Source: Caldinitratiruptor microaerophilus | GTDB lineage: Bacteria > Bacillota > Sulfobacillia > Symbiobacteriales > ZC4RG38 | Assembly: GCF_025999835.1 (NCBI RefSeq) | Contig: NZ_AP025628.1 | Coordinates: 1,612,001 to 1,676,000 of the forward strand | Reading direction: 5' to 3' | DNA length: 64,000 nucleotides | Shown here: positions 1 to 64,000 of the stretch, one piece after another | Layout: every line of letters begins with the position of its first letter | How positions within the stretch are numbered: position 1 is the first letter of the stretch | The notes under the pieces: generated by a model | What the model was told of the DNA's origin: nothing | Database searches by the model: none | What the model saw: only the letters and a program-made list of their open reading frames with translations | Made by a program: the position numbers and the translations under genes

Positions 1-359
1 AGTTCGGCCACGTGCAGGGCGTGGTCGCTGAGGAGAAACCCGGTTTCGCCCGCAAGCGAAGCCGCCTCCCCCCTTTGCGTCCATGGCCGGTAGCAGGACT
101 CGACCGGGACGAGGAGCCCTCCGGGCCGTCCGAAGGTACGCTCCCACGCCTCCCGCAGGGGGAGCCTGTCGGCAGGCGGCTCGGTCAGGTCGGCCGGCGG
201 CTGCATCCCCACCTCTGCGAGTGCGTCCGTCAGCTCCCGGATCAGGTCTCGAGGCGGCTGGTCGCCGGGCGGTGGGGCCATGAGCGCCGCAATCGCGCTG
301 TACAGCCGGGCGCGGCTCGCCCTGCGGTCGCCGTGTCTGATCGTTCCCAGCGCCTCCAC
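1..359 (-). CDS. TorD-family molybdoenzyme chaperone (partial, runs off the left edge)
   Basis: Partial gene reading leftward out of the window; about 119 residues are visible from a GTG start at 357-359. The end of the visible part reads RPWT, then GFLLSDHALHVAE, which resembles the conserved core of TorD/DmsD proteins. Those cytoplasmic chaperones bind the Tat signal and apo-form of molybdopterin oxidoreductases before export. It starts a few bases past the stop of the upstream cytochrome b gene (overlapping window), so it is probably the last gene of the operon beginning at 3936. Its natural client would be the catalytic subunit encoded at 1768-3936 and perhaps the paralogue at 4936-7149. 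The family call is by motif only because the C-terminal half is missing. Confidence 0.75.
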   Translation of the reverse strand, partial: MEALGTIRHGDRRASRARLYSAIAALMAPPPGDQPPRDLIRELTDALAEVGMQPPADLTEPPADRLPLREAWERTFGRPGGLLVPVESCYRPWTQRGEAASLAGETGFLLSDHALHVAE

Positions 360-365
360 CCGGGC

Positions 366-1064
366 TCACCTCCCGGGCTCTGGACCGCCCGCGGCCCTTT
401 CGCCCAACTGGATGAGGCTCTCGTACCACTTGCGGTGGTGGCTCCGGGCGAAATCGCGGCTCACCTTGCCCGTGATGATGCCGGAGAGGGCTGCCCGGCT
501 CCCGGGGTGGCCGACCGCGAGGTAGATGTGCCCAAGGGCAGCGGCGCCGAGGAGGAAGGCGAACAAGGTGTGAATGGGTTGGGCCCACATGACGATCACC
601 CTGGGGAGCACATCACGGTAGACGAGCATCCAGCCCGTGATCACCATCACGGGGTAACCGGCGATCTGAAGGAGCGAGTTGACCTTCTCACCGGCGTTGA
701 ACTTGCCCTGTGGCGGGAGTTCGACGTGAAGACCGAAGAACTCCCGCGGAAAGAGGCGCAGGAACCGGCGGTCGTCGGCGTCCCAGGTGCAGCACTCCCG
801 GAGCCACTCGCGCACGGCGGGCCGGGCTCCCAGGAGAAGGATGGGGACGGTCAGGAACGTGAAGGGCCACGCGGCCCAGCGGTGGATCTGGCCGAAGAGC
901 CGAAGCGTGTCGGGACCTAGAAGGCCGGGGAGCCCCGACACCACCAGGGCAGCCCCCGTCACGAGAAGCACCAGGAACGTGATCGCGTGGTTCCAGTGCG
1001 CCAGGCGCTCGGCCAGGCTGAAACGAACCACCTCGTTGGATGCGCTCACCTCAGGCCCCTTCAT
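366..1064 (-). CDS. Cytochrome b membrane subunit of a molybdoenzyme (PhsC/FdnI type)
   Basis: 232 residues with four predicted membrane helices at about 19-43, 58-79, 129-151 and 161-183. Histidines suited to bind two b hemes are visible: H23 and H26 in helix 1, H61 at the start of helix 2, and the PIHTLF and GHIYL histidines in helix 4. This is the architecture of the formate dehydrogenase gamma subunit and of thiosulfate reductase PhsC, which pass quinol electrons to the Fe-S subunit. The ATG start lies 14 bases inside the upstream Fe-S gene, so translation is probably coupled. With a Cys-type catalytic subunit and sulfur genes nearby, a PhsABC-like thiosulfate or polysulfide reductase is favoured over formate dehydrogenase, but the substrate is inferred. 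Confidence 0.85.
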   Translation of the reverse strand: MKGPEVSASNEVVRFSLAERLAHWNHAITFLVLLVTGAALVVSGLPGLLGPDTLRLFGQIHRWAAWPFTFLTVPILLLGARPAVREWLRECCTWDADDRRFLRLFPREFFGLHVELPPQGKFNAGEKVNSLLQIAGYPVMVITGWMLVYRDVLPRVIVMWAQPIHTLFAFLLGAAALGHIYLAVGHPGSRAALSGIITGKVSRDFARSHHRKWYESLIQLGERAAGGPEPGR

Positions 1065-1764
1065 GCTGCTTCCTCCTTTCCCGCAGGGCCCGGAGCCCGT
1101 GCACGGCGAGGCTCAGCGCCGCTGCCGAGGCCGCACCGGCCAACACGATCTGCCCCAGGGGTTGGATGACGCTCTGCCAAGGGTACAGGTAGCGCGGGGC
1201 CTCGAAGTCTGCAGGCAGGAGGTCGCGTTCCATGCCTTCGGGCAAGCGGTAGTAGAAGCTGGTGCCGGCCACCCGGATCACGTCAGCCTCACGGATCGCC
1301 CTGGCGATGGCACTCTCGGGGTCGTCCAGGTCCCCGAAGAGGCGCGCCCCACCGATGCAGGTGCGCACGCAGGCCGGCTCCCGCCCCTTCTGCAGGTCGG
1401 CATAGCAGAAGGAGCACTTCCGGACGATCTTCCGCTCCTCGTCGTAGGTGCGGGCGTCGTACGGGCAGGCCGTGACGCAGTACCGGCAGCCGATGCAGTC
1501 CTCCTCCCGCACGACCACCGGTCCCTCGGCGGTCTTGTACGTCGCGCCTGTCGGGCAGACCTCGGCGCACGGCGGTGCTTCGCAGTGCATGCACTGCGTG
1601 GTGACGAAGGTGCCCTTCAGGCTGGGGTACTCACCGGCCGTCGTGAGGTTCACCTTGGTGAACCGGTTCTCCGGCGCCAGCCCGTAACTGGCCTGGCAAG
1701 CCACCGTACAGGCGGAGCACCCGACACAGCGTTCGAGGTCGACGAACATGGCGTAGCGGCTCAT
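1051..1764 (-). CDS. 4x[4Fe-4S] electron-transfer subunit, membrane-anchored (PhsB/FdnH type)
   Basis: 237 residues. Four cysteine groups are visible: CVGCSAC (from residue 13), CMHCEAPPCAEVC, CIGCRYCVTAC and CSFC...CVRTC, enough for four [4Fe-4S] clusters of the DmsB/NrfC family. A hydrophobic helix near 198-220 followed by a basic tail looks like a C-terminal membrane anchor, as in FdnH. There is no Tat signal of its own, so it would be exported bound to the Tat-bearing catalytic subunit. It begins 3 bases after the catalytic gene's stop and overlaps the cytochrome b gene by 14 bases. Role: carries electrons from the cytochrome b to the molybdenum site. Confidence 0.92.
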   Translation of the reverse strand: MSRYAMFVDLERCVGCSACTVACQASYGLAPENRFTKVNLTTAGEYPSLKGTFVTTQCMHCEAPPCAEVCPTGATYKTAEGPVVVREEDCIGCRYCVTACPYDARTYDEERKIVRKCSFCYADLQKGREPACVRTCIGGARLFGDLDDPESAIARAIREADVIRVAGTSFYYRLPEGMERDLLPADFEAPRYLYPWQSVIQPLGQIVLAGAASAAALSLAVHGLRALRERRKQHEGA

Positions 1765-1767
1765 GGA

Positions 1768-3936
1768 TCACCCACCTACCTTCCGGACCGTGACCACAAC
1801 CTCGCACTGGGCGGCAGCGCCAGAGATCGGCGCGACCCGAATGGGCACCAGACCGGAGTCGTTCGCGCCCTTCCCGTACGCGCGGCGCTGCGCCCTGGAG
1901 AGGCAGCCGAACCCGTGGGCCATCCACACGCAGTCCGGCCGGATCCCCGCGGTGACCTTCGCCCTGAGCCGCTCGCTCCCCGTGACCGACGCCACTTCCA
2001 CCAGGTCGCCGTCGCGAATGCCGAGCCGGCCGGCCGGGTCGGGATGGATCCAGAGCTCGTTCTCCGGCATCAGGGCGTGCAGGTAGGGGTTGTTCTGGCT
2101 GGCGGTATGCGTGTGCACCGCCACGTGGCCGTGGAGGAGCCGGAACTCGCCCTCCTTGGGCTCGACCAGCGGGGGTTCCCACGCCGGGACGGGCGAGCCG
2201 CCCGCCCTGGCCACGGCCTCGGAGCGAAGCTCCACTTTCCCCGAGGGGGTCTTCAGGCGGTCGTAGTTCGGCGGCTGGACCGGGACCCTGACCACACCCG
2301 CCTTCTCCAGATCCGCGGTCGTGAGCCCCAGAGGCCTGAGCAGTGCGTCGTTGTACTCTTCCAGGGTGAAGGTGAAGTACTCGCCGATGCCCACCGCCTC
2401 TGCGAGCCGGCGCAGGATCTCGTCTTCCGGCAGCGTGTTGTGCAGGGGCGCCACCGCCGGGCGGCGCAGGGCGACGGTGTCACCGGTCACCCAGACGGGG
2501 TCGGAGCGCTCGAGGTAGTGGGACTCCGGCAGCACGTAATCGGCGGCGGTGGCCGTGTCGGACATCTGCACGTCGATGACCACCACCAGCTCCAGCTTCC
2601 GCAGGGCCTGTAGCCAGCGGCGGCTATCCGGGCAAGAGCGCACCGGGTTGAAGTGGCTGATGATCGCGGCCTTGATCGGATACGGCTTGCCCGTCTCGAT
2701 GGCTTCGGGCAGAGTGTGGATCATCCCCAGGTCCTTGGCCAGCGGCCAGCGGGGGCCGCCCGCCCCGTCGAAGCGCGGCGCCGCCGGCTTGGGGGGCTTG
2801 GGACCCAGGTCATCGATGCTTCCCAGCTTCACCGAGGCCGGGAACACCAGCCCGCCCTTGGCGCCCAGGTTGCCCAGCAGGGCGTTGAGACAGGCGGCCG
2901 CCCGCGCGGCCTGGAACCCGTTGTAGTACATGGAACCCAGCCCGCCGTGCCAGCAGGGGTCGACCGCCGCGGCCGGCCGCGCGGCGGCCAGCTCCCGGGC
3001 AACGCGCCGGATCGTCTCCGCGGGAACGTCCGTCACCCCGGCAGCCCACTCCGGGGTGTACTGCTTCACCGCCTCCCGGAGCTCCGCAAAGCCGGCCGTG
3101 CGCGCTGCGACGAAGTCCCGGTCGTACAGGTCCTCCTCGACCAGGACGTTCATCAGGGCCAGGAGGAAGGCGCCGTCCGTCCCCGGCCGGATAGGCAGCC
3201 ACTCGGTCGCCCAGGCGGCGAACTCCGAGTAGCGGGGGTCCAGGACCACGAACTTGGCCCCGGCCGCCTTGGCCTGCGCGAGCTTCTGCAGGTCGTTGTT
3301 CTTCACGCCGCCCAGGTGGTTCCGACCCGGGCTGATGAGGTAGCGCACGTTCGCGTAGTCCACCGCCGGGAGGGCGCCGTAGGTCGCCACGTACGCGGCG
3401 GTTCTGTGCGAGTAGCACGTCGGGGCGTGGGACGAGAAGTTCGGGGTCCCGAACGCGTCGCAGAACCGCTTCTCCCATGGCGCGATCAGCTCCGGGTGAA
3501 CGGCGAAAACGAGGGCTTCCGGTCCGTAACGCTCCCGGATGGACTTCAGCTTCTCACCGATCTCGGCGATGGCCTGGTCCCAGGAGATCGGCACGAACGA
3601 CCCGTCCGGGTTGCGCTTCAAGGGCTCACGCAGCCGGTCGGGGTCGTAAAGGGACATCATGCCGGCGTTCCCGCGCGCACAGAGCCTACCCCGACTCAGC
3701 GGGTGGTCCGGGTTTCCCTCGAGGCGCACGACGCGACCGCCCCGGACCACCGCGATGACGCCGCATTTCACACCGCACATCTCACAGATGGTCGGAATCC
3801 TCTCCTCCTCCGCTTCGGCCGCCGCAGCCGTCCGCCAGCTGTCGAAGCCCGGCACGGCTAGGCCGGCGGCCAGGGCTCCGCTGGTGGCCGCGGAGATCTT
3901 GAGGAACTGGCGTCTCGTCACCTGGGCCAAGGGCAT
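1768..3936 (-). CDS. Molybdopterin oxidoreductase catalytic subunit, thiosulfate/polysulfide reductase-like
   Basis: 722 residues, a normal length for PhsA/PsrA. The N-terminus carries a twin-arginine signal (RRQFLK, residues 8-13) with a hydrophobic stretch to about 30, so the enzyme acts outside the membrane. C51, C54, C58 and C86 form the proximal [4Fe-4S] motif. C174, in HAPTCYSH, sits where the Mo ligand is expected, so this is a cysteine-type, not selenocysteine, enzyme. The C-terminal molybdopterin-binding domain is intact. It is a paralogue of the split gene at 4936-7149. It heads an operon with Fe-S, cytochrome b and TorD genes. A CRP/FNR-like site lies 21 bases before the start. Sulfur-compound reduction is inferred from family and neighbours; other oxyanions are possible. 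Confidence 0.88.
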   Translation of the reverse strand: MPLAQVTRRQFLKISAATSGALAAGLAVPGFDSWRTAAAAEAEEERIPTICEMCGVKCGVIAVVRGGRVVRLEGNPDHPLSRGRLCARGNAGMMSLYDPDRLREPLKRNPDGSFVPISWDQAIAEIGEKLKSIRERYGPEALVFAVHPELIAPWEKRFCDAFGTPNFSSHAPTCYSHRTAAYVATYGALPAVDYANVRYLISPGRNHLGGVKNNDLQKLAQAKAAGAKFVVLDPRYSEFAAWATEWLPIRPGTDGAFLLALMNVLVEEDLYDRDFVAARTAGFAELREAVKQYTPEWAAGVTDVPAETIRRVARELAAARPAAAVDPCWHGGLGSMYYNGFQAARAAACLNALLGNLGAKGGLVFPASVKLGSIDDLGPKPPKPAAPRFDGAGGPRWPLAKDLGMIHTLPEAIETGKPYPIKAAIISHFNPVRSCPDSRRWLQALRKLELVVVIDVQMSDTATAADYVLPESHYLERSDPVWVTGDTVALRRPAVAPLHNTLPEDEILRRLAEAVGIGEYFTFTLEEYNDALLRPLGLTTADLEKAGVVRVPVQPPNYDRLKTPSGKVELRSEAVARAGGSPVPAWEPPLVEPKEGEFRLLHGHVAVHTHTASQNNPYLHALMPENELWIHPDPAGRLGIRDGDLVEVASVTGSERLRAKVTAGIRPDCVWMAHGFGCLSRAQRRAYGKGANDSGLVPIRVAPISGAAAQCEVVVTVRKVGG

Positions 3937-3956
3937 CGCCTGTCACCCCTCGGTAA

Positions 3957-3972
3957 TGTGAACTCATTCACC
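3957..3972. promoter_or_regulatory. CRP/FNR-family operator-like site upstream of the first molybdoenzyme operon
   Basis: TGTGA-N6-TCACC, one mismatch from the classical TGTGA-N6-TCACA palindrome. It lies 21-36 bases before the ATG of the catalytic gene. The same pattern, again with one mismatch, occurs at 7828-7843 before the second operon, which makes chance less likely. No convincing -35/-10 pair was seen next to it. The rest of 3937-4215 holds no recognisable gene. Confidence 0.45.
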
Positions 3973-4215
3973 ATCCCGCTCGCCCCTATTGTGTCATTCC
4001 GGGTCTGCTGTCTGTAAATGACCCGTTCGTCTCAGCCGTACCCCTGACCGAAGGACTAATTCCGACAACTCGGGCGGCTGACCGCCGTTTCCCGCGCCGC
4101 AGGCGCAACGGGACAGACACATGCCTGGCCACGACCGCTGGATCGACCCCGGCAGCCGGTGTGTTCCAAAGTGCTACCCCCCAAGAGGGTAAATCGCATC
4201 ACAGGGCCGCCGCCG

Positions 4216-4932
4216 TCATCCCTGTCTGCCGTGGTCCTTCCCCCTCTCGCGCAGCGCCCGCAGGCCGTGCACGGCGAGGCTGACCGCAGCCGCGGCGGCC
4301 GCCGCGCCCATCAGGGCCTGCCCCAGGGGCTGGACGATCGACTGCCACACGAAGGCCAGGGTCGGCGCCTTGAAGTCGGGCGGCAGCGCGGCCCGGTCGA
4401 CGCCCTCGGGCAACCGGAAGTACACGCTCGTCCCCGCGACCTTCACGACGCCGGGCTGGGCGATGGACCTGGAGACCTCGCTTTCGGGGTCATCGAGGTC
4501 GCCGCAGATGCGCGCCTGCCCGAGGCAGGTCTGCGAGCAGACCGGCCGCTGCCCCTGGGCGAGCCGGTCGAAGCACATGGAGCACTTGCGGACCACCCGG
4601 CGCTCGTCGTCGAACACGCGAGCCTCGTACGGACAGGCCGTGACGCAGTAGCGGCAGCCGATGCAGGCCTCGTCGTCCACCAGCACCGGGCCGCCGGCCG
4701 TCTTGTACGTGGCCCCGGTGGGACAGACCTCCGCGCAGGGCGGCTCCTCGCAGTGCAGGCACTGCCGCACCACGAAGGTCGACCGCAGTTCGGGGTAGTC
4801 GCCCTCCTCGTGCCGGGCGACCCGGGTGAACCGCTCGTCCGGATCGAGCCCGTTCCAGTTCTGGCAGGCCACGGTGCAGGCCTGGCAGCCGACGCACCGG
4901 GTCAGGTCGATGAGGAACCCGAGACGCGCCAC
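4216..4932 (-). CDS. 4x[4Fe-4S] electron-transfer subunit of the second molybdoenzyme
   Basis: 238 residues from a GTG start, clearly a paralogue of the Fe-S protein at 1051-1764. The same four groups are visible: CVGCQAC, CLHCEEPPCAEVC, CIGCRYCVTAC, and CSMC followed by CSQTC. The same C-terminal membrane helix (about 198-220) is followed by a basic tail. It starts 3 bases after the end of the catalytic gene. Unlike the first operon, no cytochrome b gene follows. The protein may use the neighbouring operon's cytochrome or donate to quinone through its own anchor; both are inference. Confidence 0.9.
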   Translation of the reverse strand: MARLGFLIDLTRCVGCQACTVACQNWNGLDPDERFTRVARHEEGDYPELRSTFVVRQCLHCEEPPCAEVCPTGATYKTAGGPVLVDDEACIGCRYCVTACPYEARVFDDERRVVRKCSMCFDRLAQGQRPVCSQTCLGQARICGDLDDPESEVSRSIAQPGVVKVAGTSVYFRLPEGVDRAALPPDFKAPTLAFVWQSIVQPLGQALMGAAAAAAAVSLAVHGLRALRERGKDHGRQG

Positions 4933-4935
4933 GGC

Positions 4936-7149
4936 TCATGCACCTACCCTTCGCACGGTGACGGTGGCCTCGCCCTGCCCGAGCGCGCCGGCGACGGGCG
5001 TCATCAGGATCGGGTACAGGGCCGAGTCGTTCGCGCCCTTCCCGTACGCCAGCCGCTGCTGGGGCACGCCGCAGCCGAAGCCGTGAGCCATCCAGACGCA
5101 GTCGGGCCGGATCCCGGGGGTGACCCGGGCCCGCAGGCGCTCCCGCCCGTACTCGTTCGCCACCTCGACGAGGTCCCCGGTGCGGATGCCCCGGGCGCGG
5201 GCGGCCTCCGGGTGGATCCACAGCTCGTTCTCCGGCATGAGCGCGTGCAGCTGCGGGTTGTTCTGCGTGTAGGTCTGGGTGTGCACCGGCACGTGTCCGT
5301 GCAGGAGGCGGAGCCGGTCACCCTCCGGCTCGGTCCTGGGCGGCACCCAGCTGACCACCCGGGTCCCGCCGGCCCTGGCCACGGCCTCGTTCACCAGCTC
5401 GACCTTCCCGCTTGCCGTGGGCAACTTCGTGTAATCGAAGGGGGTGGCGGCCACCCGGACCACGCCGAGCTCGTTCAGCTGGTCCACGGTCCACCCGTGG
5501 GGCTCCAGCATCTTGTTGTTGTAGTCCCTCATGGAAAACTGGAAGTACTCGCCGACCCCCGTGGCCTCGGCCAGGGCCCGGACAATCTCGTAGCCCGGGC
5601 GGGTGTCGTGCAGGGGCCTCACCACCGGCTGGCGGATGCTGATCGTGTCCCCTGCCACGCTGATGGCGTCGTCCCGCTCCAGGAAGTGCGACTCGGGCAG
5701 CACGTAGTGGGCCAGGAGGGCGGTCTCGCTCATGCGGATGTCGATCGCCACGAGGAGGTCGAGTTTCGCGAGTGCCGCCTGCCAGCGGGCGGAGTGGGCG
5801 CCGGATCGGACCGGATTCGTCCGGTAGAAGATCACCGCCTTGATGGGGTAAGGCTTCTCCGTTTCGATGACCTGCGGCAGCGCCTGCATCGAGCCCAGGC
5901 TGAGGGGCCACTCGGGCCCGCCGGCACCGTCGAAGCGCGGCCGGTCGGGGTACGGGTACGGGGTCCACGCCCCGGACACGCCGGGGGGTGCGGTCGTGCT
6001 TCACCCTCCGCCCCCGTCGCCGCCCCCGGCCCCCTCCGGCGGGTTGTCGATCCGCCCCAGGGCCACCTTCGGGGCCATCACCAGCCCGCCCTTCGCGCCG
6101 AGGTTGCCAAGGAGCGCGTTCACCACGGCTCCCGCCCGGGCGGCCTCGAAGCCGTTCCAGTACATGCCGTTGCCGCCGTGCCAGCCGGGGTCCACGACGG
6201 CCGCCGGCCGGGCGGCGGCCATCTCCCGGGCGATCCGGCGGATGGTCGCGGCCGGGATGTCCGTGAGCGTCTCCGCCCACTCCGGAGTGTACGGGGCGAT
6301 CGCCTGCCGGAACTCCTCGAAGCCCACCGTCCGGCCGGCGACGAAGTCCCGGTCGTAGAGGTCCTCCTCGACGAGCACCCAGGCCAGCGCGAGGAGGAAG
6401 GCGGCGTCGGTCGCCGGGCGGATCGGCAGCCACTCGTCCGCCCAGCCGGCCAGCTCGGAGTACCGGGGGTCGAGGGCGACGATGCGCGCGCCGTGGGCCC
6501 TGGCCTCGGCCAGCTTGACCACGTCGCCGGCCTTCACCCCGCCGAGGAGGTTGCGCCCCGGGCTGAGGTAGTACCGTACGTTCTTGTAGTCGACGGAGGG
6601 CAGCGAGCCGAACACCTGGGCATACGCCACGTTGCGGTTGGCGAAGCACAGGGCGGCGTGCCCGGTGTGGTTCGGCGACCCGAACGCCTCCACGAAGCGG
6701 CGGTACAGCCCGCTGTTCAGGTTCTGGTACTCGGCCCAGACCAGGGTCTGCGGGCCGTACTGCGCCTTCAGCTCCTGCAGCTTGGCGGCGATCTCCTGGA
6801 TCGCCTGCTCCCAGGAGATCGGCCGGAAGCGCCCGTCCGGCCCCCGCTTGAGCGGCTGCCGGAGCCGGTCCGGGTCGTAGAGGGACGCCGGGGCGGCGTT
6901 CCCCCGGGCACACGGCCGGCCGAGGTTGACCGGGTGATCGGGGTTCCCCTCCACGCGCACCACGCGCCCGTCCCGGACGACGGCGAAGACGCCACACCGG
7001 CTGCTGCACATCTCGCACAGGGTGGGCACCCGCCGCTCCGTCCCGGCGGCGCGCGCCCGGGCGCTCCGGGGAAGCCCGACCAGGGCGGCACCGGCTCCCA
7101 GACCCGACACCTTCAGGAAATCACGCCGGCTCAGGCCTGTCGTGGCCAA
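4936..7149 (-). pseudogene. Molybdopterin oxidoreductase catalytic subunit interrupted by an in-frame TGA
   Basis: Two open segments lie in the same reading frame: 7149-6001 (TTG start, 382 residues, then TGA at 6001-6003) and the segment resuming after the TGA to 4936. Together they span about 737 residues, matching the intact 722-residue paralogue at 1768-3936 throughout. The first part has the Tat motif RRDFLK (8-13), cluster cysteines C45, C48, C52 and C80, and candidate Mo ligand C168. The second part has the molybdopterin-binding C-terminus. The stop falls in a Gly/Pro-rich linker where the paralogue also diverges, not at the catalytic ligand, so a standard catalytic selenocysteine is excluded. 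Options are a nonsense mutation, a sequencing error, read-through, or two polypeptides with restart at GTG 5979. The downstream frame shows no decay, suggesting recent or tolerated change. Confidence 0.8.
5970..6003 (-). other. In-frame TGA followed by a short hairpin inside the molybdoenzyme gene
   Basis: On the minus strand, TGA (6003-6001) is followed after 14 bases by CCCCGG, loop CGTGT, then CCGGGG, a six-pair stem. The spacing from UGA to apical loop is close to that of bacterial SECIS elements, and the organism uses selenocysteine (see selD). However, the residue is not a known selenocysteine position, and short GC hairpins are common at this base composition. I regard a SECIS role as possible but unlikely. 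Confidence 0.3.
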
Positions 7150-7177
7150 TTCCGTTCACCTCCCGAACCTCGCGGCG

Positions 7178-7207
7178 GCCCCGCCCCGGGCGCGCCCGGG
7201 GCGGGGC
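7178..7207 (-). other. Perfect 14-bp hairpin between the rhodanese and molybdoenzyme genes
   Basis: Two 14-base perfect inverted arms separated by only GC (7192-7193) lie between the rhodanese stop and the TTG start of the catalytic gene. There is no following T-run, so it is not a typical intrinsic terminator. It could lower downstream expression, protect the upstream mRNA end, or mark a processing point. Confidence 0.5.
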
Positions 7208-7217
7208 GCTCCGGGCC

Positions 7218-7760
7218 TCACTGGACGGTCGGGAAGTTGTTCTTCTCCACCCACCCGGACATGCCGAAGTGCAGGGCGATGGCGTTGTAGCCCGCCAGGC
7301 GCAGGGCGGCCACCGTCTGGCCGGCCGTCTGACCGGTGTAGCAGATCACCACGATCTGCTTGTCCTTCGGGAGCTTGTCGAGGTTGTCGCCCACCGCGGT
7401 GAACGGAATGTTGACGGCGCCCTGGATGTGGCCCTTCGCGTAGTCCTCCGGCTTGCGGATGTCGAGGAGGAAGTACGGGCTGGAACCGGAGTCCAGGCTG
7501 GCCTTCAGGTCAGGCGGCTTGATCTGGTGGTTGGTGGGCGGGATCGTTCGGAAGTACTGGACGACAGCCTCCGTCAGGATCTTGCCCTTGTCGACCTCCG
7601 GAGCCGGCTGCGGCGCCGGGGCGGCCTGGGCCTCTCCGGCGGCCGCCTGGGTGCCGGTCTCCGGCTTGGCGGCGGGCTGGCCCCCACAGCCGGCGAGCGC
7701 GGACACGGCCAGGACGAGGAGCAGCGTCCAGGCAGCGATTCGGCGCAGGAACCCGGGCAT
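7218..7760 (-). CDS. Rhodanese-domain lipoprotein
   Basis: 180 residues. A lipoprotein signal runs over residues 1-25 with lipobox ALAGC and lipidation Cys25. An Ala/Pro/Gln-rich linker to about 60 is followed by a rhodanese domain (about 80-178) with LLDIRKPEDY and the active-site loop ICYTGQTAGQT, catalytic Cys140. Rhodaneses carry sulfane sulfur as a cysteine persulfide. Being lipid-anchored outside the cell, this one would sit beside the Tat-exported molybdoenzyme encoded next, and could hand sulfur to it or take it from thiosulfate or polysulfide; that partnership is inferred. It is the first gene of the second operon, 68 bases before the catalytic gene, behind operator-like repeats at 7808-7843. 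Confidence 0.9.
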   Translation of the reverse strand: MPGFLRRIAAWTLLLVLAVSALAGCGGQPAAKPETGTQAAAGEAQAAPAPQPAPEVDKGKILTEAVVQYFRTIPPTNHQIKPPDLKASLDSGSSPYFLLDIRKPEDYAKGHIQGAVNIPFTAVGDNLDKLPKDKQIVVICYTGQTAGQTVAALRLAGYNAIALHFGMSGWVEKNNFPTVQ

Positions 7761-7807
7761 GTGGACCCCCTCCTTCGTGTTCGCCTCCGCGGGGAGGCGT
7801 GGGTTCG

Positions 7808-7842
7808 GTGATCACGTCAGTCTCAATTGTGAACGTGATCAC
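7808..7842. repeat. 9-bp perfect inverted repeat upstream of the rhodanese operon
   Basis: GTGATCACG (7808-7816) and CGTGATCAC (7834-7842) are exact inverted copies separated by 17 bases, and each contains the palindrome GTGATCAC. It lies 48 bases before the rhodanese start and overlaps the TGTGA-N6-TCACT site. This looks like an operator for one or two regulator dimers. Confidence 0.55.
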
Positions 7843-7843
7843 T
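7828..7843. promoter_or_regulatory. CRP/FNR-family operator-like site upstream of the second molybdoenzyme operon
   Basis: TGTGA-N6-TCACT, one mismatch from the CRP/FNR consensus and sharing the core TGTGAAC with the site at 3957-3972. It is placed 68 bases upstream of the rhodanese gene and could regulate the rhodanese-molybdoenzyme-FeS operon. No regulator of this family is encoded within the window. Confidence 0.45.
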
Positions 7844-7938
7844 TCCACGACAACACTTCACCGGTAGGCTTCCGGGTGCCTACCGGTGCGGCCATTCGGG
7901 TTCCTCATGGGTAACAGCGACGCTTATATGCCCCTGGC

Positions 7939-9066
7939 TTATACCCCTTGCTCCCGGCTGACCCCCTGCCCGGGTGACGCGGGGCGCGCCCCGGGCCGGC
8001 CCACCGACAGGAGCAGCCACGAGCCGCCCACGCCGCCCGCCACGGCCGACAGCATCCACACCCAGGCGTGCAGCGAGAAGGACGCCATGCCGCCGATGAG
8101 CGCCCCCACGGTGCAGCCAAGGCTGATCCACGCGCCGAACCCCATCAGGAGGCCCCCCGCCGCCCGCAGCCCGGCATCCCGGGCAGTGAGGGGCCTCCGC
8201 CACCGCAGCTCGTGCCCCAGGGCCGCCCCGGCGAACCCTCCCAGCACCAGTCCGGCGGCGAACGCCGTCGCCCGGCCCGGCGCAGCGAGGGCCGGGGTCA
8301 GCGACCAGGTGCGCCCTGTGAGCGCCAGGTAGGCCCCCGCCAGCGCGGCGGTCATGAGGGCGCCCGCCTCCGGGGGCCACGGCGCCCGCAGGAGGCGGCG
8401 CCAGCGCGCCCCGGCCGCGCCGGCCCCGCCCGTCTGGGGCAACTCCTCCCCCACGGCCGGCTGCCGCCGGTCCCACAGCGCCAGACCGAGGATCCCGCCG
8501 CCGAGGACCGCCAGGGACAGCGCCGCCGACCCCGGCAGCCCGAGCACGTCGGGGAGCGCCAGGCCGCGATGCAGCTGATCGAGCCGCTCCGGCAGCGGCA
8601 GGAGGAGGCGCCCCAGCCCGGAGCCCGCCGCCCAGCCGGCGACCGTCCACAGGTAGGCCGCCTGCCCTTCGCCCAGCCGCCACAGGCTGCCGGCGAGGCA
8701 GCCGCCCGCCAGCACCATGCCCGTCCCGAAGAGAAAGGCCCCGGCCACCACCCCGGGGGTGATCGCGGCCCAGTAGCCGTGGTGCCCGAGTCCGGCCGCG
8801 GCGTGCCGGGCGGCAGCCCACCAGCCGGCCGCCACCGACCCGGCCAGCAGCATGAGGATCGCCCGTCCCATCTGCAGCGCGCGGAACAGCACCGCATCGC
8901 GGACCGCCCCGGCGAAGCAGAGGCGAGAGCGCTGCATGGCCGCCCCCGCGAAGAACCCCCAGACCCAGTCCGCCCGGGCCGGACCGGGGACCAGGGCGAT
9001 CACGCCGGCCGCGCCCAGCGCCAGCACGGCCGCAGGGGTCCAGGACCGGCGGGCGGCCGAGGGCAT
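7939..9066 (-). CDS. YeeE/YedE-family sulfur (thiosulfate or selenium-linked) permease
   Basis: 375 residues from ATG 9066, with many hydrophobic segments. It carries the family's paired motifs: RLCFAGAVRD in the N-terminal half, and GCTVGALIGGMASFSLHAW near the end. YeeE (TsuA) imports thiosulfate, often with a TusA-like partner, and YedE relatives have been linked by comparative genomics to selenium metabolism. Here a TusA-like gene lies 1 kb away and a rhodanese and thiosulfate-reductase-like operons lie downstream, so uptake of a reduced sulfur species is likely. It is divergent from a LysR regulator with only 73 bases between starts. The long open frame continues upstream of 9066, but the signal-like N-terminus and spacing favour this start. 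Confidence 0.85.
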   Translation of the reverse strand: MPSAARRSWTPAAVLALGAAGVIALVPGPARADWVWGFFAGAAMQRSRLCFAGAVRDAVLFRALQMGRAILMLLAGSVAAGWWAAARHAAAGLGHHGYWAAITPGVVAGAFLFGTGMVLAGGCLAGSLWRLGEGQAAYLWTVAGWAAGSGLGRLLLPLPERLDQLHRGLALPDVLGLPGSAALSLAVLGGGILGLALWDRRQPAVGEELPQTGGAGAAGARWRRLLRAPWPPEAGALMTAALAGAYLALTGRTWSLTPALAAPGRATAFAAGLVLGGFAGAALGHELRWRRPLTARDAGLRAAGGLLMGFGAWISLGCTVGALIGGMASFSLHAWVWMLSAVAGGVGGSWLLLSVGRPGARPASPGQGVSREQGV

Positions 9067-9139
9067 GGGACATCGCCTCCCGAAAGGCGTTCGGAGCGAA
9101 ATCGGTGAAGAGTTGCGCGTGGAGTTGGGGGTGGAGACG

Positions 9140-10063
9140 ATGCTTTCACTGGAACAGCTCGAGATGTTCTGCGCGGTGGTGCGGTCCGGGAGCATGTCCC
9201 GGGCGGCCGCCCTGCTCCACGTGAGCCAGCCGGCCATCAGCCAGCAGATCCGCGCGCTCGAGGCGGAGTTCGGCACCCAGCTCCTCGTGCGCACCCACCG
9301 GGGCGTCGAGCCCACCCCCGCGGGCGACGCGCTCGTCCGCTACGCCCGGCGGATCCTGGTCCTCGGCCGCAGCCTGCGGGCAGAGATCGAGGCGCTGCGG
9401 GAGGCCGCGGCCCACCGGCTCGTGGTCGGCGCCACGCCGGTGATCGGCGGCTACGCCCTGCCGTGCACGATCTACCTCTTCCGGCGCCGGTACCCGGACG
9501 CCCGGATCGACCTGGTCATCGCCAACACCACCGAGGTGCTGCAGCGCCTGCAGGACGGCCTCCTGCACATGGCGGTGATCGAGGGGCCCCTGCCGTCCGA
9601 CGTCTCCCTGCAGGATCACTGGGCCACCCAGGTCCTCACCGAGGACACGCTCGTCCTCGTCACCCCGGCCAAGGGGCCGCTCGCCGAGAAGGAGCGCTTC
9701 CACGTGCAGGACCTGCGCGAGGTGCCGCTCATCCTGCGGGAGAAGGGCTCCGGCACGCGGCGGGCCATCGAGGAGCGGTTCCCGACGGGCGGCGTGGCGT
9801 TCGAGGACCTCAACGTGGTCATGGAGCTCAGCAGCCTCGAGGCGATCAAGACGTCCGTCGAGGCCGGCCACGGGGTGGCGCTCCTCAGCCGCTGGACGGT
9901 GCGGAAGGAGGTGCACGCGGGTGCGCTGCGAATCGCTCCGCTCGACGGGGTGACCATCCGCCTGCCGTGGACCCTGATCTACTCCCGGACACAGAGCCGC
10001 ACGCCCCTGGAGCGGCAGTTCCTCCGCACGCTCCGCTCCCCGACCGAGCGGGGGTTCTGCTGA
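9140..10063 (+). CDS. LysR-family transcriptional regulator
   Basis: 307 residues from ATG 9140. The N-terminal winged helix-turn-helix covers about 1-60 (LEQLEMFCAVVRSGSMSRAA, then HVSQPAISQQIRALE) and the co-inducer-binding domain about 90-300. It is divergent from the YeeE/YedE permease with a 73-bp shared control region and convergent with the TusA-like gene 8 bases beyond its stop. By LysR habit it probably regulates itself and the permease, responding to a sulfur or selenium metabolite such as thiosulfate or sulfide; the ligand is not readable from sequence. Confidence 0.9.
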   Translation: MLSLEQLEMFCAVVRSGSMSRAAALLHVSQPAISQQIRALEAEFGTQLLVRTHRGVEPTPAGDALVRYARRILVLGRSLRAEIEALREAAAHRLVVGATPVIGGYALPCTIYLFRRRYPDARIDLVIANTTEVLQRLQDGLLHMAVIEGPLPSDVSLQDHWATQVLTEDTLVLVTPAKGPLAEKERFHVQDLREVPLILREKGSGTRRAIEERFPTGGVAFEDLNVVMELSSLEAIKTSVEAGHGVALLSRWTVRKEVHAGALRIAPLDGVTIRLPWTLIYSRTQSRTPLERQFLRTLRSPTERGFC

Positions 10064-10071
10064 CCCCCCGG

Positions 10072-10296
10072 TCACCTGCGCTCGATCGTGAACCGCCAGA
10101 CGCCCCAGTCCACTTCCTCGACGCGGAAACGGCACGGGAGCCGGCGCAGGCGCTCCCGCAGGAGCCGCACGGTGCAGCTGTGGTCCACCTCGACCACCAG
10201 TCGGTCGCCGGGCGCCAGGCGGAGGAGGTGGCGCTCCGTTTCCTGGACGGGTTCGGGGCACATCACCCCGAGCAGCACGAGCCTGTACTCGGCCAC
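10072..10296 (-). CDS. TusA-family sulfur carrier protein
   Basis: 74 residues. The CPxP-type motif MCPEPVQET near residue 13 is diagnostic of TusA/SirA/YedF-like proteins, whose motif Cys carries persulfide sulfur. Family members receive sulfur from cysteine desulfurases or rhodaneses and act in tRNA thiolation, molybdenum cofactor maturation or, with YeeE permeases, thiosulfate assimilation (the TsuB role). It is convergent with the LysR gene. Placed near a YeeE/YedE permease, this is a candidate TsuA-TsuB-like pair, although the two genes are not in one operon. Confidence 0.85.
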   Translation of the reverse strand: MAEYRLVLLGVMCPEPVQETERHLLRLAPGDRLVVEVDHSCTVRLLRERLRRLPCRFRVEEVDWGVWRFTIERR

Positions 10297-10398
10297 ACGC
10301 CCCCTCCCCCGGGTTCGGCGGGCGGCCGCCCTCTCCCGCCGGACCCTTCGCCGGTGCCGGCAGGGGTCCCTGCAGGGAACGTGGCGGCCGCCACGCTT

Positions 10399-10809
10399 CT
10401 ACGTTCCGGCGGGTGCGGACCCGGGGCCGGGTGCCGGGCTCTCGCCCCGGGCCAGCGAGGCCAGCAGCAGGCGGGCCGTGGCCGGATTGGTCGCCACCGG
10501 GATGTTGCGGACGTCGCACAGGCGCAAGAGGGCGCTCACGTCCGGTTCGTGCGGGTGGGCGGTGAGCGGGTCGCGCAGGAAGATCACCAGGTCGAGGCCC
10601 CCCTCGGCGATCCGCGCCCCCATTTGCTGATCGCCGCCCAGGGGGCCCGAGAGGAAGCGATGCACCGTCAGCCCGGTGTTCTCGGCGACGAGCCGGCCCG
10701 TGGTCCCGGTTGCAAACAGTTCGTGGCGCGCGAGCAGGTCCCGGAACTCGCTGCACAGCGTCACCATGGCAGGCTTCAGCTTGTCGTGAGCGATCAGCGC
10801 GATCCGCAC
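10399..10809 (-). CDS. mgsA: Methylglyoxal synthase
   Basis: 136 residues from GTG 10809. Conserved stretches visible: [22 protein letters not shown] (phosphate binding), [14 protein letters not shown], and [15 protein letters not shown] followed by [11 protein letters not shown], with the catalytic aspartates in place. The enzyme converts dihydroxyacetone phosphate to methylglyoxal and phosphate, a glycolytic overflow bypass. It follows the gap gene by 14 bases in the same direction, so it is probably co-transcribed with it, which fits the shared triose-phosphate branch point. About 20 residues extend past the usual end with a Gly/Pro/Ser-rich tail. Confidence 0.93.
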
Positions 10810-10823
10810 GCGCCCACCCCTTC

Positions 10824-11846
<1,023 letters not shown>

Positions 11847-11889
11847 TCAGCAAACGAGATGTACGGATGGCTCCGCCCCCGCCGGCCCC

Positions 11890-13140
11890 TCAGTGGGCCG
11901 TCCGGGACAGCGCCGGCACCCCGAACGGATCCGGGAGGCCCAGGAGGGGCAGCGTCACCAGGGCAGCCGCGCCCACCGCCACCCCGTCCTCCCCGTGCGT
12001 GGCCAGGCGGATCGGCACGTGCCGCCCTTGCACCGGCAGGGCGCGGGCCTGGGCCGCCTCCCGCATCGGGCCGAGGAGAAGCTCCCCGGCGCGGCTCGTG
12101 CCGCCGCCGATCACGACGCACTCCGGGTCGAAGAGGTTGATGAGGTTCCCCACCGCCACCCCGATGTACCGCCCCGCCTGCGCCAGCACCTCCCGGGCGA
12201 GCGCGTCGCCCCCCTGCGCCGCCTCGATGACCGTGGTGGCCAGCACCCGGTCGAGGTCTCCGCCGACCCGGCGGGCGATGTCCGACGGGCGCCCCTGCTG
12301 GATCTGACGCACGGCCGCCCGGGCGATGGCCCCGGCCGCCGCCACGGCCTCCAGGCAGCCGTAGCGGCCGCAGGCACAGCGCGGCCCCTCCTCCACCACC
12401 TGTACGTGACCCAGCTCGCCGGCGCCCTCGTGGGCGCCGGCGTAGAGTTCGCCCCCCACGATCAACCCGGCGCCGATGCTCACACCGACCCGCACGGCGA
12501 TGAGGCTGCGGGGGGGCGAGGCCGGGCTGCCCGCACGGCGCCAGAGGGCTGCCTGCATCTCCCCGAGCGCCAGGCAGCGGGCGTCGTTCTCCACCACGAC
12601 AGGGAAGCCCGTCGCCTCCTGGACCTGTTCGGCCACGGGCTGCTCCGGCCCCGGGAAGTGAGGGCTGTGACGCCACACCCCGCCGGCCCGGTCGACGAGA
12701 CCCGTGAGTCCCACCCCGACCCCCACCACAGGCGCCCCGGGCGGAGCCTGGTCCAGCACCGTGCGGATACCGGCCAGGAGCCGCGCCACCGCCGGCGCCG
12801 GATGGCCCGGCTGGATGCGCTCCTTGTGCCGGACCAGGATGTTCCCCGCCATGTCGGCAAGAACCGCCCGCACGTGCCCCGCCGAGAGCTCGGCGCCCAC
12901 CGCCAGCCGGGCGGCCGGGTTGAGGTGGAGCAGAATCGGCCGCCGCCCGCCGGACGACTCCCCCGGCCCTGCCTCCTGCACCCAGCCCGCCCGGATGAGT
13001 TGGGCCACCACCCCCGAGACCGTCGGCCGGGCGAGCCCCGTCCGCCGCGCCACGTCCGCCCGGGACATGGGGCCCCCGTCCCGCAGCGCGAGCAGCACCC
13101 GCCGGCGCGTCACCTCGCGCACGAGGTCGGGGCCATGCAC
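11890..13140 (-). CDS. ROK-family transcriptional regulator (NagC/XylR type)
   Basis: 416 residues from a GTG start. An N-terminal winged helix-turn-helix (about 1-75, SRADVARRTGLARPTVSGVV) is followed by a ROK sugar-kinase-like domain with VGVGLTGLVD, VENDARC and the zinc signature CACGRYGCLEA. Proteins with this order are sugar-responsive repressors; those without the HTH are glucokinases. It sits 58 bases upstream of gap in the same direction, which suggests control of carbon flow, but the sugar ligand is unknown. The ROK domain retains kinase-like residues, so residual catalytic activity cannot be excluded. Confidence 0.88.
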   Translation of the reverse strand: MHGPDLVREVTRRRVLLALRDGGPMSRADVARRTGLARPTVSGVVAQLIRAGWVQEAGPGESSGGRRPILLHLNPAARLAVGAELSAGHVRAVLADMAGNILVRHKERIQPGHPAPAVARLLAGIRTVLDQAPPGAPVVGVGVGLTGLVDRAGGVWRHSPHFPGPEQPVAEQVQEATGFPVVVENDARCLALGEMQAALWRRAGSPASPPRSLIAVRVGVSIGAGLIVGGELYAGAHEGAGELGHVQVVEEGPRCACGRYGCLEAVAAAGAIARAAVRQIQQGRPSDIARRVGGDLDRVLATTVIEAAQGGDALAREVLAQAGRYIGVAVGNLINLFDPECVVIGGGTSRAGELLLGPMREAAQARALPVQGRHVPIRLATHGEDGVAVGAAALVTLPLLGLPDPFGVPALSRTAH

Positions 13141-13910
13141 CTCTGCTCACCTCCTCGGGCGGGGATGGCACCCGGACAGGGCGGATCGGGTGCGGACGTC
13201 CTCGGGCGCCCGGCCTCGCCCGGCGCGGGGCAGTTCCGTAATCGGCGGTGACCGTTTCTCCACGCGCCCCGGCCAAACGCTGGCGGTTCCGGCCCGTGTT
13301 GCCCGCAAGTTCCGCCAACATTATGCCTCTACCGGCAGGACTTCTGCAATCCTCGTGAACAAAGCCCCCGCACCTCGTTCGCGACCGGTGAGACGGGAGG
13401 CCGTTTCGGCGCCCTCGACCTGTCCAGGAGCCGCGTTCCCGTCACCGCGGGCGGGCCGGGTCCGGGACGGACTCGACCGGGACCATCCGATTCGAGGCAG
13501 CCCGGTTCTCCGTGGACCAGCCGCCTCTGGTCACCAATTCGAGGGAGGCTTGTATCTTCCTTACACCCCAATCGCGAATTTCGCAGTCCGAGTCCGGCAG
13601 GCGGTTTGCAGAATCTGCAGAACCAACCGCTGCTAACATAACTCCCGCATTCCAGTAAACCAGGCTCCCGAATGCGGGCGCCTCACCCCACTCCGGGGAC
13701 GGGCAGCTGCAGTTTGTGCGAACTCACTGCCCCGGGCGGTTCGCCATTTCTGCCGTTGTCCCTCGATGCAATCCTCAGTTCCACCCGGCGCAACGCGCGC
13801 GTGCGCCTGGCCCGGCGTGCCCCGCAGGCCAGGGGCCCACGGCGTGGGGCATGCCTGCCCGGACCAGACCCACAGCGCGGCCGACCCCACGGAGGCCCGA
13901 CGGCGGGAGA
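13141..13910. other. Long intergenic region without a recognisable gene
   Basis: About 770 bases between the start of the ROK regulator gene and the end of cinA. I found no protein with family features, tRNA or known riboswitch on either strand. The short open frames here have no good ribosome-binding site. The only clear structure is the inverted repeat at 13644-13678. Base composition is somewhat less GC-rich around 13550-13660, as expected for a promoter of the ROK gene. Confidence 0.5.
13644..13678. repeat. 9-bp perfect inverted repeat in the ROK-cinA intergenic region
   Basis: CCCGCATTC (13644-13652) and GAATGCGGG (13670-13678) are exact inverted copies with a 17-base spacer. No T-run follows on either strand, so it is more likely an operator than a terminator. 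It lies about 500 bases from the ROK start. Confidence 0.5.
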
Positions 13911-15182
13911 CTACCTGCCCTCCCGCAGGTGCGCCCACAGGTACGCGAGGGCGTACTGCGCCGTCACCTGCCGGATGTGGTCCCGGCTGCCGCGGAACAG
14001 GAACTGCCGGGCCCGCACGCCGCCGGGGTAGGCGAGCCCGATCCAGACGGTGCCGACGGGCTTCTCGGGCGTGCCCCCTCCAGGCCCGGCGATGCCCGAC
14101 ACGGACACGGCGACCGTGGCACCGCTCCTGCGCCGGGCGCCCTCGGCCATGGCCCGGACGGTGGCCTCGCTCACGGCACCGTGCTGCGCGAGCGTCTCGG
14201 CGGGGACCCCGAGCACGTCCATCTTCGCCGCGTTGCTGTAGGTGACGTAGCCGGCCAGGAAGTACGCCGAACTGCCCGGCACGTCCGTGATGCGCTTGGC
14301 CACCAGGCCGCCGGTGCACGACTCGGCCAGCGCGAGGGTCCAACCCCGCTGCCGGAGGAGGTCACCCACGGCCTGTTCGAGGGTGGTCTCGTCCGTGCCG
14401 AAGAGGTGCTGGCCCACGCGCTGGCGGATCGCCTCCACCACCGGGGCGAAGCGCGCCTCGGCGATCGCCGCGTCGGCGGCCTTCGTGGCGAGGCGCAGGT
14501 GCACCTCCCCGGGCTTGGCGTACGGGGCGATGGTCGGGTCGGTCTGGGCGGCCAGGATGTCCTGGACGGCGTCCGCCAGCGCCGACTCGCCGATGCCGCA
14601 GAACCGCAGCGTGCGGGTGAAGAGCCGCAGCGGCGTCCCGCCCATGCGGCGGGTGAGGTACGGCACGACGTGGTCCTCGAACATCCGGGTGAGCTCGGGC
14701 GGCGGCCCGGGCATCAGGACGAGCGCCGGGGGCTCCCCGCCGGGCTGCCGGGGCTCCCCCACCGGCACGATCAGGCCGGGCGCGGTGCCGACCGGGTTCG
14801 GGAGCACCGTGGCCCCCTCCGGCACCATGGCCTGCCGCCGGTTGTTCGCCGTCATCGGCCGGCCCGCCCGCTCGAACCAGGCCGCGATCTCCGCCAGCAC
14901 CGCCGGGTCCTCCCGCAGGGGCCGCCCGGAGAGGGCAGCGGCAACCTCCCGGGTGAGGTCGTCGTCCGTGGGGCCGAGCCCCCCGGACGTGAGGACCACG
15001 TCCGCACGCCCGATGGCCTGGCGCAGGGCCCCCTCCAGCCTCTCCGGGTTGTCGCCGACGGTGACCTGGTAGTAGACGTCGACGCCCAGTTCCGCCAGCC
15101 GCCGGCTGAGGTACTGGGCGTTGGTGTTCAGGATCTCGCCGAGGAGCAGCTCGGTCCCCACGAATACGAGTTCGGCCCGCAC
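13911..15182 (-). CDS. cinA: CinA-family competence/damage protein with nicotinamide-nucleotide amidase domain
   Basis: 423 residues from a GTG start. The N-terminal MoCF-like domain (about 1-170) has FVGTELLLGEILNTN and the signature TSGGLGPTDDDLTRE. The C-terminal CinA/PncC domain (about 265-420) has LALAESCTGGLVAKRIT with the catalytic Ser and GYVTYSNAAKMDVLGV. The C-terminal domain deamidates NMN in pyridine nucleotide recycling, and the N-terminal domain can hydrolyse ADP-ribose. Divergent from the small coiled-coil gene at 15348. In Bacillota cinA is often near recA, which is not seen here. Confidence 0.93.
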   Translation of the reverse strand: MRAELVFVGTELLLGEILNTNAQYLSRRLAELGVDVYYQVTVGDNPERLEGALRQAIGRADVVLTSGGLGPTDDDLTREVAAALSGRPLREDPAVLAEIAAWFERAGRPMTANNRRQAMVPEGATVLPNPVGTAPGLIVPVGEPRQPGGEPPALVLMPGPPPELTRMFEDHVVPYLTRRMGGTPLRLFTRTLRFCGIGESALADAVQDILAAQTDPTIAPYAKPGEVHLRLATKAADAAIAEARFAPVVEAIRQRVGQHLFGTDETTLEQAVGDLLRQRGWTLALAESCTGGLVAKRITDVPGSSAYFLAGYVTYSNAAKMDVLGVPAETLAQHGAVSEATVRAMAEGARRRSGATVAVSVSGIAGPGGGTPEKPVGTVWIGLAYPGGVRARQFLFRGSRDHIRQVTAQYALAYLWAHLREGR

Positions 15183-15347
15183 CCTGCATACCTCCCGCCG
15201 CCTAGGATTCTCCGGCAGCGAGGCGACTCCTCCCCGGGGCGGATGTCCCTGCCCCTGCCACGCCCGGGCAGGCCCGGCGTCTCCCGGGGAATCCTATCCC
15301 TGCTGGCCCACCGGCCAGCGATCCCGCAGCATGCAGGGGGTGCGCCG

Positions 15348-15788
15348 ATGCAGGGAAGTGAGGACGCTCGCTCGCTGGAACTCATCGAGAACCTGGCCCG
15401 GGCCAAGCGGGAGCTCGCCCGGGAACTGGAGTCCAACCTCCGGCAGCTGCGCGAGGTGCTGAAGGAGAGCGAGCGGATCGCCCGGCAGCTGGAGGCGGTG
15501 CTCCAGGAGACGCAGGCGCCGCTCGAACCTGCCACGGGGGGCAAGGGGTCGCAGAGTGGTCACAACCGGCAGGCCGGGGGAGCGGCCCGCCGTGCGCCCG
15601 AGCTCACGGGGACGCTGGCCCAGCTGCTCGGGCCGGTGCTCCAGGGTGGAGACGCGGGGGCAGGCGACGGCGGCGCCTCCCGCCAGCCGGGCCCGGCCCG
15701 CGACGGCGGGGGCCGGCCCCGCCGGTTCCGGTTCCCGCGCGCGGCCGGCGATGGGAAGGGAACCGGCGGACAGGGCCAGAAGAAATAG
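15348..15788 (+). CDS. Hypothetical protein with N-terminal coiled coil and disordered basic tail
   Basis: 146 residues; ATG 15348 has AGGGGGTG just upstream. Residues about 10-55 are strongly helical and charged with heptad spacing, typical of a coiled coil. The rest is Gly/Ala/Arg-rich, probably disordered, and ends in lysines. No signal peptide or membrane segment. Not recognised as a known family. It precedes lgt by 59 bases in the same direction, so the two may be co-transcribed. Codon use fits its neighbours, supporting a real gene. Confidence 0.6.
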   Translation: MQGSEDARSLELIENLARAKRELARELESNLRQLREVLKESERIARQLEAVLQETQAPLEPATGGKGSQSGHNRQAGGAARRAPELTGTLAQLLGPVLQGGDAGAGDGGASRQPGPARDGGGRPRRFRFPRAAGDGKGTGGQGQKK

Positions 15789-15847
15789 AGGCCCCACCGG
15801 CATCCCCGGGGGGAATCCCCATCCGGCTCCGGGGAGGTATCGGCGAC

Positions 15848-16663
15848 TTGCACCCGCCGCCCATCGACCCCATCGCCATCCAGCTCGGGCCCCTCACCGT
15901 CCGCTGGTACGGCGTCATCATGGTGAGCGCGATCCTGCTCGGGACCTGGCTCGCCGGCAGGGAGGCGCGGCGCCTCGGGCTTTCGGCGGACTTCGTGTAC
16001 GACCTGGCGCTCTGGGTGGTGCCGTCGGCCATCGTGGGCGCCCGGCTGTACGAGGTGTTCATCCTCAGCTGGGGCTACTACCGGGAGCACCCGGCGGAGA
16101 TCCCGGCGATCTGGCTCGGCGGCCTGGCCATCCACGGGGCCGTCTTCGGGGGCGCCCTGGCGGGCTACCTCTACCTCCGCCGCCACCGGGCCGACTTCTG
16201 GCTCTGGGCGGACATCGCCGCCCCCTCGGTCATCCTGGGCCAGGCGATCGGCCGCTGGGGCAACTTCTTCAACCAGGAGGCCTACGGCACCCCGGCGCCG
16301 GACTGGGTGGTACGCCTCCTGCCGCCGGTGATCCGCGAGCAGATGTGGATCGGGGGCACCTACGTGCACCCCACCTTCCTCTACGAGAGCCTGTGGAACC
16401 TGGCGGTCTTCGCCTTCCTGCTCTGGCTCCGGCGCCGCAACCCGCGCCGCGGCGTCGTGTTCCTGGCCTACGTCGCGGGCTACAACCTGGGCCGGTTCGT
16501 CATCGAGGGGATCCGCACCGACAGCTCCTTCCTGCCGGGCGGCCTGCGCATCGCCCAGGTCGTGGCGCTCGGCCTCCTCGTCCTCGGCCTGATCGGAATC
16601 CCGTGGCGCCGGCGGGTGGCAGGCGCGCGCTACGCGGACGTCCCCGGCGCGCCGCCCGCCTGA
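15848..16663 (+). CDS. lgt: Prolipoprotein diacylglyceryl transferase
   Basis: 271 residues from a TTG start preceded by GGGGAGGT. A multi-pass membrane enzyme that transfers diacylglycerol from phosphatidylglycerol to the lipobox cysteine of prolipoproteins. Family signatures are visible: VRWYGVIMV near the N-terminus, IHGAVFGGALAG, GQAIGRWGNFFNQEAYG with the catalytic Arg region, and HPTFLYESLWN. It would modify lipoproteins such as the rhodanese at 7218-7760. Its last 34 bases overlap the 3' end of the convergent ketopantoate-reductase gene. Confidence 0.95.
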   Translation: MHPPPIDPIAIQLGPLTVRWYGVIMVSAILLGTWLAGREARRLGLSADFVYDLALWVVPSAIVGARLYEVFILSWGYYREHPAEIPAIWLGGLAIHGAVFGGALAGYLYLRRHRADFWLWADIAAPSVILGQAIGRWGNFFNQEAYGTPAPDWVVRLLPPVIREQMWIGGTYVHPTFLYESLWNLAVFAFLLWLRRRNPRRGVVFLAYVAGYNLGRFVIEGIRTDSSFLPGGLRIAQVVALGLLVLGLIGIPWRRRVAGARYADVPGAPPA

Positions 16664-17649
16664 AGCCCCTCCGGGCCCTGGCGGGGTCGGGTCTCCTCCA
16701 GCGCCCGGATCAGCAGGTACAGGTCCGCACACGTGGGGACCGGGACGCCCAGCCGGCCGGCCTCGGCCACCACGGCGCCGTAGATCGCCTCCACCTCCGT
16801 CGGGCGGCCACGCTCCACGTCCTGGAGCATCGAGCAGCGGTTCGGCCCGGTGGCCCGGGCCACCGCCTCGGCCCGGGCCGCCGGGTCGGGGTCGAGGACC
16901 GGGGTGCCCCGCCGCCCGGCGACCGCCGCCACTTCCCGGGCAGCGCTCCGGAGCAGCCGGCGGGCCGAGGGGCTCTCCACGAGCGCGCCGTTCGGCACCC
17001 GCAGGAGCGCCCCCGGGCCGTTGATCGCCGCGTTCACGGCCAGCTTGGTCCACAGCGCCCGCTCGACCCCGGCCGCGCCCACGACTTCCACCTCGATCCC
17101 GGCCCGCCGCAGCACCGCCGCGACCTCCCCGGCGAACGCCGGGGGCGCCCCCCGCCACGGCCCGATCACGGTCGGGCCGGCGCCGGCGTGGACGACCAGC
17201 CCCGGCTCCGGCCGGCCCGCGCCGTGAGAGGTCACCCCGACGACCACCCGCCCGGCGCCCACCGCCTCCTCGATCGCCTCCGCGTTGCCGAGGCCGTTCT
17301 GCAGGGTCAGCACCGCCGTCCCGGGTCCCAGAAGCGGCAAGGCCCACCGGACCGCCTCCCGCGTCCGGTAGGCCTTGACGGCGATCAACACGAGGTCGAC
17401 GGCTCCCACCTCAGCCGGGTCAGAGCTGACCCGGGGCCGGACCACCCGAACCGGTTCCCCGCCCATCACAGCCGCTCCACCGGCCGGGACGACCCGCAGC
17501 CCCTGCTGCCGGATGATCTCCAGGTGCGGGCCCGGCGGGTTGACCAGCCAGACCTCCTCACCGGCGAGGGTCAGGAACGCGCCAAAGAGGCTGCCGATCG
17601 CCCCCGCCCCCACGACGGCGATGCGGCGGCGCGGCGCCTCCCCGGCCAT
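16630..17649 (-). CDS. 2-dehydropantoate 2-reductase (ketopantoate reductase)
   Basis: 339 residues. The N-terminal NADP-binding motif GAGAIGSLFGAFL is at 15-27. The central segment LQNGLGNAEAIEE and the ALWTKLAVNAAINGPGAL region carry the family's catalytic lysine and asparagines. The reaction is NADPH-dependent reduction of ketopantoate to pantoate in coenzyme A synthesis. No other pan genes are adjacent; it lies 3 bases after the FtsH-like gene in the same direction. Paralogues of this family can act on other 2-keto acids, so the name PanE is likely but not certain. Confidence 0.87.
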   Translation of the reverse strand: MAGEAPRRRIAVVGAGAIGSLFGAFLTLAGEEVWLVNPPGPHLEIIRQQGLRVVPAGGAAVMGGEPVRVVRPRVSSDPAEVGAVDLVLIAVKAYRTREAVRWALPLLGPGTAVLTLQNGLGNAEAIEEAVGAGRVVVGVTSHGAGRPEPGLVVHAGAGPTVIGPWRGAPPAFAGEVAAVLRRAGIEVEVVGAAGVERALWTKLAVNAAINGPGALLRVPNGALVESPSARRLLRSAAREVAAVAGRRGTPVLDPDPAARAEAVARATGPNRCSMLQDVERGRPTEVEAIYGAVVAEAGRLGVPVPTCADLYLLIRALEETRPRQGPEGLQAGGAPGTSA

Positions 17650-17652
17650 CGC

Positions 17653-19179
17653 TCATCCCTCCGTGCCGGCGACCGCGGCGAGGGAGGGCCTGGCCAGGAT
17701 CCGGCGCAGCTCGTCCCCCTCCATGGACTCCCGGTCCTCGAGGATCTCGGCGACTCCGCCCAGGACCGCACGGTGCTGCTGCAGGTAGGCCCGAACGGCC
17801 TCCTCCTGCTCCTGCACCACCTTCGAGATGACCTCGTTCACCCGGGCGCGGTCGGCGCTCTCCATGTCCACCACGCCCATCTCGCTGAGCCCGCTCTCCA
17901 CGATCTGCCGCGCCAGGTGCACGACCTTCTCGAAGTCCGACTGGGCGCCGGTGGAGCGGCTGCCGAAGACGACGTCCTCGGCGATCGCCCCGGCGAGTGC
18001 CACGCGGATCTGGCCTTCCAGCATCTCCCGGGTATACAGGTACCGGTCGTTCTCGGGATGCGAGCGCACGTAGCCCATGGCCCGCCCGCGCGGCGTGATG
18101 GTCACGGAAGCGACGCTGCCCGGCTCGACCCACTCGGCCACGACCGCGTGCCCGGCCTCGTGGACGGCGACCCGCCGCTTCTCCTCGGGCGTGGGCCGCC
18201 GGTCGACCTTCTCCCCGAGGATCACCTTGTCGATGGCCTCGACGAGGTGGCGCTGCTCGATGGCCTCCGCGCCCTCTCGCAGGGCCAGGATGGCCGCCTC
18301 GTTCGTCAGGCTCTCGAGCTGGGCGCCCGAGAAGCCGAAGGTCTGCCGGGCGATCTGCTCCAGGTCGACGTCCGGGCCCAGGGGCTTCTGCCGGACGTGG
18401 ATCTCCAGGATGGCCAGCCGGCCCTTGAGGTCGGGGAGGTCCACCTGGACGATGCGGTCGAACCGGCCCGGCCGCAGGAGCGCCGGGTCGAGGAGGTCCG
18501 GCCGGTTCGTCGCGCCGACGACGACGATCTGGACGTCGGCGTCCGTCTGGATGCCGTCCATCTCGACGAGGAGCTGGTTCAGCGTCTGGTCGTACTCGAG
18601 GTGGCTCTGGTGCGCCCCTCGCCGGCCGCCCAGCACCTCGAGCTCGTCCAGGAAGATGATCGCGCTCGCCTTCCCGGCGTGCCGCGCCATCTCCCGGGCC
18701 CGGCGGAACAGGTCCCGCACCCGGCTGGCGCCCACGCCGGCGTACATCTCGACGAACTCGCTGCCGCTGGCCGCCAGGAACACGCTGTCGGTGTACGAGG
18801 CGGCCGCCTTGGCCAGGAGGGTCTTGCCCGTCCCCGGCGGGCCGGTCAGGAGGATCCCCTTCAGGGGCCGGATGCCCAGCTGGCGGATCCGGTCGCGCTG
18901 GACCACGAAGTCCAGCGCCTCCTTCAGCTCCTTCTTGGCGGTCTCCTGGCCCCCGATCTCGTCGAAGTCGACCCGCGGGATGGCTCCCGGGCCGGCGGCG
19001 GCGCGGGCCCGCGTGGGGGCGCGGAGGCCGGGAACCTGGGAGAAGAGGAAGAACAGGCCCGCCAGCGCGAAGGCGGGGAGCACGTTGTAGCCCTGCAGTC
19101 CCAGGAACACCCCGATACCCAGAGCCGCCCCCAGGGCGATCTCGGCGAGCCCCGGCCGCTGCCGCAACGGTTCCCTCAC
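17653..19179 (-). CDS. Short FtsH-like membrane AAA+ metalloprotease
   Basis: 508 residues, about 100 shorter than ordinary FtsH. Two hydrophobic segments (about 12-30 and 34-50) lie nearly back to back, so the normal extracytoplasmic domain of roughly 70 residues is missing. The AAA module has Walker A GPPGTGKT, Walker B IIFLDELEVLGGRRG (ordinary FtsH has DEID) and the second region of homology ATNRPDLLDPALLRPGRFDR. The zinc protease motif HEAGHAV is intact. It overlaps by 4 bases the gene at 19176-19712, whose product has one membrane helix and an outside domain. That neighbour may supply the missing domain in trans; this is inference. Expected role: degradation of membrane and short-lived proteins. 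Confidence 0.88.
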   Translation of the reverse strand: MREPLRQRPGLAEIALGAALGIGVFLGLQGYNVLPAFALAGLFFLFSQVPGLRAPTRARAAAGPGAIPRVDFDEIGGQETAKKELKEALDFVVQRDRIRQLGIRPLKGILLTGPPGTGKTLLAKAAASYTDSVFLAASGSEFVEMYAGVGASRVRDLFRRAREMARHAGKASAIIFLDELEVLGGRRGAHQSHLEYDQTLNQLLVEMDGIQTDADVQIVVVGATNRPDLLDPALLRPGRFDRIVQVDLPDLKGRLAILEIHVRQKPLGPDVDLEQIARQTFGFSGAQLESLTNEAAILALREGAEAIEQRHLVEAIDKVILGEKVDRRPTPEEKRRVAVHEAGHAVVAEWVEPGSVASVTITPRGRAMGYVRSHPENDRYLYTREMLEGQIRVALAGAIAEDVVFGSRSTGAQSDFEKVVHLARQIVESGLSEMGVVDMESADRARVNEVISKVVQEQEEAVRAYLQQHRAVLGGVAEILEDRESMEGDELRRILARPSLAAVAGTEG

Positions 19180-19712
19180 CTCCTGCCCGCCGGGCCGTCG
19201 GGCCGCGGCAGGACCGCGTACAGGTAGTCCGATCCCTCGTGCAGTTGCAGGTACAGGCGGTCCGGGTCGATGAACACCCGTGCCCGGTCCAGCCCGAGGG
19301 CCCGTGCCCGCTCCTCCACCCGGTCGACGAGGTCGCCGTACCGTCCCGTCGCCAGCGCCTCCTGGAGGAGCGGGTTGATGCGGTAGAACGCCTCCTCAAG
19401 CGCCGGGCTGCGGCGGTCGGCCACCTCGAGCCGGAACGGCTCGCCGCCCAGGATGCGGGCGACCCCCTCGTAGAGGTGCCGGTACGTGCGGGAGAGGTCC
19501 GGCACGTCCCGCAGTTCCACACGGAGGACCCGGGTCCCGGCCACCGTGTCCTCGCTGTACCCCAGGACCTCGGGCTGGCTGCGGAGGAATCCCTGCAGCG
19601 GCTCCTCCCGGGTGACCGCGCGCAGGCCCCAGCTGGCGGCCAGGAGCAGGGCCAGCGTGGCGACGAGGCTGCCCGCCACCCAGCGCCACCTGAGGTTCCG
19701 CAGCTGCTCCAA
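19176..19712 (-). CDS. Membrane-anchored protein of unknown function, partner of the short FtsH
   Basis: 178 residues: a basic start, one membrane helix at about 10-30, then an outside domain of about 145 residues with mixed helix and strand and no cysteines. Not recognised as a known family. It overlaps the FtsH-like gene by 4 bases, so the two are translationally coupled. Because that FtsH lacks its extracytoplasmic domain, this protein is a natural candidate for a detached substrate-recognition or assembly domain. Confidence 0.65.
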   Translation of the reverse strand: MEQLRNLRWRWVAGSLVATLALLLAASWGLRAVTREEPLQGFLRSQPEVLGYSEDTVAGTRVLRVELRDVPDLSRTYRHLYEGVARILGGEPFRLEVADRRSPALEEAFYRINPLLQEALATGRYGDLVDRVEERARALGLDRARVFIDPDRLYLQLHEGSDYLYAVLPRPDGPAGRR

Positions 19713-19768
19713 CGCGGCGCTCCCCCCGGGAACGGAGCTTCACATAATCCGGCCAAAGGGCACCCCAA

Positions 19769-21178
<1,410 letters not shown>

Positions 21179-21222
21179 GTGATCCCTTCCCTCCAGCCGG
21201 AACTACCGTCCGCGTGCCGCAT

Positions 21223-21330
21223 CAGCCCGAGGCCCGCAGATCGTCCCGCGCAAGGTCGGCCGCGAAATCCGCCGGATCGATGTCAAGGACGCGGACTCCG
21301 GCCTCCTCCAGCGCGATTCTATCGTACACG
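21223..21330 (-). CDS. Possible 35-residue open frame upstream of rimO (weak)
   Basis: A short frame begins with GTG-TAC-GAT near 21330 and ends at a TGA near 21223, with third-position GC preference like real genes here. The product is acidic (YDRIALEEAGVRVLDIDPAD region). There is no convincing ribosome-binding site and no recognised family. It may be the remnant of a larger gene or leader sequence of rimO. Confidence 0.2.
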
Positions 21331-21383
21331 AGGGAGTTACATGGAGCCAGCCGTGCCACACTCGTGCGCAAGCGAAAAGAACG

Positions 21384-21419
21384 AGGTGTGGCCGGCCGCA
21401 CGCGCGGCCGGCCACACCT
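21384..21419 (-). terminator. Strong intrinsic terminator after isocitrate lyase
   Basis: Two perfect 16-base arms (21384-21399 and 21404-21419) with a 4-base loop, followed on the minus strand by CGTTCTTTTCG. It lies 33 bases beyond the aceA stop. Confidence 0.85.
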
Positions 21420-21452
21420 CCGCCCTCCGGTGGGACGGCCCGGTCGGGACCG

Positions 21453-22766
21453 TCACCTGCGCAGTGCCGTCTGGAACTGCTCCTCCTCCGTCGACCCCCG
21501 CAGGGCCAGCGTCGAGCTCTGGCCGCCGGAGACGACCTCGGAGACGAGGTCGAAGTAGCCCGTGCCGACCTCCCGCTGGTGCTTGGTGGCCGTGTAGCCA
21601 TACCGCTCCAGCTCGAACTCCCGCTGCTGCAGGCGCACGTAGGCGGTCATCCCCTCCTCGGCGTAGCCGCGGGCCAGCTCGAACATCGAGGCGTTCAGGG
21701 CGTGGAAGCCGGCCAGGGTGATGAACTGGAACTTGTAGCCCATCGCACCGAGCTCCCGCTGGAAGCGGGCGATGGTGTCGTCGTCGAGGTGGCGCTTCCA
21801 GTTGAAGGACGGCGAGCAATTGTAGGCGAGGAGCTTGCCCGGGAACTCCCGGTGGATGGCCTCGGCGAAGCGGCGGGCTTCCTCGAGGTCGGGTCGGGAG
21901 GTCTCGAACCACAGGAGGTCGGCATACGGCGCGTAGGCCAGCGCCCGGCGGATCGCCTGATCCAGGCCGGCCCGCACCACGAAGAAGCCCTCCGGCGTGC
22001 GCTCGCCGGTGAGGAACTCGTGGTCCCGGGGGTCGATGTCGCTCGTGAGGAGCGTCGCGCCCAGGGCGTCCGTGCGGGCCACGAGGATCGTGGGCACCCC
22101 CATCACGTCGGCGGCCAGGCGGGCGGCGGTCAGGGTGCGGATGAACTGGCCCGTCGGCACCAGCACCTTGCCGCCCATGTGGCCGCACTTCTTCTCGGCG
22201 GCCAGCTGGTCCTCGAAGTGGACCCCCGCTGCCCCGGCCTCGATCATCGCCTTCATCAGCTCGAAGGCGTTCAGCGGGCCGCCGAACCCGGCCTCGGCGT
22301 CGGCGACGATCGGGGCCAGCCAGTACGTGTCGTCCCGCCCCTCGGCCCAGTGGATCTGGTCGGCCCGCCGCAGGGCGTTGTTGATCCGCCGGACCACGGC
22401 GGGGCCGCTGTTCGAGGGGTACAGGCTCTGGTCGGGGTACACCTGCTCGGCCAGGTTCGCGTCGGCCGCCACCTGCCAGCCGCTCAGGTAGATCGCCTTG
22501 AGGCCGGCCTTTACCATCTGGACGGCCTGGCCCCCCGTCAGGGCGCCCAGCGCCGCCACGTAGTCCTCCGTGTGCAGGAGGTGCCACAGGCGCTCGGCCC
22601 CCAGCCGGGCCAGCGTGTATTCCACGGGGACCGACCCCCGGAGCCGCACCACGTCCTCGGCGCTGTAGTCACGCCGGATGCCGCGCCAGCGCTCGCTTGT
22701 CGCCCACTCGCGCGCCAGGCGCTCTGCCTGCTCCCGCACCTGCTCCTGCCGGCTCTCCTGGGTCAT
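21453..22766 (-). CDS. aceA: Isocitrate lyase
   Basis: 437 residues from ATG 22766. The catalytic signature KKCGHMGGK is present, with metal-binding and substrate regions in [15 protein letters not shown] and YNCSPSFNW. It cleaves isocitrate to succinate and glyoxylate, the first step of the glyoxylate shunt. It lies 19 bases downstream of malate synthase in the same direction, so the pair forms an operon for growth on acetate or other C2 precursors, ending in the terminator at 21384-21419. Confidence 0.96.
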
Positions 22767-22785
22767 CCCCGATATCCCCTTTCGG

Positions 22786-24381
<1,596 letters not shown>

Positions 24382-24724
24382 CCGTCCGACCTCCGCTCGT
24401 CGTCGTCGGAGAACCTCTCTCACTCCCGCCTCTGGACCCTGTATATAGCGGCCCCGGCAGGGAAACGGTAAGCGATCCGCGATGAATGGTCGCTATGCGC
24501 GCATGAAACGCCGGGCTGCGGGAAGCGGGCGTTCGGAGAGAGGATTCCCGCGGCCGGTATCGTATAGTAAAACCGCATAGTTTGTCCATTCGTGCGAGCC
24601 TGTCTCCCGAGGGGGTGGGAGTGGCCGGCACGGTTGGCGTGCTGTCGGTTCGTGTGTCTAACAAATTAGAAGACGGGGGCTTTCCCGAGCGGTGCCCCGA
24701 TTCCCGAGGGAGGAGGAAGGACGT
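24382..24724. other. Intergenic region between divergent aceBA and coxSLM operons
   Basis: 343 bases carrying control signals for two divergent operons. Its middle (24550-24590) is less GC-rich. No small gene or known riboswitch was recognised. The stretch just before coxS has a short GGGGC/GCCCC hairpin (about 24676-24706) followed by the strong ribosome-binding site GGAGGAGGAAGGA. Confidence 0.5.
24561..24588 (-). promoter_or_regulatory. Possible promoter for the glyoxylate-shunt operon
   Basis: On the minus strand TGGACA (24588-24583), 16 bases, then TATACG (24566-24561). Moderate match to sigma-A consensus, giving a 5' leader of about 175 bases before aceB. Confidence 0.3.
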
Positions 24725-25204
24725 TTGGCCCGGATCACGGTCACGGTCAACGGCGTGCGATACGAGCACGACGTGCCGCCGCGGCTCCCCCTGGCGTACT
24801 ACCTGCGGGACGTGCTGGGGCTCACCGGGACGCACGTGGGGTGCGACACGTCGAGCTGTGGCGCCTGCACGGTCCTCATGGACGGCAAGGCGGTGAAGTC
24901 CTGCACGGTGCTCGCGGTGCAGGCCGACGGCTCGTCCATCACCACGGTGGAAGGCCTGGCGGCCCCGGGCTCCCTCCACCCCGTGCAGGAGGCGTTCTGG
25001 GAAGAACACGGCCTCCAGTGCGGCTTCTGCACGCCTGGCATGATCATGGCCGCGGTCCAGCTCCTGGACCGCAACCCGAGCCCCACCGACGACGAGATCC
25101 GCCGCGGGCTGGAAGGGAACCTGTGCCGGTGCACCGGCTACCACAACATCGTCCGCGCTGTCAAGAGCGCCGCCGCAAAACTGCAATCTCAGGCGGCGGA
25201 CTGA
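24725..25204 (+). CDS. CO dehydrogenase-like [2Fe-2S] small subunit (CoxS family)
   Basis: 159 residues from TTG 24725 behind an excellent ribosome-binding site. The plant-type [2Fe-2S] motif [10 protein letters not shown] plus a downstream Cys is followed by the second cluster domain QCGFCTPG and NLCRCTGY. This is the electron-transfer subunit of xanthine-oxidase-family molybdenum hydroxylases. It leads an S-L-M operon; the usual medium subunit comes last here. Substrate follows that of the large subunit. Confidence 0.93.
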
Positions 25205-25220
25205 GAGGGGAGGCAGGCGA

Positions 25221-27587
25221 ATGGCTGGATCTCCGACCGGCATCGGCGCCCGGGTCCGCCGCAAGGAGGACCCCCGCCTCATCACGGGGGCGGCCACCTA
25301 CACCGACGACATCCAGCTCCCCGGCATGCTCTACGCGCAGATGGTGCGCAGCCCGCACGCCCACGCCCGGATCGTGGGCGTCCACAAGGAGGATGCCCTG
25401 GCTGTCTCCGGCGTGGTCGGCGTCTACACCTTCGACGACCTGAAGGACGCGTTCAAGGCCCCCCTGCCCTGCGGCTGGGCGGCCTATCCCCACCTCAAGA
25501 ACCCGCCGCACTGGCCGCTGGCCACCGGCAAGGTCCGGCACGTGGGCGAGGTCGTGGCCGTCGTCGTCGCCCATGACCGCATGGCCGCGCGGGATGCGGC
25601 GGAGCTCGTCCGGGTGGACTACGAGCCGCTGCCTGCCGTGGTCGACCTGGAGGACGCGCTGAATCCGGCGTCGCCCCGGGTCCACGACGAACTGGCCGAC
25701 AACGTGTCGTTCACGTTCGACTTCGCCTCGCCGGGCGTGGAGGAGGCCTTCCGCACCGCCGAGGTCACGGTGAAGCAGCGGTACTACCAGCAGCGCCTGG
25801 TGCCCAACGCGATGGAGCCCCGGGCCGTGGTGGCGGACTACCGGCCCCGGACCGGCGAGCTCACGCTCTGGAGCTCGACCCAGATCCCCCACCTCCTCAA
25901 GATCTTCCTCTCCGGCCTCCTGGGTGTCCCCGAGCACCAGCTGCGGGTGGTGGCCCCGGAGGTGGGCGGCGGCTTCGGCTCCAAGCTCCAGGTCTACCCG
26001 GAGGAGGTCGCGGTGGCCGCACTGGCCATGCGCCTCGGCCGGCCGGTGAAGTGGACCATGGAGCGCCGGGAGGAGTTCGTCTCCACCCACCACGGGCGCG
26101 AGGGCTTCGTGGACATGGAGTTCGCCGCCCGGCGGGACGGCACGATCACGGGTATCCGGGTGAACTGGGTCGCGGACATGGGCGCGTACAACCTCCTCAA
26201 CGGCCCGTACGTCCCGATCCTGGGCTTCATCGTCATGCCCGGCCCGTACCGGAACAAGAACCTCGAGGTCCACATCAAGGGCGTGTTCACGAACAAGACG
26301 CCCACCGACGCCTACCGGGGCGCCGGCCGCCCGGAGGCCACCTTCTTCCTCGAGCGGACGATGGACCTCCTGGCAGCCGCCTGCGGCCTGGACCCTGTGG
26401 AGATCCGGCGCCGGAACCTCATCCGCAAGGAGGAGTTCCCGTTCACGACGGCCACGGGCCTGACCTACGACTCGGGCGACTACCACCTCTCGCTCGACAG
26501 GGCCCTGGAGATCGTGGGCTACGACAGGCTGCGCGAGGAGCAGGCCCGGCGGCGGCAGCAGGGCGGGAAGCTTCTCGGCATCGGCATCAGCACCTACATC
26601 GAGGCGTGCGGCCTGGCGCCGTCGCAGGCCACGGCCGGCAGCGCCTACGGCGCCCACCTGTACGAGTCGGCCGAGGTGCGGGTCCACCACACCGGCAAGG
26701 TGACGGTCTTCACCGGTTCCTCCTCACACGGGCAGGGCCACGAGACCGCCTGGGCGCAGATCGTCTCCGACCGCCTCGGGATCCCGCTGGAGGACGTCGA
26801 GGTCGTCCACGGCGACACCGCCCGCGGCCCGCTCGGCCTGGGCACGTACGGCAGCCGGAGCCTGGTCGTGGGCGGCACCGCCCTCTACAAGGCGCTGGAC
26901 AAGATCCGGGACAAGGCCCGGATGATCGCCGCCCACAAGCTCGAGTGCCATCCGGACGACATCGAGTTCGGGGAGAGCAAGCTGTACGTCCGCGGGGCGC
27001 CGGACCGCGCCGTGGCGTTCGCGGACATCGCCGCCGCCGCCAACCTCGGCTCGCACGCCGGCGTTCCGCAGGGCATGGAGCCGGGTCTCGAGGCGACCGT
27101 GTTCTTCTCGCCCGAGAACTTCAGCTTCCCGGCCGGCGCGCACGTCTGCGTGGCGGAGGTCGACCCGGACACCGGCAAGGTCCAGATCCTGCGCTACGTG
27201 GCCGTCGACGACGCCGGAGTCATCGTCAACCCGCTCCTGGCCGAGGGCCAGGTGCACGGCGGCATCGCCCAGGGCATCGCCCAGGCGCTCTTCGAAGAGC
27301 TCCGCTACGACGAGAACGGGCAGCCGCTGGGCGCCTCGCTCATGGACTACGCGGTGCCCACCGCCGCCGACCTGCCGGACTTCGAGTCCCACTTCATCTC
27401 CGTCCCCGCCACATCCAACCCGATGGGCGCGAAGGGCATCGGCGAGGCCGGCACCATCGCCTCGACGGCGGCCGTGGTGAACGCCGTGGTCGACGCGCTG
27501 AGCCATCTGGGCGTCCGGGACATCGAGATGCCGCTCACCCCGCCGCGGGTGTGGCGGGCCATCCAGAAGGCGAAGGGAGGGCGCTGA
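25221..27587 (+). CDS. Form-II CO dehydrogenase-like molybdenum large subunit (CoxL family)
   Basis: 788 residues. A xanthine-oxidase-family catalytic subunit with the N-terminal [13 protein letters not shown] start, VGGGFGSK and the active-site loop [12 protein letters not shown]. That loop is the form-II type (AYRGAGR); true high-activity CO dehydrogenases (form I) have AYxCSFR. The C-terminal GIGEAG catalytic glutamate is present. It uses molybdopterin cytosine dinucleotide. Form-II enzymes have uncertain or slow CO activity and may oxidise other small molecules. No coxD/E/F/G maturation genes follow within the window. The gap to coxS is 16 bases and to coxM 4 bases. Confidence 0.92.
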
Positions 27588-27591
27588 CGCC

Positions 27592-28461
27592 GTGTTTCCC
27601 GCCGAGTTCGACTACTACCGGCCCGACAGCCTGCAGGGCGCCCTGGACCTCCTGAGCCGGTTCGGGGACGACGCCCGCATCCTGGCGGGCGGTCACAGCC
27701 TCCTCCCGGCGATGCGCCTGCGGCTCGCCCAGCCCAAGGTCCTGATCGACATCGGGCGACTGCGCGACCTCGCCTACATCCGGGAGGAGAACGGCGAGGT
27801 CGCCGTCGGCGCGCTCACCACCCATTACGAGGTGGAGACGTCTTCCCTCCTCGAAGCCCGGGCCACGGCTTTCCCCGACGCCGCGAAGGTCCTGGCCGAC
27901 GTGCAGGTCCGCAACCGGGGCACCGTGGGCGGGGCCCTCGCCCACGCCGACCCCGCCGCCGACTACCCGGCCGTGGTGCTGGCGCTGGGCGGCCGCGTGG
28001 TGTTCACCGGACCGTCCGGCAAGCGCTCCGTCGCAGCCGACGACCTCTTCGTCGGGCCCTTCACCACGGCGATCCGGCCGGGCGAGATCCTCACCGAACT
28101 CCGCATCCCGGCCCAGGGCCCCGGCACCGGCAGCGCGTACGTGAAGTTCGTCCGCCGCGCCTCGGACTACGGGATGGCCGGGGTGGCGGCCCGGATCACG
28201 GTCGACGGGGCCGGCGTCTGCCGCGAGGCCCGCGTCGCCGTCACGTGCGTGGGACCCACCGCCTACCGTGCGACGGAGACCGAGAAGGCGCTGGTGGGGC
28301 AGCGCCTCACCGACGACGTCATCGCGGCGGCCGCCGAGAAGGCCGTGGCGGGCGTCGACGTCGCCGACGACCCTTACGTCCCTGCCGACTACCGATCGCA
28401 CCTCGCACGGGTCATCGCCCGCCGGGCGATCGCCGCCGCCCGGGACCGGGCGAGCCGTTGA
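27592..28461 (+). CDS. CO dehydrogenase-like FAD subunit (CoxM family)
   Basis: 289 residues from a GTG start. FAD-binding motifs AGGHSLLPAMRLRL (about 32-45) and VRNRGTVGGALAHADPAADY (about 104-123), followed by the CO dehydrogenase flavoprotein C-terminal domain. It takes electrons from the CoxS clusters to quinone or another acceptor. Last gene of the coxSLM-like operon; a hairpin at 28511-28545 may end transcription. Confidence 0.93.
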   Translation: MFPAEFDYYRPDSLQGALDLLSRFGDDARILAGGHSLLPAMRLRLAQPKVLIDIGRLRDLAYIREENGEVAVGALTTHYEVETSSLLEARATAFPDAAKVLADVQVRNRGTVGGALAHADPAADYPAVVLALGGRVVFTGPSGKRSVAADDLFVGPFTTAIRPGEILTELRIPAQGPGTGSAYVKFVRRASDYGMAGVAARITVDGAGVCREARVAVTCVGPTAYRATETEKALVGQRLTDDVIAAAAEKAVAGVDVADDPYVPADYRSHLARVIARRAIAAARDRASR

Positions 28462-28510
28462 CACGCCGCAGCGGCGACCGTATCCTGATAGCGAGCCGAA
28501 GGGGGAGTTC

Positions 28511-28545
28511 GGCGCCTGCGGACCGGCACCGGTTCCGCAGGCGCC
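28511..28545 (+). terminator. Hairpin after the coxSLM-like operon
   Basis: Arms GGCGCCTGCGG (28511-28521) and CCGCAGGCGCC (28535-28545), with an inner ACCGG/CCGGT extension. Very stable but not followed by a T-run, so a Rho-independent role is plausible rather than certain. Confidence 0.5.
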
Positions 28546-28654
28546 CTGTCGCGGCCGGCCGATGGGGCGGGCGTCCGGCGAGCACGCTAACGTCGGGTCC
28601 CCACCGCCGCCCAGCAGGCGACCGGACCGCGCCAGCCACGAGGGGGCAGGGACG

Positions 28655-29596
28655 TTGCAGCACACGGAGCGGCCGCAGGGAGACGTGAAGCGCATCCTCT
28701 GGGGCATCCTCGCGCTCAACCTCGCCGTGGCGCTCGCCAAGGTGCTGTACGGCTGGGCGAGCCGGTCGGCGGCGATGGTCGCCGACGGCTTCCACTCCCT
28801 CTCGGACGGGACGTCGAACGTGATCGGCCTGGTCGGGATCACGCTGGCGCAGAAGCCCATCGACCGCACTCACCCGTACGGCCACAAGAAGTTCGAGACC
28901 TTCACCACCATCGGGATCGCCGCCCTGCTCCTGTTCGTCGCCTTCGAGGTGGTCACGGGGGTCGTGGACCGGATCCGCCACCCGGTGGCCCCGTCGGTCA
29001 CGGCTTGGAGCTTCGCCGTCATGCTCGCCACGATGGCCGTGAACGCGGGCGTGTACCTGTACGAGTCCCGGGCGGGGCGGCGCCTGGGCAGCGACTTCCT
29101 CGTGGCCGACTCCCTCCACACCCGCAGCGACATCCTGGTGAGCCTGTCGGTCCTGGCCGGGCTGGCGGGGGTGCGCCTGGGCCTGCCCTGGCTCGACTGG
29201 GCCGTGGCGCTCGTGATCGCCGGCCTGATCGCCTGGTCGGCGTGGGAGATCATCCGCGACGGCGCCAACGTCCTGTGCGACGCGGCCGTGTTCGACCCGG
29301 CCTTCATCGACCCGGTCGTGCGGTCGATCCCCGGCGTGCGCGAGGTGCACCAGATCCGCTCCCGGGGCCGGCACGACTCGGCCTACGTCGACCTGCACGT
29401 GCTCGTCGACCCGCACCTGCCAGTCGTGAAGGCCCACGACCTCGCCCACCGGATCGAGGAGGCCCTCAAGGGCCGCCTCCCCGCCGTGGTCGACGTCCTC
29501 GTGCACGTCGAGCCCGACCTGCCCGGGATGGAGCTGCCCGAGGAGCCCCGGATCGAGCCTGTAACGGCGCCGGCGCACGAGCATGCCGACCGGTGA
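28655..29596 (+). CDS. Cation diffusion facilitator family metal exporter
   Basis: 313 residues from TTG 28655; GTG 28687 is an alternative start. About six membrane helices to residue 210, then a cytoplasmic domain. Metal-site motifs are present in helix 2 (DGFHSLSDG) and helix 5 (ADSLHTRSD), giving the HxxxD pairs typical of Zn/Fe/Mn-exporting members. HTHPYGHKKFE is the conserved cytoplasmic loop. It exchanges divalent metal for protons at the cytoplasmic membrane. The exact metal cannot be read. Monocistronic by appearance. Confidence 0.88.
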   Translation: MQHTERPQGDVKRILWGILALNLAVALAKVLYGWASRSAAMVADGFHSLSDGTSNVIGLVGITLAQKPIDRTHPYGHKKFETFTTIGIAALLLFVAFEVVTGVVDRIRHPVAPSVTAWSFAVMLATMAVNAGVYLYESRAGRRLGSDFLVADSLHTRSDILVSLSVLAGLAGVRLGLPWLDWAVALVIAGLIAWSAWEIIRDGANVLCDAAVFDPAFIDPVVRSIPGVREVHQIRSRGRHDSAYVDLHVLVDPHLPVVKAHDLAHRIEEALKGRLPAVVDVLVHVEPDLPGMELPEEPRIEPVTAPAHEHADR

Positions 29597-29734
29597 CCCC
29601 GGGCTGGCCGGCATCCGGTCGACGAATCGCAGCTTCCAGCGTCCTCCACAGGAGACCCACATCCCCCCGGCGAATCTCTCCGGGCGGCGGGTGCGGACGG
29701 GCACCTGCCAGCCGAGGCGCCGGGGGGATGTCGC

Positions 29735-30046
29735 GTGCAGGTCACCGTCCGGCTCTACGCGGGGCTCTCGCAACTGGCCGGCCGGCCCCGCGCCGCGATC
29801 GACGTGCCGGAGCCCGCCACCGTGGCGGACGTCCTGCGCCGGCTGGGCGAGCTGCATCCCGGCCTGGCGCCCCACCTGGAGGGGGTCGTCGCGGTGGTCG
29901 GCGGGCGCCACGCCGGGCCGGGGGAGCCGGTGCCACCCGGCGAGGAGGTCGCGCTCGTCCGCCCGATGGCCGGCGGCTCGCAGCAGATTGCGCAGTCTGG
30001 CGCACGGAGCGGCAGCGAAAGGAGGCTGTCCCATGGCAGACCGTGA
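29735..30046 (+). CDS. MoaD/ThiS-family ubiquitin-like sulfur carrier with a C-terminal extension
   Basis: 103 residues from a GTG start. The beta-grasp fold (VTVRLYAGLSQLAG; ATVADVLRRLGELHP; VALVRPMAGG) matches MoaD, but the diglycine that should end the protein is followed by 22 more residues rich in Ser, Gln and Arg. The active form of MoaD/ThiS needs a free C-terminal GG for adenylation and thiocarboxylation, so either the tail is removed by a protease or the protein has another role. Its 3' end overlaps the acetamidase start by 14 bases, so that overlap may have created the tail. Possible link: molybdopterin synthesis for the several molybdoenzymes here. Confidence 0.75.
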   Translation: MQVTVRLYAGLSQLAGRPRAAIDVPEPATVADVLRRLGELHPGLAPHLEGVVAVVGGRHAGPGEPVPPGEEVALVRPMAGGSQQIAQSGARSGSERRLSHGRP

Positions 30047-31370
30047 CGACGGGAGGACCGTGGCGGAAACGGGGGCGGCACGGGAGACCGTTTTCGTGGG
30101 CACGTTCACCGGCGGCGTGGTGGGTCCGAGCCGGCGCATGCTCGGCCCGGTGCGCGACGGCGGGCACATCATCGCCAACACGGCGCCGGGCTGCTGGGGG
30201 CCCATGCTCACGCCGGCCTTCAAGGGCGGGCACGAGGTCACGGAGCCCGTGGCCGTCGAGGGCGCCGAGGTCGGCGACGCGATCGTCATCCGGATCAAGG
30301 ACATCCAGGTGACCAGCATCGCCACCTCGTCCGGGGTGGACCAGCCGGTGGAGGGCCGCTTCCTGGGCGATCCCTACGTGGCGCCCCGCTGCCCCGGGTG
30401 CGGCACCCTGAACCCGCCGACGCGGATCGAGGGCACGGGGCCGGAGGCGATCCGCTGCGCCATCTGCGGCGCGGAGGCAGCGCCGTTCCGGATCGCCCAC
30501 GGCTACACGATGGTCTTCGACAGCAGCCGCCAGCTCGGGGTGACGGTCGGGGCCGAGGCGGCCCGGCGCATCGGCGCCGACGGGCGCCGGTACATGGCCC
30601 TGCCACCCGAATCCGGGCAGAACCCGGTCGTGACGGTGGCGCCCGCGGACCTCGTCGGCGTCCTCGCCCGGTTGCGGCCGTTCCTGGGGCACATCGGCAC
30701 CACGCCGGCCATCGACATGCCGGACTCCCACAACGCCGGCGACTTCGGCTCCTTCCTGATCGGCGCCCCGCACGAGTTCGGCATCCCGGCGGAGAAGCTG
30801 GAGCACCGGACGGACGCGCACCTGGACATCGACTCGGTCCGCGCCGGCGCCATCCTCATCTGCCCGGTGAAGGTCCGGGGCGGCGGCGTCTACCTGGGCG
30901 ACATGCACGCCATGCAGGGCGACGGCGAGATCGCCGGGCACACCACGGACGTTGCCGGGACCGTCACCCTGCAGGTCCACGTGCTCAAGGGCCTGAACCT
31001 GGACGGCCCGGTCCTCCTCCCCAACGCCGAGGACCTGCCGCCCCTGGCCCGGCCGTTCACGGCCGAGGAGCGGGCCCGCGCCCTGGCGCTGGCCCGCCAG
31101 TGGGGCGTGGCGGCCATCGAGGAGACGGCGCCGATCCAGGTGGTCGGCTCGGGGCCCGACCTGAACAGCGCCACCGACAACGGGCTGCGCCGCATGGCCG
31201 CCCTCTTGGACATGAGCGTCGCCGAGGTCCGCAACCGGGCCACGATCACCGGCGGGATCGAGATCGGCCGGCACCCCGGCATCGTCACCGTCACCATCCT
31301 GGCGCCGCTCGACCGGCTGGAGCGGAAGGGCTTGCTGCCGTTCGTTCGGGAGCAGTACGGTATCGGGTAG
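30033..31370 (+). CDS. Acetamidase/formamidase family protein with inserted zinc ribbon
   Basis: 445 residues from ATG 30033 with GAAAGGAGGC upstream. The acetamidase/formamidase fold is supported by GPMLTPAFKGGHEV-like and MPDSHNAGDFG, GDMHAMQGDGEIAGH stretches. Between about residues 115 and 150 there is a CPGC...CAIC pair, a likely structural zinc ribbon not typical of fungal or bacterial formamidase. The family hydrolyses short amides to ammonia and the acid. It is co-oriented with and overlaps the MoaD-like gene. The substrate is not known. Terminator at 31390-31417. Confidence 0.85.
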   Translation: MADRDDGRTVAETGAARETVFVGTFTGGVVGPSRRMLGPVRDGGHIIANTAPGCWGPMLTPAFKGGHEVTEPVAVEGAEVGDAIVIRIKDIQVTSIATSSGVDQPVEGRFLGDPYVAPRCPGCGTLNPPTRIEGTGPEAIRCAICGAEAAPFRIAHGYTMVFDSSRQLGVTVGAEAARRIGADGRRYMALPPESGQNPVVTVAPADLVGVLARLRPFLGHIGTTPAIDMPDSHNAGDFGSFLIGAPHEFGIPAEKLEHRTDAHLDIDSVRAGAILICPVKVRGGGVYLGDMHAMQGDGEIAGHTTDVAGTVTLQVHVLKGLNLDGPVLLPNAEDLPPLARPFTAEERARALALARQWGVAAIEETAPIQVVGSGPDLNSATDNGLRRMAALLDMSVAEVRNRATITGGIEIGRHPGIVTVTILAPLDRLERKGLLPFVREQYGIG

Positions 31371-31389
31371 GGAGTGCTGCGTGTGCGGG

Positions 31390-31417
31390 ACGCCCCCCGG
31401 CACCGGCCGGGGGGCGT
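31390..31417 (+). terminator. Intrinsic terminator after the acetamidase-like gene
   Basis: Perfect 11-bp arms ACGCCCCCCGG (31390-31400) and CCGGGGGGCGT (31407-31417), 6-base loop, followed by CTTCT. It begins 19 bases after the stop codon. Confidence 0.75.
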
Positions 31418-31433
31418 CTTCTGGTGAGGGGGC

Positions 31434-32030
31434 GTGCGGGTGGAAGAACGCTACAGCAAGGACATGAGCCACACGACGTGGGACCGGGTCTTCCAGCGCC
31501 AGGCCGAACGCGCCGACCTCGCCCGGGAGTGGCTCGACCGCCTGGACCTGCGCCCGGGCGAGTGCGTCCTGGACGTCGGATCGGGCCCCGGGTTCATCAG
31601 CCTGCTCGCGGCCGAGCGCGTGGGGCCGGCCGGGCTGGTCCACGCCGTCGACCGGTCCGCCGAGGCCCTGGCGTACCTGGAGCGAGTGCAGGTCGAGCGG
31701 GGCGTCCGGCAGATCCGGCGCGTGCACGCGGACGTGTGCGCCCTGGACCGGCTCGACCCCGTCCCCGACGCCGCCCTGGTCACCATGATGCTCCACCACG
31801 GCGACGACGGGCCGGCGATCCTCTCGGCCGCCTTCCGGCTCCTGCGCCCCGGCGGCCGGGCCGTCGTGGCGGAGTTCCACCCCGACGGGCCGTGCGAGGT
31901 CGGCCCGCCCCGCGAGCACCGCCTGGCGCCCGACGTCGTCCGCCGCTGGTGCGAGGCGGCGGGTTTCGCCGTGGCGGAGGAGTGGCGCCAGACCGCGGAG
32001 CATTACGCTCTCCTCGTGATCAGGCCTTAG
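31434..32030 (+). CDS. Class I SAM-dependent methyltransferase
   Basis: 198 residues from GTG 31434 (GTG 31440 is also possible). SAM-binding motif I VLDVGSGPGFISLLA at about 43-57, the acidic motif II HAVDRSAEAL, and the post-motif LLRPGGRAVVAEFHPD. This is a small soluble methyltransferase resembling UbiE/Methyltransf_11 proteins. The substrate cannot be deduced. It directly precedes the HAD phosphatase (6-base gap) and follows a terminator, so the two form a likely pair. Confidence 0.87.
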   Translation: MRVEERYSKDMSHTTWDRVFQRQAERADLAREWLDRLDLRPGECVLDVGSGPGFISLLAAERVGPAGLVHAVDRSAEALAYLERVQVERGVRQIRRVHADVCALDRLDPVPDAALVTMMLHHGDDGPAILSAAFRLLRPGGRAVVAEFHPDGPCEVGPPREHRLAPDVVRRWCEAAGFAVAEEWRQTAEHYALLVIRP

Positions 32031-32036
32031 TACTCG

Positions 32037-32717
32037 ATGCCGCACCCGCCGCTGGAGGGATCGAAGCTGTCCGTGGACACCGTCCTCTTCGACTTCGACG
32101 GCACCGTCGCGGATACCACGCCCCTGGTCGTCTTCGCCTTCCAGCAGGCGTTCGCGGAGTTCGACGGTCGGCACCTGTCCTGGGACGAGGTCATCGACCT
32201 GTTCGGCCCGCCGGAGGGAGCGATCTTCCGGCGGCACTTGCGAGCCGCCGAGCGGTGGGAGGCGGCTCTGGCCCGCTTCAACGAACTCTACCGGGAACTC
32301 CACGGTGAGTGGGTCGTCCGCAGCGCAGAGTTGGAGGCGACGCTGTGGGACCTGAGGGCGCGTGGCGTTCGGCTGGGCCTGGTCACGGGGAAAGCGCGGG
32401 CGAGCGCGGCCATCTCCCTCGACGCCCTGCAGCTCCACGGTCTCTTCGACGTGGTCGTGGCCGGAGACGACGTCGTCCGCCCGAAGCCCGATCCCGAAGG
32501 GATTCTTGCCGCCCTGAGCCGGCTCGGCGCCCGGGCGGATCGCGCGCTGTACGTCGGGGACATGGACGGCGACGTGCTGGCCGGCCGCGCCGCCGGCGTG
32601 ACCACCGTGGGCGCGGCCTGGTTCCGCGGTACGGGGCGGGAGTTCCTCCACCCGCCCGACCGCGTCTTTCGCCAGGTGGCCGATTTCCGGGCCTTCCTGG
32701 AGAATGTGCTCGCCTGA
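32037..32717 (+). CDS. HAD-superfamily hydrolase (PpaX/phosphoglycolate phosphatase-like)
   Basis: 226 residues. HAD motifs in order: DFDGTVADT (I, nucleophile Asp), LVTGK (II), RPKPDPEGI (III Lys) and YVGDMDGDVLAGRAAG (IV). The helical cap after motif I is of the beta-phosphoglucomutase/phosphoglycolate phosphatase type. Likely function: hydrolysis of a small phosphate ester such as phosphoglycolate or pyrophosphate (PpaX). The ATG has little ribosome-binding site and may be translated by coupling to the methyltransferase gene. It ends just before a hairpin shared with the convergent rnpB. Confidence 0.88.
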   Translation: MPHPPLEGSKLSVDTVLFDFDGTVADTTPLVVFAFQQAFAEFDGRHLSWDEVIDLFGPPEGAIFRRHLRAAERWEAALARFNELYRELHGEWVVRSAELEATLWDLRARGVRLGLVTGKARASAAISLDALQLHGLFDVVVAGDDVVRPKPDPEGILAALSRLGARADRALYVGDMDGDVLAGRAAGVTTVGAAWFRGTGREFLHPPDRVFRQVADFRAFLENVLA

Positions 32718-32724
32718 CAAGGAC

Positions 32725-32757
32725 GGGCAGGGAACGCACGCGCTGCATTCCCTGCCC
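32725..32757. terminator. Terminator hairpin between the HAD gene and rnpB (convergent)
   Basis: Ten-base perfect arms GGGCAGGGAA (32725-32734) and TTCCCTGCCC (32748-32757). It serves the plus-strand HAD gene and the minus-strand rnpB; on the minus strand it is followed by GTCCTTGTC. Confidence 0.75.
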
Positions 32758-32765
32758 AACGAAGC

Positions 32766-33257
32766 TGCGGGAGATCGGCTGTACCCCCGGTTCTGTCGTG
32801 GGTGGTCATCTATCTCGTCGCCCCCGCCGGGGCGGCGCCCCCTCGGCGTTGCCGCCTTGGGGGTGCGTCCTACCCGGGCTCGAAGCCCCTACTTGGACTT
32901 GCACCGTGGCGGAGATTGCCCGTGCCACTCCCCCGTCGCCGGGGGACTTGCGTTTCTCTGGCTCTTTACGGGTACACGCCGCTCGGCGGCCGTGCCGCGC
33001 GGCCTCGCGGCCGCCGGCTTCCGCCGAGAGGAGCCCCTTGGGGAGGGCCCCGCCGGCTTTCCCCATCGTGGGCTCGCGCCCCCCGGCCTTGCGGCCGGCG
33101 CCAGCTTTCTGCCCGCCGGCCCCGACGGCCGGCGGCGCAGCGGTGCCGGGAAGTTCCTCACCGCCATCGACGCCGTCCCGGCCGGTGCGAGCGCCCTGCC
33201 GGGCTCCCGGCCGGGCCCCGGCGCGCGGCGGTGCGACCACCTACCGAACTCCCGCAA
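32766..33257 (-). ncRNA. rnpB: RNase P RNA (rnpB)
   Basis: The catalytic RNA of RNase P, which trims tRNA 5' leaders. On the minus strand the 3' part shows the universal core: GGGCAATCTCC, then GTGCAAGTCCAAGTAGGGG, AGATAGATGACCACCCACG, then ACAGAACCGGG. The 5' part has GAGGAACTTCCCGG as P4 partner. Ends pair as P1: GCGGGAG.TCGG (33255-33244) with CCGAT-CTCCCGC (32778-32767). At about 490 nt it is longer than the usual 350-400, owing to GC-rich expanded helices in the middle. Boundaries are approximate. Promoter at 33292-33320, terminator at 32725-32757. Confidence 0.9.
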
Positions 33258-33291
33258 GACGTATGCGGTTTTCCCCCTCTCGGGGCACTCC

Positions 33292-33320
33292 ATCCTAACA
33301 CGGCGCCCCGCCGGCGTCAA
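33292..33320 (-). promoter_or_regulatory. Promoter of rnpB
   Basis: Minus strand TTGACG (33320-33315), 17-base spacer, TAGGAT (33297-33292). Start expected near 33286, about 30 bases before the mature RNase P RNA 5' end. Confidence 0.65.
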
Positions 33321-33375
33321 GCCGTGTACGACCCCGCCGCGGCGGCTGCAGTCCGGCAGGCGCCCGGGAAACGCA

Positions 33376-33403
33376 CAGGCCCGATGCACGGGCACCGGGC
33401 CTG
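33376..33403 (-). terminator. Terminator after tRNA-fMet
   Basis: Minus-strand arms CAGGCCCG and CGGGCCTG with a 12-base loop, followed by TGCGTTTCCC; it lies immediately downstream of the tRNA CCA end. Confidence 0.6.
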
Positions 33404-33409
33404 GCTCGC

Positions 33410-33486
33410 TGGTTGCGGGGACAGGATTTGAACCTGTGACCTTCGGGTCATGAGCCCGACGAGCTACCTGGCTGCTCCACCCCGCG
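33410..33486 (-). tRNA. tRNA-fMet (CAT)
   Basis: 77 nt with encoded CCA. Anticodon CAT in the loop of GGGCTCATGACCC. The unpaired first base (C1 against A72) and three GC pairs in the anticodon stem are initiator hallmarks. Own promoter at 33507-33535. Confidence 0.97.
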
Positions 33487-33506
33487 GCGTCCTTTCGACG
33501 TCACTC

Positions 33507-33535
33507 ATTATAGGCCTCCCGTACGGTCTGCGCAA
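33507..33535 (-). promoter_or_regulatory. Promoter of tRNA-fMet
   Basis: Minus strand TTGCGC (33535-33530), exactly 17 bases, TATAAT (33512-33507). Start near 33500. The same hexamers and spacing recur before the tRNA-Ala/Val pair at 59268-59296. Confidence 0.75.
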
Positions 33536-33610
33536 GCTGCAACTTCGACCGGATCTGGAAAGATCCTCTACTTCTGGGCTACTTCCCCGGGGCCGGCAGG
33601 GACTCGAAAA

Positions 33611-33630
33611 CCTGACGGTTACCCGTCAGG
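33611..33630 (-). terminator. Terminator after the tRNA-Leu/tRNA-Ile unit
   Basis: Minus-strand CCTGACGG, loop GTAA, CCGTCAGG, then TTTTCGAG: a compact intrinsic terminator 4 bases past tRNA-Ile. Confidence 0.85.
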
Positions 33631-33634
33631 CGGC

Positions 33635-33711
33635 TGGTGCGAGGGAGTGGACTCGAACCACCGACCTCGCGCTTATCAGGCGCGTGCTCTGACCAGCTGA
33701 GCTACCCTCGC
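33635..33711 (-). tRNA. tRNA-Ile (GAT)
   Basis: 77 nt including CCA. Anticodon GAT in loop CTGATAA; acceptor GCGAGGG pairs with CCCTCGC. Second gene of the Leu-Ile unit. Confidence 0.97.
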
Positions 33712-33744
33712 GTCACCGACCGGGACCCCCCGGTCGGTCCGTCC

Positions 33745-33831
33745 TGGTGCGGATGGAGGGATTTGAACCCCCACGGCCTTGCGGCCACTAGACCCTGAAT
33801 CTAGCGCGTCTGCCAGTTCCGCCACATCCGC
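33745..33831 (-). tRNA. tRNA-Leu (CAG)
   Basis: 87 nt including CCA, with a long variable arm (TGGCCGCAAGGCCG region) typical of leucine tRNAs. Anticodon CAG in loop TTCAGGG. First gene of the unit, read from the promoter at 33871-33899. Confidence 0.97.
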
Positions 33832-33870
33832 ACGGACCCCGGCGGAACCCTCCCGCTCCGGGCACTAGGG

Positions 33871-33899
33871 ATTCTACCTCGGCCGGCCACAGAAGTCAA
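33871..33899 (-). promoter_or_regulatory. Promoter of the tRNA-Leu/tRNA-Ile unit
   Basis: Minus strand TTGACT (33899-33894), 17 bases, TAGAAT (33876-33871). Confidence 0.75.
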
Positions 33900-33923
33900 C
33901 TCCGGCCCCCCTTCTGAGCAGGA

Positions 33924-34244
33924 TCAGAACACGCCGAGGGTGCGATCGACCTGCGCCATCATCAGGTCGACCAGGTCTCCGTACGTGCACGGCCGGCACC
34001 CGGGCACGAGGGGCGCGCCGGCGACCCCCCGCAGGGCCAGGTCGTCCTCCAGCGCCAGGACGGATTCGAACCGCCCTGCAGGCAGGGCGACCGGCGAGCC
34101 GGCCACCGCGGCCAGCACCCCGTCCTCCACCAGTGCCACCGTGACCGGATGGCCGCTGTCGGCCAGGGACGCCGCCAGGGCGACCGCCCGGCGCGCGGCC
34201 GCCGACGTCGGGCTGCTGCCGATCAGGATCGCAATCCGTTCCAC
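33924..34244 (-). CDS. DsrE-family protein, third of a TusBCD/DsrEFH-like trio
   Basis: 106 residues from GTG 34244, which has GGAGGAAGAAGGA directly upstream. The start RIAILIGSSPTSAAARRAVALA and the alternating strand-helix order fit the DsrE/TusD fold. A CxxC (GCRPC, about residue 84) near the end could carry persulfide sulfur or selenium. It is last in a three-gene minus-strand run, each gene encoding a DsrE-like protein of 106-123 residues. The trio resembles the TusBCD or DsrEFH sulfur-relay heterohexamer, but no dsrC/tusE is nearby. The adjacent lysR-selD suggests a link to selenium. Confidence 0.7.
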   Translation of the reverse strand: MERIAILIGSSPTSAAARRAVALAASLADSGHPVTVALVEDGVLAAVAGSPVALPAGRFESVLALEDDLALRGVAGAPLVPGCRPCTYGDLVDLMMAQVDRTLGVF

Positions 34245-34309
34245 TCCTTCTTCCTCCCCGGTGCGGAGTTGACGGGCGGCCGCGCGTGCTCGGGGCCCGG
34301 GCCGGACTC

Positions 34310-34678
34310 TCAGAAGCGCAGCAGGTAGCGTGCCTCCGCCACGGCCGCGGCCAGGCGGCGGTCGTCGACCACCTCGACCCCTTCCACGAGGTCGTCCGGA
34401 GTGAGGCCCCGTCCGGCCAGGCTCGGCCCGTGCACGAGGACGCGGGGCGCCGGGCCGGCGGCGGGGTGCAGGGACTGACGCAGCGCCTCGGCGAGCGCCA
34501 CGAAGCCGCTGTCCCGTACCTCCTGCCCCCGCCGGGCGAGCCACACGCCGTCGTCGACCAGGACGGCGGTGGCCGAGAACCCGTTTGCCAGTGCGCCGTT
34601 CAGGTGCCGCACCCCTTCTGCCGCCAGGGCCGAGCCGTACGGCGCGCGGGAGATCCAGACGCAGATCGACGGCTGCAC
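34310..34678 (-). CDS. DsrE/DsrF-family protein, second of the trio
   Basis: 122 residues. N-terminal VWISRAPYGSALAAEGVRHLNGAL and the central VLVDDGVWLARRGQEV match the TusC/DsrF-like branch of the DsrE fold. One Cys (C6) is near the N-terminus and no CxxC is present. It lies 13 bases after the first gene of the trio and 65 before the third, all minus strand. Expected to form a small complex with its neighbours for handling sulfane sulfur or selenium; the partner set is inferred from gene order. Confidence 0.72.
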   Translation of the reverse strand: MQPSICVWISRAPYGSALAAEGVRHLNGALANGFSATAVLVDDGVWLARRGQEVRDSGFVALAEALRQSLHPAAGPAPRVLVHGPSLAGRGLTPDDLVEGVEVVDDRRLAAAVAEARYLLRF

Positions 34679-34691
34679 GGGTCCTCCCTCC

Positions 34692-35063
34692 TTACTGACC
34701 CAGAGCGATGAACGCCCGGGATTCCTGGACCATCGCGAAGAGGTTCTTGAGGGAACTGGGCCGGGTCCCGTCGATCCGGACCTCCCGCCGGAGCCCCCGC
34801 AGCTGCAGGCAAGAGCCGCAGAGGTCGACCCGGAGGCCCTTCTCGATCAGCGCCGGCAGCCGCTCGCCCACCGGGGGCAGCCCCTCCGCCTTCTGACCGG
34901 CGGTAGCGGCGTACACGCCGTCCGCCGAGGCGAAGAGGTTCACCCGGTATCCCCGCTCCAGGGCGGCCTCGGCGAGGTTCAGGGCCGTCCGGGCGGCTTC
35001 CGACCCGAAGGGGGTGCCGGTCAGGAAGAGCGTCAGTGTGGCGGCAGGGGTTGGATCCGACAT
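34692..35063 (-). CDS. DsrE/TusD-like protein, first of the trio
   Basis: 123 residues. LTLFLTGTPFGSEAARTALNLAEAALERG, in short, is the TusD/DsrE N-terminal pattern (strand, glycine-rich turn, helix). LCGSCLQLRG near residue 83 holds the conserved active Cys region of TusD/DsrE, which carries persulfide. First gene of the trio, starting 120 bases from the divergent lysR-selD operon; the shared region holds a 32-bp palindromic operator (35127-35158). Confidence 0.75.
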   Translation of the reverse strand: MSDPTPAATLTLFLTGTPFGSEAARTALNLAEAALERGYRVNLFASADGVYAATAGQKAEGLPPVGERLPALIEKGLRVDLCGSCLQLRGLRREVRIDGTRPSSLKNLFAMVQESRAFIALGQ

Positions 35064-35095
35064 GCGCCGTCGCCTCCGGTCGTGCTGCCTTTTCC

Positions 35096-35124
35096 TTGCA
35101 GGCTACCACCCGACGGGGTATACT
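35096..35124 (+). promoter_or_regulatory. Promoter of the lysR-selD operon
   Basis: TTGCAG (35096-35101), 17 bases, TATACT (35119-35124). The expected start falls at about 35131, inside the palindrome at 35127-35158, so a bound regulator would block initiation. Confidence 0.65.
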
Positions 35125-35126
35125 AC

Positions 35127-35158
35127 AATCGCATGATTTGCATAGAATCCATGCGATT
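35127..35158. promoter_or_regulatory. Palindromic operator between the DsrE trio and lysR-selD
   Basis: AATCGCATG (35127-35135) and CATGCGATT (35150-35158) are exact inverted arms. The 14-base spacer holds a further GATT/AATC inner pair. This is the best palindrome in the region and sits over the lysR transcription start, as expected for an autorepressing LysR protein. Confidence 0.65.
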
Positions 35159-35182
35159 TCCGCATCAAAGGAGGACGTGCCG

Positions 35183-36166
35183 GTGGACCTGCACCACCTC
35201 CAGACGTTCCGGCACGTCGCCCGCGTCCTCAACTTCACGCGCGCCGCAGAGGACCTCTCCCTGAGCCAGTCCGCCGTGTCCCGCCACATCGAGGCGCTCG
35301 AGGCGGAGTTCGGGCTCGAGCTCTTCGCCCGCAGCGGCAGGGGCGTGGCCCTGACGGAGGCGGGCCTGAGGCTCCTGGACTACGCCGACCGCATCGTGCG
35401 CCTTTCGGAGGAGGCCCGCCGGGCCCTCGGGGAGCTGAAGGACCTGGAGAGCGGCCGGCTGGCGCTCGGCGCCAGCACCACCCCCGGCAACTACGTCCTG
35501 GGCCCCGTGGTGGCCCGCTACCAGGAACGTTACCCCGGCATCGACCTCCGGGTGGAGGTCCGCGACACCCAGTCGGTCCTCCGCCGGCTGGAGAAGGGAG
35601 CCCTCGACCTGGCGGTGGTGGCGGGACCGGTGGACCAGCCGGGGCTGCAGGCCGAACCCTGTGTGGGCGATGAGCTCCTCCTGGTGGCCGCACCCCATCA
35701 CCCCCTCGCCCGCCGGGGGACCATCCGCCTCCAGGATCTCGCCGGCACCCGCCTCTTCCTGCGCGAGCCCGGGTCGAACACGCGGCAGGCCGTGGAGGCG
35801 CACTTCCGGGCGCGGGGCGTTCCCCTCGGCCCGACGAGCGAGCTCGGCAGCACCGAGGCGATCAAGCGGGCCGTCGGCGCCGCAGGCGGGGTGGCCTTCC
35901 TCTCCCGCTACGCCGTGGCGGCCGACCTGGCCGCGGGTACCCTCGTCGCCCTGGACGGCCCCGACAGCCGCATCCCCCGCCAGTTTGTCCTGGCCTACCT
36001 GAAAGGCGGCCGGCGCCCACCGGCGGCGCTCGCGTTCGCCGCGCTCCTCCGCAAGATGCGCCCCGCCCTGGAGCGCGCCACGGAGCCAGGCGGCGCCACG
36101 GAGCCGCTGCCCGGAGCCGGCCCGGCGAGGCGTGCCGGCTGCGGGGAACCGGCCACGCCGGCCTGA
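35183..36166 (+). CDS. LysR-family regulator co-transcribed with selD
   Basis: 327 residues from GTG 35183, at good spacing from AAAGGAGG; GTG 35177 is too close. The N-terminal winged helix-turn-helix (DLHHLQTFRHVARVLNFTRA, SQSAVSRHIEALE) covers 1-60, with a co-inducer domain to about 290 and a Pro/Gly/Ala-rich tail. It lies 26 bases upstream of selD in the same direction and divergent from three DsrE-family genes. It is therefore the likely regulator of both, through the palindrome at 35127-35158. The ligand might be a selenium or sulfur species; no evidence in the sequence defines it. Confidence 0.88.
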   Translation: MDLHHLQTFRHVARVLNFTRAAEDLSLSQSAVSRHIEALEAEFGLELFARSGRGVALTEAGLRLLDYADRIVRLSEEARRALGELKDLESGRLALGASTTPGNYVLGPVVARYQERYPGIDLRVEVRDTQSVLRRLEKGALDLAVVAGPVDQPGLQAEPCVGDELLLVAAPHHPLARRGTIRLQDLAGTRLFLREPGSNTRQAVEAHFRARGVPLGPTSELGSTEAIKRAVGAAGGVAFLSRYAVAADLAAGTLVALDGPDSRIPRQFVLAYLKGGRRPPAALAFAALLRKMRPALERATEPGGATEPLPGAGPARRAGCGEPATPA

Positions 36167-36192
36167 AGCGCGCAGGAAAGGAGGCCCGGCCC

Positions 36193-37254
36193 GTGTGCGA
36201 GCCGCCCATCCGCCTCACGTCGTACTCGCCCGGCTCCGGCTGAGCCTGCAAGATCGGCGCGGCCGATCTGGCGCAGGTCCTGCGCCACCTCCCTCCCGTC
36301 AGCGACCCCCGGTTCCTCGGCCGGGTGGGGGACGATGCAGCGGTGTACCGGATCTCCGACGACCTGGCGGTCGTTCAGGCCGTCGACTACATCACCCCCG
36401 TCGTGAACGACCCCTACGCGTTCGGCCAGGTGGCGGCGGCGAACGCCCTGAGCGACCTCTACGCGATGGGGGCGACCCCGGTCTTCGCCCTCAACCTCAT
36501 CGGCTTCCCGGTCCGCAGCCTCCCCCTGGGCCACATGGAACAGATCCTGCTGGGCGGCGCGGCCAAGGCCGCCGAGGCGGGCGTGGTCATCGCCGGGGGC
36601 CACTCCATCGAGGACCCGGCCCCCAAGTACGGGCTGGCCGTCACCGGCTTCGTGCATCCCGCACGCCTGATCACCAAGGCGGGCGGCCGGCCCGGGGACG
36701 TGCTGTTCCTCACCAAGCCCCTCGGCACCGGGGTGATCACCACGGCCATCGACGAGGGACTGGCGCCTCAGGAGCTGGAGCAGCGCGTCCTGCCCGTGAT
36801 GACCGCCCTGAACCGGGGGGCGGCGGAAGCCATGGCCCGGGTGGGGGCCACGGCCTGCACGGACGTGACGGGCTTCGGCCTCCTCGGCCACCTGCACGAC
36901 CTGGCCCGGCGCAGCGGGGTCGCGGCCCGGGTCGACGCGCTCCGGGTTCCCGTGCTGCCCGAGGCCCGGGAGTGGGCCTGGCGCGGGGCCATCTCCAGCG
37001 GCACCCGGGGCAACCTGCGGGAGGCCGATTCCTACGTCACCTGGGGGCCAGACGTGCCGGAGGCCGACCGGGTCCTCCTGTGCGACGCCCAGACGTCGGG
37101 CGGTCTCCTGGTGGCCGTGCCGCCGGAGCGGGAGGCGGAGTTCGCCCGGCTTCTCGAGGACGCGGGCTGCCTCGCCTGCGGGGCGATCGGGGAGCTGGCG
37201 GAGGGGCCGCCGGGCCGGCTCTACGTGGGGACCCTGGCGGGGTTCCCCGATTGA
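36193..37254 (+). CDS. selD: Selenide, water dikinase SelD, itself a selenocysteine protein
   Basis: 353 residues if TGA 36241-36243 is read as selenocysteine. From GTG 36193 the product starts VCEPPIRLTSYSPGSG-U-ACKIG; Sec17 occupies the position of catalytic Cys17 in the E. coli enzyme. The Lys in ACKIG and the AIRS-type ATP-binding stretches (GDDAAVY, VVQAVDYITP, NALSDLYAMG, GHSIEDP, TDVTGFGLLGH) are intact. The frame is open on both sides of the TGA. SelD makes selenophosphate from selenide and ATP for selenocysteine and selenouridine synthesis. Second gene of lysR-selD. The start without Sec reading would lose the active site, so an ATG/GTG after the TGA is wrong. The organism must also encode selA, selB and selC, outside this window. 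Confidence 0.95.
36241..36278 (+). promoter_or_regulatory. SECIS-like hairpin directly after the selD UGA codon
   Basis: UGA 36241-36243, then AGATCGG (36251-36257), loop CGCGG, CCGATCT (36263-36269), closed further by CCTGC (36245-36249) with GCAGG (36273-36277). Position, immediately 3' of the codon within the coding sequence, is that of bacterial SECIS elements bound by SelB. Confidence 0.7.
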
Positions 37255-37888
37255 CCTGACAGCCAACGCGCCGGACGGTCCACAACGAATGTGTCCCTGG
37301 ACGGAGGGCCGGCGCAATCGTCGCGCTGGGAACGCCCCGGTCGGTACGTGCGGTACCGCCCGCGCTTTGCACCGGGTACGCTACGCAAGACGGTGCCCCT
37401 TCCGGGAGAACTTCGCTGGCGGCTCGGAAGCGCGCCGCCTGGGGTATGACGCGGCGCGCGTGTTCCTCCGCACGGTGCAAGCGGGGGAAGGAACCGGCCT
37501 GCTGGTGGTGGAGTACGGGAACAGGGAACGGCTGGGACGGGCGAAAACCCTCTTCCAGGAGATCCGGGATCCCAGGCTTTCCCTGGTCGACGCCCTCAGC
37601 TTCGCCATCATGCGAGAACTGGGGCTACGGCGCTGTTTCGCCTTCGACGATCATTTCCCACAGGCCGGGTTCGAGCCCGTGGCGTAGGGCTGTACCCGCT
37701 GCCTGCCGGCGGCGGACCCCTCGCCGTCCGAGCGGTGGCGGGATCCGCCCTGCACGGCCCGGCCCGGCGGAAAGTGAAAGACACTGCTCTCCGGCGATCG
37801 CCCTACAGGAGTTCAAGCACTTGCGCGCGAATGTACTACGGGTGGCGGCCACCGCGGACGATCCCTGCCGCCGCCCGGAGGCAGGTCT
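37255..37888. other. Intergenic stretch containing a PIN-domain remnant
   Basis: 634 bases between selD and the histidine kinase gene. Apart from the PIN-domain fragment (37289-37687), I see no gene, tRNA or riboswitch. 37690-37888 is GC-rich and presumably holds the two-component operon's promoter, which I could not define. Confidence 0.5.
37289..37687 (+). pseudogene. PIN-domain (VapC-type toxin) remnant
   Basis: An open frame of 132 codons. Its last half matches the end of PIN-domain ribonucleases: DPRLSLVDALSFAIMRELG, then CFAFDDHFPQAGF, carrying the late acidic active-site residues. The first third does not resemble a PIN domain; the opening strand with its first catalytic Asp is missing and no antitoxin gene is adjacent. 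Probably a decayed toxin gene whose 5' half was lost. Any product would lack the complete four-residue metal site. Confidence 0.6.
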
Positions 37889-39793
37889 GTGCGCCGGCGC
37901 AGCAGCATCCGCCTGAAACTCCTCGTCGCCATGCTTTCGCTCGGGCTCGTCCCGCTCGCCGCCGGAGCGGGCAGTCTCCTCCTGGGCTGGCAGGTCCTGA
38001 CCGGCACTGTCCGGGCGTCCGTCGCCCAGTTGCCGGTGGGGGCGGCGAACCGGATCGAGGAGCTCCTCTACTTCCGCTACGTCGACGTCGCCCACTACTC
38101 CCGGCTCCCGGTCGTGCTGGACCCGGAGGCGCGAGCCGCGCAGGGGCAGCTGTTCCAGCGCATCCTGCAGCTGTACCAGCCCTACGCCTGGCTCGGCCGG
38201 CTCAGCCCGGAAGGGGTGGTCCAGAGCGCCTCAGACCCCGGGTCGGTGGGAATGGACCTGGGAAGCCAGCCGTGGTTCCGGGCGGCCCGGGATGCAGCTC
38301 TCCGGGGAGGGCCGGCCGCCGAGCCGGCCGTGTCCGTGTCCGACGTGCACCCGCTGGTGCAGGGCGACCTGCAGCCGGTGGTCGGGTTCACCGCGCCCCT
38401 CTGGTCAACTGAAGGCGTCCTGACGGGGTTCGTCCACACCGAGGTCTCCATGGCCTTCGTGTCTCACCACGTCACCGCCGTGGACCCGGGACGGCACGGC
38501 AAGGTGCTCCTCATCGACCGCCAGGGCCGCATCCTCGCCGACCGTTCCGGCCCCCTCCCGGCCACCCTGCCCGATCCGGGTCTGCCCGACTGGGGAGTCG
38601 ATGCCAGGGGGTTCCGGCAGCTCGGGAGCGTGCGGCAGGCGCTGGCGGGCGAGAGCGGGGTGCTGCGGGAGCGGGTGGGCCGCCAGGACGTGATCGCCGG
38701 CTTCACTTCACTCCGCGGCTTCGGACCTTACCCGGGGCTCGGCTGGTCGCTGATCGTCCTCCTCCCCACCCACGAGGCCCTGGGAGCCGTCTTCACGCAG
38801 GCGCGCTTCACCGCCGCGATCCTGGGCGTGGGTCTCGTGCTGGTCATGGTCGTCTCGCTCCTCCTCGCGCGCCACCTGACCGCCCCCGTTCTCCGGCTGG
38901 TTCAGGTCTCGCGGAGCGTGGAGCAGGGCGACCTGCGGGACGATTTCCCGGCCTCCCGCAGTGGTGACGAACTGGCCGAACTCACGGAAAGCTTCCGCTC
39001 CATGGTCCGCGCCGTCGCCCGCAAGCAGGCCGAACTGCAGGAGGCCAACCGCCTGCAGTCCGAGTTCCTCACCAACGTCACGCACGAGTCCCGGACGCCG
39101 CTCACGGTGGTCCTCGCCCTGACGGAGATGCTCCTGGAGGAGATGGCGGGTCCGCTCGGGCCGCGCCAGCGGCACTACCTGGAGAACATCCAGGCCAACG
39201 CCCGGCGGGCGCTGGGGTGGATCAACGACCTCCTCGACCTGGCCCGGGCCCAGGCGGGCAAGATGGAGCTGAACGTCCGCCCCGTGAGGCTCCGTGAGGC
39301 TGTCGGACCCGTGCGCGAGGGGATCGTGCACCTGGCCCGGCAGAAGGAGATCCGCTACGCCGAGGACCTGCCCGAGGACCTCCCTCCGGTCATGGCCGAT
39401 CCCGATCGCCTGGGACAGATCCTCACGAACCTCCTGGGCAACGCCGTCAAGTTCACGCCCCCGGGCGGGCGGGTCACCCTGTCGGCGGGACCCGCCCGGG
39501 ACGGCTTCCTCGAGGTGCGGGTCCGCGACACGGGCATCGGCATCCCGCCGGAGGAGCGGGAGCGGATCTTCGACCAGTTCCACCAGGTCGACTCGTCACT
39601 CGCCAGACGCTACCCCGGCACCGGCATCGGGCTGGCGCTGGTGAAGCGCCTGGTCGAGTTGCACGGTGGAACCATCCGGGTCGAGAGCGAGCCCGGGCAG
39701 GGCTCCGAGTTCACGTTCACGCTGCCACTGGCGCCCGCCGGCGCGCCGGCCGTGACCCCCTCGCCCCTCCCGGCCACCGACCCGGGGAGGTGA
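37889..39793 (+). CDS. Membrane sensor histidine kinase (Cache-HAMP-HisKA-HATPase)
   Basis: 634 residues from GTG 37889. A first membrane helix (about 8-32) is followed by an outside sensing region of about 270 residues with a Cache/PDC-like pattern ([20 protein letters not shown]...[11 protein letters not shown]). A second helix lies at about 308-330, then HAMP (330-382), the H-box with His399 in [10 protein letters not shown], and an ATPase with N, G1 (DTGIGIP), F and G2 boxes. It autophosphorylates and passes phosphate to the response regulator encoded 6 bases downstream. The signal is unknown. The next operon downstream is a molybdoenzyme, a reasonable target. Confidence 0.92.
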
Positions 39794-39799
39794 CAGTTC

Positions 39800-40507
39800 G
39801 TGCCGAAGCGCATCCTGGTGATCGACGACGACCCCCACATCCGGGAACTGGTGGCCGACCTCCTGCGGCTGGAGGGCTACCACGTGGAGACGGCCGGGGA
39901 CGGCGAGTCGGGCCTCGCCCTGGCCGCGACCCTGGCGCCGGACCTCATCGTCCTGGACCTCATGATGCCGGCGATGGACGGCTTCGAGGTCACGCGCCGG
40001 ATCCGCCGCCACTCGCAGGTCCCCATCGTGGTGCTGACGGTCCGTGACGCCGAACTGGACAAGCTCCAGGGGTTCACCCTTGGCGTGGACGACTACGTCA
40101 CCAAGCCGTTCAGCCCGCTGGAGCTCCTGATGCGCGTGAAGGCCGTCCTGCGCCGTGCCTCGCCGGCGCGGGCCGAGGAGCACGCGGCGGAGGTGGTCCA
40201 GTTCGGGGACGTCACCGTCGACCGCCTGACCCACCGCGTGCTCAAGGGCGGCCGGCTCATCCCCCTGACGACCGGCGAGTTCAACGTCCTGTGGGCGCTG
40301 GTGAGCCACCCGGGCCAGGTGCTGACCCGAGAGCAGGTGATGGAGCTGGCCTGGGGCCCCGACGCGGTGGGCGGTCCGGAGAGCGTGACGGTCCTGGTGT
40401 CCCGCATCCGGGAGAAGATCGAGGACGATCCTGCCTCCCCCCGCTGGATCCAGACCGTGCGCGGCGCCGGCTACCGCTTCGTCCCCCAGCCGCGGTCCCC
40501 CGCCTGA
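39800..40507 (+). CDS. OmpR/PhoB-family response regulator
   Basis: 235 residues. A receiver domain (about 1-120) with IDDD (acidic pocket), phospho-acceptor Asp in VLDLMMPAMDG and Lys in YVTKPF is joined to a C-terminal winged helix DNA-binding domain (about 135-230, LTTGEFNVLWALVSHPGQVLTR in short and GAGYRF). Cognate partner of the histidine kinase upstream. It ends before a good intrinsic terminator (40542-40561), separating it from the molybdoenzyme operon. Confidence 0.94.
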   Translation: MPKRILVIDDDPHIRELVADLLRLEGYHVETAGDGESGLALAATLAPDLIVLDLMMPAMDGFEVTRRIRRHSQVPIVVLTVRDAELDKLQGFTLGVDDYVTKPFSPLELLMRVKAVLRRASPARAEEHAAEVVQFGDVTVDRLTHRVLKGGRLIPLTTGEFNVLWALVSHPGQVLTREQVMELAWGPDAVGGPESVTVLVSRIREKIEDDPASPRWIQTVRGAGYRFVPQPRSPA

Positions 40508-40541
40508 CCGGCGCCCCGCACGACCTGTCGGACGCTCTTCC

Positions 40542-40561
40542 CGCCCGGGCTCGCCCGGGCG
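40542..40561 (+). terminator. Terminator after the two-component operon
   Basis: CGCCCGGG, loop CTCG, CCCGGGCG, followed by TCATTTGTCTCTCTT; 34 bases after the response-regulator stop. Confidence 0.8.
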
Positions 40562-40711
40562 TCATTTGTCTCTCTTGACTCAGTGGACGCACTTCGCTCT
40601 TTCCGTTGAGGCAGGGTTTGTGCGGGGTTCCGAATCCAGCAAGCCCGCTGCCCTATGCTGCCAGTAGGGCAAGCCCGTGACCATCGCTGCGCAGCACAGG
40701 GTGGGATCGCG

Positions 40712-43273
40712 ATGCCGGAAACCACGAACACCCGTGACAGCTCCCCACGCCTCACCCGCCGCCGCTTCCTCCGCTACATGGGCATCGCGGGTGCCGCAGC
40801 TGGGGCGGCCACGGTCCTGAGCACGTACGAGGGGTTCTTCCGGGTCAGCCGGGCGGCACCCGGCGCCCTCACCCCGACGGCGGAGTTCAAGACGGTGCGG
40901 ACGGTCTGCTCGCCCAACTGTACGGGAGCCTGCGGCATGCGGGCCTACGTGCGGGACGGGAAGGTCGTCAAGATCCGCCAGGCCGCCGACTTCCCGACCC
41001 CGGCGTACAACCCCCGGGGCTGCATGAAGGGGCTGTCGTTCATGCAGACCCTGTACGGCCCTGACCGCATCCGCAAGCCCCTGATGCGGGTGGGCGCCCG
41101 GGGCGAGAGGAAGTGGCGTGAGGTCAGCTGGGACGAGGCGCTGGATTTCATCGCCGCCAAGCTGAAGGAGATCATCCGGCGGGATGGCCCGCGCTCGATC
41201 TACTTCTTCCCGCAGCTCCCCGGGACCGGACCGGTTCAGAAAGGGTCGGCCACCCGCCTCGCCGCGCTCCTGGGCGCCTCCCACGGCACGTTCTACGACT
41301 TCAACGGCGACCTGCCGCTGTCGATGCCCATCACCTTCGGGGTGCAGTGCTCCGAACACGAGAGCAAGGACTGGGCGAACGCGCGCTGCCTCCTCCTCTT
41401 CGGGGCCAACCCGGTCGAGACCCGCATCCCGGACGCGCACTTCCTCATGGACGCGGTGGAGAAGGGCGCACCGCTGATCGTCTTCGACCCGACCTTCTCC
41501 CCCACCGCCGCCAAGGCGGACGTGTGGGTGCGCCTGCGCCCGGGCAGCGACGGCGCCGTCGCCCTGGCCATGGCCAACGTGATCCTGGCCGACGGCGCGG
41601 CGGACCTCGACTTCATGGCGGCCTACACCGACGCCCCTCTCCTCGTCCGGGCCGACACGCGAAAGCGGCTGCGCGAGGCGGACCTGGTGGCGGGCGGCTC
41701 GCCGGACCGCTTCGTGGTGTGGGACCAGGTCAAGGGTGGCCCCCACGCCGTCGGCACCGACCGCCTGGGCATCCCCCCCGGCACCCGGCCGGCGCTCGAG
41801 GGCACCTTCCGCGTGAAGCTGGCGAACGGCAACGAGGTCGAGGTCTCGCCCGGCTTCCAGCACGTGCTCAACGCCGTCCGCCGGTACACCCCCGAGAAGG
41901 CCGAGGAGCTGAGCGGGGTCCCGGCCGACACCATCCGCAAGGTCGCCCGCATCTACGCCTCCCACCGCCCCGGCGCCATCATCATGGGCGGCGCGACCAA
42001 CCACTGGTACCACGGGGACCTGGCCGGCAGGGCGCTCGCCTTGCTGACGGCGCTCACCGGGAACATCGGCAAGAGCGGCGGCGGCATCAGCATCTACGTG
42101 GGCCAGTACAAGCTCCGGTTCGACGTGTCGAAGTGGTGGTTCCCCGACGGGAAGCGGCCGAACTTCGTACCCCCCATGTACCTCATCGAGGGCCCCACCC
42201 CCACGATGAACCCGTCCATCAAGCTCCCCGAGAACGGCTTCAAGGCGATCCTCATCTCGCACAGCAACATGATGAACCAGTCGCCGAACCTGAACAAGCT
42301 CTGGTCGCGGCTGGAAAAGATGGACCTCATCGTGGTCATGGACTTCCAGATGACCCCCACCGCCGAACTGGCGGACGTCGTGCTCCCCGCCGCCTCGTGG
42401 TACGAGAAGTACGACCTCATCGCCTCGCCGCTGCACCCGCACCTGCAGCTCATGCAGCCGGCGATCGAGCCGGTGGGCGAGGCCCGGCCGGAGCTGTGGA
42501 TCTACCGCGAGTTGGCCCGTCGCCTGGACCCGGGGTTCGCGAAGTACTACGAGATGGACGAGGAAGCCATCATCCGGCTCATCCTCGAAACCGGCGGGCC
42601 CGAGATCGAGGGGATCACCCTCGAGGACCTCAAGAAGGGGCCGGTGCGCCTGCGCGTGCCGGACCCGGACGTGATGTTCTACGAGCAGATTCACGAGTTC
42701 AAGCCCTTCCCGACCCGGACGTACCCCTTCCCCCTCAGTGCCACCCAGACCTTCGTGAAGACCGGCCGGGCCGAGTTCTACAAGGAAGAGGACCGCTTCC
42801 TCGAATACGGCGAGGAGGTCCCGGTCTACAAGCCGCCGTTCCGAGCCAGCGGCGAGGATGCGGGCAAGTATCCGCTGGTCCTCCTCAGCCCCCACTCCCG
42901 GTGGCGGGTCCACTCCACCTACTCCAACCTGCCGTGGCTGAACGAGATCCACCCGCGGCCGGAGGTGCACATCCACCCGGACGACGCCCGGGCACGCGGC
43001 ATCCGCCACGGCGCCCTGGTGGAGCTCTTCAACGACCGCGGCCGTACCGTCCTCTGGGCGCGCGTGACCCGGAACGTGCCGCCGGGGACCCTGATCCTCT
43101 ACGAGGGCTGGTGGGCCCGCTACTTCGCCAGGGGCCGCGGCGTGAACGAGCTGACCACGAGCGCCATCAACCCGATCCACGAGATCTACTTCCTGCCCAA
43201 CGTGTGGTCGCCCGTCACCGCATGGAAGGAAGCGCTCTGCGACGTGCGTCCGGTCGAAGGGAGGTCTCTGTGA
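40712..43273 (+). CDS. Molybdopterin oxidoreductase catalytic subunit, type-II DMSO reductase-like
   Basis: 853 residues from ATG 40712, placing the Tat motif RRRFLRY at 16-22. C66, C70, C74 and C104 form the Fe-S motif near the cofactor. The stretch around D200 (NGDLPLSMPITFGVQ, then ESKDWANA and NPVETRIPDAHFL) resembles the type-II group that includes selenate, chlorate and dimethylsulfide enzymes, where Asp is the Mo ligand; D200 is the candidate. The partners, however, are a four-cluster Fe-S protein and an NrfD anchor, the Psr/Srd-type organisation, rather than the type-II heme subunit. Function is therefore open: an oxyanion such as selenate, chlorate, nitrate or arsenic, or a sulfur compound. 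Exported by Tat; expected quinol oxidase outside the membrane. Confidence 0.82.
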   Translation: MPETTNTRDSSPRLTRRRFLRYMGIAGAAAGAATVLSTYEGFFRVSRAAPGALTPTAEFKTVRTVCSPNCTGACGMRAYVRDGKVVKIRQAADFPTPAYNPRGCMKGLSFMQTLYGPDRIRKPLMRVGARGERKWREVSWDEALDFIAAKLKEIIRRDGPRSIYFFPQLPGTGPVQKGSATRLAALLGASHGTFYDFNGDLPLSMPITFGVQCSEHESKDWANARCLLLFGANPVETRIPDAHFLMDAVEKGAPLIVFDPTFSPTAAKADVWVRLRPGSDGAVALAMANVILADGAADLDFMAAYTDAPLLVRADTRKRLREADLVAGGSPDRFVVWDQVKGGPHAVGTDRLGIPPGTRPALEGTFRVKLANGNEVEVSPGFQHVLNAVRRYTPEKAEELSGVPADTIRKVARIYASHRPGAIIMGGATNHWYHGDLAGRALALLTALTGNIGKSGGGISIYVGQYKLRFDVSKWWFPDGKRPNFVPPMYLIEGPTPTMNPSIKLPENGFKAILISHSNMMNQSPNLNKLWSRLEKMDLIVVMDFQMTPTAELADVVLPAASWYEKYDLIASPLHPHLQLMQPAIEPVGEARPELWIYRELARRLDPGFAKYYEMDEEAIIRLILETGGPEIEGITLEDLKKGPVRLRVPDPDVMFYEQIHEFKPFPTRTYPFPLSATQTFVKTGRAEFYKEEDRFLEYGEEVPVYKPPFRASGEDAGKYPLVLLSPHSRWRVHSTYSNLPWLNEIHPRPEVHIHPDDARARGIRHGALVELFNDRGRTVLWARVTRNVPPGTLILYEGWWARYFARGRGVNELTTSAINPIHEIYFLPNVWSPVTAWKEALCDVRPVEGRSL

Positions 43274-44013
43274 TGTCGGCTGTCACTGCTCCTTCCGCGC
43301 CCGGCACGGCGGCGCAGGCTCCCGCCGCCGGAAGGAAGCGCAAGCTCGGGATGGCCATCGACCTGGACCGGTGCCTGGGCTGCTGGGCCTGCGCCATCGC
43401 CTGCAAGGAGGAGAACAACATCCCGCTCGGGTTGTGGTGGAACCGGGTGCTCACGGCTGGCGGCGGGGATGACGACGTGGAGGAGCCCGAGGGGCTCGGC
43501 ATGGTCCTGGAGGGCCCGCTGACCGAGGGAGCCGGGGATCCCTTGCAGATGGGCTACCTGCCCCTCTCCTGCCAGCACTGCGAGGATCCGCCGTGCGCGA
43601 AGGTATGCCCGACCGGGGCCACGTACAAGCGAGACCAAGACGGGATCGTCCTCGTCGACTACGACAAGTGCATCGGCTGCCGCTACTGCATGGCGGCGTG
43701 CCCGTACGGCGTGCGCGTGTTCAACTGGGGCAAGGCGCGCCGGGTGCCGGACTTCGACTACGGCGAGGTGGCGGCGCGGCCGGCCGGCGTGGTGGAGAAG
43801 TGCACGTTCTGCGTCCACCTCGTCGACCGGGGCGAGCTGCCCGCCTGCGTGGCGGCCTGCCCGGGCCAGGCAAGGATCTTTGGCGACCTGAACGACCCGG
43901 ACAGCGCGGTCTCCCGGGCGATCGTGGCCAAGGGCGGCTTCCGGCTGCTGGAGGACAAGAACACCCGGCCGCAGGTCTTCTACCTCTCCTCGCGGAGGAG
44001 GCGGGTGCTGTGA
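43273..44013 (+). CDS. 4x[4Fe-4S] electron-transfer subunit (PsrB/SrdB/DmsB type)
   Basis: 246 residues; its ATG overlaps the catalytic gene's stop (TGATG), so translation is coupled. Cysteine groups CLGCWACAIAC, CQHCEDPPCAKVC, CIGCRYCMAAC, then CTFC...CVAAC bind four [4Fe-4S] clusters. An insertion (about residues 55-90) rich in Gly, Glu and Asp separates the first two groups. No membrane anchor, unlike the two Fe-S proteins at 1051 and 4216; the NrfD protein that follows provides it. Confidence 0.92.
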   Translation: MSAVTAPSAPGTAAQAPAAGRKRKLGMAIDLDRCLGCWACAIACKEENNIPLGLWWNRVLTAGGGDDDVEEPEGLGMVLEGPLTEGAGDPLQMGYLPLSCQHCEDPPCAKVCPTGATYKRDQDGIVLVDYDKCIGCRYCMAACPYGVRVFNWGKARRVPDFDYGEVAARPAGVVEKCTFCVHLVDRGELPACVAACPGQARIFGDLNDPDSAVSRAIVAKGGFRLLEDKNTRPQVFYLSSRRRRVL

Positions 44014-45239
44014 TGGCACGGCGCGCGTGGATGCTCTTCCTGGGAGCCCTGACCGCGGCGGGAATGGCGGCCTGGGCCTACCAGCTCGCCCGGGGGCTCA
44101 CCGTCACCGGACTGACCAACACGGTGAGCTGGGGGCTCTACATCATCGTGTTCATGTTCCTGGTCGGCCTGAGCGCCGGCGGGCTCATCGTCGCCGCAGG
44201 GGCTCAGCTCATGGGCGGGCGGCAGTACCGGCCGCTCGCGCCGGTGGCGGTCCTGGTCTCGGCAGTGTGCATCGCCCTGGCGGCACTCATGATCCTGCCC
44301 GATCTCGGCCGCCCGGACCGCGTGCTGCGGGTCCTCGTGTCGGCCCGGTGGTCGTCCCCCCTCGTGTGGGACGTCTACATCATCCTGACGTACCTCACGA
44401 TCTCGCTCGTGGACCTGTGGCTCCTCACCCGGCCCCACGAGGACGAGCGGGCGGTCAGCATCCTCTCCGCCTTCGCTTTGCCGGTCGCGGTCCTGGTGCA
44501 CTCGGTCACCGCCTGGATCTTCGGGCTCCTGCAGGCCCGGCCGTTCTGGAACTCGCCGCTCATGGCCCCGTTCTTCGTGTCCTCCGCCCTCGTCTCCGGC
44601 CTCTCCCTGGTGCTGCTGGTGGCCTTCGCGGCCCGCCGGTGGCTGGGCCTGCGGGTGGAGGACCCCGTCCGGGACGGGCTCGGCAAGCTCCTGGCCCTGT
44701 TCGTCGCCGTCGACCTCTACTTCCTCGGCAGCGAGGTCCTGACCACCGCGTACTCCGGTTCGGCCGACCACCAGGCGCAGCTGGACCTTCTCCTGCGCGG
44801 CCCGCTGGCCCCGTCCTTCTGGGTCGAGGTGGCGCTCGGCGTCTTCGCGTTCGTGGTGTTCGCGGCGCGCCGCACCCGCCTCTCCATCCCCTGGGCCGCC
44901 GCCGGCGCCGGTGCCGCCATCGCGGGCGTGTTCCTGAAGCGCGTCAACATCGTGATGGCGTCCATGATGCTGCCCCTCGTCCATCTGCCGCCGGGACTGA
45001 CCTCCGGCCGGCCTGCTACCCCGCCTGCCTCCATCTGGCGCACCGTCGGGCAGTACACCCCGACGTGGGTAGAGGTCGTGATCGTCCTCGGCCTGCTCGC
45101 CCTCGGGTCGCTCGTCGTCACGGCCGCCCTGCCGTGGGCCGTCCGGGCCGCGCGGGGTGGCGCGAAGGCCGTCGCGAAGCCGAGCGGTGGCCCCGTCCTA
45201 GCCTCGGCGTCGGACGGACGGGCTGCTCCCTCAAGGTAA
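44013..45239 (+). CDS. NrfD/PsrC-family membrane subunit
   Basis: 408 residues from ATG 44013, overlapping the preceding stop by one base. About ten membrane helices, with the family's NTVSWGLYIIVFMFLVGLSAGG start (given in part) and the quinol-site region AHSV-like HSVTAWIFGL. NrfD proteins bind no heme; they exchange electrons with menaquinol and may couple this to proton movement. It anchors the Fe-S and catalytic subunits encoded upstream, completing a three-subunit complex. No terminator was seen; the following 400 bases hold no known gene. Confidence 0.92.
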   Translation: MARRAWMLFLGALTAAGMAAWAYQLARGLTVTGLTNTVSWGLYIIVFMFLVGLSAGGLIVAAGAQLMGGRQYRPLAPVAVLVSAVCIALAALMILPDLGRPDRVLRVLVSARWSSPLVWDVYIILTYLTISLVDLWLLTRPHEDERAVSILSAFALPVAVLVHSVTAWIFGLLQARPFWNSPLMAPFFVSSALVSGLSLVLLVAFAARRWLGLRVEDPVRDGLGKLLALFVAVDLYFLGSEVLTTAYSGSADHQAQLDLLLRGPLAPSFWVEVALGVFAFVVFAARRTRLSIPWAAAGAGAAIAGVFLKRVNIVMASMMLPLVHLPPGLTSGRPATPPASIWRTVGQYTPTWVEVVIVLGLLALGSLVVTAALPWAVRAARGGAKAVAKPSGGPVLASASDGRAAPSR

Positions 45240-45644
45240 ACGTTTGGGCCGGCTCGTGTGACACGGGCGCCCTCCGGACAGGAAAGTCGTTCCCGACTCT
45301 CTTCAACGGACCGGAAGCACTCCCTGACAAGGGGCCTCGCAAACAGCCAGGGCGCCATGCCCGGGACCGCGGCAGAGAACGTGAAGGTGCAACAGAAGAA
45401 CCCCATCTGCACTCCCCGGCGAGCTATAGGAAAGTAATCGAGGAGGTCCGTGCAGATTTATAGAGAGGGCCAATGCTTAATCCCAGTATCCATTGACGTT
45501 TCCTATTGACAATGTCAATGGCTTGACGGGGGTGGCATTGGTATTGTCTATTGAAGGTGGGGGTTTCCCTTGACCCGTTCTGCGACAACGGGACGTCCCG
45601 AGGGGGGTCGTTCATCGTGTCGCAGCCGGACGTGAAGGGCCGAC
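45240..45644. other. Intergenic region upstream of the c-di-GMP/partner-switching cluster
   Basis: 405 bases with lower GC content than the preceding operon, marking a compositional border. No family gene is recognisable. A 17-codon frame starting GTG at about 45450 behind GAGGAGG ends at 45506 and is probably chance or a leader peptide. Palindrome at 45505-45519, next to a TTGACG -35-like hexamer (45523-45528). Confidence 0.45.
45505..45519. repeat. 7-bp palindrome upstream of the receiver gene
   Basis: ATTGACA, centre A, TGTCAAT. A partial further copy (CATTGAC) lies at 45491-45497. Candidate operator near the promoter of the cluster. Confidence 0.45.
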
Positions 45645-46016
45645 ATGCGGGTCTTGATCGCTGATGACGCGGCACTGGTGCGTCGGGCACTGGCAATCAT
45701 CTTGGAGGACCAGGGCCACGTGGTCGTGGAAGCGGGTACCGGCGGCGAAGCCGTGACCCGCTACTTCGCGAACCGGCCGGACCTGGTGCTGATGGACGTT
45801 GCGATGCCCGGAATGAATGGAGTCACGACTGCAGACCTCATCCGTCGTGAGGACGGACAAGCAAGGATCGTCTTCATCAGTGCGGTTGTCTCTGATGGGC
45901 TTGTGCGGGCTGCACAGCGTTTGGGAGCTCTGGGGGTGCTCCTGAAGCCACTGGATGTGGGGCAGCTCCACAAGTTTTTGGAGGTTGAAAACATACCAAT
46001 TCAGACGGAACTGTAA
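45645..46016 (+). CDS. Stand-alone receiver (CheY-like) protein
   Basis: 123 residues, just a receiver domain. Acidic pocket in LIADDAALVRR, phospho-acceptor Asp52 region in LVLMDVAMPGMNG, switch Ser in FISAVVSD and Lys in LLKPLD. No output domain, so it would act by protein contact, like CheY or Spo0F. It stands first in the c-di-GMP/partner-switching region, 96 bases before the EAL gene. A cognate kinase is not adjacent. Confidence 0.88.
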   Translation: MRVLIADDAALVRRALAIILEDQGHVVVEAGTGGEAVTRYFANRPDLVLMDVAMPGMNGVTTADLIRREDGQARIVFISAVVSDGLVRAAQRLGALGVLLKPLDVGQLHKFLEVENIPIQTEL

Positions 46017-46112
46017 GTTTTCGTCACATTTGTGGGGGAACAGGAACGGGGGCGACATCTCGTCCTGCGCGGCTGCTCGGCGCCGAACCGAAGCCCACGG
46101 GAGTGTCGCCTC

Positions 46113-46871
46113 ATGTCGAGTCGGGATGTTCGGCCCAGCGGGGACCTTCTGGGAGGTCGCACTGTAACAATCGCGTTCCAGCCCATCGTGGATATGTCGA
46201 ATGAAGACATATTCGGCTACGAGGTGCTGGTGCGCGACTCCGGCGGCAGTACCGGCGCCAACGGGCTCGTCCGTCAGGCTCTCGCCCGTGGCGAGATGAA
46301 CCGCCTGGACCGGCGGGTGCTCACCCTGTGCATTCGCCAGAGGACCGTCTGGGCCGGACTCCCGCTCTTCGTGAACATCGGCCCCCTTTCCCACCCGGAT
46401 GTTGACGTCATGGCCCGGGCTTACCGGCGGTGGGTCGTGGCTCACGGACTCGACCCTGCGCGGATCGTGTTCGAGATCAGCGAACGCGTGCCCATCGTCG
46501 GCGGCCCCGGGCTGGCCTGCGCGCGCGCTTTGCGGGCAGCCGGGTTCGGCATCGCCCTGGACGACGTCGGGACTGGCTTGTCGGGACTCGGCGCACTCAT
46601 CGAGGTGAGGCCTGATTACATCAAGGTCGACGGCACCATCACCCGGGCAACCGCCCAGGACCCCTGGGCACAGCAGGTCGTTGCAGGGCTCGTTTCGCTC
46701 GCGGCCAACGTGGGCATCCGGTTGATCGCCGAAGGGATCGAAACGGGGGAGCACTTGCGGGCCGTCATCCGCCTGGGCGTGCGATACGTCCAGGGCTACT
46801 ACCTGGGACGTCCCGTCGTGTACGCAGGCGACCCGACGCCGTTCACCGGCCGTGTCGGGGGCCTGCGGTGA
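46113..46871 (+). CDS. EAL-domain c-di-GMP phosphodiesterase
   Basis: 252 residues from ATG 46113, consisting of one EAL domain. Catalytic residues appear complete: E in GYEVLVR, N in FVNIG, E in FEISER, DD in LDDVGTGLSG, K in YIKVDG, E in AEGIET and Q in VQGYYLGRP. It should hydrolyse c-di-GMP to pGpG. No GGDEF or membrane domain. Its stop is 4 bases before a c-di-GMP-I riboswitch, so the enzyme that degrades c-di-GMP lies next to the RNA that senses it. Confidence 0.9.
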   Translation: MSSRDVRPSGDLLGGRTVTIAFQPIVDMSNEDIFGYEVLVRDSGGSTGANGLVRQALARGEMNRLDRRVLTLCIRQRTVWAGLPLFVNIGPLSHPDVDVMARAYRRWVVAHGLDPARIVFEISERVPIVGGPGLACARALRAAGFGIALDDVGTGLSGLGALIEVRPDYIKVDGTITRATAQDPWAQQVVAGLVSLAANVGIRLIAEGIETGEHLRAVIRLGVRYVQGYYLGRPVVYAGDPTPFTGRVGGLR

Positions 46872-46875
46872 CCGA

Positions 46876-46969
46876 CGTATTCCATCCGGGGTAAACCCGT
46901 CGAAAGGCGGGGGCACAAAGCCACGGGTCTACGGCCGGTCGGCCAGGATCGCCGGGCTGCTGGGATACG
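46876..46969 (+). promoter_or_regulatory. Cyclic di-GMP-I (GEMM) riboswitch
   Basis: 94-nt element on the plus strand. P1 forms from CGTATTCC (46876-46883) and GGGATACG (46962-46969). The inner core reads GGTAAACC, the GAAA tetraloop at 46912-46915, then CACAAAGCCACGGGTCT and GGCCAGGATCGCCGGGC, closely following the GEMM-I consensus of GNAAACC, GCAAAGCCACNGG and tetraloop/receptor. It binds c-di-GMP and controls the following gene, DUF5317 (start 47091), and possibly the whole operon beyond. I could not define the expression platform; the 120 bases between hold short GC hairpins, including one before the ribosome-binding site. Confidence 0.9.
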
Positions 46970-47090
46970 CCGTACAGGTGGGGCCTTGGGCTCCTCACAG
47001 TGGCCATTCGAGCAGAGCGCTGGGGGCTCAGGTCCTCCCACCCGGAGGCAAGTGTATCTGCAGGCGGAAGAGAAGGAGCGCTGCACACGG

Positions 47091-47672
47091 ATGATCCTTG
47101 AAGGTGTCCTGATCGGGGTCCTGTGGGGGTGGACGCGACGAGGAACGCTCCGCCGCCTGGTCTCCCTCCCGCTGCGGCAGCCATGGTGGTTCCTGGTCGG
47201 ACTCCTGCTCCAAGAGGGCGCGATCTTGCTGCGAGCTCAGGGATGGCTGCCGCCGTGGTCTGTACCCGTAGCCGTCCTGCTGGCCCACGTCTGCATCATC
47301 GCCGGGCTCGTTGCAAACCGGCACCTACCGGGCACAGGATGGCTGGCCGCCGGGACACTCCTCAACCTCTTGGTCATCGCCGCCCATGGCGGTCGGATGC
47401 CCGTTCTGGACTCCGCCATACGCGCCGCCGGACTCGACGGATTTCGGTGGATGCTGACCGCAGGGGCCGCCAGTAAGTACACCCTTCTTCCAGATGGCGA
47501 TCCGTGGGCGGTCCTGGCAGACAGCATCCCTCTCTACCCTCCTTATTACCCCCTGCGCCGGGTCGCGAGCCTCGGCGACATCGTCGGCATGGTAGGCATG
47601 GCGGAGATCGTCGGCCTCGGCATGCAGGGGCAGGGGAAGCGTTCCCAGGCACCAGCAGGTCGGGTCATCTAG
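47091..47672 (+). CDS. DUF5317-family membrane protein
   Basis: 193 residues from ATG 47091. About four or five membrane helices, with GGRMPVLD in the middle and PLRRVASLGDIVGMVGMAE near the end, the family's usual pattern. Function unknown; in other Bacillota these proteins often lie next to HD-GYP or cell-envelope genes. It is the first gene under the c-di-GMP riboswitch, so its synthesis probably follows c-di-GMP level. Confidence 0.75.
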   Translation: MILEGVLIGVLWGWTRRGTLRRLVSLPLRQPWWFLVGLLLQEGAILLRAQGWLPPWSVPVAVLLAHVCIIAGLVANRHLPGTGWLAAGTLLNLLVIAAHGGRMPVLDSAIRAAGLDGFRWMLTAGAASKYTLLPDGDPWAVLADSIPLYPPYYPLRRVASLGDIVGMVGMAEIVGLGMQGQGKRSQAPAGRVI

Positions 47673-47690
47673 ACGGGTGATCGAGATTTG

Positions 47691-47881
47691 GGGCTGGCGG
47701 GCAAGATTCGCCCGAACGGGGAAAGGAGGGGTAACATGAAGCGCTGGCTCTGGCTGGTACTCACGCTGGCGGCCCTGGCGGCCGTCGCTGCGTCCCGCTT
47801 CCCGTGGAAGGGCTAGTCGCTTTCGGCGCCCTTTGCGAGTGATCCCCTCGCTTCCAGACTGAGTTCGCTGCCCGCCAGCCC
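47691..47881. repeat. 13-bp perfect inverted repeat enclosing the small-peptide gene
   Basis: GGGCTGGCGGGCA (47691-47703) and TGCCCGCCAGCCC (47869-47881) are exact inverted copies 165 bases apart. Between them lies the 26-residue peptide gene. The arms could form a long-range stem in the mRNA and control or protect the small gene. Confidence 0.6.
47736..47816 (+). CDS. 26-residue single-helix membrane peptide
   Basis: ATG 47736 with a strong site GGAAAGGAGGGG 5 bases upstream; stop TAG 47814-47816. The product begins MKRWLWLVLTLAALAA and ends SRFPWKG: one membrane helix with basic ends. Too short for ordinary gene finders. It lies between the DUF5317 and HD-GYP/kinase genes, within the 13-bp inverted repeat, and may be a small regulator of either membrane protein. 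The signal for translation is good; function unknown. Confidence 0.65.
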   Translation: MKRWLWLVLTLAALAAVAASRFPWKG

Positions 47882-47945
47882 TATCCCCATTCCGGTACCG
47901 CATGTCGCCACGGAACCACCGGGACCTGTTGTCGGAGTGATAGGC

Positions 47946-50075
47946 ATGCCGTACCGAGCCTACGCGTTGGCGATCCTGGTCGCGGGTATCGGGGCAGCCA
48001 TCGTAACGAAAGCTGCACTGGAGATTACAGGCCTCCTTGCATTTGATTTTGTTCTTCTTATCTTGTTGAGTTCTCTATTTGAACTTTATCCCGTTTCCCT
48101 CCCGAGTGGAAGACATCTCTCCCTGGGAAGCGCCTTCTCGCTAGCAGGACTCATCTTGCTGGGTCCTTCTCACTACGTCGTGATTGAAGGTATTGCTGGG
48201 CTGTTGGGTATACCACATGGGGAAAAGAGATGGAAGTGGCTATTCATTAGCCTTTCGAATGTGGGCCAATACGTCATCGCAGCGTATCTAACGGCACGAG
48301 TATACGTGGTAGTAGGGGGGCGTCCCGGGGCGCTCGACTGGGCGATCCCTCTTCGGTTGGCAGTCAGTTCGGCCGTCTACATCGTTTCAAACGTCGGATT
48401 GGTCAGCTCGCTCGACTGGGCAACGAACGGCCGTGCTCCTCTCCACACCGCGAAGGCCTTGTTGGAGGACGGTGGCCCCGGGTTCCTGGTTACGGCCGGT
48501 TTCGGGCTCGCGATGGCATATGCTTGGAAGGCCGGCGGCTGGCCTCAGGTGGCACTCCTTTGTTTCGCTATCCTGGCCTTTCGCCATGCCGTGCAACTGT
48601 ACCTGGAGATGAAGCGGCGGTGGCTCAACGCCATCGCGCAGGCGCAGGTCCTCGGGGCGCACGGCCATGCCAAGCTGGCTCAGTCCCACTCCCACATGGT
48701 GGCAGACCTGTCCCGGGAGCTGGCAACCCGGCTTGGGCTTCCCCAGGACGAGATCGACCTCGTGCACGTCGCCGCCCTCGTTCATGACGTCGGCGAGGTC
48801 GAAGTGGCTCCGCGCGTCGTGGCCGCCTACTACCGAGGTGCCGTGCTGACTCTGAACGACGCCCAGGAGTACCAGCGCCATGCCGTCGTCGGGGGCGAGA
48901 TGGCTGCCCGTCTTTCCGGCGTGGATCGGGTCGGCGTCATGGTTCGACACCACCACGAACACTGGGACGGTACCGGCTACCCGGACCGCCTCGCGGGGCA
49001 GGCGATCCCCCTGGGCGCCCGGATCCTGGCCGCCGCGGAGGCGGCCACCATGATCGCCATCCGGGAACCCCACCTCTCTCGGCAGGAGCTCATCCAGAAG
49101 GTGGCCGCGCTGTCTGGTACGGTGCTCGATCCGGCCATCACCCCGAAGTTGATCGAGATCCTCGGCAGCGACGACCCGATCCTCGCCGAACCCGGATCCG
49201 CCGTGCCCACGGGTACGGACATCTCCAAGCAACTGCTCGAAGCGGTGGGAGAGCCCACGTTACTCGAACTCCTCGATGTCGGGCACATCTTGCATTACAA
49301 GGGCGGTCACTTCTACCTGACCACGGGAGAGCCTGCATCACCGATCCATGGCCTTCCGGAACTGGTGGAGCTGTCGCTCCGGCAGGGGCAACCCGTGCGG
49401 CAGCAACTCGCCGACGCGTCCAGGCAACGCATCTACGAGGTCTTCTGTGTACCACTGGCCGAAACAGCCATCGTCCTGATGCTGGATATCACGAACTTGC
49501 TCTCGGCCGAACGGGAACAGCGCCGGCGCCTGCAACAGGCGTACAAGGACGTCCTCTTTGCGGTCACCCGCGGCAAACTGCGCTTCCTGGACGAGACCGA
49601 CCTGCGCGCGCTCCTGACAGAGGGAGAGGTCTTCGCCTCCCTCGCTTTCCAACACCCCAGGCAGGTTCGGGAGTGCCGGCAAGCTGCGATCGACCTGGCC
49701 GCGCAACACGCCCTCGCGGATCGGTCGTTCCCGCTCGCCCTCTGCGTGTCGGAAGCAGTTACCAACGTTCTCAAGCACGCCGGCCGCGGTCAGTTCGAAG
49801 CCAGGGTGATCCACGATGGCATCCGCATCGTGGTCACCGATTCCGGTGCCGGGATTCCTCTGGACATCCTGCCCAACGCGATTCTGGTCGACGGCTTTTC
49901 CACCAAGGAGTCGCTCGGAAAGGGCTTCAACTTGATGCTCCACTACATGGATCGTGTCTGGATTTACACCTCGCCGGAAGGGACGACGGTGGTCCTCGAC
50001 GTTGTTCGCCAGAGAAAAACGGAAACCGGAGATAAATACGACGCCGAGGCAGTCCACGAACCTGAGGGGGGCTGA
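47946..50075 (+). CDS. Membrane HD-GYP domain fused to an RsbW-type anti-sigma kinase domain
   Basis: 709 residues from ATG 47946 (CGGAGTG upstream). The N-terminus has about seven or eight membrane helices to residue 220. An HD-GYP domain follows (about 230-400): VHDVGEVEV and HHHEHWDGTGYP are present, but the usual K of HDIGK is E and the final ADxxDA is AEAATM, so a metal ligand may be lost. The C-terminus (about 570-690) is a HATPase_c_2 fold with SEAVTNVLKHA, DSGAGIP and GKGFNLM, as in RsbW/SpoIIAB. It thus joins a c-di-GMP-binding or -degrading module to an anti-sigma-factor kinase in one chain. It precedes RsbV- and RsbU-like genes, its likely partners. GC content is lower near 48000-48350. 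Confidence 0.85.
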   Translation: MPYRAYALAILVAGIGAAIVTKAALEITGLLAFDFVLLILLSSLFELYPVSLPSGRHLSLGSAFSLAGLILLGPSHYVVIEGIAGLLGIPHGEKRWKWLFISLSNVGQYVIAAYLTARVYVVVGGRPGALDWAIPLRLAVSSAVYIVSNVGLVSSLDWATNGRAPLHTAKALLEDGGPGFLVTAGFGLAMAYAWKAGGWPQVALLCFAILAFRHAVQLYLEMKRRWLNAIAQAQVLGAHGHAKLAQSHSHMVADLSRELATRLGLPQDEIDLVHVAALVHDVGEVEVAPRVVAAYYRGAVLTLNDAQEYQRHAVVGGEMAARLSGVDRVGVMVRHHHEHWDGTGYPDRLAGQAIPLGARILAAAEAATMIAIREPHLSRQELIQKVAALSGTVLDPAITPKLIEILGSDDPILAEPGSAVPTGTDISKQLLEAVGEPTLLELLDVGHILHYKGGHFYLTTGEPASPIHGLPELVELSLRQGQPVRQQLADASRQRIYEVFCVPLAETAIVLMLDITNLLSAEREQRRRLQQAYKDVLFAVTRGKLRFLDETDLRALLTEGEVFASLAFQHPRQVRECRQAAIDLAAQHALADRSFPLALCVSEAVTNVLKHAGRGQFEARVIHDGIRIVVTDSGAGIPLDILPNAILVDGFSTKESLGKGFNLMLHYMDRVWIYTSPEGTTVVLDVVRQRKTETGDKYDAEAVHEPEGG

Positions 50076-50078
50076 ATT

Positions 50079-50378
50079 ATGCTGCGAGCAATCCCGTACC
50101 ATCCAGACGATGACTCCGTTCGGATTCGACTCGAGGGTGAACTGGACATGGATACCTTGCCCGAACTGATCGCCGTGCTCGACAGCGTTGGCGAAGCGGC
50201 AAGGGTGGTGCTGGATTGCGAAGCCCTCGACTTCATCGATTCCACCGGCGTGGGGTATTTGCTGCGATGGGGACTCCGGCGCAAAGCAGAAGGGCGAGAA
50301 CTGCAGTTGATCAATCTCAAACCGGATATCTGGGAAACCCTGAACGTCCTGGGTTTCTTTGCGGTTCTGGCACAGTGA
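50079..50378 (+). CDS. STAS-domain anti-anti-sigma factor (RsbV/SpoIIAA-like)
   Basis: 99 residues, 3 bases after the preceding stop, with GAGGGGG upstream. A single STAS domain; the phosphorylation site Ser lies in DFIDSTGVGYLLRWG. In partner switching the dephosphorylated form binds the anti-sigma kinase and frees the sigma factor. Its kinase would be the C-terminal domain encoded just upstream and its phosphatase the PP2C protein encoded just downstream. Confidence 0.9.
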   Translation: MLRAIPYHPDDDSVRIRLEGELDMDTLPELIAVLDSVGEAARVVLDCEALDFIDSTGVGYLLRWGLRRKAEGRELQLINLKPDIWETLNVLGFFAVLAQ

Positions 50379-50391
50379 CGGGGGAATCGGG

Positions 50392-51207
50392 ATGACACAC
50401 CCAACCAGAAGCAAGACTAACATTCGTTCTGGATCGGGCGACGGTATATTTCATTTTCGGCAGTCCGATCTGGAACTGGCTTACCAGATACAGTTCACTT
50501 TCCTTCACGGTTCCCCGCCTACGATTCCAGACACCTCCCTCTCCGGCGTAAGCCTGCCCGCCCAGGTCATGGGGGGGGACTACTTCGACTTCCTCCTCAC
50601 GCCCCGCGGGACGGTGCGAATGTGCGTTGGCGACGTCATGGGGAAGGGCCTGGCTGCCTCCATGCTCATGCTCATGGCGCGCGTAGCCATCCGAGCCCTG
50701 TCGGACATCGCCGACTCACCGGGCACACTACTGCACGAGGCAAACCGGATCCTCTACCCCGATTTCCATCGCCTCGGGTCCTTTCTCACACTGTGCTTCA
50801 TTGAATACCACCCGGCGACGCGAGCCCTGGCGTGCGCCAACGCCGGTCACCTCCGTCCGCTGATTTACCGTTCTGCGAGAGAGATCGTGGAAGTCGACGT
50901 CAACGGAATGATGATGGGCGTCCTGCCGGATTCCTCCTACGAAGTGACCTCCCTCACCCTGTCACCCGGCGACACGGTGATCCTCTACTCGGACGGCGTG
51001 ATCGAAGCCACCAGGCCCGACCGACAACCGATCGGGAAGCGCGGATTCTACGAGATACTCCGCGGTCTGCCCCCGGAACTTCCCCTTCCGGTTCTCCAAG
51101 AGCGGGTGCTGCAGGCGTTGCGGCAGCACACGGGGGCTCAGCCCCAGCGCGACGACATGACGCTTGCCTTCCTGCGAGCAGGCGCCCCGGCTGATCAGAA
51201 GGTCTAG
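50392..51207 (+). CDS. PP2C/SpoIIE-type serine phosphatase (RsbU-like)
   Basis: 271 residues from ATG 50392. SpoIIE-family metal-site motifs: GGDYFD, GDVMGKGLAASMLM, NAGHLRPL, YSDGVIEA and RDDMTLA. No sensory N-terminal domain beyond about 60 residues. Expected to remove phosphate from the STAS protein, opposing the HD-GYP-linked kinase. The gap from STAS is 13 bases, so the genes form one operon. Confidence 0.9.
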   Translation: MTHPTRSKTNIRSGSGDGIFHFRQSDLELAYQIQFTFLHGSPPTIPDTSLSGVSLPAQVMGGDYFDFLLTPRGTVRMCVGDVMGKGLAASMLMLMARVAIRALSDIADSPGTLLHEANRILYPDFHRLGSFLTLCFIEYHPATRALACANAGHLRPLIYRSAREIVEVDVNGMMMGVLPDSSYEVTSLTLSPGDTVILYSDGVIEATRPDRQPIGKRGFYEILRGLPPELPLPVLQERVLQALRQHTGAQPQRDDMTLAFLRAGAPADQKV

Positions 51208-51230
51208 CCGCCAGAACGGAGGTGGGGGTC

Positions 51231-52424
51231 GTGCTCGGGTTCCTGTTTCGGTGGCGTCGAAAGCAAGAGGCACCCGGCCTCCAGAACCAGTCCGGCTCGT
51301 CCCGCGCCACCCAACCCGAATGGCTGGGCTCCTCGCCTGCGTCGCGCCAAGATGGGTACGTGGAACTCGTGGGATCCCAGCTGCGCGTCGTGGAACCCAC
51401 AGGCCCGGGGGGCGATTGGCCTCTCGTGGTCCCCGGCCCCGGGGTCACTGTCCGCTGCAACGGGGTCGTGATGACCGCGCCCTTTGTCGCAACCAAGGCA
51501 CACCGCATCGAAGTCGAGGTGGAGACAGGCGAACAGGAGCTTCGTCCCCGCCACTTCCGGGTCGAGCTGGCTTCCGACCGCATGACAGCAGAGCTATGGC
51601 TGGAATCCGCCGAGACCCAGCGTGAAGTCCTGGTGAATCCGGGTAAGGTCCGCGTTCTGGAACTGAAGACGCAGACGGTCAGGGAGACACGTCCGAACCC
51701 ACCGGTCGAGGCAATCCTCTCGGAACTGGAGCGCCTCGGTGTGACCGAAGGGATCGACCGCGCGGCTGTCGAAAGTTTGTTGAGCCAACCGGTAGAAACG
51801 CGAGGGATCATCGCCAGGGGGACACCGCCCACTCCGCCCCGCGACGCCAGGGTCGAGTGGATGGTTGAAACCGGCCACGCCACCATCGTCAAGCCGGGCA
51901 CGCTGCTGGCCAAGGTGTTCCCTTCCGAGCCGGGCAAGCCGGGTAGAGACCTCACCGGCAACATCGTTCCGCCTCCCGCCGCCCCTCCGGTATCGATCAC
52001 CCTCGCGGCGGGAGAAGGAACGACTCTGACTCCGGACAGGACCGGGATCGTCGCCATTACAGAGGGACGGCCAGCCATCGAAGAACAGGATGGCACCATC
52101 CGTGTCAAGATCATCCCCGTGCTCGTGCATCGCGACGACCTGTCGGCGAACACCGGCACCATCTTCTTTCACGGAGATGTGCACGTCCTCGGGCACGTCA
52201 TGGAGGGCACCCACATCGCCTGTGACGGTGATATCTGGATCGAGGGAAATGTGGAGCGTTCGCTCATCCATGCCGGCGGACGCGCCACGCTGAAAGGACG
52301 AGTGATTCGAAGCCGCATCCGCGTCGGCAAACCCGCCGCCCAGACGTCAGGGCTCCTTCCCAAGCTGATCGGTCTGCGCGATCTGCTGAGCCAACTCGAA
52401 ACGGCATCCGTTCAAGTTCTCCAC
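51231..52424 (+). pseudogene. DUF342 (FapA-like) protein, 5' part, interrupted by a transposon
   Basis: 398 codons from GTG 51231 (GGAGGTG upstream; GTG 51222 is less well placed). Contains the DUF342 pattern: N-terminal domain, TPPTPPRDARVEWMVE, AKVFPSEPGKPGRDLTGN and a beta-helix with repeated turns (DVHVLGHVMEGTHIACDGDIWIEGN in short). At 52424 the gene meets the transposon, adding 11 foreign codons to a stop at 52457. Joining this part to 56016 keeps frame and gives about 610 residues, the family's normal length. DUF342 proteins are cytoplasmic polymerising or scaffolding proteins, often linked to c-di-GMP or envelope functions. Product now lacks its coiled coil and last beta-helix turns. 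Confidence 0.88.
52420..52424. repeat. Left copy of 5-bp target duplication TCCAC
   Basis: TCCAC ends at 52424, immediately before the element's terminal TGTT; the second copy is at 56011-56015. Confidence 0.85.
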
Positions 52425-52508
52425 TGTTTTCGCCCACGTTATTTGTCGCCGCGTTGACCGGAGTGGTTGGCGCTGGAAGGGGACCAGGAGATAGGTGTGG
52501 AAGAGCCT

Positions 52509-52532
52509 GGGGAGGTCGAGCCTCCCCGTTTT
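52509..52532 (+). terminator. Intrinsic terminator near the transposon left end
   Basis: GGGGAGG, loop TCGAG, CCTCCCC, then GTTTTC. Positioned to stop read-through from the interrupted host operon into the element. Confidence 0.75.
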
Positions 52533-52557
52533 CGCGTGGGAGGTGGAAATAAAGACA

Positions 52558-52598
52558 CCTGCCCCGGGCCGAATTTCCCAGCCGAGCCCCGGGGCAGG
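52558..52598 (+). other. Second hairpin before the transposon's first gene
   Basis: Arms CCTGCCCCGGG (52558-52568) and CCCGGGGCAGG (52588-52598). Followed at once by AGAGG/CCTCT arms around the ribosome-binding site (52602-52616). May act as attenuator or keep the first gene's translation low. Confidence 0.5.
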
Positions 52599-52619
52599 CT
52601 TCAGAGGAGTTACCTCTGC

Positions 52620-53234
52620 GTGTCCATCATACTGCCCCTTGCGGTCTCAGTCAAAGCGTACTTACGCCGGTACGGCCGTGACGGGCCCGCACTGGCGCTT
52701 CGTTGTGCAGGCTGCGGCCGGCAGATGCGGAAACATGGCGCCCACCATCGGTCGGCGGTCACTCGCCGGCGCATCTACCGCATTCCCATCTACCGCTGGT
52801 TCTGTCCCCGGTGCAAGCACACGTGCTCGGTCTTGCCGGACTTTCTACGTCCGTACGCCCGCTTTGTCACGCTGCTGCGGGAAGTGGTCGTGCGCCGGCG
52901 CCTTCAGCGAGGAAGGTCGTGGAGGGATCTCACCTGGGAAATCAGTTCACCGGCGGTCAGTGTGGTGTCGGAGCGCACGCTGCGCCGGTGGGTGCGCACG
53001 GTTCGCAGTATCGCGGGGAATTGGGGACAGTTCCTGACCGCCTGGCTGCTGGAACAGCGACCCGCCGTCGACGTTTTCACGCTGGTCCCCCGCCACGAGG
53101 GTCCCGACGCCACCTTTCATTTTTTGCTCGCGCTGGGTGACTGGCTCCGGCGGCAGATGTCCGTGGACCCTGCCCGCCACCGTGGGCTGTTTGCGTTCCT
53201 GAACGGCTTTTGCGAGGCCCCGGCGCCTCTGTGA
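52620..53234 (+). CDS. Transposon-borne zinc-ribbon and helix-turn-helix protein
   Basis: 204 residues from GTG 52620 with GAGGAG 9 bases upstream. A zinc ribbon (CAGCGRQM with CPRCKHTC, about 26-66) leads into a helix-turn-helix region (RTLRRWVRTVR) and a helical rest. It resembles the DUF6431 group found with such elements in Bacillota; family assignment is by pattern only. Probably binds DNA and helps in target choice or regulation of transposition; it could equally be cargo. A start at 52467 would lie in the terminal region and lacks a ribosome-binding site. Confidence 0.65.
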   Translation: MSIILPLAVSVKAYLRRYGRDGPALALRCAGCGRQMRKHGAHHRSAVTRRRIYRIPIYRWFCPRCKHTCSVLPDFLRPYARFVTLLREVVVRRRLQRGRSWRDLTWEISSPAVSVVSERTLRRWVRTVRSIAGNWGQFLTAWLLEQRPAVDVFTLVPRHEGPDATFHFLLALGDWLRRQMSVDPARHRGLFAFLNGFCEAPAPL

Positions 53235-53329
53235 GGTACGGCTCCCCCCCACCACAAACTTTGTCCCTCCCGGCTGGCTCGGCGTGCCGGCCATAATGGC
53301 GGCAACGACGCCAGCAGGGGAGGGATTCC

Positions 53330-54715
53330 ATGGACGAGCAGCAGCGGGAAGAGATCGCCACGTTCCGCTGGAGCCTCATCGCCCCCGTACTGACCCAGAA
53401 CCTGAGCCCGTCCGAGCGCCAGCGCCTGTTGCGGGAGATCGCCGGGCACCCGCACGAGATCCCTTCCAGTGACAAGACCCGAGTCGGGCTCAGGACGCTG
53501 CAGCGCTGGGTCCAGGCCTACCGGCAGCACGGGTTCGAGGGGCTCAAACCGCACACCCGGGCGGATGCGGACCAGGGCCGGGCCGTTCCCCCGGAGGTCC
53601 TGGAAGCGGCGATCGCCTTGCGGCGGGCGGTGCCCGACCGTAGTGTGCAACAGATCATCGCCTTGCTCGAGCTGGACGGAAAGGTCGCACCCGGGCGTCT
53701 CAAACGCACCACCCTGGGCCGCTACCTGGCCCGGGCAGGCTGCACCCGCCAGGAGTTGCGCAGCAAAGCCGCCCGGAGTTTGCTCCGCCGGTTTGAGGCC
53801 CAACACCGCAACGACCTGTGGCAAGGAGACGTCCTGCACGCCCTGTCGCTGCCGGTGCCGGGACAACCCGGGAAGCGGCGCCAAGTCTACCTCATGGCTT
53901 TCCTCGACGACCATAGCCGAGTCGTTTACGGCCAGATGTATTTCGAGGAGAAGCTCCCCCGCCTGGAGGACTGCCTCAAACGCACCATCCTCCGCTACGG
54001 CCTGCCCCGCCAGATCTACGTGGACAACGGGGCGATCTACTCCACCCGCCACCTGGCCCGGATCTGCGCCAAGCTCGGGATCCGCCTCAGCCACTCCCGC
54101 CCCTACCGACCCCAGGGGCGGGGAAAGGTTGAAAAGTTTTTCCAGTACGTCCGCCGCAGCTTTGTACCCGAAGCGCACGCGCTGGTCGAAGCCGGCCAGC
54201 TCCGCACCCTGGACGAACTCAACGAGTTCTTCTGGGCCTGGCTCGAGGTGGCCTACCTCAGTCGCCCCCACGGCAGCACCCACCAGACCCCCCGCCAGCG
54301 GTTCGAGGCGGACACCGAGCCCTTGCGCCGCATCGACCCTACGGCCCTGCGGGAGGTGTTCCTCTGGGAGGAGCAGCGGGTCGTCGACAAGACCGGATGC
54401 TTCTCCCTGCATGGGAACCGCTACGAGGTCGACGCCGCCCTCAGCGGCCACCGGGTGCTCCTGCGCTACGACCCCTACGACCTCAGCCAGATCCAGGTCT
54501 GGCACGAGGGAAAGCGTTTCCCGGACGCTGCCCCCCTCCAGCTCCGCCGCACTCACCACCACGCCGTCCCTGCCCCGGCCCAACCCCCGTCCAGCGACGG
54601 GATGAACTTCCTCACCCTGGCCCGCAAGCACCACGAGGCCGAGAAGCAGCGCCGCCTGGGTCAGACCTCTTACGCTCGCCTGGTCGGCCACAAGGACGGT
54701 GAGCCGTCACGCTGA
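53330..54715 (+). CDS. DDE (rve-type) transposase
   Basis: 461 residues from ATG 53330 with GGGGAGGG upstream. An N-terminal helix-turn-helix region (LRTLQRWVQAYRQHGFEGL) is followed by an integrase-core catalytic domain with D in LWQGDVLH, D in YVDNGAIY and E in GRGKVEKFFQ, a complete DDE triad, then a C-terminal beta-barrel and basic tail as in MuA/TniA-type transposases. It cuts and joins transposon ends. Overlaps the ATPase gene. Confidence 0.92.
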   Translation: MDEQQREEIATFRWSLIAPVLTQNLSPSERQRLLREIAGHPHEIPSSDKTRVGLRTLQRWVQAYRQHGFEGLKPHTRADADQGRAVPPEVLEAAIALRRAVPDRSVQQIIALLELDGKVAPGRLKRTTLGRYLARAGCTRQELRSKAARSLLRRFEAQHRNDLWQGDVLHALSLPVPGQPGKRRQVYLMAFLDDHSRVVYGQMYFEEKLPRLEDCLKRTILRYGLPRQIYVDNGAIYSTRHLARICAKLGIRLSHSRPYRPQGRGKVEKFFQYVRRSFVPEAHALVEAGQLRTLDELNEFFWAWLEVAYLSRPHGSTHQTPRQRFEADTEPLRRIDPTALREVFLWEEQRVVDKTGCFSLHGNRYEVDAALSGHRVLLRYDPYDLSQIQVWHEGKRFPDAAPLQLRRTHHHAVPAPAQPPSSDGMNFLTLARKHHEAEKQRRLGQTSYARLVGHKDGEPSR

Positions 54716-55545
54716 CCGAGTACTTCGGCCTCAAAGCGGTGCCCTTCGCCAGGGAGATTCCCACCGACCGGCTGTTCCCCGCTCCCCAGCACCAGGAACT
54801 GCTTGCTCGCCTCCAGTACGCCATCCGCCACCGCGCGTTCGCGGTCGTCACGGGTGAGGTCGGCGCCGGGAAGTCCACCGCCATCCGGGCCCTGTACGAT
54901 CAGCTCGACCGGACCCGCCACCTGTTCGTGTACATCGCCGACTCCCGTCTCACCCCCAGCGCGTTCTACCGAGACGTGCTCACCCAGCTTGGGGTGGCCC
55001 CGCCTTCTCTGTTCCACGGGCGGGAGGTGAAACGGCTTTTCGAGCGCACCATCCTGGACGGTTACACCACCAACGGCCGTCAGCCAGTGATCGTCATCGA
55101 CGAGGCCCACCTCCTCAGCGGCGCCATGCTCCAGGAGGTCCGCTTCCTCCTGAACTTCCACATGGACTCCATCTCGCCGCTGACGTTCATCCTCGCCGGC
55201 CAGAGCGAACTCCGGGGGCTGCTCCGGCTTCGCACCTTCGAGGCCATCGCCCAGCGGGTTCAGGTGCGCTTCCACCTCACCGGCCTCGGGGAGGCCGAGA
55301 CTCTGGCCTACATCCAGCACCATCTCCACCTGGCCGGCGCCGACCGGCCCCTCTTCTCCGAGCAGGCCCTGCGCAAGATCGTCACGGAGTCCCGGGGCAT
55401 CCCGCGGGTCATCAACACGATCTGCACGAGCTGCCTCCTGGACGCTTGCGCCCATGACCAGCGCCTAGTGGAGGAGGCCCACGTCGAGCGGGTGCTGCTC
55501 GAGCTGCAGGATACCCAGGCCCCCAGAGGAGGTAGCCCGTGGTGA
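54712..55545 (+). CDS. ExeA-like AAA+ ATPase, transposition target regulator
   Basis: 277 residues if it starts at CTG 54712. The frame is closed by a TGA at 54700-54702, and the next usable standard start is GTG 54739, but the conserved family opening (TEYFGLKAVPF) lies before it. CTG would overlap the transposase TGA as CTGA, implying translational coupling and a rare start codon. Walker A GEVGAGKS, Walker B PVIVIDEAHLL and sensor I LAGQSEL are visible. ExeA/TnsC/TniB/MuB-like ATPases bind DNA and direct the transposase to target. Confidence 0.88.
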   Translation: MTEYFGLKAVPFAREIPTDRLFPAPQHQELLARLQYAIRHRAFAVVTGEVGAGKSTAIRALYDQLDRTRHLFVYIADSRLTPSAFYRDVLTQLGVAPPSLFHGREVKRLFERTILDGYTTNGRQPVIVIDEAHLLSGAMLQEVRFLLNFHMDSISPLTFILAGQSELRGLLRLRTFEAIAQRVQVRFHLTGLGEAETLAYIQHHLHLAGADRPLFSEQALRKIVTESRGIPRVINTICTSCLLDACAHDQRLVEEAHVERVLLELQDTQAPRGGSPW

Positions 55546-55865
55546 CAGATTCTGGCCTGCAACACGCCGGGGTTTCGCTGCGGCTTTACGGGTACGAGAT
55601 CACCGACCTGCTCGACCTGCTGGAGGCCGCCATCCGGCAGGCCACGACCGGAGATGGGGTCCGGCGCGGCCAGGCGGTCACGGCGTTCATCCTGAGTTAC
55701 CGTCTGCTCCACCGGTTACGGAACCTGAAGAGCCGGCCCACGTGCCGGCTCGACCTTCCCGTCTTCCGGTACATCGAGGACTACGAGGCTTGGTGGTGGC
55801 GCCTCTACCGGGAGTTCGTTCACAGCCCCGGGGTCAACCACCCGTACGGCCCCGGCGGATTCTAG
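55539..55865 (+). CDS. Small transposon-borne protein of unknown function
   Basis: 108 residues from GTG 55539 with AGAGGAGG upstream, overlapping the ATPase gene end by 7 bases. Mostly helical with an aromatic, Trp/Tyr-rich section (YIEDYEAWWWRLYREF). No signal, membrane helix or recognised domain. Its coupling to the ATPase suggests a transposition accessory rather than random cargo. Confidence 0.6.
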   Translation: MVTDSGLQHAGVSLRLYGYEITDLLDLLEAAIRQATTGDGVRRGQAVTAFILSYRLLHRLRNLKSRPTCRLDLPVFRYIEDYEAWWWRLYREFVHSPGVNHPYGPGGF

Positions 55866-56010
55866 TGGCTGCCGGCCCTGCATTTCGGACTCTGGGGCGC
55901 ATCCTTACCACGGGCTGCGCCCCTTCAGCGCCAGTGGGCCGGTCACATCTCATGAACGGCCATGACATCGTCGCTGGTCACCGGAGCGACAAATAACGCG
56001 GTCAGCAACA

Positions 56011-56015
56011 TCCAC
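56011..56015. repeat. Right copy of 5-bp target duplication TCCAC
   Basis: Second TCCAC directly after the element's terminal AACA. Followed in frame by the rest of the DUF342 gene. Confidence 0.85.
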
Positions 56016-56654
56016 CATCCACGTTACTCGCAGGTAGCACAGGGCAAGCTGAGGCCCGTTTTGAACCTCCTTCTTCAGCACCGTTTTACGCAATTCGAAT
56101 CGTTTCTCAGTGCCATCCGGGGCGGGCTGGCGGATGCATCCAGCTCTGCTCGCGCCCACCTGGAAGAACTGACTCAGTCGCTGCAAGCTCTCGCCGACAC
56201 GAACAACGACGAGGTCACGCTGGAGTACCTGCAGAATACCATCCGCCTCGCATCGGAGAGCATCGATTCGATCAAGAAATGGGCCAACCCGCCCACGGAC
56301 AATCGCGTGGAACTCTACTACTCTTTCGCATCCGAATTGGAATGCACAGGACCTCTCGTTGTCAGCGGACCGGGCATTGAAAGCACGATAATTCACGCTA
56401 CAGGACCCGTGGACATCCACGGCTACATGCGCGGCGGATACATTAAATGCGCGCGAAACGTGAGCATCGGCCAGATCGGTACTCCAGCAGGAAAGACGAC
56501 CGAAGTGGTCGTTCCAGAGGGTTATTCGATCCTGGCAAATAAAGTATATCCGAACACGATTCTTCAAGTCGGCCAGATCAAGCATAAATTCCAACGCGAA
56601 CACTCTATGGTGCAGTTTTCAGCGGCGACCGCGGAAACATATCGCCACGGATGA
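56016..56654 (+). pseudogene. DUF342 (FapA-like) protein, 3' part
   Basis: 212 codons plus stop that continue the frame broken at 52424: ...VQVLH, then HPRYSQVAQGKLR. It encodes a coiled coil (about 56030-56280) and the last beta-helix section (LVVSGPGIESTIIHATGPVDIHG in short; VSIGQIGTPAGK). The open frame extends back into the transposon to 55962, so a chimeric product starting with transposon-end residues could be made. Its lower GC content matches the 48.0-48.4 kb section. Followed by a STAS gene 30 bases on. Confidence 0.85.
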
Positions 56655-56684
56655 TCTTCGGGGGTGCCGGGAGGGAAGTCACCC

Positions 56685-56966
56685 ATGTCGTCTGCACCCT
56701 ATACGATTCATTTGACGGGAAGTCTCGATATCGAAACCGCGGATACGCTCGTCGAACAAGTCCAGGCAGCCGCCAAACACCATGAAACGATCCGCCTTGA
56801 CCTGTCCGAACTTGGATTCCTCGACTCGACCGGGGTGGGCGCTCTTGTACGCCTTCACCAGGAGTTGCAACAACAAGGGCGTGAATTACAGCTGTACGGC
56901 GTGTCTCCCGATATCCGGGAGTTGCTCAGCTTGCTCGGGGTGCTGAGTATTCTCAACGTCTCTTGA
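56685..56966 (+). CDS. Second STAS-domain anti-anti-sigma factor
   Basis: 93 residues from ATG 56685. A STAS domain with Ser phosphorylation site in FLDSTGVGALVRLH. Similar to, but distinct from, the protein at 50079. As last gene of the original operon it was probably expressed with DUF342 from far upstream; the transposon terminator now separates them, so it needs a promoter at the element's right end or within 56016-56680. Confidence 0.88.
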   Translation: MSSAPYTIHLTGSLDIETADTLVEQVQAAAKHHETIRLDLSELGFLDSTGVGALVRLHQELQQQGRELQLYGVSPDIRELLSLLGVLSILNVS

Positions 56967-57053
56967 AACGCTTGTCCACGCTTCCCGAGAAAAGGTGTAC
57001 GGCTTCCTCCCCCTCCTCAATGCCGTGCCGGCGGAGAGGAACTTGCCTGCCCG

Positions 57054-58466
57054 TCACCAGTCCTCCCCTGTTTCCGCCTGAGCCCGGAGCCACAGGGCAC
57101 ATTCTACCCGCTTTTTCACCAGAGCACAGCCGACCGGGTCCGGCTGGTGGATGTCGCCGGTGACGAGCTCCGCGTTGGCGTGGCAACCACCGCTACAGTA
57201 GTAACGGACCCAGCACTCCCTGCAACCGGCCTTGGAGTACACATGACAGTTGACCAGTTCCTGCTGGACCTCGGTGGCGGTGATCCCGGTCCACACGGTG
57301 CCCAGCTTGAACCGAGGCCGCCCCACGAACTGGTGGCACGGGTACAGGTCGCCTTCGGGGGTCACCGCGAGGTACTGCAGACCCGCACCGCAGCCCTGAA
57401 TCCGCCGGGGAAGGCAGGGACCCTGGTCCGCCTCCAGCGCAAAGTGGTGGAAGACCGCCACCTTACCCTGTCGCTGACGTTCTGCCAAGATCGCCGCGAG
57501 CCGTTCATACTCTGCCGCCACCGCCGGGATGTGCTCCGGGCGCAGGGCGTTGGGATCCTCCGGGCGCAACACCACGGGCTCGATGGCAAAATGCGGCGCG
57601 CCGATGACATCCATCAGGTGTACCGCGTCCTCGGCGAAATCCAGGTTCCGACTGGTGAAAGTGCCCCGCACCACCGCGTAAGCTCCCGCCCCGGAAACCC
57701 CCTGGGCAGCACCGTGGGCCCAGGCCGGTACGCCACCCGGTGCCCGCCTGGCCAACACGGCCCGTACCGCCTGCGCTACCCCGTCGTAAGAACCGCTGCG
57801 CATGGCATCGTGCACCCATGGCCGGCCATCGACGCTCAGGATGAGGCTCACCCGTTCACGGTCCAGGAAGTCCAGGATTTCCGGAGTCAGCAAGGTACCG
57901 TTGGTGGTCAGGGTAAAGACCATCTCCTTGCCCGCGGCAGCGGCGGCCTGCCGGGCATAGCGAACGGTGTCCTGCACCACGGGCCAGTTGAGTAGGGGTT
58001 CCCCGCCGAAGAAGTCCACCTCGCACACCGGCCGCTCCCGGGAGAGCCGGAGCAACAGGTCTACGGCCTGCCGGGCCACCGCCGCCGGCATGAGGGCACC
58101 GGGGCCCCCGTAGCGGCCCTTGTCGGCAAAGCAGTACGTACAGGACAGGTTGCAGGCGTGGGCAACGTTCAGGCAGATGGCCCGCAGAGGCTCGTCGCCC
58201 CGGGGCAGTAGGTCCCCCCAGTCGGGCTCCGGGGAGAAGAGCCAGCCCCGCTCGACCAGTTCATCCAACTCGGCCAGCGCCTCGTCCACGGCTTCGGCGC
58301 CGAAGCGGCCCCTGAGGGGAGCCAGGGTTTCCGGAGTGCAGTCGTCGGGGTAGTACTCCAAAAGCTCCCAGACCAGGTCATCAACCTGGTGCAGGCTGCC
58401 GCTGTGCACGTCCAGGACCAGTTTGCGGCCGTGCACTTCAAACCGGTGGATCTGCCCCCTGGACAA
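57054..58466 (-). CDS. SCIFF peptide maturase (radical SAM, thioether-forming)
   Basis: 470 residues from TTG 58466 (AAGGGAG nine bases upstream), giving the usual start IHRFEVHGRKLVLDVHSG. Upstream open sequence overlaps the SCIFF gene and is not used. Radical SAM motif HACNLSCTYCFADKG near 105; FFGGEPLLNW; SPASM cysteines from CGAG and YPCH to CRECWVRYYCSGGC and VGCAL for two auxiliary clusters. Such enzymes link Cys thiols of the SCIFF peptide to other residues, making a sactipeptide/ranthipeptide. The peptide gene lies 84 bases upstream on the same strand. Confidence 0.93.
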   Translation of the reverse strand: MSRGQIHRFEVHGRKLVLDVHSGSLHQVDDLVWELLEYYPDDCTPETLAPLRGRFGAEAVDEALAELDELVERGWLFSPEPDWGDLLPRGDEPLRAICLNVAHACNLSCTYCFADKGRYGGPGALMPAAVARQAVDLLLRLSRERPVCEVDFFGGEPLLNWPVVQDTVRYARQAAAAAGKEMVFTLTTNGTLLTPEILDFLDRERVSLILSVDGRPWVHDAMRSGSYDGVAQAVRAVLARRAPGGVPAWAHGAAQGVSGAGAYAVVRGTFTSRNLDFAEDAVHLMDVIGAPHFAIEPVVLRPEDPNALRPEHIPAVAAEYERLAAILAERQRQGKVAVFHHFALEADQGPCLPRRIQGCGAGLQYLAVTPEGDLYPCHQFVGRPRFKLGTVWTGITATEVQQELVNCHVYSKAGCRECWVRYYCSGGCHANAELVTGDIHQPDPVGCALVKKRVECALWLRAQAETGEDW

Positions 58467-58549
58467 GAGCGAAGACTCCCTTCGGACGACGCCAGGCGCG
58501 AGCAGGGCGGGTTGCGGCCACTGGGCCAGGGCCCGCCCCCCGTCCTGCT

Positions 58550-58735
58550 CTAACCGGCCGTTGTGACGGCGCTCGTGGTGGAGTTCAGCAGGGTGCTCAC
58601 CGGGCAGACGATGTTTCCCACGGTACATGAGGTCTTACAGGCCGACTGGCAGGAGACGGCACACTCGGTGCAGCCCCTGTACTTCGCCGTTTCCTGCAGG
58701 GCTGGGGCCACCACCGTCTTGATGTGCTTGGCCAC
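58550..58735 (-). CDS. SCIFF ranthipeptide precursor (six cysteines in forty-five)
   Basis: 61 residues from GTG 58735. AKHIKTV at the start and SCQSACKTSCTVGN at 28-41 are diagnostic. Cysteines at 22, 25, 29, 33, 37 and 44 make the six of the family. The usual peptide ends soon after the last Cys; here a Ser/Thr-rich tail of 17 residues follows. The maturase gene follows on the same strand. SCIFF is widespread in Clostridia; one proposed role is signalling, and the mature product's function is still unclear. Confidence 0.93.
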   Translation of the reverse strand: MAKHIKTVVAPALQETAKYRGCTECAVSCQSACKTSCTVGNIVCPVSTLLNSTTSAVTTAG

Positions 58736-58769
58736 TTTGACACCCCCCGGGAAATCAATCCTGTGGCAG

Positions 58770-58779
58770 ATTATATCAT
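58770..58779 (-). promoter_or_regulatory. Extended -10 promoter of the SCIFF operon
   Basis: Minus strand TGATATAAT (TGn extension plus TATAAT, the hexamer at 58775-58770). No good -35, as usual for extended -10 promoters. Start near 58763, about 28 bases before the SCIFF GTG. The rest of 58780-59062 shows no gene. Confidence 0.6.
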
Positions 58780-59015
58780 CGTCATCCGCGGCCCGCGTAC
58801 ACGGCCGGAGGAAACCCAGCGAACGTACTGGTCCAGGTCGCCTAATGTGGGCCGTAGAGGCCGCACGGGGCGGTGGGCAGGCGTACACGGGCCTGTGCCG
58901 CGAGATACCAGTGGCCCGCTGCGATCTGGGCCCGGAAGTCGCGGAAGTCGTCCACGAGGACGTCGAGACCTGTGGTGCCCACATACGTTGGTGGCTCATA
59001 TGCAGGTCATGACGA

Positions 59016-59050
59016 ATTCCGGCCCCGGGAACCAGTCCCGGGACCGGAAT
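59016..59050 (-). terminator. Hairpin after tRNA-Ala/tRNA-Val
   Basis: Fifteen-base arms (59016-59030 and 59036-59050) with a 5-base loop; no T-run. Probably ends the tRNA transcript. Confidence 0.5.
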
Positions 59051-59062
59051 CGTCCTTTCGTC

Positions 59063-59138
59063 TGGTGCGCGGTAGTGGGCTCGAACCACTGACCTCCTGA
59101 ACGTCAATCAGGTGCTCTCCCAGCTGAGCTAACCGCGC
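59063..59138 (-). tRNA. tRNA-Val (GAC)
   Basis: 76 nt including CCA; anticodon GAC in loop TTGACGT; acceptor GCGCGGT pairs with ACCGCGC. Lies 4 bases after tRNA-Ala. Confidence 0.97.
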
Positions 59139-59142
59139 AGGT

Positions 59143-59218
59143 TGGTGGAGCTAAGGGGAGTCGAACCCCTGACCTCGTGAATGCCATTCACGCGCTCTCC
59201 CAACTGAGCTATAGCCCC
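59143..59218 (-). tRNA. tRNA-Ala (GGC)
   Basis: 76 nt including CCA; anticodon GGC in loop ATGGCAT; acceptor GGGGCTA with TAGCTCC, containing the G3-U70 pair that identifies alanine tRNA. Confidence 0.97.
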
Positions 59219-59267
59219 ACATCCCGTCCCGGCCGGCGGCCCGCTGCCTCAACCCGGGACACCAAGT

Positions 59268-59296
59268 ATTATAGGTCCTCCCGGGAGAGGGCGCAA
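59268..59296 (-). promoter_or_regulatory. Promoter of the tRNA-Ala/tRNA-Val unit
   Basis: Minus strand TTGCGC (59296-59291), 17 bases, TATAAT (59273-59268), identical hexamers to the tRNA-fMet promoter. Confidence 0.75.
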
Positions 59297-59336
59297 GTGG
59301 CCATGCTGGGTTCCCCGGGTCTGGCAACCAGGCGTC

Positions 59337-59942
59337 TCACTCGGGCAGGGCCTTACGGGAGCGCAGCCCCCGGTGCACGAAGTACGTACCCACGACCACC
59401 ACCACGGCGACCAGGACAGAGAGCACCAGCCCCCCGCGGCCGACGCCCAGCCGGCCCAGAAGCCCGGCCAGCGAAACCCCGAGGCCGATCCAGAGGATCG
59501 CCCACGCCAGGTTCAGAACCAGCATGAAGGGGGCAAACCGCCGCAGGGGGACCCGGGCCAGTCCGGCCAGCCACAGGCTCTGCCCGAAGCCCCAGTTGAT
59601 CCACCGCGTGAAGAACAGGACGCGCAGGCCGTGCCGGTGGAACCAGGACTCCAGCCGCTCGAGTCGCGAGGCCGACACCCCGGCCCAGGACGACATCCGC
59701 TCCACGAGCCGCCGGCCGCCCAGGTACCCGACGCCGTACCCCGCGAAGTTGCCGATCACCGTCGTGACCCATGCGAGCAGAACGAGCAGCCAGAATGGGT
59801 ACCGACCGGCGTGGGCGAGCGCACCCGACAGCACGAACGGGATCTCCGCCGGCAGCGGCAGACCGGCACCCTCGATCACGAACAGGAGCCCGACGCCCCA
59901 CAGCCCCAGGGCCGCCAGGCGGCTCACCCACGCCTCGAGCAC
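59337..59942 (-). CDS. DedA-family membrane protein
   Basis: 201 residues, about five hydrophobic segments. Family marks: FVIEGAGLPLPAEIPFVLSGAL near the start (acidic residue and proline pair), GNFAGYGVGYLGGRR, and FFTRWINWG, the conserved Arg region. DedA proteins are proton-dependent lipid flippases/transporters (undecaprenyl phosphate or phosphatidylethanolamine). Single gene; the tRNA promoter for Ala/Val lies just beyond its end. Confidence 0.9.
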   Translation of the reverse strand: MLEAWVSRLAALGLWGVGLLFVIEGAGLPLPAEIPFVLSGALAHAGRYPFWLLVLLAWVTTVIGNFAGYGVGYLGGRRLVERMSSWAGVSASRLERLESWFHRHGLRVLFFTRWINWGFGQSLWLAGLARVPLRRFAPFMLVLNLAWAILWIGLGVSLAGLLGRLGVGRGGLVLSVLVAVVVVVGTYFVHRGLRSRKALPE

Positions 59943-60059
59943 CCGGCCGACCTACCTCCCTGCATCGCCCGCGAGAACACATCATGCGGGGTGGGATTCT
60001 CCGCTCGCCTTCCGGGCTCCTTCCAGCCGCGGTGGCCCAGGGGCGGCGGGCGACCCCGG

Positions 60060-61709
60060 TCAGGACCCGACGAACCGGATCGGGTTGACGAAATACGGGT
60101 CGCGAAGGCCCTCGACGAACGCCCGCCGGCTCTCGGGGCTACTGTCCAGCCGGTACTGCCTGGGCCCTTCCGTCCCGTTCCACCACACCGCGATCTTGAT
60201 CTCGCGGAAGTCGGTCTTGAGAGCTTCGAACATGTCCCGGATCCACTGCGCCTTGTCGCCCGGCCCGCTGTGGCTGGCGAACTCGGTGATCATGAGCGGC
60301 TTGCCCGGGTACAGCCGCCGGTACTCGTCGTACGGAGGTCCGTACGCCTCGCGGAAGGTCCGCCAACGGCTGCCCGGGTTCGAATTGCCCAGGTTGTACG
60401 CGGTGAGCCCGACCCAGTCGACGTATCGGGACCCCGGCCAGTAGACCGTGTGGTGGTTCCACTTCCAGTTCGGGAACGCCGTGTCGTTGGGGTTCCAGAC
60501 CCAGATGGCGTTATCCGCCCCTTCGGCGCGGAAGATCTCCCACACGTAGCGCCAGGCCTGGCGGTAGAGTTCCGAGTCCTTCCCGTACTGGAATGCGCCC
60601 CACGGCACCCAGTCCGTGTTCATCTCGTTGTCGAGTCGGAAGAAGAATGGCCGGCCCCACTCCCGGGCCGCCTGAGCGTACGTACGCAGGTACTCGTCGA
60701 ACTCACCGCTCAGGATTCGCAAGGTGAGGCTCAGGGGCTCGCTGTAGACGCGCTCGCGCTCGACCGGGTGCCACGACTGGAGCGTGAGCATCACGAGGCG
60801 GCCGTCCCGGGCAGCCATCTCGAGCTCTGCCGTCGGGAAGGGCTGGCCGAAGGACTGGTACGTCATGAGCACCCCGAAACGCACCCCGAGGTCCTTCTCG
60901 TACTCCCGGAAACCTGCGTAGTTCCAGGTCGGCCCCGGTGCGAGGAGAGGATCGAAAATCCCCCAGATCAGGCCGCTTTCGGGTACCTCCCAGCGAAGCG
61001 GCGTCCGGCCCTGCCACTCCCGCCAGTCCCGGCCAGCGGGTGGGTCCGGCAGCTGCTGGCGCGGAGGGGAGCCGTCCGGTACGACCGACCGCGCCAGGTC
61101 CAGCTGGGCCCGCTGCGCGGCGACGTACTCGGACTCGGTCGCCTTGAGGAGGATGGTCACCACGAGGCGCGGGGATTCGACCAGGTCGATCTCACGGTAG
61201 AAGCGCCGGTCCTCCTGCAGCCGGAGCAAGGCCGGCCGGCTCCACGACACGATGCGGGCCGTCTTGCCGGCTAGCGTCGCGGACTCGTCGCCGAGGAGGC
61301 GGATCCCGTTCCACTGCTTGAGCACGGAACGGTGGCCGTACTCAATGTAGGTGCGCGCGTCCGCCAGGTCGGCGCGCAGGTCCTGCACGTACACCTCCAT
61401 GACCGCCCCCGGGGCCTGCAGCCGCGTCATGACCGCCGGCGCGGCGTCATCTACCCGCCACCCCGGTGGCAGGCGAAAACGCACGCCGTTCCCCGAGTAG
61501 ACCTGGGACGGGTGCGAGGGCCCGGTCGGGACGGCCGTCCGCGTCCCCGCCGGATCCACCGGTAGCCGCGCAGCCACCTGTCCTCCGGGATCGAGGACCG
61601 CGACGGCTCCCGGCAGGTCTACCGGGCGGCGGACCGAGCCAGGCGTACTACCGGCCGCCGAACCGACCAGGAACGAGAGCGCCGTTGCCAGGGTGAAAAC
61701 CCTTGCCAA
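60060..61709 (-). CDS. Secreted GH26-like glycoside hydrolase (beta-mannanase-like)
   Basis: 549 residues. A signal-like hydrophobic N-terminus (about 2-20) and an N-terminal domain to about 215 of the PsbP/stress-protein type (VRFRLPPGWRVD; VMEVYVQDL; SEYVAAQRAQLDLARSVV in short). The catalytic barrel follows from about 245: FGVLMTYQSFG, RLDNEMNTDW and the late MITEFASHSGPG, positions where GH26 enzymes have their acid/base and nucleophile glutamates. Likely acts outside the cell on a beta-linked polysaccharide; mannan is only a guess. Not linked to sugar-uptake genes here. Confidence 0.8.
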   Translation of the reverse strand: MARVFTLATALSFLVGSAAGSTPGSVRRPVDLPGAVAVLDPGGQVAARLPVDPAGTRTAVPTGPSHPSQVYSGNGVRFRLPPGWRVDDAAPAVMTRLQAPGAVMEVYVQDLRADLADARTYIEYGHRSVLKQWNGIRLLGDESATLAGKTARIVSWSRPALLRLQEDRRFYREIDLVESPRLVVTILLKATESEYVAAQRAQLDLARSVVPDGSPPRQQLPDPPAGRDWREWQGRTPLRWEVPESGLIWGIFDPLLAPGPTWNYAGFREYEKDLGVRFGVLMTYQSFGQPFPTAELEMAARDGRLVMLTLQSWHPVERERVYSEPLSLTLRILSGEFDEYLRTYAQAAREWGRPFFFRLDNEMNTDWVPWGAFQYGKDSELYRQAWRYVWEIFRAEGADNAIWVWNPNDTAFPNWKWNHHTVYWPGSRYVDWVGLTAYNLGNSNPGSRWRTFREAYGPPYDEYRRLYPGKPLMITEFASHSGPGDKAQWIRDMFEALKTDFREIKIAVWWNGTEGPRQYRLDSSPESRRAFVEGLRDPYFVNPIRFVGS

Positions 61710-61757
61710 CCTGGACAGTACCTACCCCACCCCTTAGGCACCCGAGGCAAATGAAAC

Positions 61758-61786
61758 GGCCCCGGACGGTCTCCCGCACCGGGGCC
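61758..61786 (-). terminator. Terminator after tRNA-Ser
   Basis: Arms GGCCCCGG (61758-61765) and CCGGGGCC (61779-61786), followed on the minus strand by GTTTCATTTG. Confidence 0.7.
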
Positions 61787-61799
61787 CCGACTGACGCTC

Positions 61800-61894
61800 T
61801 GGCGGAGAGAGTGGGATTCGAACCCACGCCACGGGGTTACCCCCGTGCTAACGGTTTAGCAAACCGTCCCCTTCGGCCTCTTGGGTATCTCTCC
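61800..61894 (-). tRNA. tRNA-Ser (GCT)
   Basis: 95 nt including CCA with the long variable arm of class II tRNAs (AGCACGGGGGTAACCCCGTG region). Anticodon GCT in loop TTGCTAA. Discriminator G73 as usual for serine. Confidence 0.97.
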
Positions 61895-61945
61895 ACCCGC
61901 TGGGGCGCGGCTTGCCGCCACCTGACGACGAACCGGCGCGAATGC

Positions 61946-61975
61946 AATATACCACGGCACCGCACGGAGCGTCAA
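61946..61975 (-). promoter_or_regulatory. Promoter of tRNA-Ser
   Basis: Minus strand TTGACG (61975-61970), 18 bases, TATATT (61951-61946). Confidence 0.65.
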
Positions 61976-62016
61976 CCGGAGTAACTGTCGCGGCCGTGTC
62001 AAGCTTCGGTAGGTGA

Positions 62017-63525
62017 CCCGACAAGGCCCGAATTTTTTGGTTCGTTATGCACTCCGCGGCAGCGCCCTCACAAGCTCACGTAGCACGTACTTGACCCACG
62101 GCGAGCCGGCAGCTGGTCCGCTGAGCGCCGGCAGGTTCACCCGCAGCCATGCCTCCGGATCATTCAGTTCCCCGGGCTGCACCCGAATCGCCGTCGAGCC
62201 GGTTGCCTGGCGCAACACCTCCGACTGCATCGGCCAGGCCTGCCGCCCCATCACCGCCAATTCCCCGTTCGCCCGGGCCGCCAGCAGCCGCACCAGATGG
62301 TCCGCTCCCCTGTCACTCCACTGCGCTCCATGGCGCTTCATCCGTCGGGCGACATGGTGGAACACCTGCCCCTCAATGGTGCCCAAACTGTCTGCGGCCC
62401 CGGAACGGCAGATGCCGTCCCAGTTCTCCTGCAGGTACTTCCGCAGCCCTGCCACACGCTTGCGCTGCGCCCCACGACTGGCCCGCTCGGCCGTCGCCAG
62501 CACCTGCTCCACCTGGCTCCAGTCCTTGACCTTCAGGGCCTCCACCGCCTTCCGGTAGGCCTCCTCGTCATGCGACAGACCCTCCAGCAGCGCCCGGCGG
62601 AGGTGGAACGGGTCCAGCTGGTACCTCGCTCCGGCAAACGTCCCCGCCCACTGCTTCACCCACGGGGCACCGTCGCCGCCCACCACCACGTCCTGTACCG
62701 CACTCAGATCCCACTTGCTGCCGAAATCCGCATACGTCTGCTCCGAGAAGACCTCCGCACTGGCCAAGCCTGCGGTCACCCGGCGCTCTACCAGTTGCCA
62801 CCGGTTTTGCCCGACTTGCTCTTTGCCCTCATAGCCGACCGCCAGCTTCAGCCCCAGGTGCCTGTGGGCTCCCCGGGGACCACGGCCTTGGACCACCACC
62901 TCGTCCACCTCAATCCGCAACCGCTCGGTCCGCCGCTGCCCCGCCGGCACCTCGCCACGGTCGAACACTGCACGGCGCTGCGCTTCGGCTTGCTCCACCC
63001 GTACAGCGCCCACCTCCTGGACCTCACGCCAGACGCTCATCGCTCGGACATCCATGCCCCCCAGCGTGAGCTTCGCCAGCACCGCCGCCGCCCGGTGGTA
63101 CGGCATCTCCGCGGCCATCGCCACCGCCAGTTCTGTGGCCCACGGCGACAGCCGCTGGCGGGCTGTCCACCCCAGCGCCTCGTCCAGCAGGAAATGGCCT
63201 TCCCCGCTCTGACGGTCCCGGTAGTACCGCCGCCGCACCTGCACCTTCCCAAACGGCGTCACGATCGTCCGCGGCTTGCTGTGCACCAACTCATATCGCG
63301 CCGCGTCCCGCCGGCGCATCAGCTCGTCGTCCAGCCGGTGCAACGCCAGCACCAGCGCCCGTCGCGCCACCTCCTGCACCAGCCGGAAGATCCCCTTCTC
63401 CAGTTCCATGAAGTCGTGGCGGGTCCGCAGCAACTCCGAGATCCCATGCACCAGCAGCAGGATTAGGTCCATGATCTCACGAACTAGCCACATCGAGACC
63501 TCACCCATTACCAGGCCTTGTCGGG
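62017..63525 (-). mobile_element. ISLre2-type insertion sequence
   Basis: Terminal inverted repeats of 12 perfect bases, CCCGACAAGGCC (62017-62028) and GGCCTTGTCGGG (63514-63525), enclose one transposase gene. Total about 1.5 kb. I could not find matching target duplications at these ends, so the true ends may lie a few bases further out, or the flanks have changed. It is inserted beside tRNA-Ser. Confidence 0.75.
62045..63508 (-). CDS. ISLre2-family (UPF0236) transposase
   Basis: 487 residues; ATG 63493 may be the real start (MWLVREIMD). UPF0236/ISLre2 pattern: VTPFGKVQVRRRYYRDR, DEALGWTARQRLSPWATELAV in short, VDEVVVQGRGPRG, GGDGAPWVKQW and DPFHLRRALLEGL, then GTIEGQVFHHVARRMKRHGAQW in part. 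Full length and uninterrupted, so probably active. Lies within the 12-bp inverted repeats. Confidence 0.92.
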   Translation of the reverse strand: MGEVSMWLVREIMDLILLLVHGISELLRTRHDFMELEKGIFRLVQEVARRALVLALHRLDDELMRRRDAARYELVHSKPRTIVTPFGKVQVRRRYYRDRQSGEGHFLLDEALGWTARQRLSPWATELAVAMAAEMPYHRAAAVLAKLTLGGMDVRAMSVWREVQEVGAVRVEQAEAQRRAVFDRGEVPAGQRRTERLRIEVDEVVVQGRGPRGAHRHLGLKLAVGYEGKEQVGQNRWQLVERRVTAGLASAEVFSEQTYADFGSKWDLSAVQDVVVGGDGAPWVKQWAGTFAGARYQLDPFHLRRALLEGLSHDEEAYRKAVEALKVKDWSQVEQVLATAERASRGAQRKRVAGLRKYLQENWDGICRSGAADSLGTIEGQVFHHVARRMKRHGAQWSDRGADHLVRLLAARANGELAVMGRQAWPMQSEVLRQATGSTAIRVQPGELNDPEAWLRVNLPALSGPAAGSPWVKYVLRELVRALPRSA

Positions 63526-63684
63526 ATGGTTGCTACCGCAACCTACCAGGTGAGGTCTCATTCTTTGTTGTCCCCACCATCTCCTCCCGAAATGTTATCC
63601 GGCCAACTGTCGCATCGGAAGCCCTGCGCTTACAGCGAGGCTGTCTGCGGGCCGGCCGGTCCGCCACGGCCCGCAGGCCCGTGC

Positions 63685-64000
63685 CTATTCCGTGATCCAG
63701 CTGGTCTTCTCCTGCCAGGGTGTCCGAGGGGTGTCCCGGACCTCCGCCGGCAGCCCCACGTAGATCTGGCCGATGATCTCCGCATCGGCGGGCACGCCCA
63801 GGAATTCCCGCAGGGGCTCATAGTGGATGAACTGGCCGGTCCGCCAGATCGCCCCCAGGCCCTCTTCGTGCGCCACCAGGAGCATGTTCATGATCGCCGC
63901 GGCGGTCGCCAGCCGGTTCTCGTGGGTCTCCTGCTCCGACTTGCCCCGTCGCGCGCTGACGAAGATGAGTGCAGGGATCGTCCGGATCTCCACCGTGTGG
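63685..64000 (-). CDS. Nitroreductase-family protein (partial, runs off the right edge)
   Basis: The last about 105 residues of a minus-strand gene whose start lies beyond the window. AAIMNMLLVAHEEGLGAIWRT and the LGVPADAEIIGQIYVGLPAE ending match the FMN-binding C-terminal region of nitroreductase/FMN-dependent oxidoreductases. Substrate unknown. An internal Met at 63993 is not the start because conserved sequence continues to the edge. Confidence 0.85.
   Translation of the reverse strand, partial: HTVEIRTIPALIFVSARRGKSEQETHENRLATAAAIMNMLLVAHEEGLGAIWRTGQFIHYEPLREFLGVPADAEIIGQIYVGLPAEVRDTPRTPWQEKTSWITE

Follow-up and report, generated by a model that had tools for sequence, protein, structure and literature searches.

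A membrane protein joining an altered HD-GYP-fold domain to a SpoIIAB/RsbW-type kinase domain in Caldinitratiruptor microaerophilus

The kinase gene ending at position 50075 in the 64,000-nucleotide stretch of the C. microaerophilus genome analyzed here (the window) raises the question of what an HD-GYP domain with changed catalytic residues does when it is carried on the same chain as an anti-sigma-factor type of kinase. The original prediction was that the domain senses c-di-GMP instead of hydrolyzing it, and that the ligand could gate phosphorylation of an adjacent STAS protein and thus the release of a sigma factor. Based on the results presented below, we give about an even chance to a different reading, in which the protein is a membrane-anchored partner-switching serine kinase with a non-hydrolyzing HD relay and FapA is a likelier output than a sigma factor.

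Domain layout of the kinase protein

The kinase gene was a single unbroken ORF (47937-50075, +), which would encode 712 amino acids if started at GTG. The ATG at 47946 is the likely start, because the N-termini of the relatives read 'MP.Y'. The chain runs from a membrane domain through an HD-GYP-fold and a PAS-like domain to a kinase domain of SpoIIAB/RsbW fold. Pfam matched HD_5 at residues 247-369 and HATPase_c_2 at residues 574-687, and AlphaFold2, given an alignment of 35 sequences (mean pLDDT 82), placed the boundaries at 4-225 (membrane), 245-415 (HD), 447-517 (PAS-like), 519-543 (helix) and 562-692 (GHKL). The intact frame, the Pfam matches and the model therefore bear out the expectation that membrane helices, HD-GYP and kinase share one chain; the PAS-like domain between HD and kinase had been missed. 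Full-length homologues have the same domain order, and therefore the fusion is not due to chance. The parts of the gene are as follows.

47946-48611 (+): N-terminal membrane domain, residues ~4-225; predicted ECF S-component fold, MASE9-like
48654-49181 (+): HD-GYP-fold domain with a remodelled active site; Pfam HD_5 E 1.3e-22, PmGH Z 24.1
48783-48797, 48951-48983, 49035-49052 and 49059-49076 (+): HD-domain motifs HDVGE, HHEHWDGTGYP, AEAATM and IREPHL, respectively
49275-49487 (+): PAS-like domain, residues ~447-517; predicted beta-beta-alpha-beta-beta-beta order
49491-49580 (+): signalling helix (519-543 in the AlphaFold2 model) and family motif REQRRRLQQAYKDVLFAVTRGKL, ahead of the kinase domain
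49620-50012 (+): GHKL serine-kinase domain of SpoIIAB/RsbW type; HATPase_c_2 E 1.3e-11, SpoIIAB Z 16.7

The membrane domain modelled alone had a pLDDT of 92. Its best 22 structural matches were all ECF S-components or CbiM/NikM, with Z between 10 and 14, and the next unrelated fold followed at Z 7.8. The Foldseek E-values were weak (best 0.05), a sequence-profile search of the domain against solved structures gave no match, and Pfam MASE9 matched two of 32 relatives (best E 3.2e-5), the window protein not being among them. A connection between 5TMR/LytS-type receptors and the S-component fold was drawn in a paper of 2024 (PMC11109136). The predicted fold suggests a role in small-molecule sensing, and the membrane domain would be the likely sensor of the system.

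Residues ~447-517 were without a match to the Pfam PAS models, and the PAS-like domain was conserved in all homologues of the membrane-HD-PAS-HATPase layout. The region of REQRRRLQQAYKDVLFAVTRGKL is a conserved family motif, Y-[RK]-DV-x3-T-x-GK. At the C-terminus, the N, G1 and G2 ATP boxes are intact (E606/N610, D635/G637/G639 and G661/G663) and invariant in 35 homologues. The closest structures to this domain were SpoIIAB and RsbW (Z 15.2 for the latter), and the NCBIfam models ranked top were RsbA, SpoIIAB and RsbW, with scores below the cut-offs of the curated families (SpoIIAB, 30.9 bits vs. 135; RsbW, 24.3 vs. 145). The complete RsbW-type ATPase that had been proposed is thus present in its boxes, its profile match and its fold. 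The GFST motif could point to an RsbT-like rather than an RsbW-like lid, an alternative against which the NCBIfam ranking stands.

Active site of the HD-GYP-fold domain and its relatives

The HD part resembled PmGH most closely, followed by PA4781 (Z 22.9) and DvhD (Z 22.3), and the motifs HD (283-284), HHE (339-341) and GYP (347-349) are present. HDVGE (residues 283-287), where HDIGK was expected, and AEAATM (residues 367-372) were read straight from the DNA without a frameshift. The final Asp of ADxxDA is gone (T371), as had been noticed, but that description was incomplete, the metal-ligand Asp being replaced as well. In the alignment to PmGH, the six metal ligands H189, H221, D222, H250, H276 and H277 are retained as H251, H283, D284, H315, H339 and H340, while D183, K225, D305 and D308 have become A245, E287, E368 and T371, and R314, K317 and R192 have become E377, L380 and M254. 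All three of the catalytic or second-shell residues D183, K225 and D308 are therefore replaced and the guanine contacts R314 and K317 are absent, while the Glu at the position of D305 could potentially still bind metal. It was reported that Ala at D183, K225 or D308 abolishes the activity of PmGH, that D305A, though crippling, and E185A spare some activity, and that R314A or K317A affect activity little (PMC4159591). Because the three essential residues are all replaced, the HD domain has probably lost c-di-GMP hydrolysis, which agrees with the original prediction.

The other half of that prediction, that the degenerate domain is a c-di-GMP receptor gating the kinase, fared less well and is in our view improbable. 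The best precedent is DvhD, a degenerate HD-GYP protein and proven c-di-GMP receptor, which lost metal ligands and kept the nucleotide contacts, and which binds c-di-GMP without metal and shifts its helices (PMC13090378). The window protein has the reverse pattern as judged by alignment, with the metal ligands kept and the nucleotide contacts mostly lost. The canonical-site contacts of DvhD, i.e., Y523, L577, K582, Y621, M646, R650 and Y652, correspond to L247, Leu, Ala, Y348, Ile, E377 and His, so that two of the seven are kept (the GYP tyrosine and one leucine). The arginine that corresponds to R314 in PmGH and R650 in DvhD is E377, and with E287 and E377 there is negative charge close to the expected phosphate and guanine positions. 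The tyrosine Y348 speaks for a receptor, as do the EAL gene upstream, the 11 GGDEF proteins encoded in the genome and the near harmlessness of R314A and K317A in PmGH; the GGDEF proteins and the adjacent EAL gene keep c-di-GMP in play. On paper, c-di-GMP binding by the HD domain is weakened, and binding in the canonical mode is probably not to be expected.

The relatives indicate which of these changes are private. The fusion was found in ~36 non-duplicate Bacillota loci, and no homologue of it among 154 genomes of the same class. In an even draw of 398 genomes of the phylum, the C-terminal half occurred in 45 and one long single-frame match to the HD-PAS-HATPase profile in nine, a number that includes the window protein and another protein whose kinase domain is truncated. 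The GTDB genome scan added Aeribacillus, Desulfallas, Brevibacillus, Aquibacillus, Peribacillus, Paenibacillus, Saccharibacillus, Cytobacillus and others, whereas the viral contigs scanned gave just a distant HD domain and the plasmid records just HD-GYP matches. Four layouts were recognized by domain mapping: membrane-HD-PAS-HATPase, GAF-HD-HATPase, separate HD and PAS-HATPase proteins, and HATPase without HD. The nearest homologues are at most ~32% identical to the window protein over the full length, and in the kinase-domain tree it sits on a long branch whose placement is not firm; function can therefore be transferred from the homologues only loosely.

D183 and R314 were absent in every membrane-HD-PAS-HATPase homologue, where D305 is mostly Asn or Ser and occasionally Asp, and D308 is Asp or Glu except in the window protein (Thr) and in the protein of locus L069 (Val). 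K225 was retained in the fused homologues other than the window protein (Glu), L123 (Asn) and L069, and only the window protein and one other (with Asn) changed it while keeping the His/Asp metal ligands. H189, H221, D222, H250, H276 and H277 were conserved in all fused homologues but L069. Apart from the window protein, most of the fused relatives have a shortened segment past D308, which also counts against c-di-GMP reception, as does the family-wide absence of R314 and D183. Since the loss of these two residues is common to the whole fused family, the window protein did not recently turn from an enzyme into a c-di-GMP sensor. Judged from these residues, the HD domain lost c-di-GMP chemistry family-wide, and in the window protein the changes are more extensive than in most other members.

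The kinases of this family in halophilic Bacillaceae at L090:5596-6510, L103:5590-6522 and L107:5722-6669 gave no HD or PAS matches, and by eye their N-termini might be a vestigial HD helix bundle. Separate HD proteins beside PP2C genes (L047:5910-7079, L048:6655-7818, L050, L051, L052 and L113) also have altered sites, in which V, T, I or L replaces K225, A or N replaces D305, and R314 is missing.

The six kept metal ligands could signify a working metal center with another substrate, and the HD domain would then be a metal-dependent phosphohydrolase that informs the kinase through its product or its turnover. HD superfamily members hydrolyze many phosphoesters, and the five His and D222 are conserved in the fused homologues except L069. 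Residual activity of D305A in PmGH (PMC4159591) also fits such an enzyme, D305 being a conservative Glu here. However, D183, K225 and D308, essential in PmGH, are replaced, and L069 dispenses with the entire center yet keeps the gene cluster, so that we assign a low probability to a hydrolase of this kind. The protein at L069:5476-6882, from Salimicrobium flavidum, has no HD metal ligand left and no membrane domain, and its frame is still open; the locus retains kinase, STAS, PP2C and FapA. For the window protein, the most likely role of the HD domain with its six metal ligands would be that of a structural or allosteric relay, and together with the PAS-like domain it would pass the signal from the membrane sensor to the kinase.

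Gene neighborhood and candidate output

The genes around the kinase gene, including the STAS gene that had been noted beside it and a PP2C phosphatase gene in addition, are as follows.

46032-46871 (+): EAL-domain protein with catalytic-looking motifs, upstream; EAL E 4.6e-44
47090-47672 (+), within 46986-47672: DUF5317 membrane protein, conserved upstream neighbor; DUF5317 E 7e-27
50079-50378 (+): STAS-domain protein (FIDSTGVG), presumed phospho-acceptor of the kinase; STAS_2 E 2.3e-14
50392-51207 (+): SpoIIE/RsbU-type PP2C phosphatase, presumed to undo the phosphorylation; SpoIIE E 1.5e-47
51222-52457 (+): FapA (DUF342), N-terminal part, severed by a transposon; FapA_N E 1.7e-26, FapA E 4.4e-14
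52437-55998: transposon splitting FapA, with 23-nt imperfect terminal inverted repeats at 52437-52459 and 55976-55998
55962-56654 (+): C-terminal remnant of FapA past the transposon; beta-solenoid E 7.2e-6, under the gathering score
56664-56966 (+): second STAS protein (FLDSTGVG); STAS_2 E 2.1e-19

Clustering of the neighbors gave a recurrent set of genes, i.e., DUF5317, kinase, STAS, SpoIIE-type PP2C, FapA and second STAS, all of which the window has in this order. Among the 36 non-duplicate fusion loci, with partners counted on the same strand and within 6.5 kb, STAS was found in 34, PP2C in 33 and FapA in 31; the DUF5317 cluster was found in 21 fusion loci, and the FapA-STAS pair recurs across homologous loci. 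FapA was also present in 8/8 GAF-HD-HATPase loci and in 0/6 proteobacterial clusters with related kinase domains. A receiver gene also lies upstream of the kinase in the window, and the EAL gene has counterparts near few other fusion loci (L046, L060, L082, L089 and L097). The open-licence papers searched contained no paper on DUF5317 and no description of an HD-GYP/HATPase_c_2 partner-switch architecture with STAS/SpoIIE or DUF342; the conserved Bacillota cluster around the kinase is apparently undescribed so far. Further downstream, the ORF at 57054-58628 (-) resembles a radical-SAM/SPASM peptide-maturation enzyme with a CNLSCTYC motif.

The order of these genes is consistent with a partner switch in which the SpoIIAB/RsbW-type domain would phosphorylate the neighboring STAS protein, the PP2C would dephosphorylate it, and free STAS would act on a target. 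A sigma factor as this target had been part of the original prediction, but a profile for sigma region 2, built from the 22 sigma factors of this genome and recovering all of them, found nothing in either the window or the 40 fusion loci scanned. A classical sigma-factor switch would thus need a sigma factor encoded elsewhere. The genome does have 22 sigma-70 region 2 matches and the kinase domain is closest to SpoIIAB and RsbW by fold and sequence; however, the closest sigma match is ~170 kb from the window and the scores are far under the curated RsbW/SpoIIAB cut-offs, which leaves the classical arrangement a poor candidate. The only other strong HATPase_c_2 kinase of the genome is SpoIIAB itself, beside a sigma-factor gene. 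From the neighborhood, FapA is more likely to be the output than a sigma factor, and it is the best candidate for the target of free STAS.

Another FapA gene of this genome adjoins a sigma-factor gene, ~4 kb past flhA, in an apparent flagellar gene cluster whose FliP and FlhA were recognized by eye. In Vibrio, EIIAGlc binds FapA solely when EIIAGlc is dephosphorylated (PMC6877527), which may serve as a loose precedent for phosphorylation-gated control. A broader proposal, that Bacillota have a widespread module in which an S-component-fold receptor acts through a non-catalytic HD-GYP domain on the kinase and STAS acts on FapA, as a polarity or motility scaffold, and not on sigma, is tentative and we hold it to be rather doubtful.

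Because FapA is split in this genome, the output arm may be broken and the module impaired in this copy. The C-terminal remnant fell into one BLAST cluster with the intact FapA of other loci. Between the two parts, the transposon has ORFs resembling an integrase-type transposase (53330-54715) and an AAA ATPase (54739-55545), and inspection by eye showed no clear target-site duplication. The split gene raises the possibility that the whole locus is decaying, so that in this strain the module would be on its way to losing function, and neutral drift would account for the unusual HD residues. In line with this, the window protein has an HD-to-kinase identity ratio of 0.72, the second lowest of 36 (L069 being lowest with 0.64), and no relative was found in the 154 genomes of the class. 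On the other hand, the ORFs of the kinase, STAS, PP2C and the two membrane genes are unbroken and have kept their motifs, and the metal ligands survive. We regard decay as unlikely and prefer the membrane-anchored kinase with an HD relay.

Comparison with known systems

The window protein is like the HD-GYP phosphodiesterases PmGH, PA4781 and RpfG in its fold, in the HD, HHE and GYP motifs and in the six metal ligands, and differs from them in the replacement of D183, K225, D305, D308, R314 and K317 and in the fusion to a serine kinase. Like DvhD of Desulfovibrio vulgaris, it is a membrane signalling protein that contains PAS and a degenerate HD-GYP domain. However, in DvhD the metal ligands of the HD and HH motifs are lost and the nucleotide contacts kept, the opposite of the window protein; the PAS domain of DvhD stands before the HD domain and not after it, and its output is a periplasmic signal instead of a kinase.

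SpoIIAB and RsbW are alike in the kinase fold, the ATP boxes and the adjacent STAS and PP2C genes, whereas the window protein is a multidomain membrane protein that has no nearby sigma gene and scores well short of the equivalog cut-offs. The known role of partner switches is mainly the control of sigma factors, and a conserved version in Bacillota tied to FapA would, if true, extend them to a target in cell structure or motility.

The GAF-HD-GYP-HATPase fusions of the Thermincola type and the split HD/PAS-HATPase pairs (L045, L047-L054, L057 and L058) are alike in the linkage of HD and kinase, with STAS, PP2C and FapA nearby. Unlike the window protein, the GAF-type fusions keep the canonical D183, K225, D305, D308 and R314, while K225, D305, D308 and R314 are retained in the split HDs, and an S-component-like membrane domain was not detected in either. 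The graded HD domains in one cluster, canonical, altered or gone, amount to a natural experiment in the conversion of a second-messenger enzyme into a relay.

The receptors of S-component fold of the 5TMR/LytS type, described in a paper without mention of MASE9 or HD-GYP (PMC11109136), and MASE9 itself are alike in the predicted fold of the membrane domain. Unlike them, the window protein joins the S-component-like domain to HD, PAS and a serine kinase.
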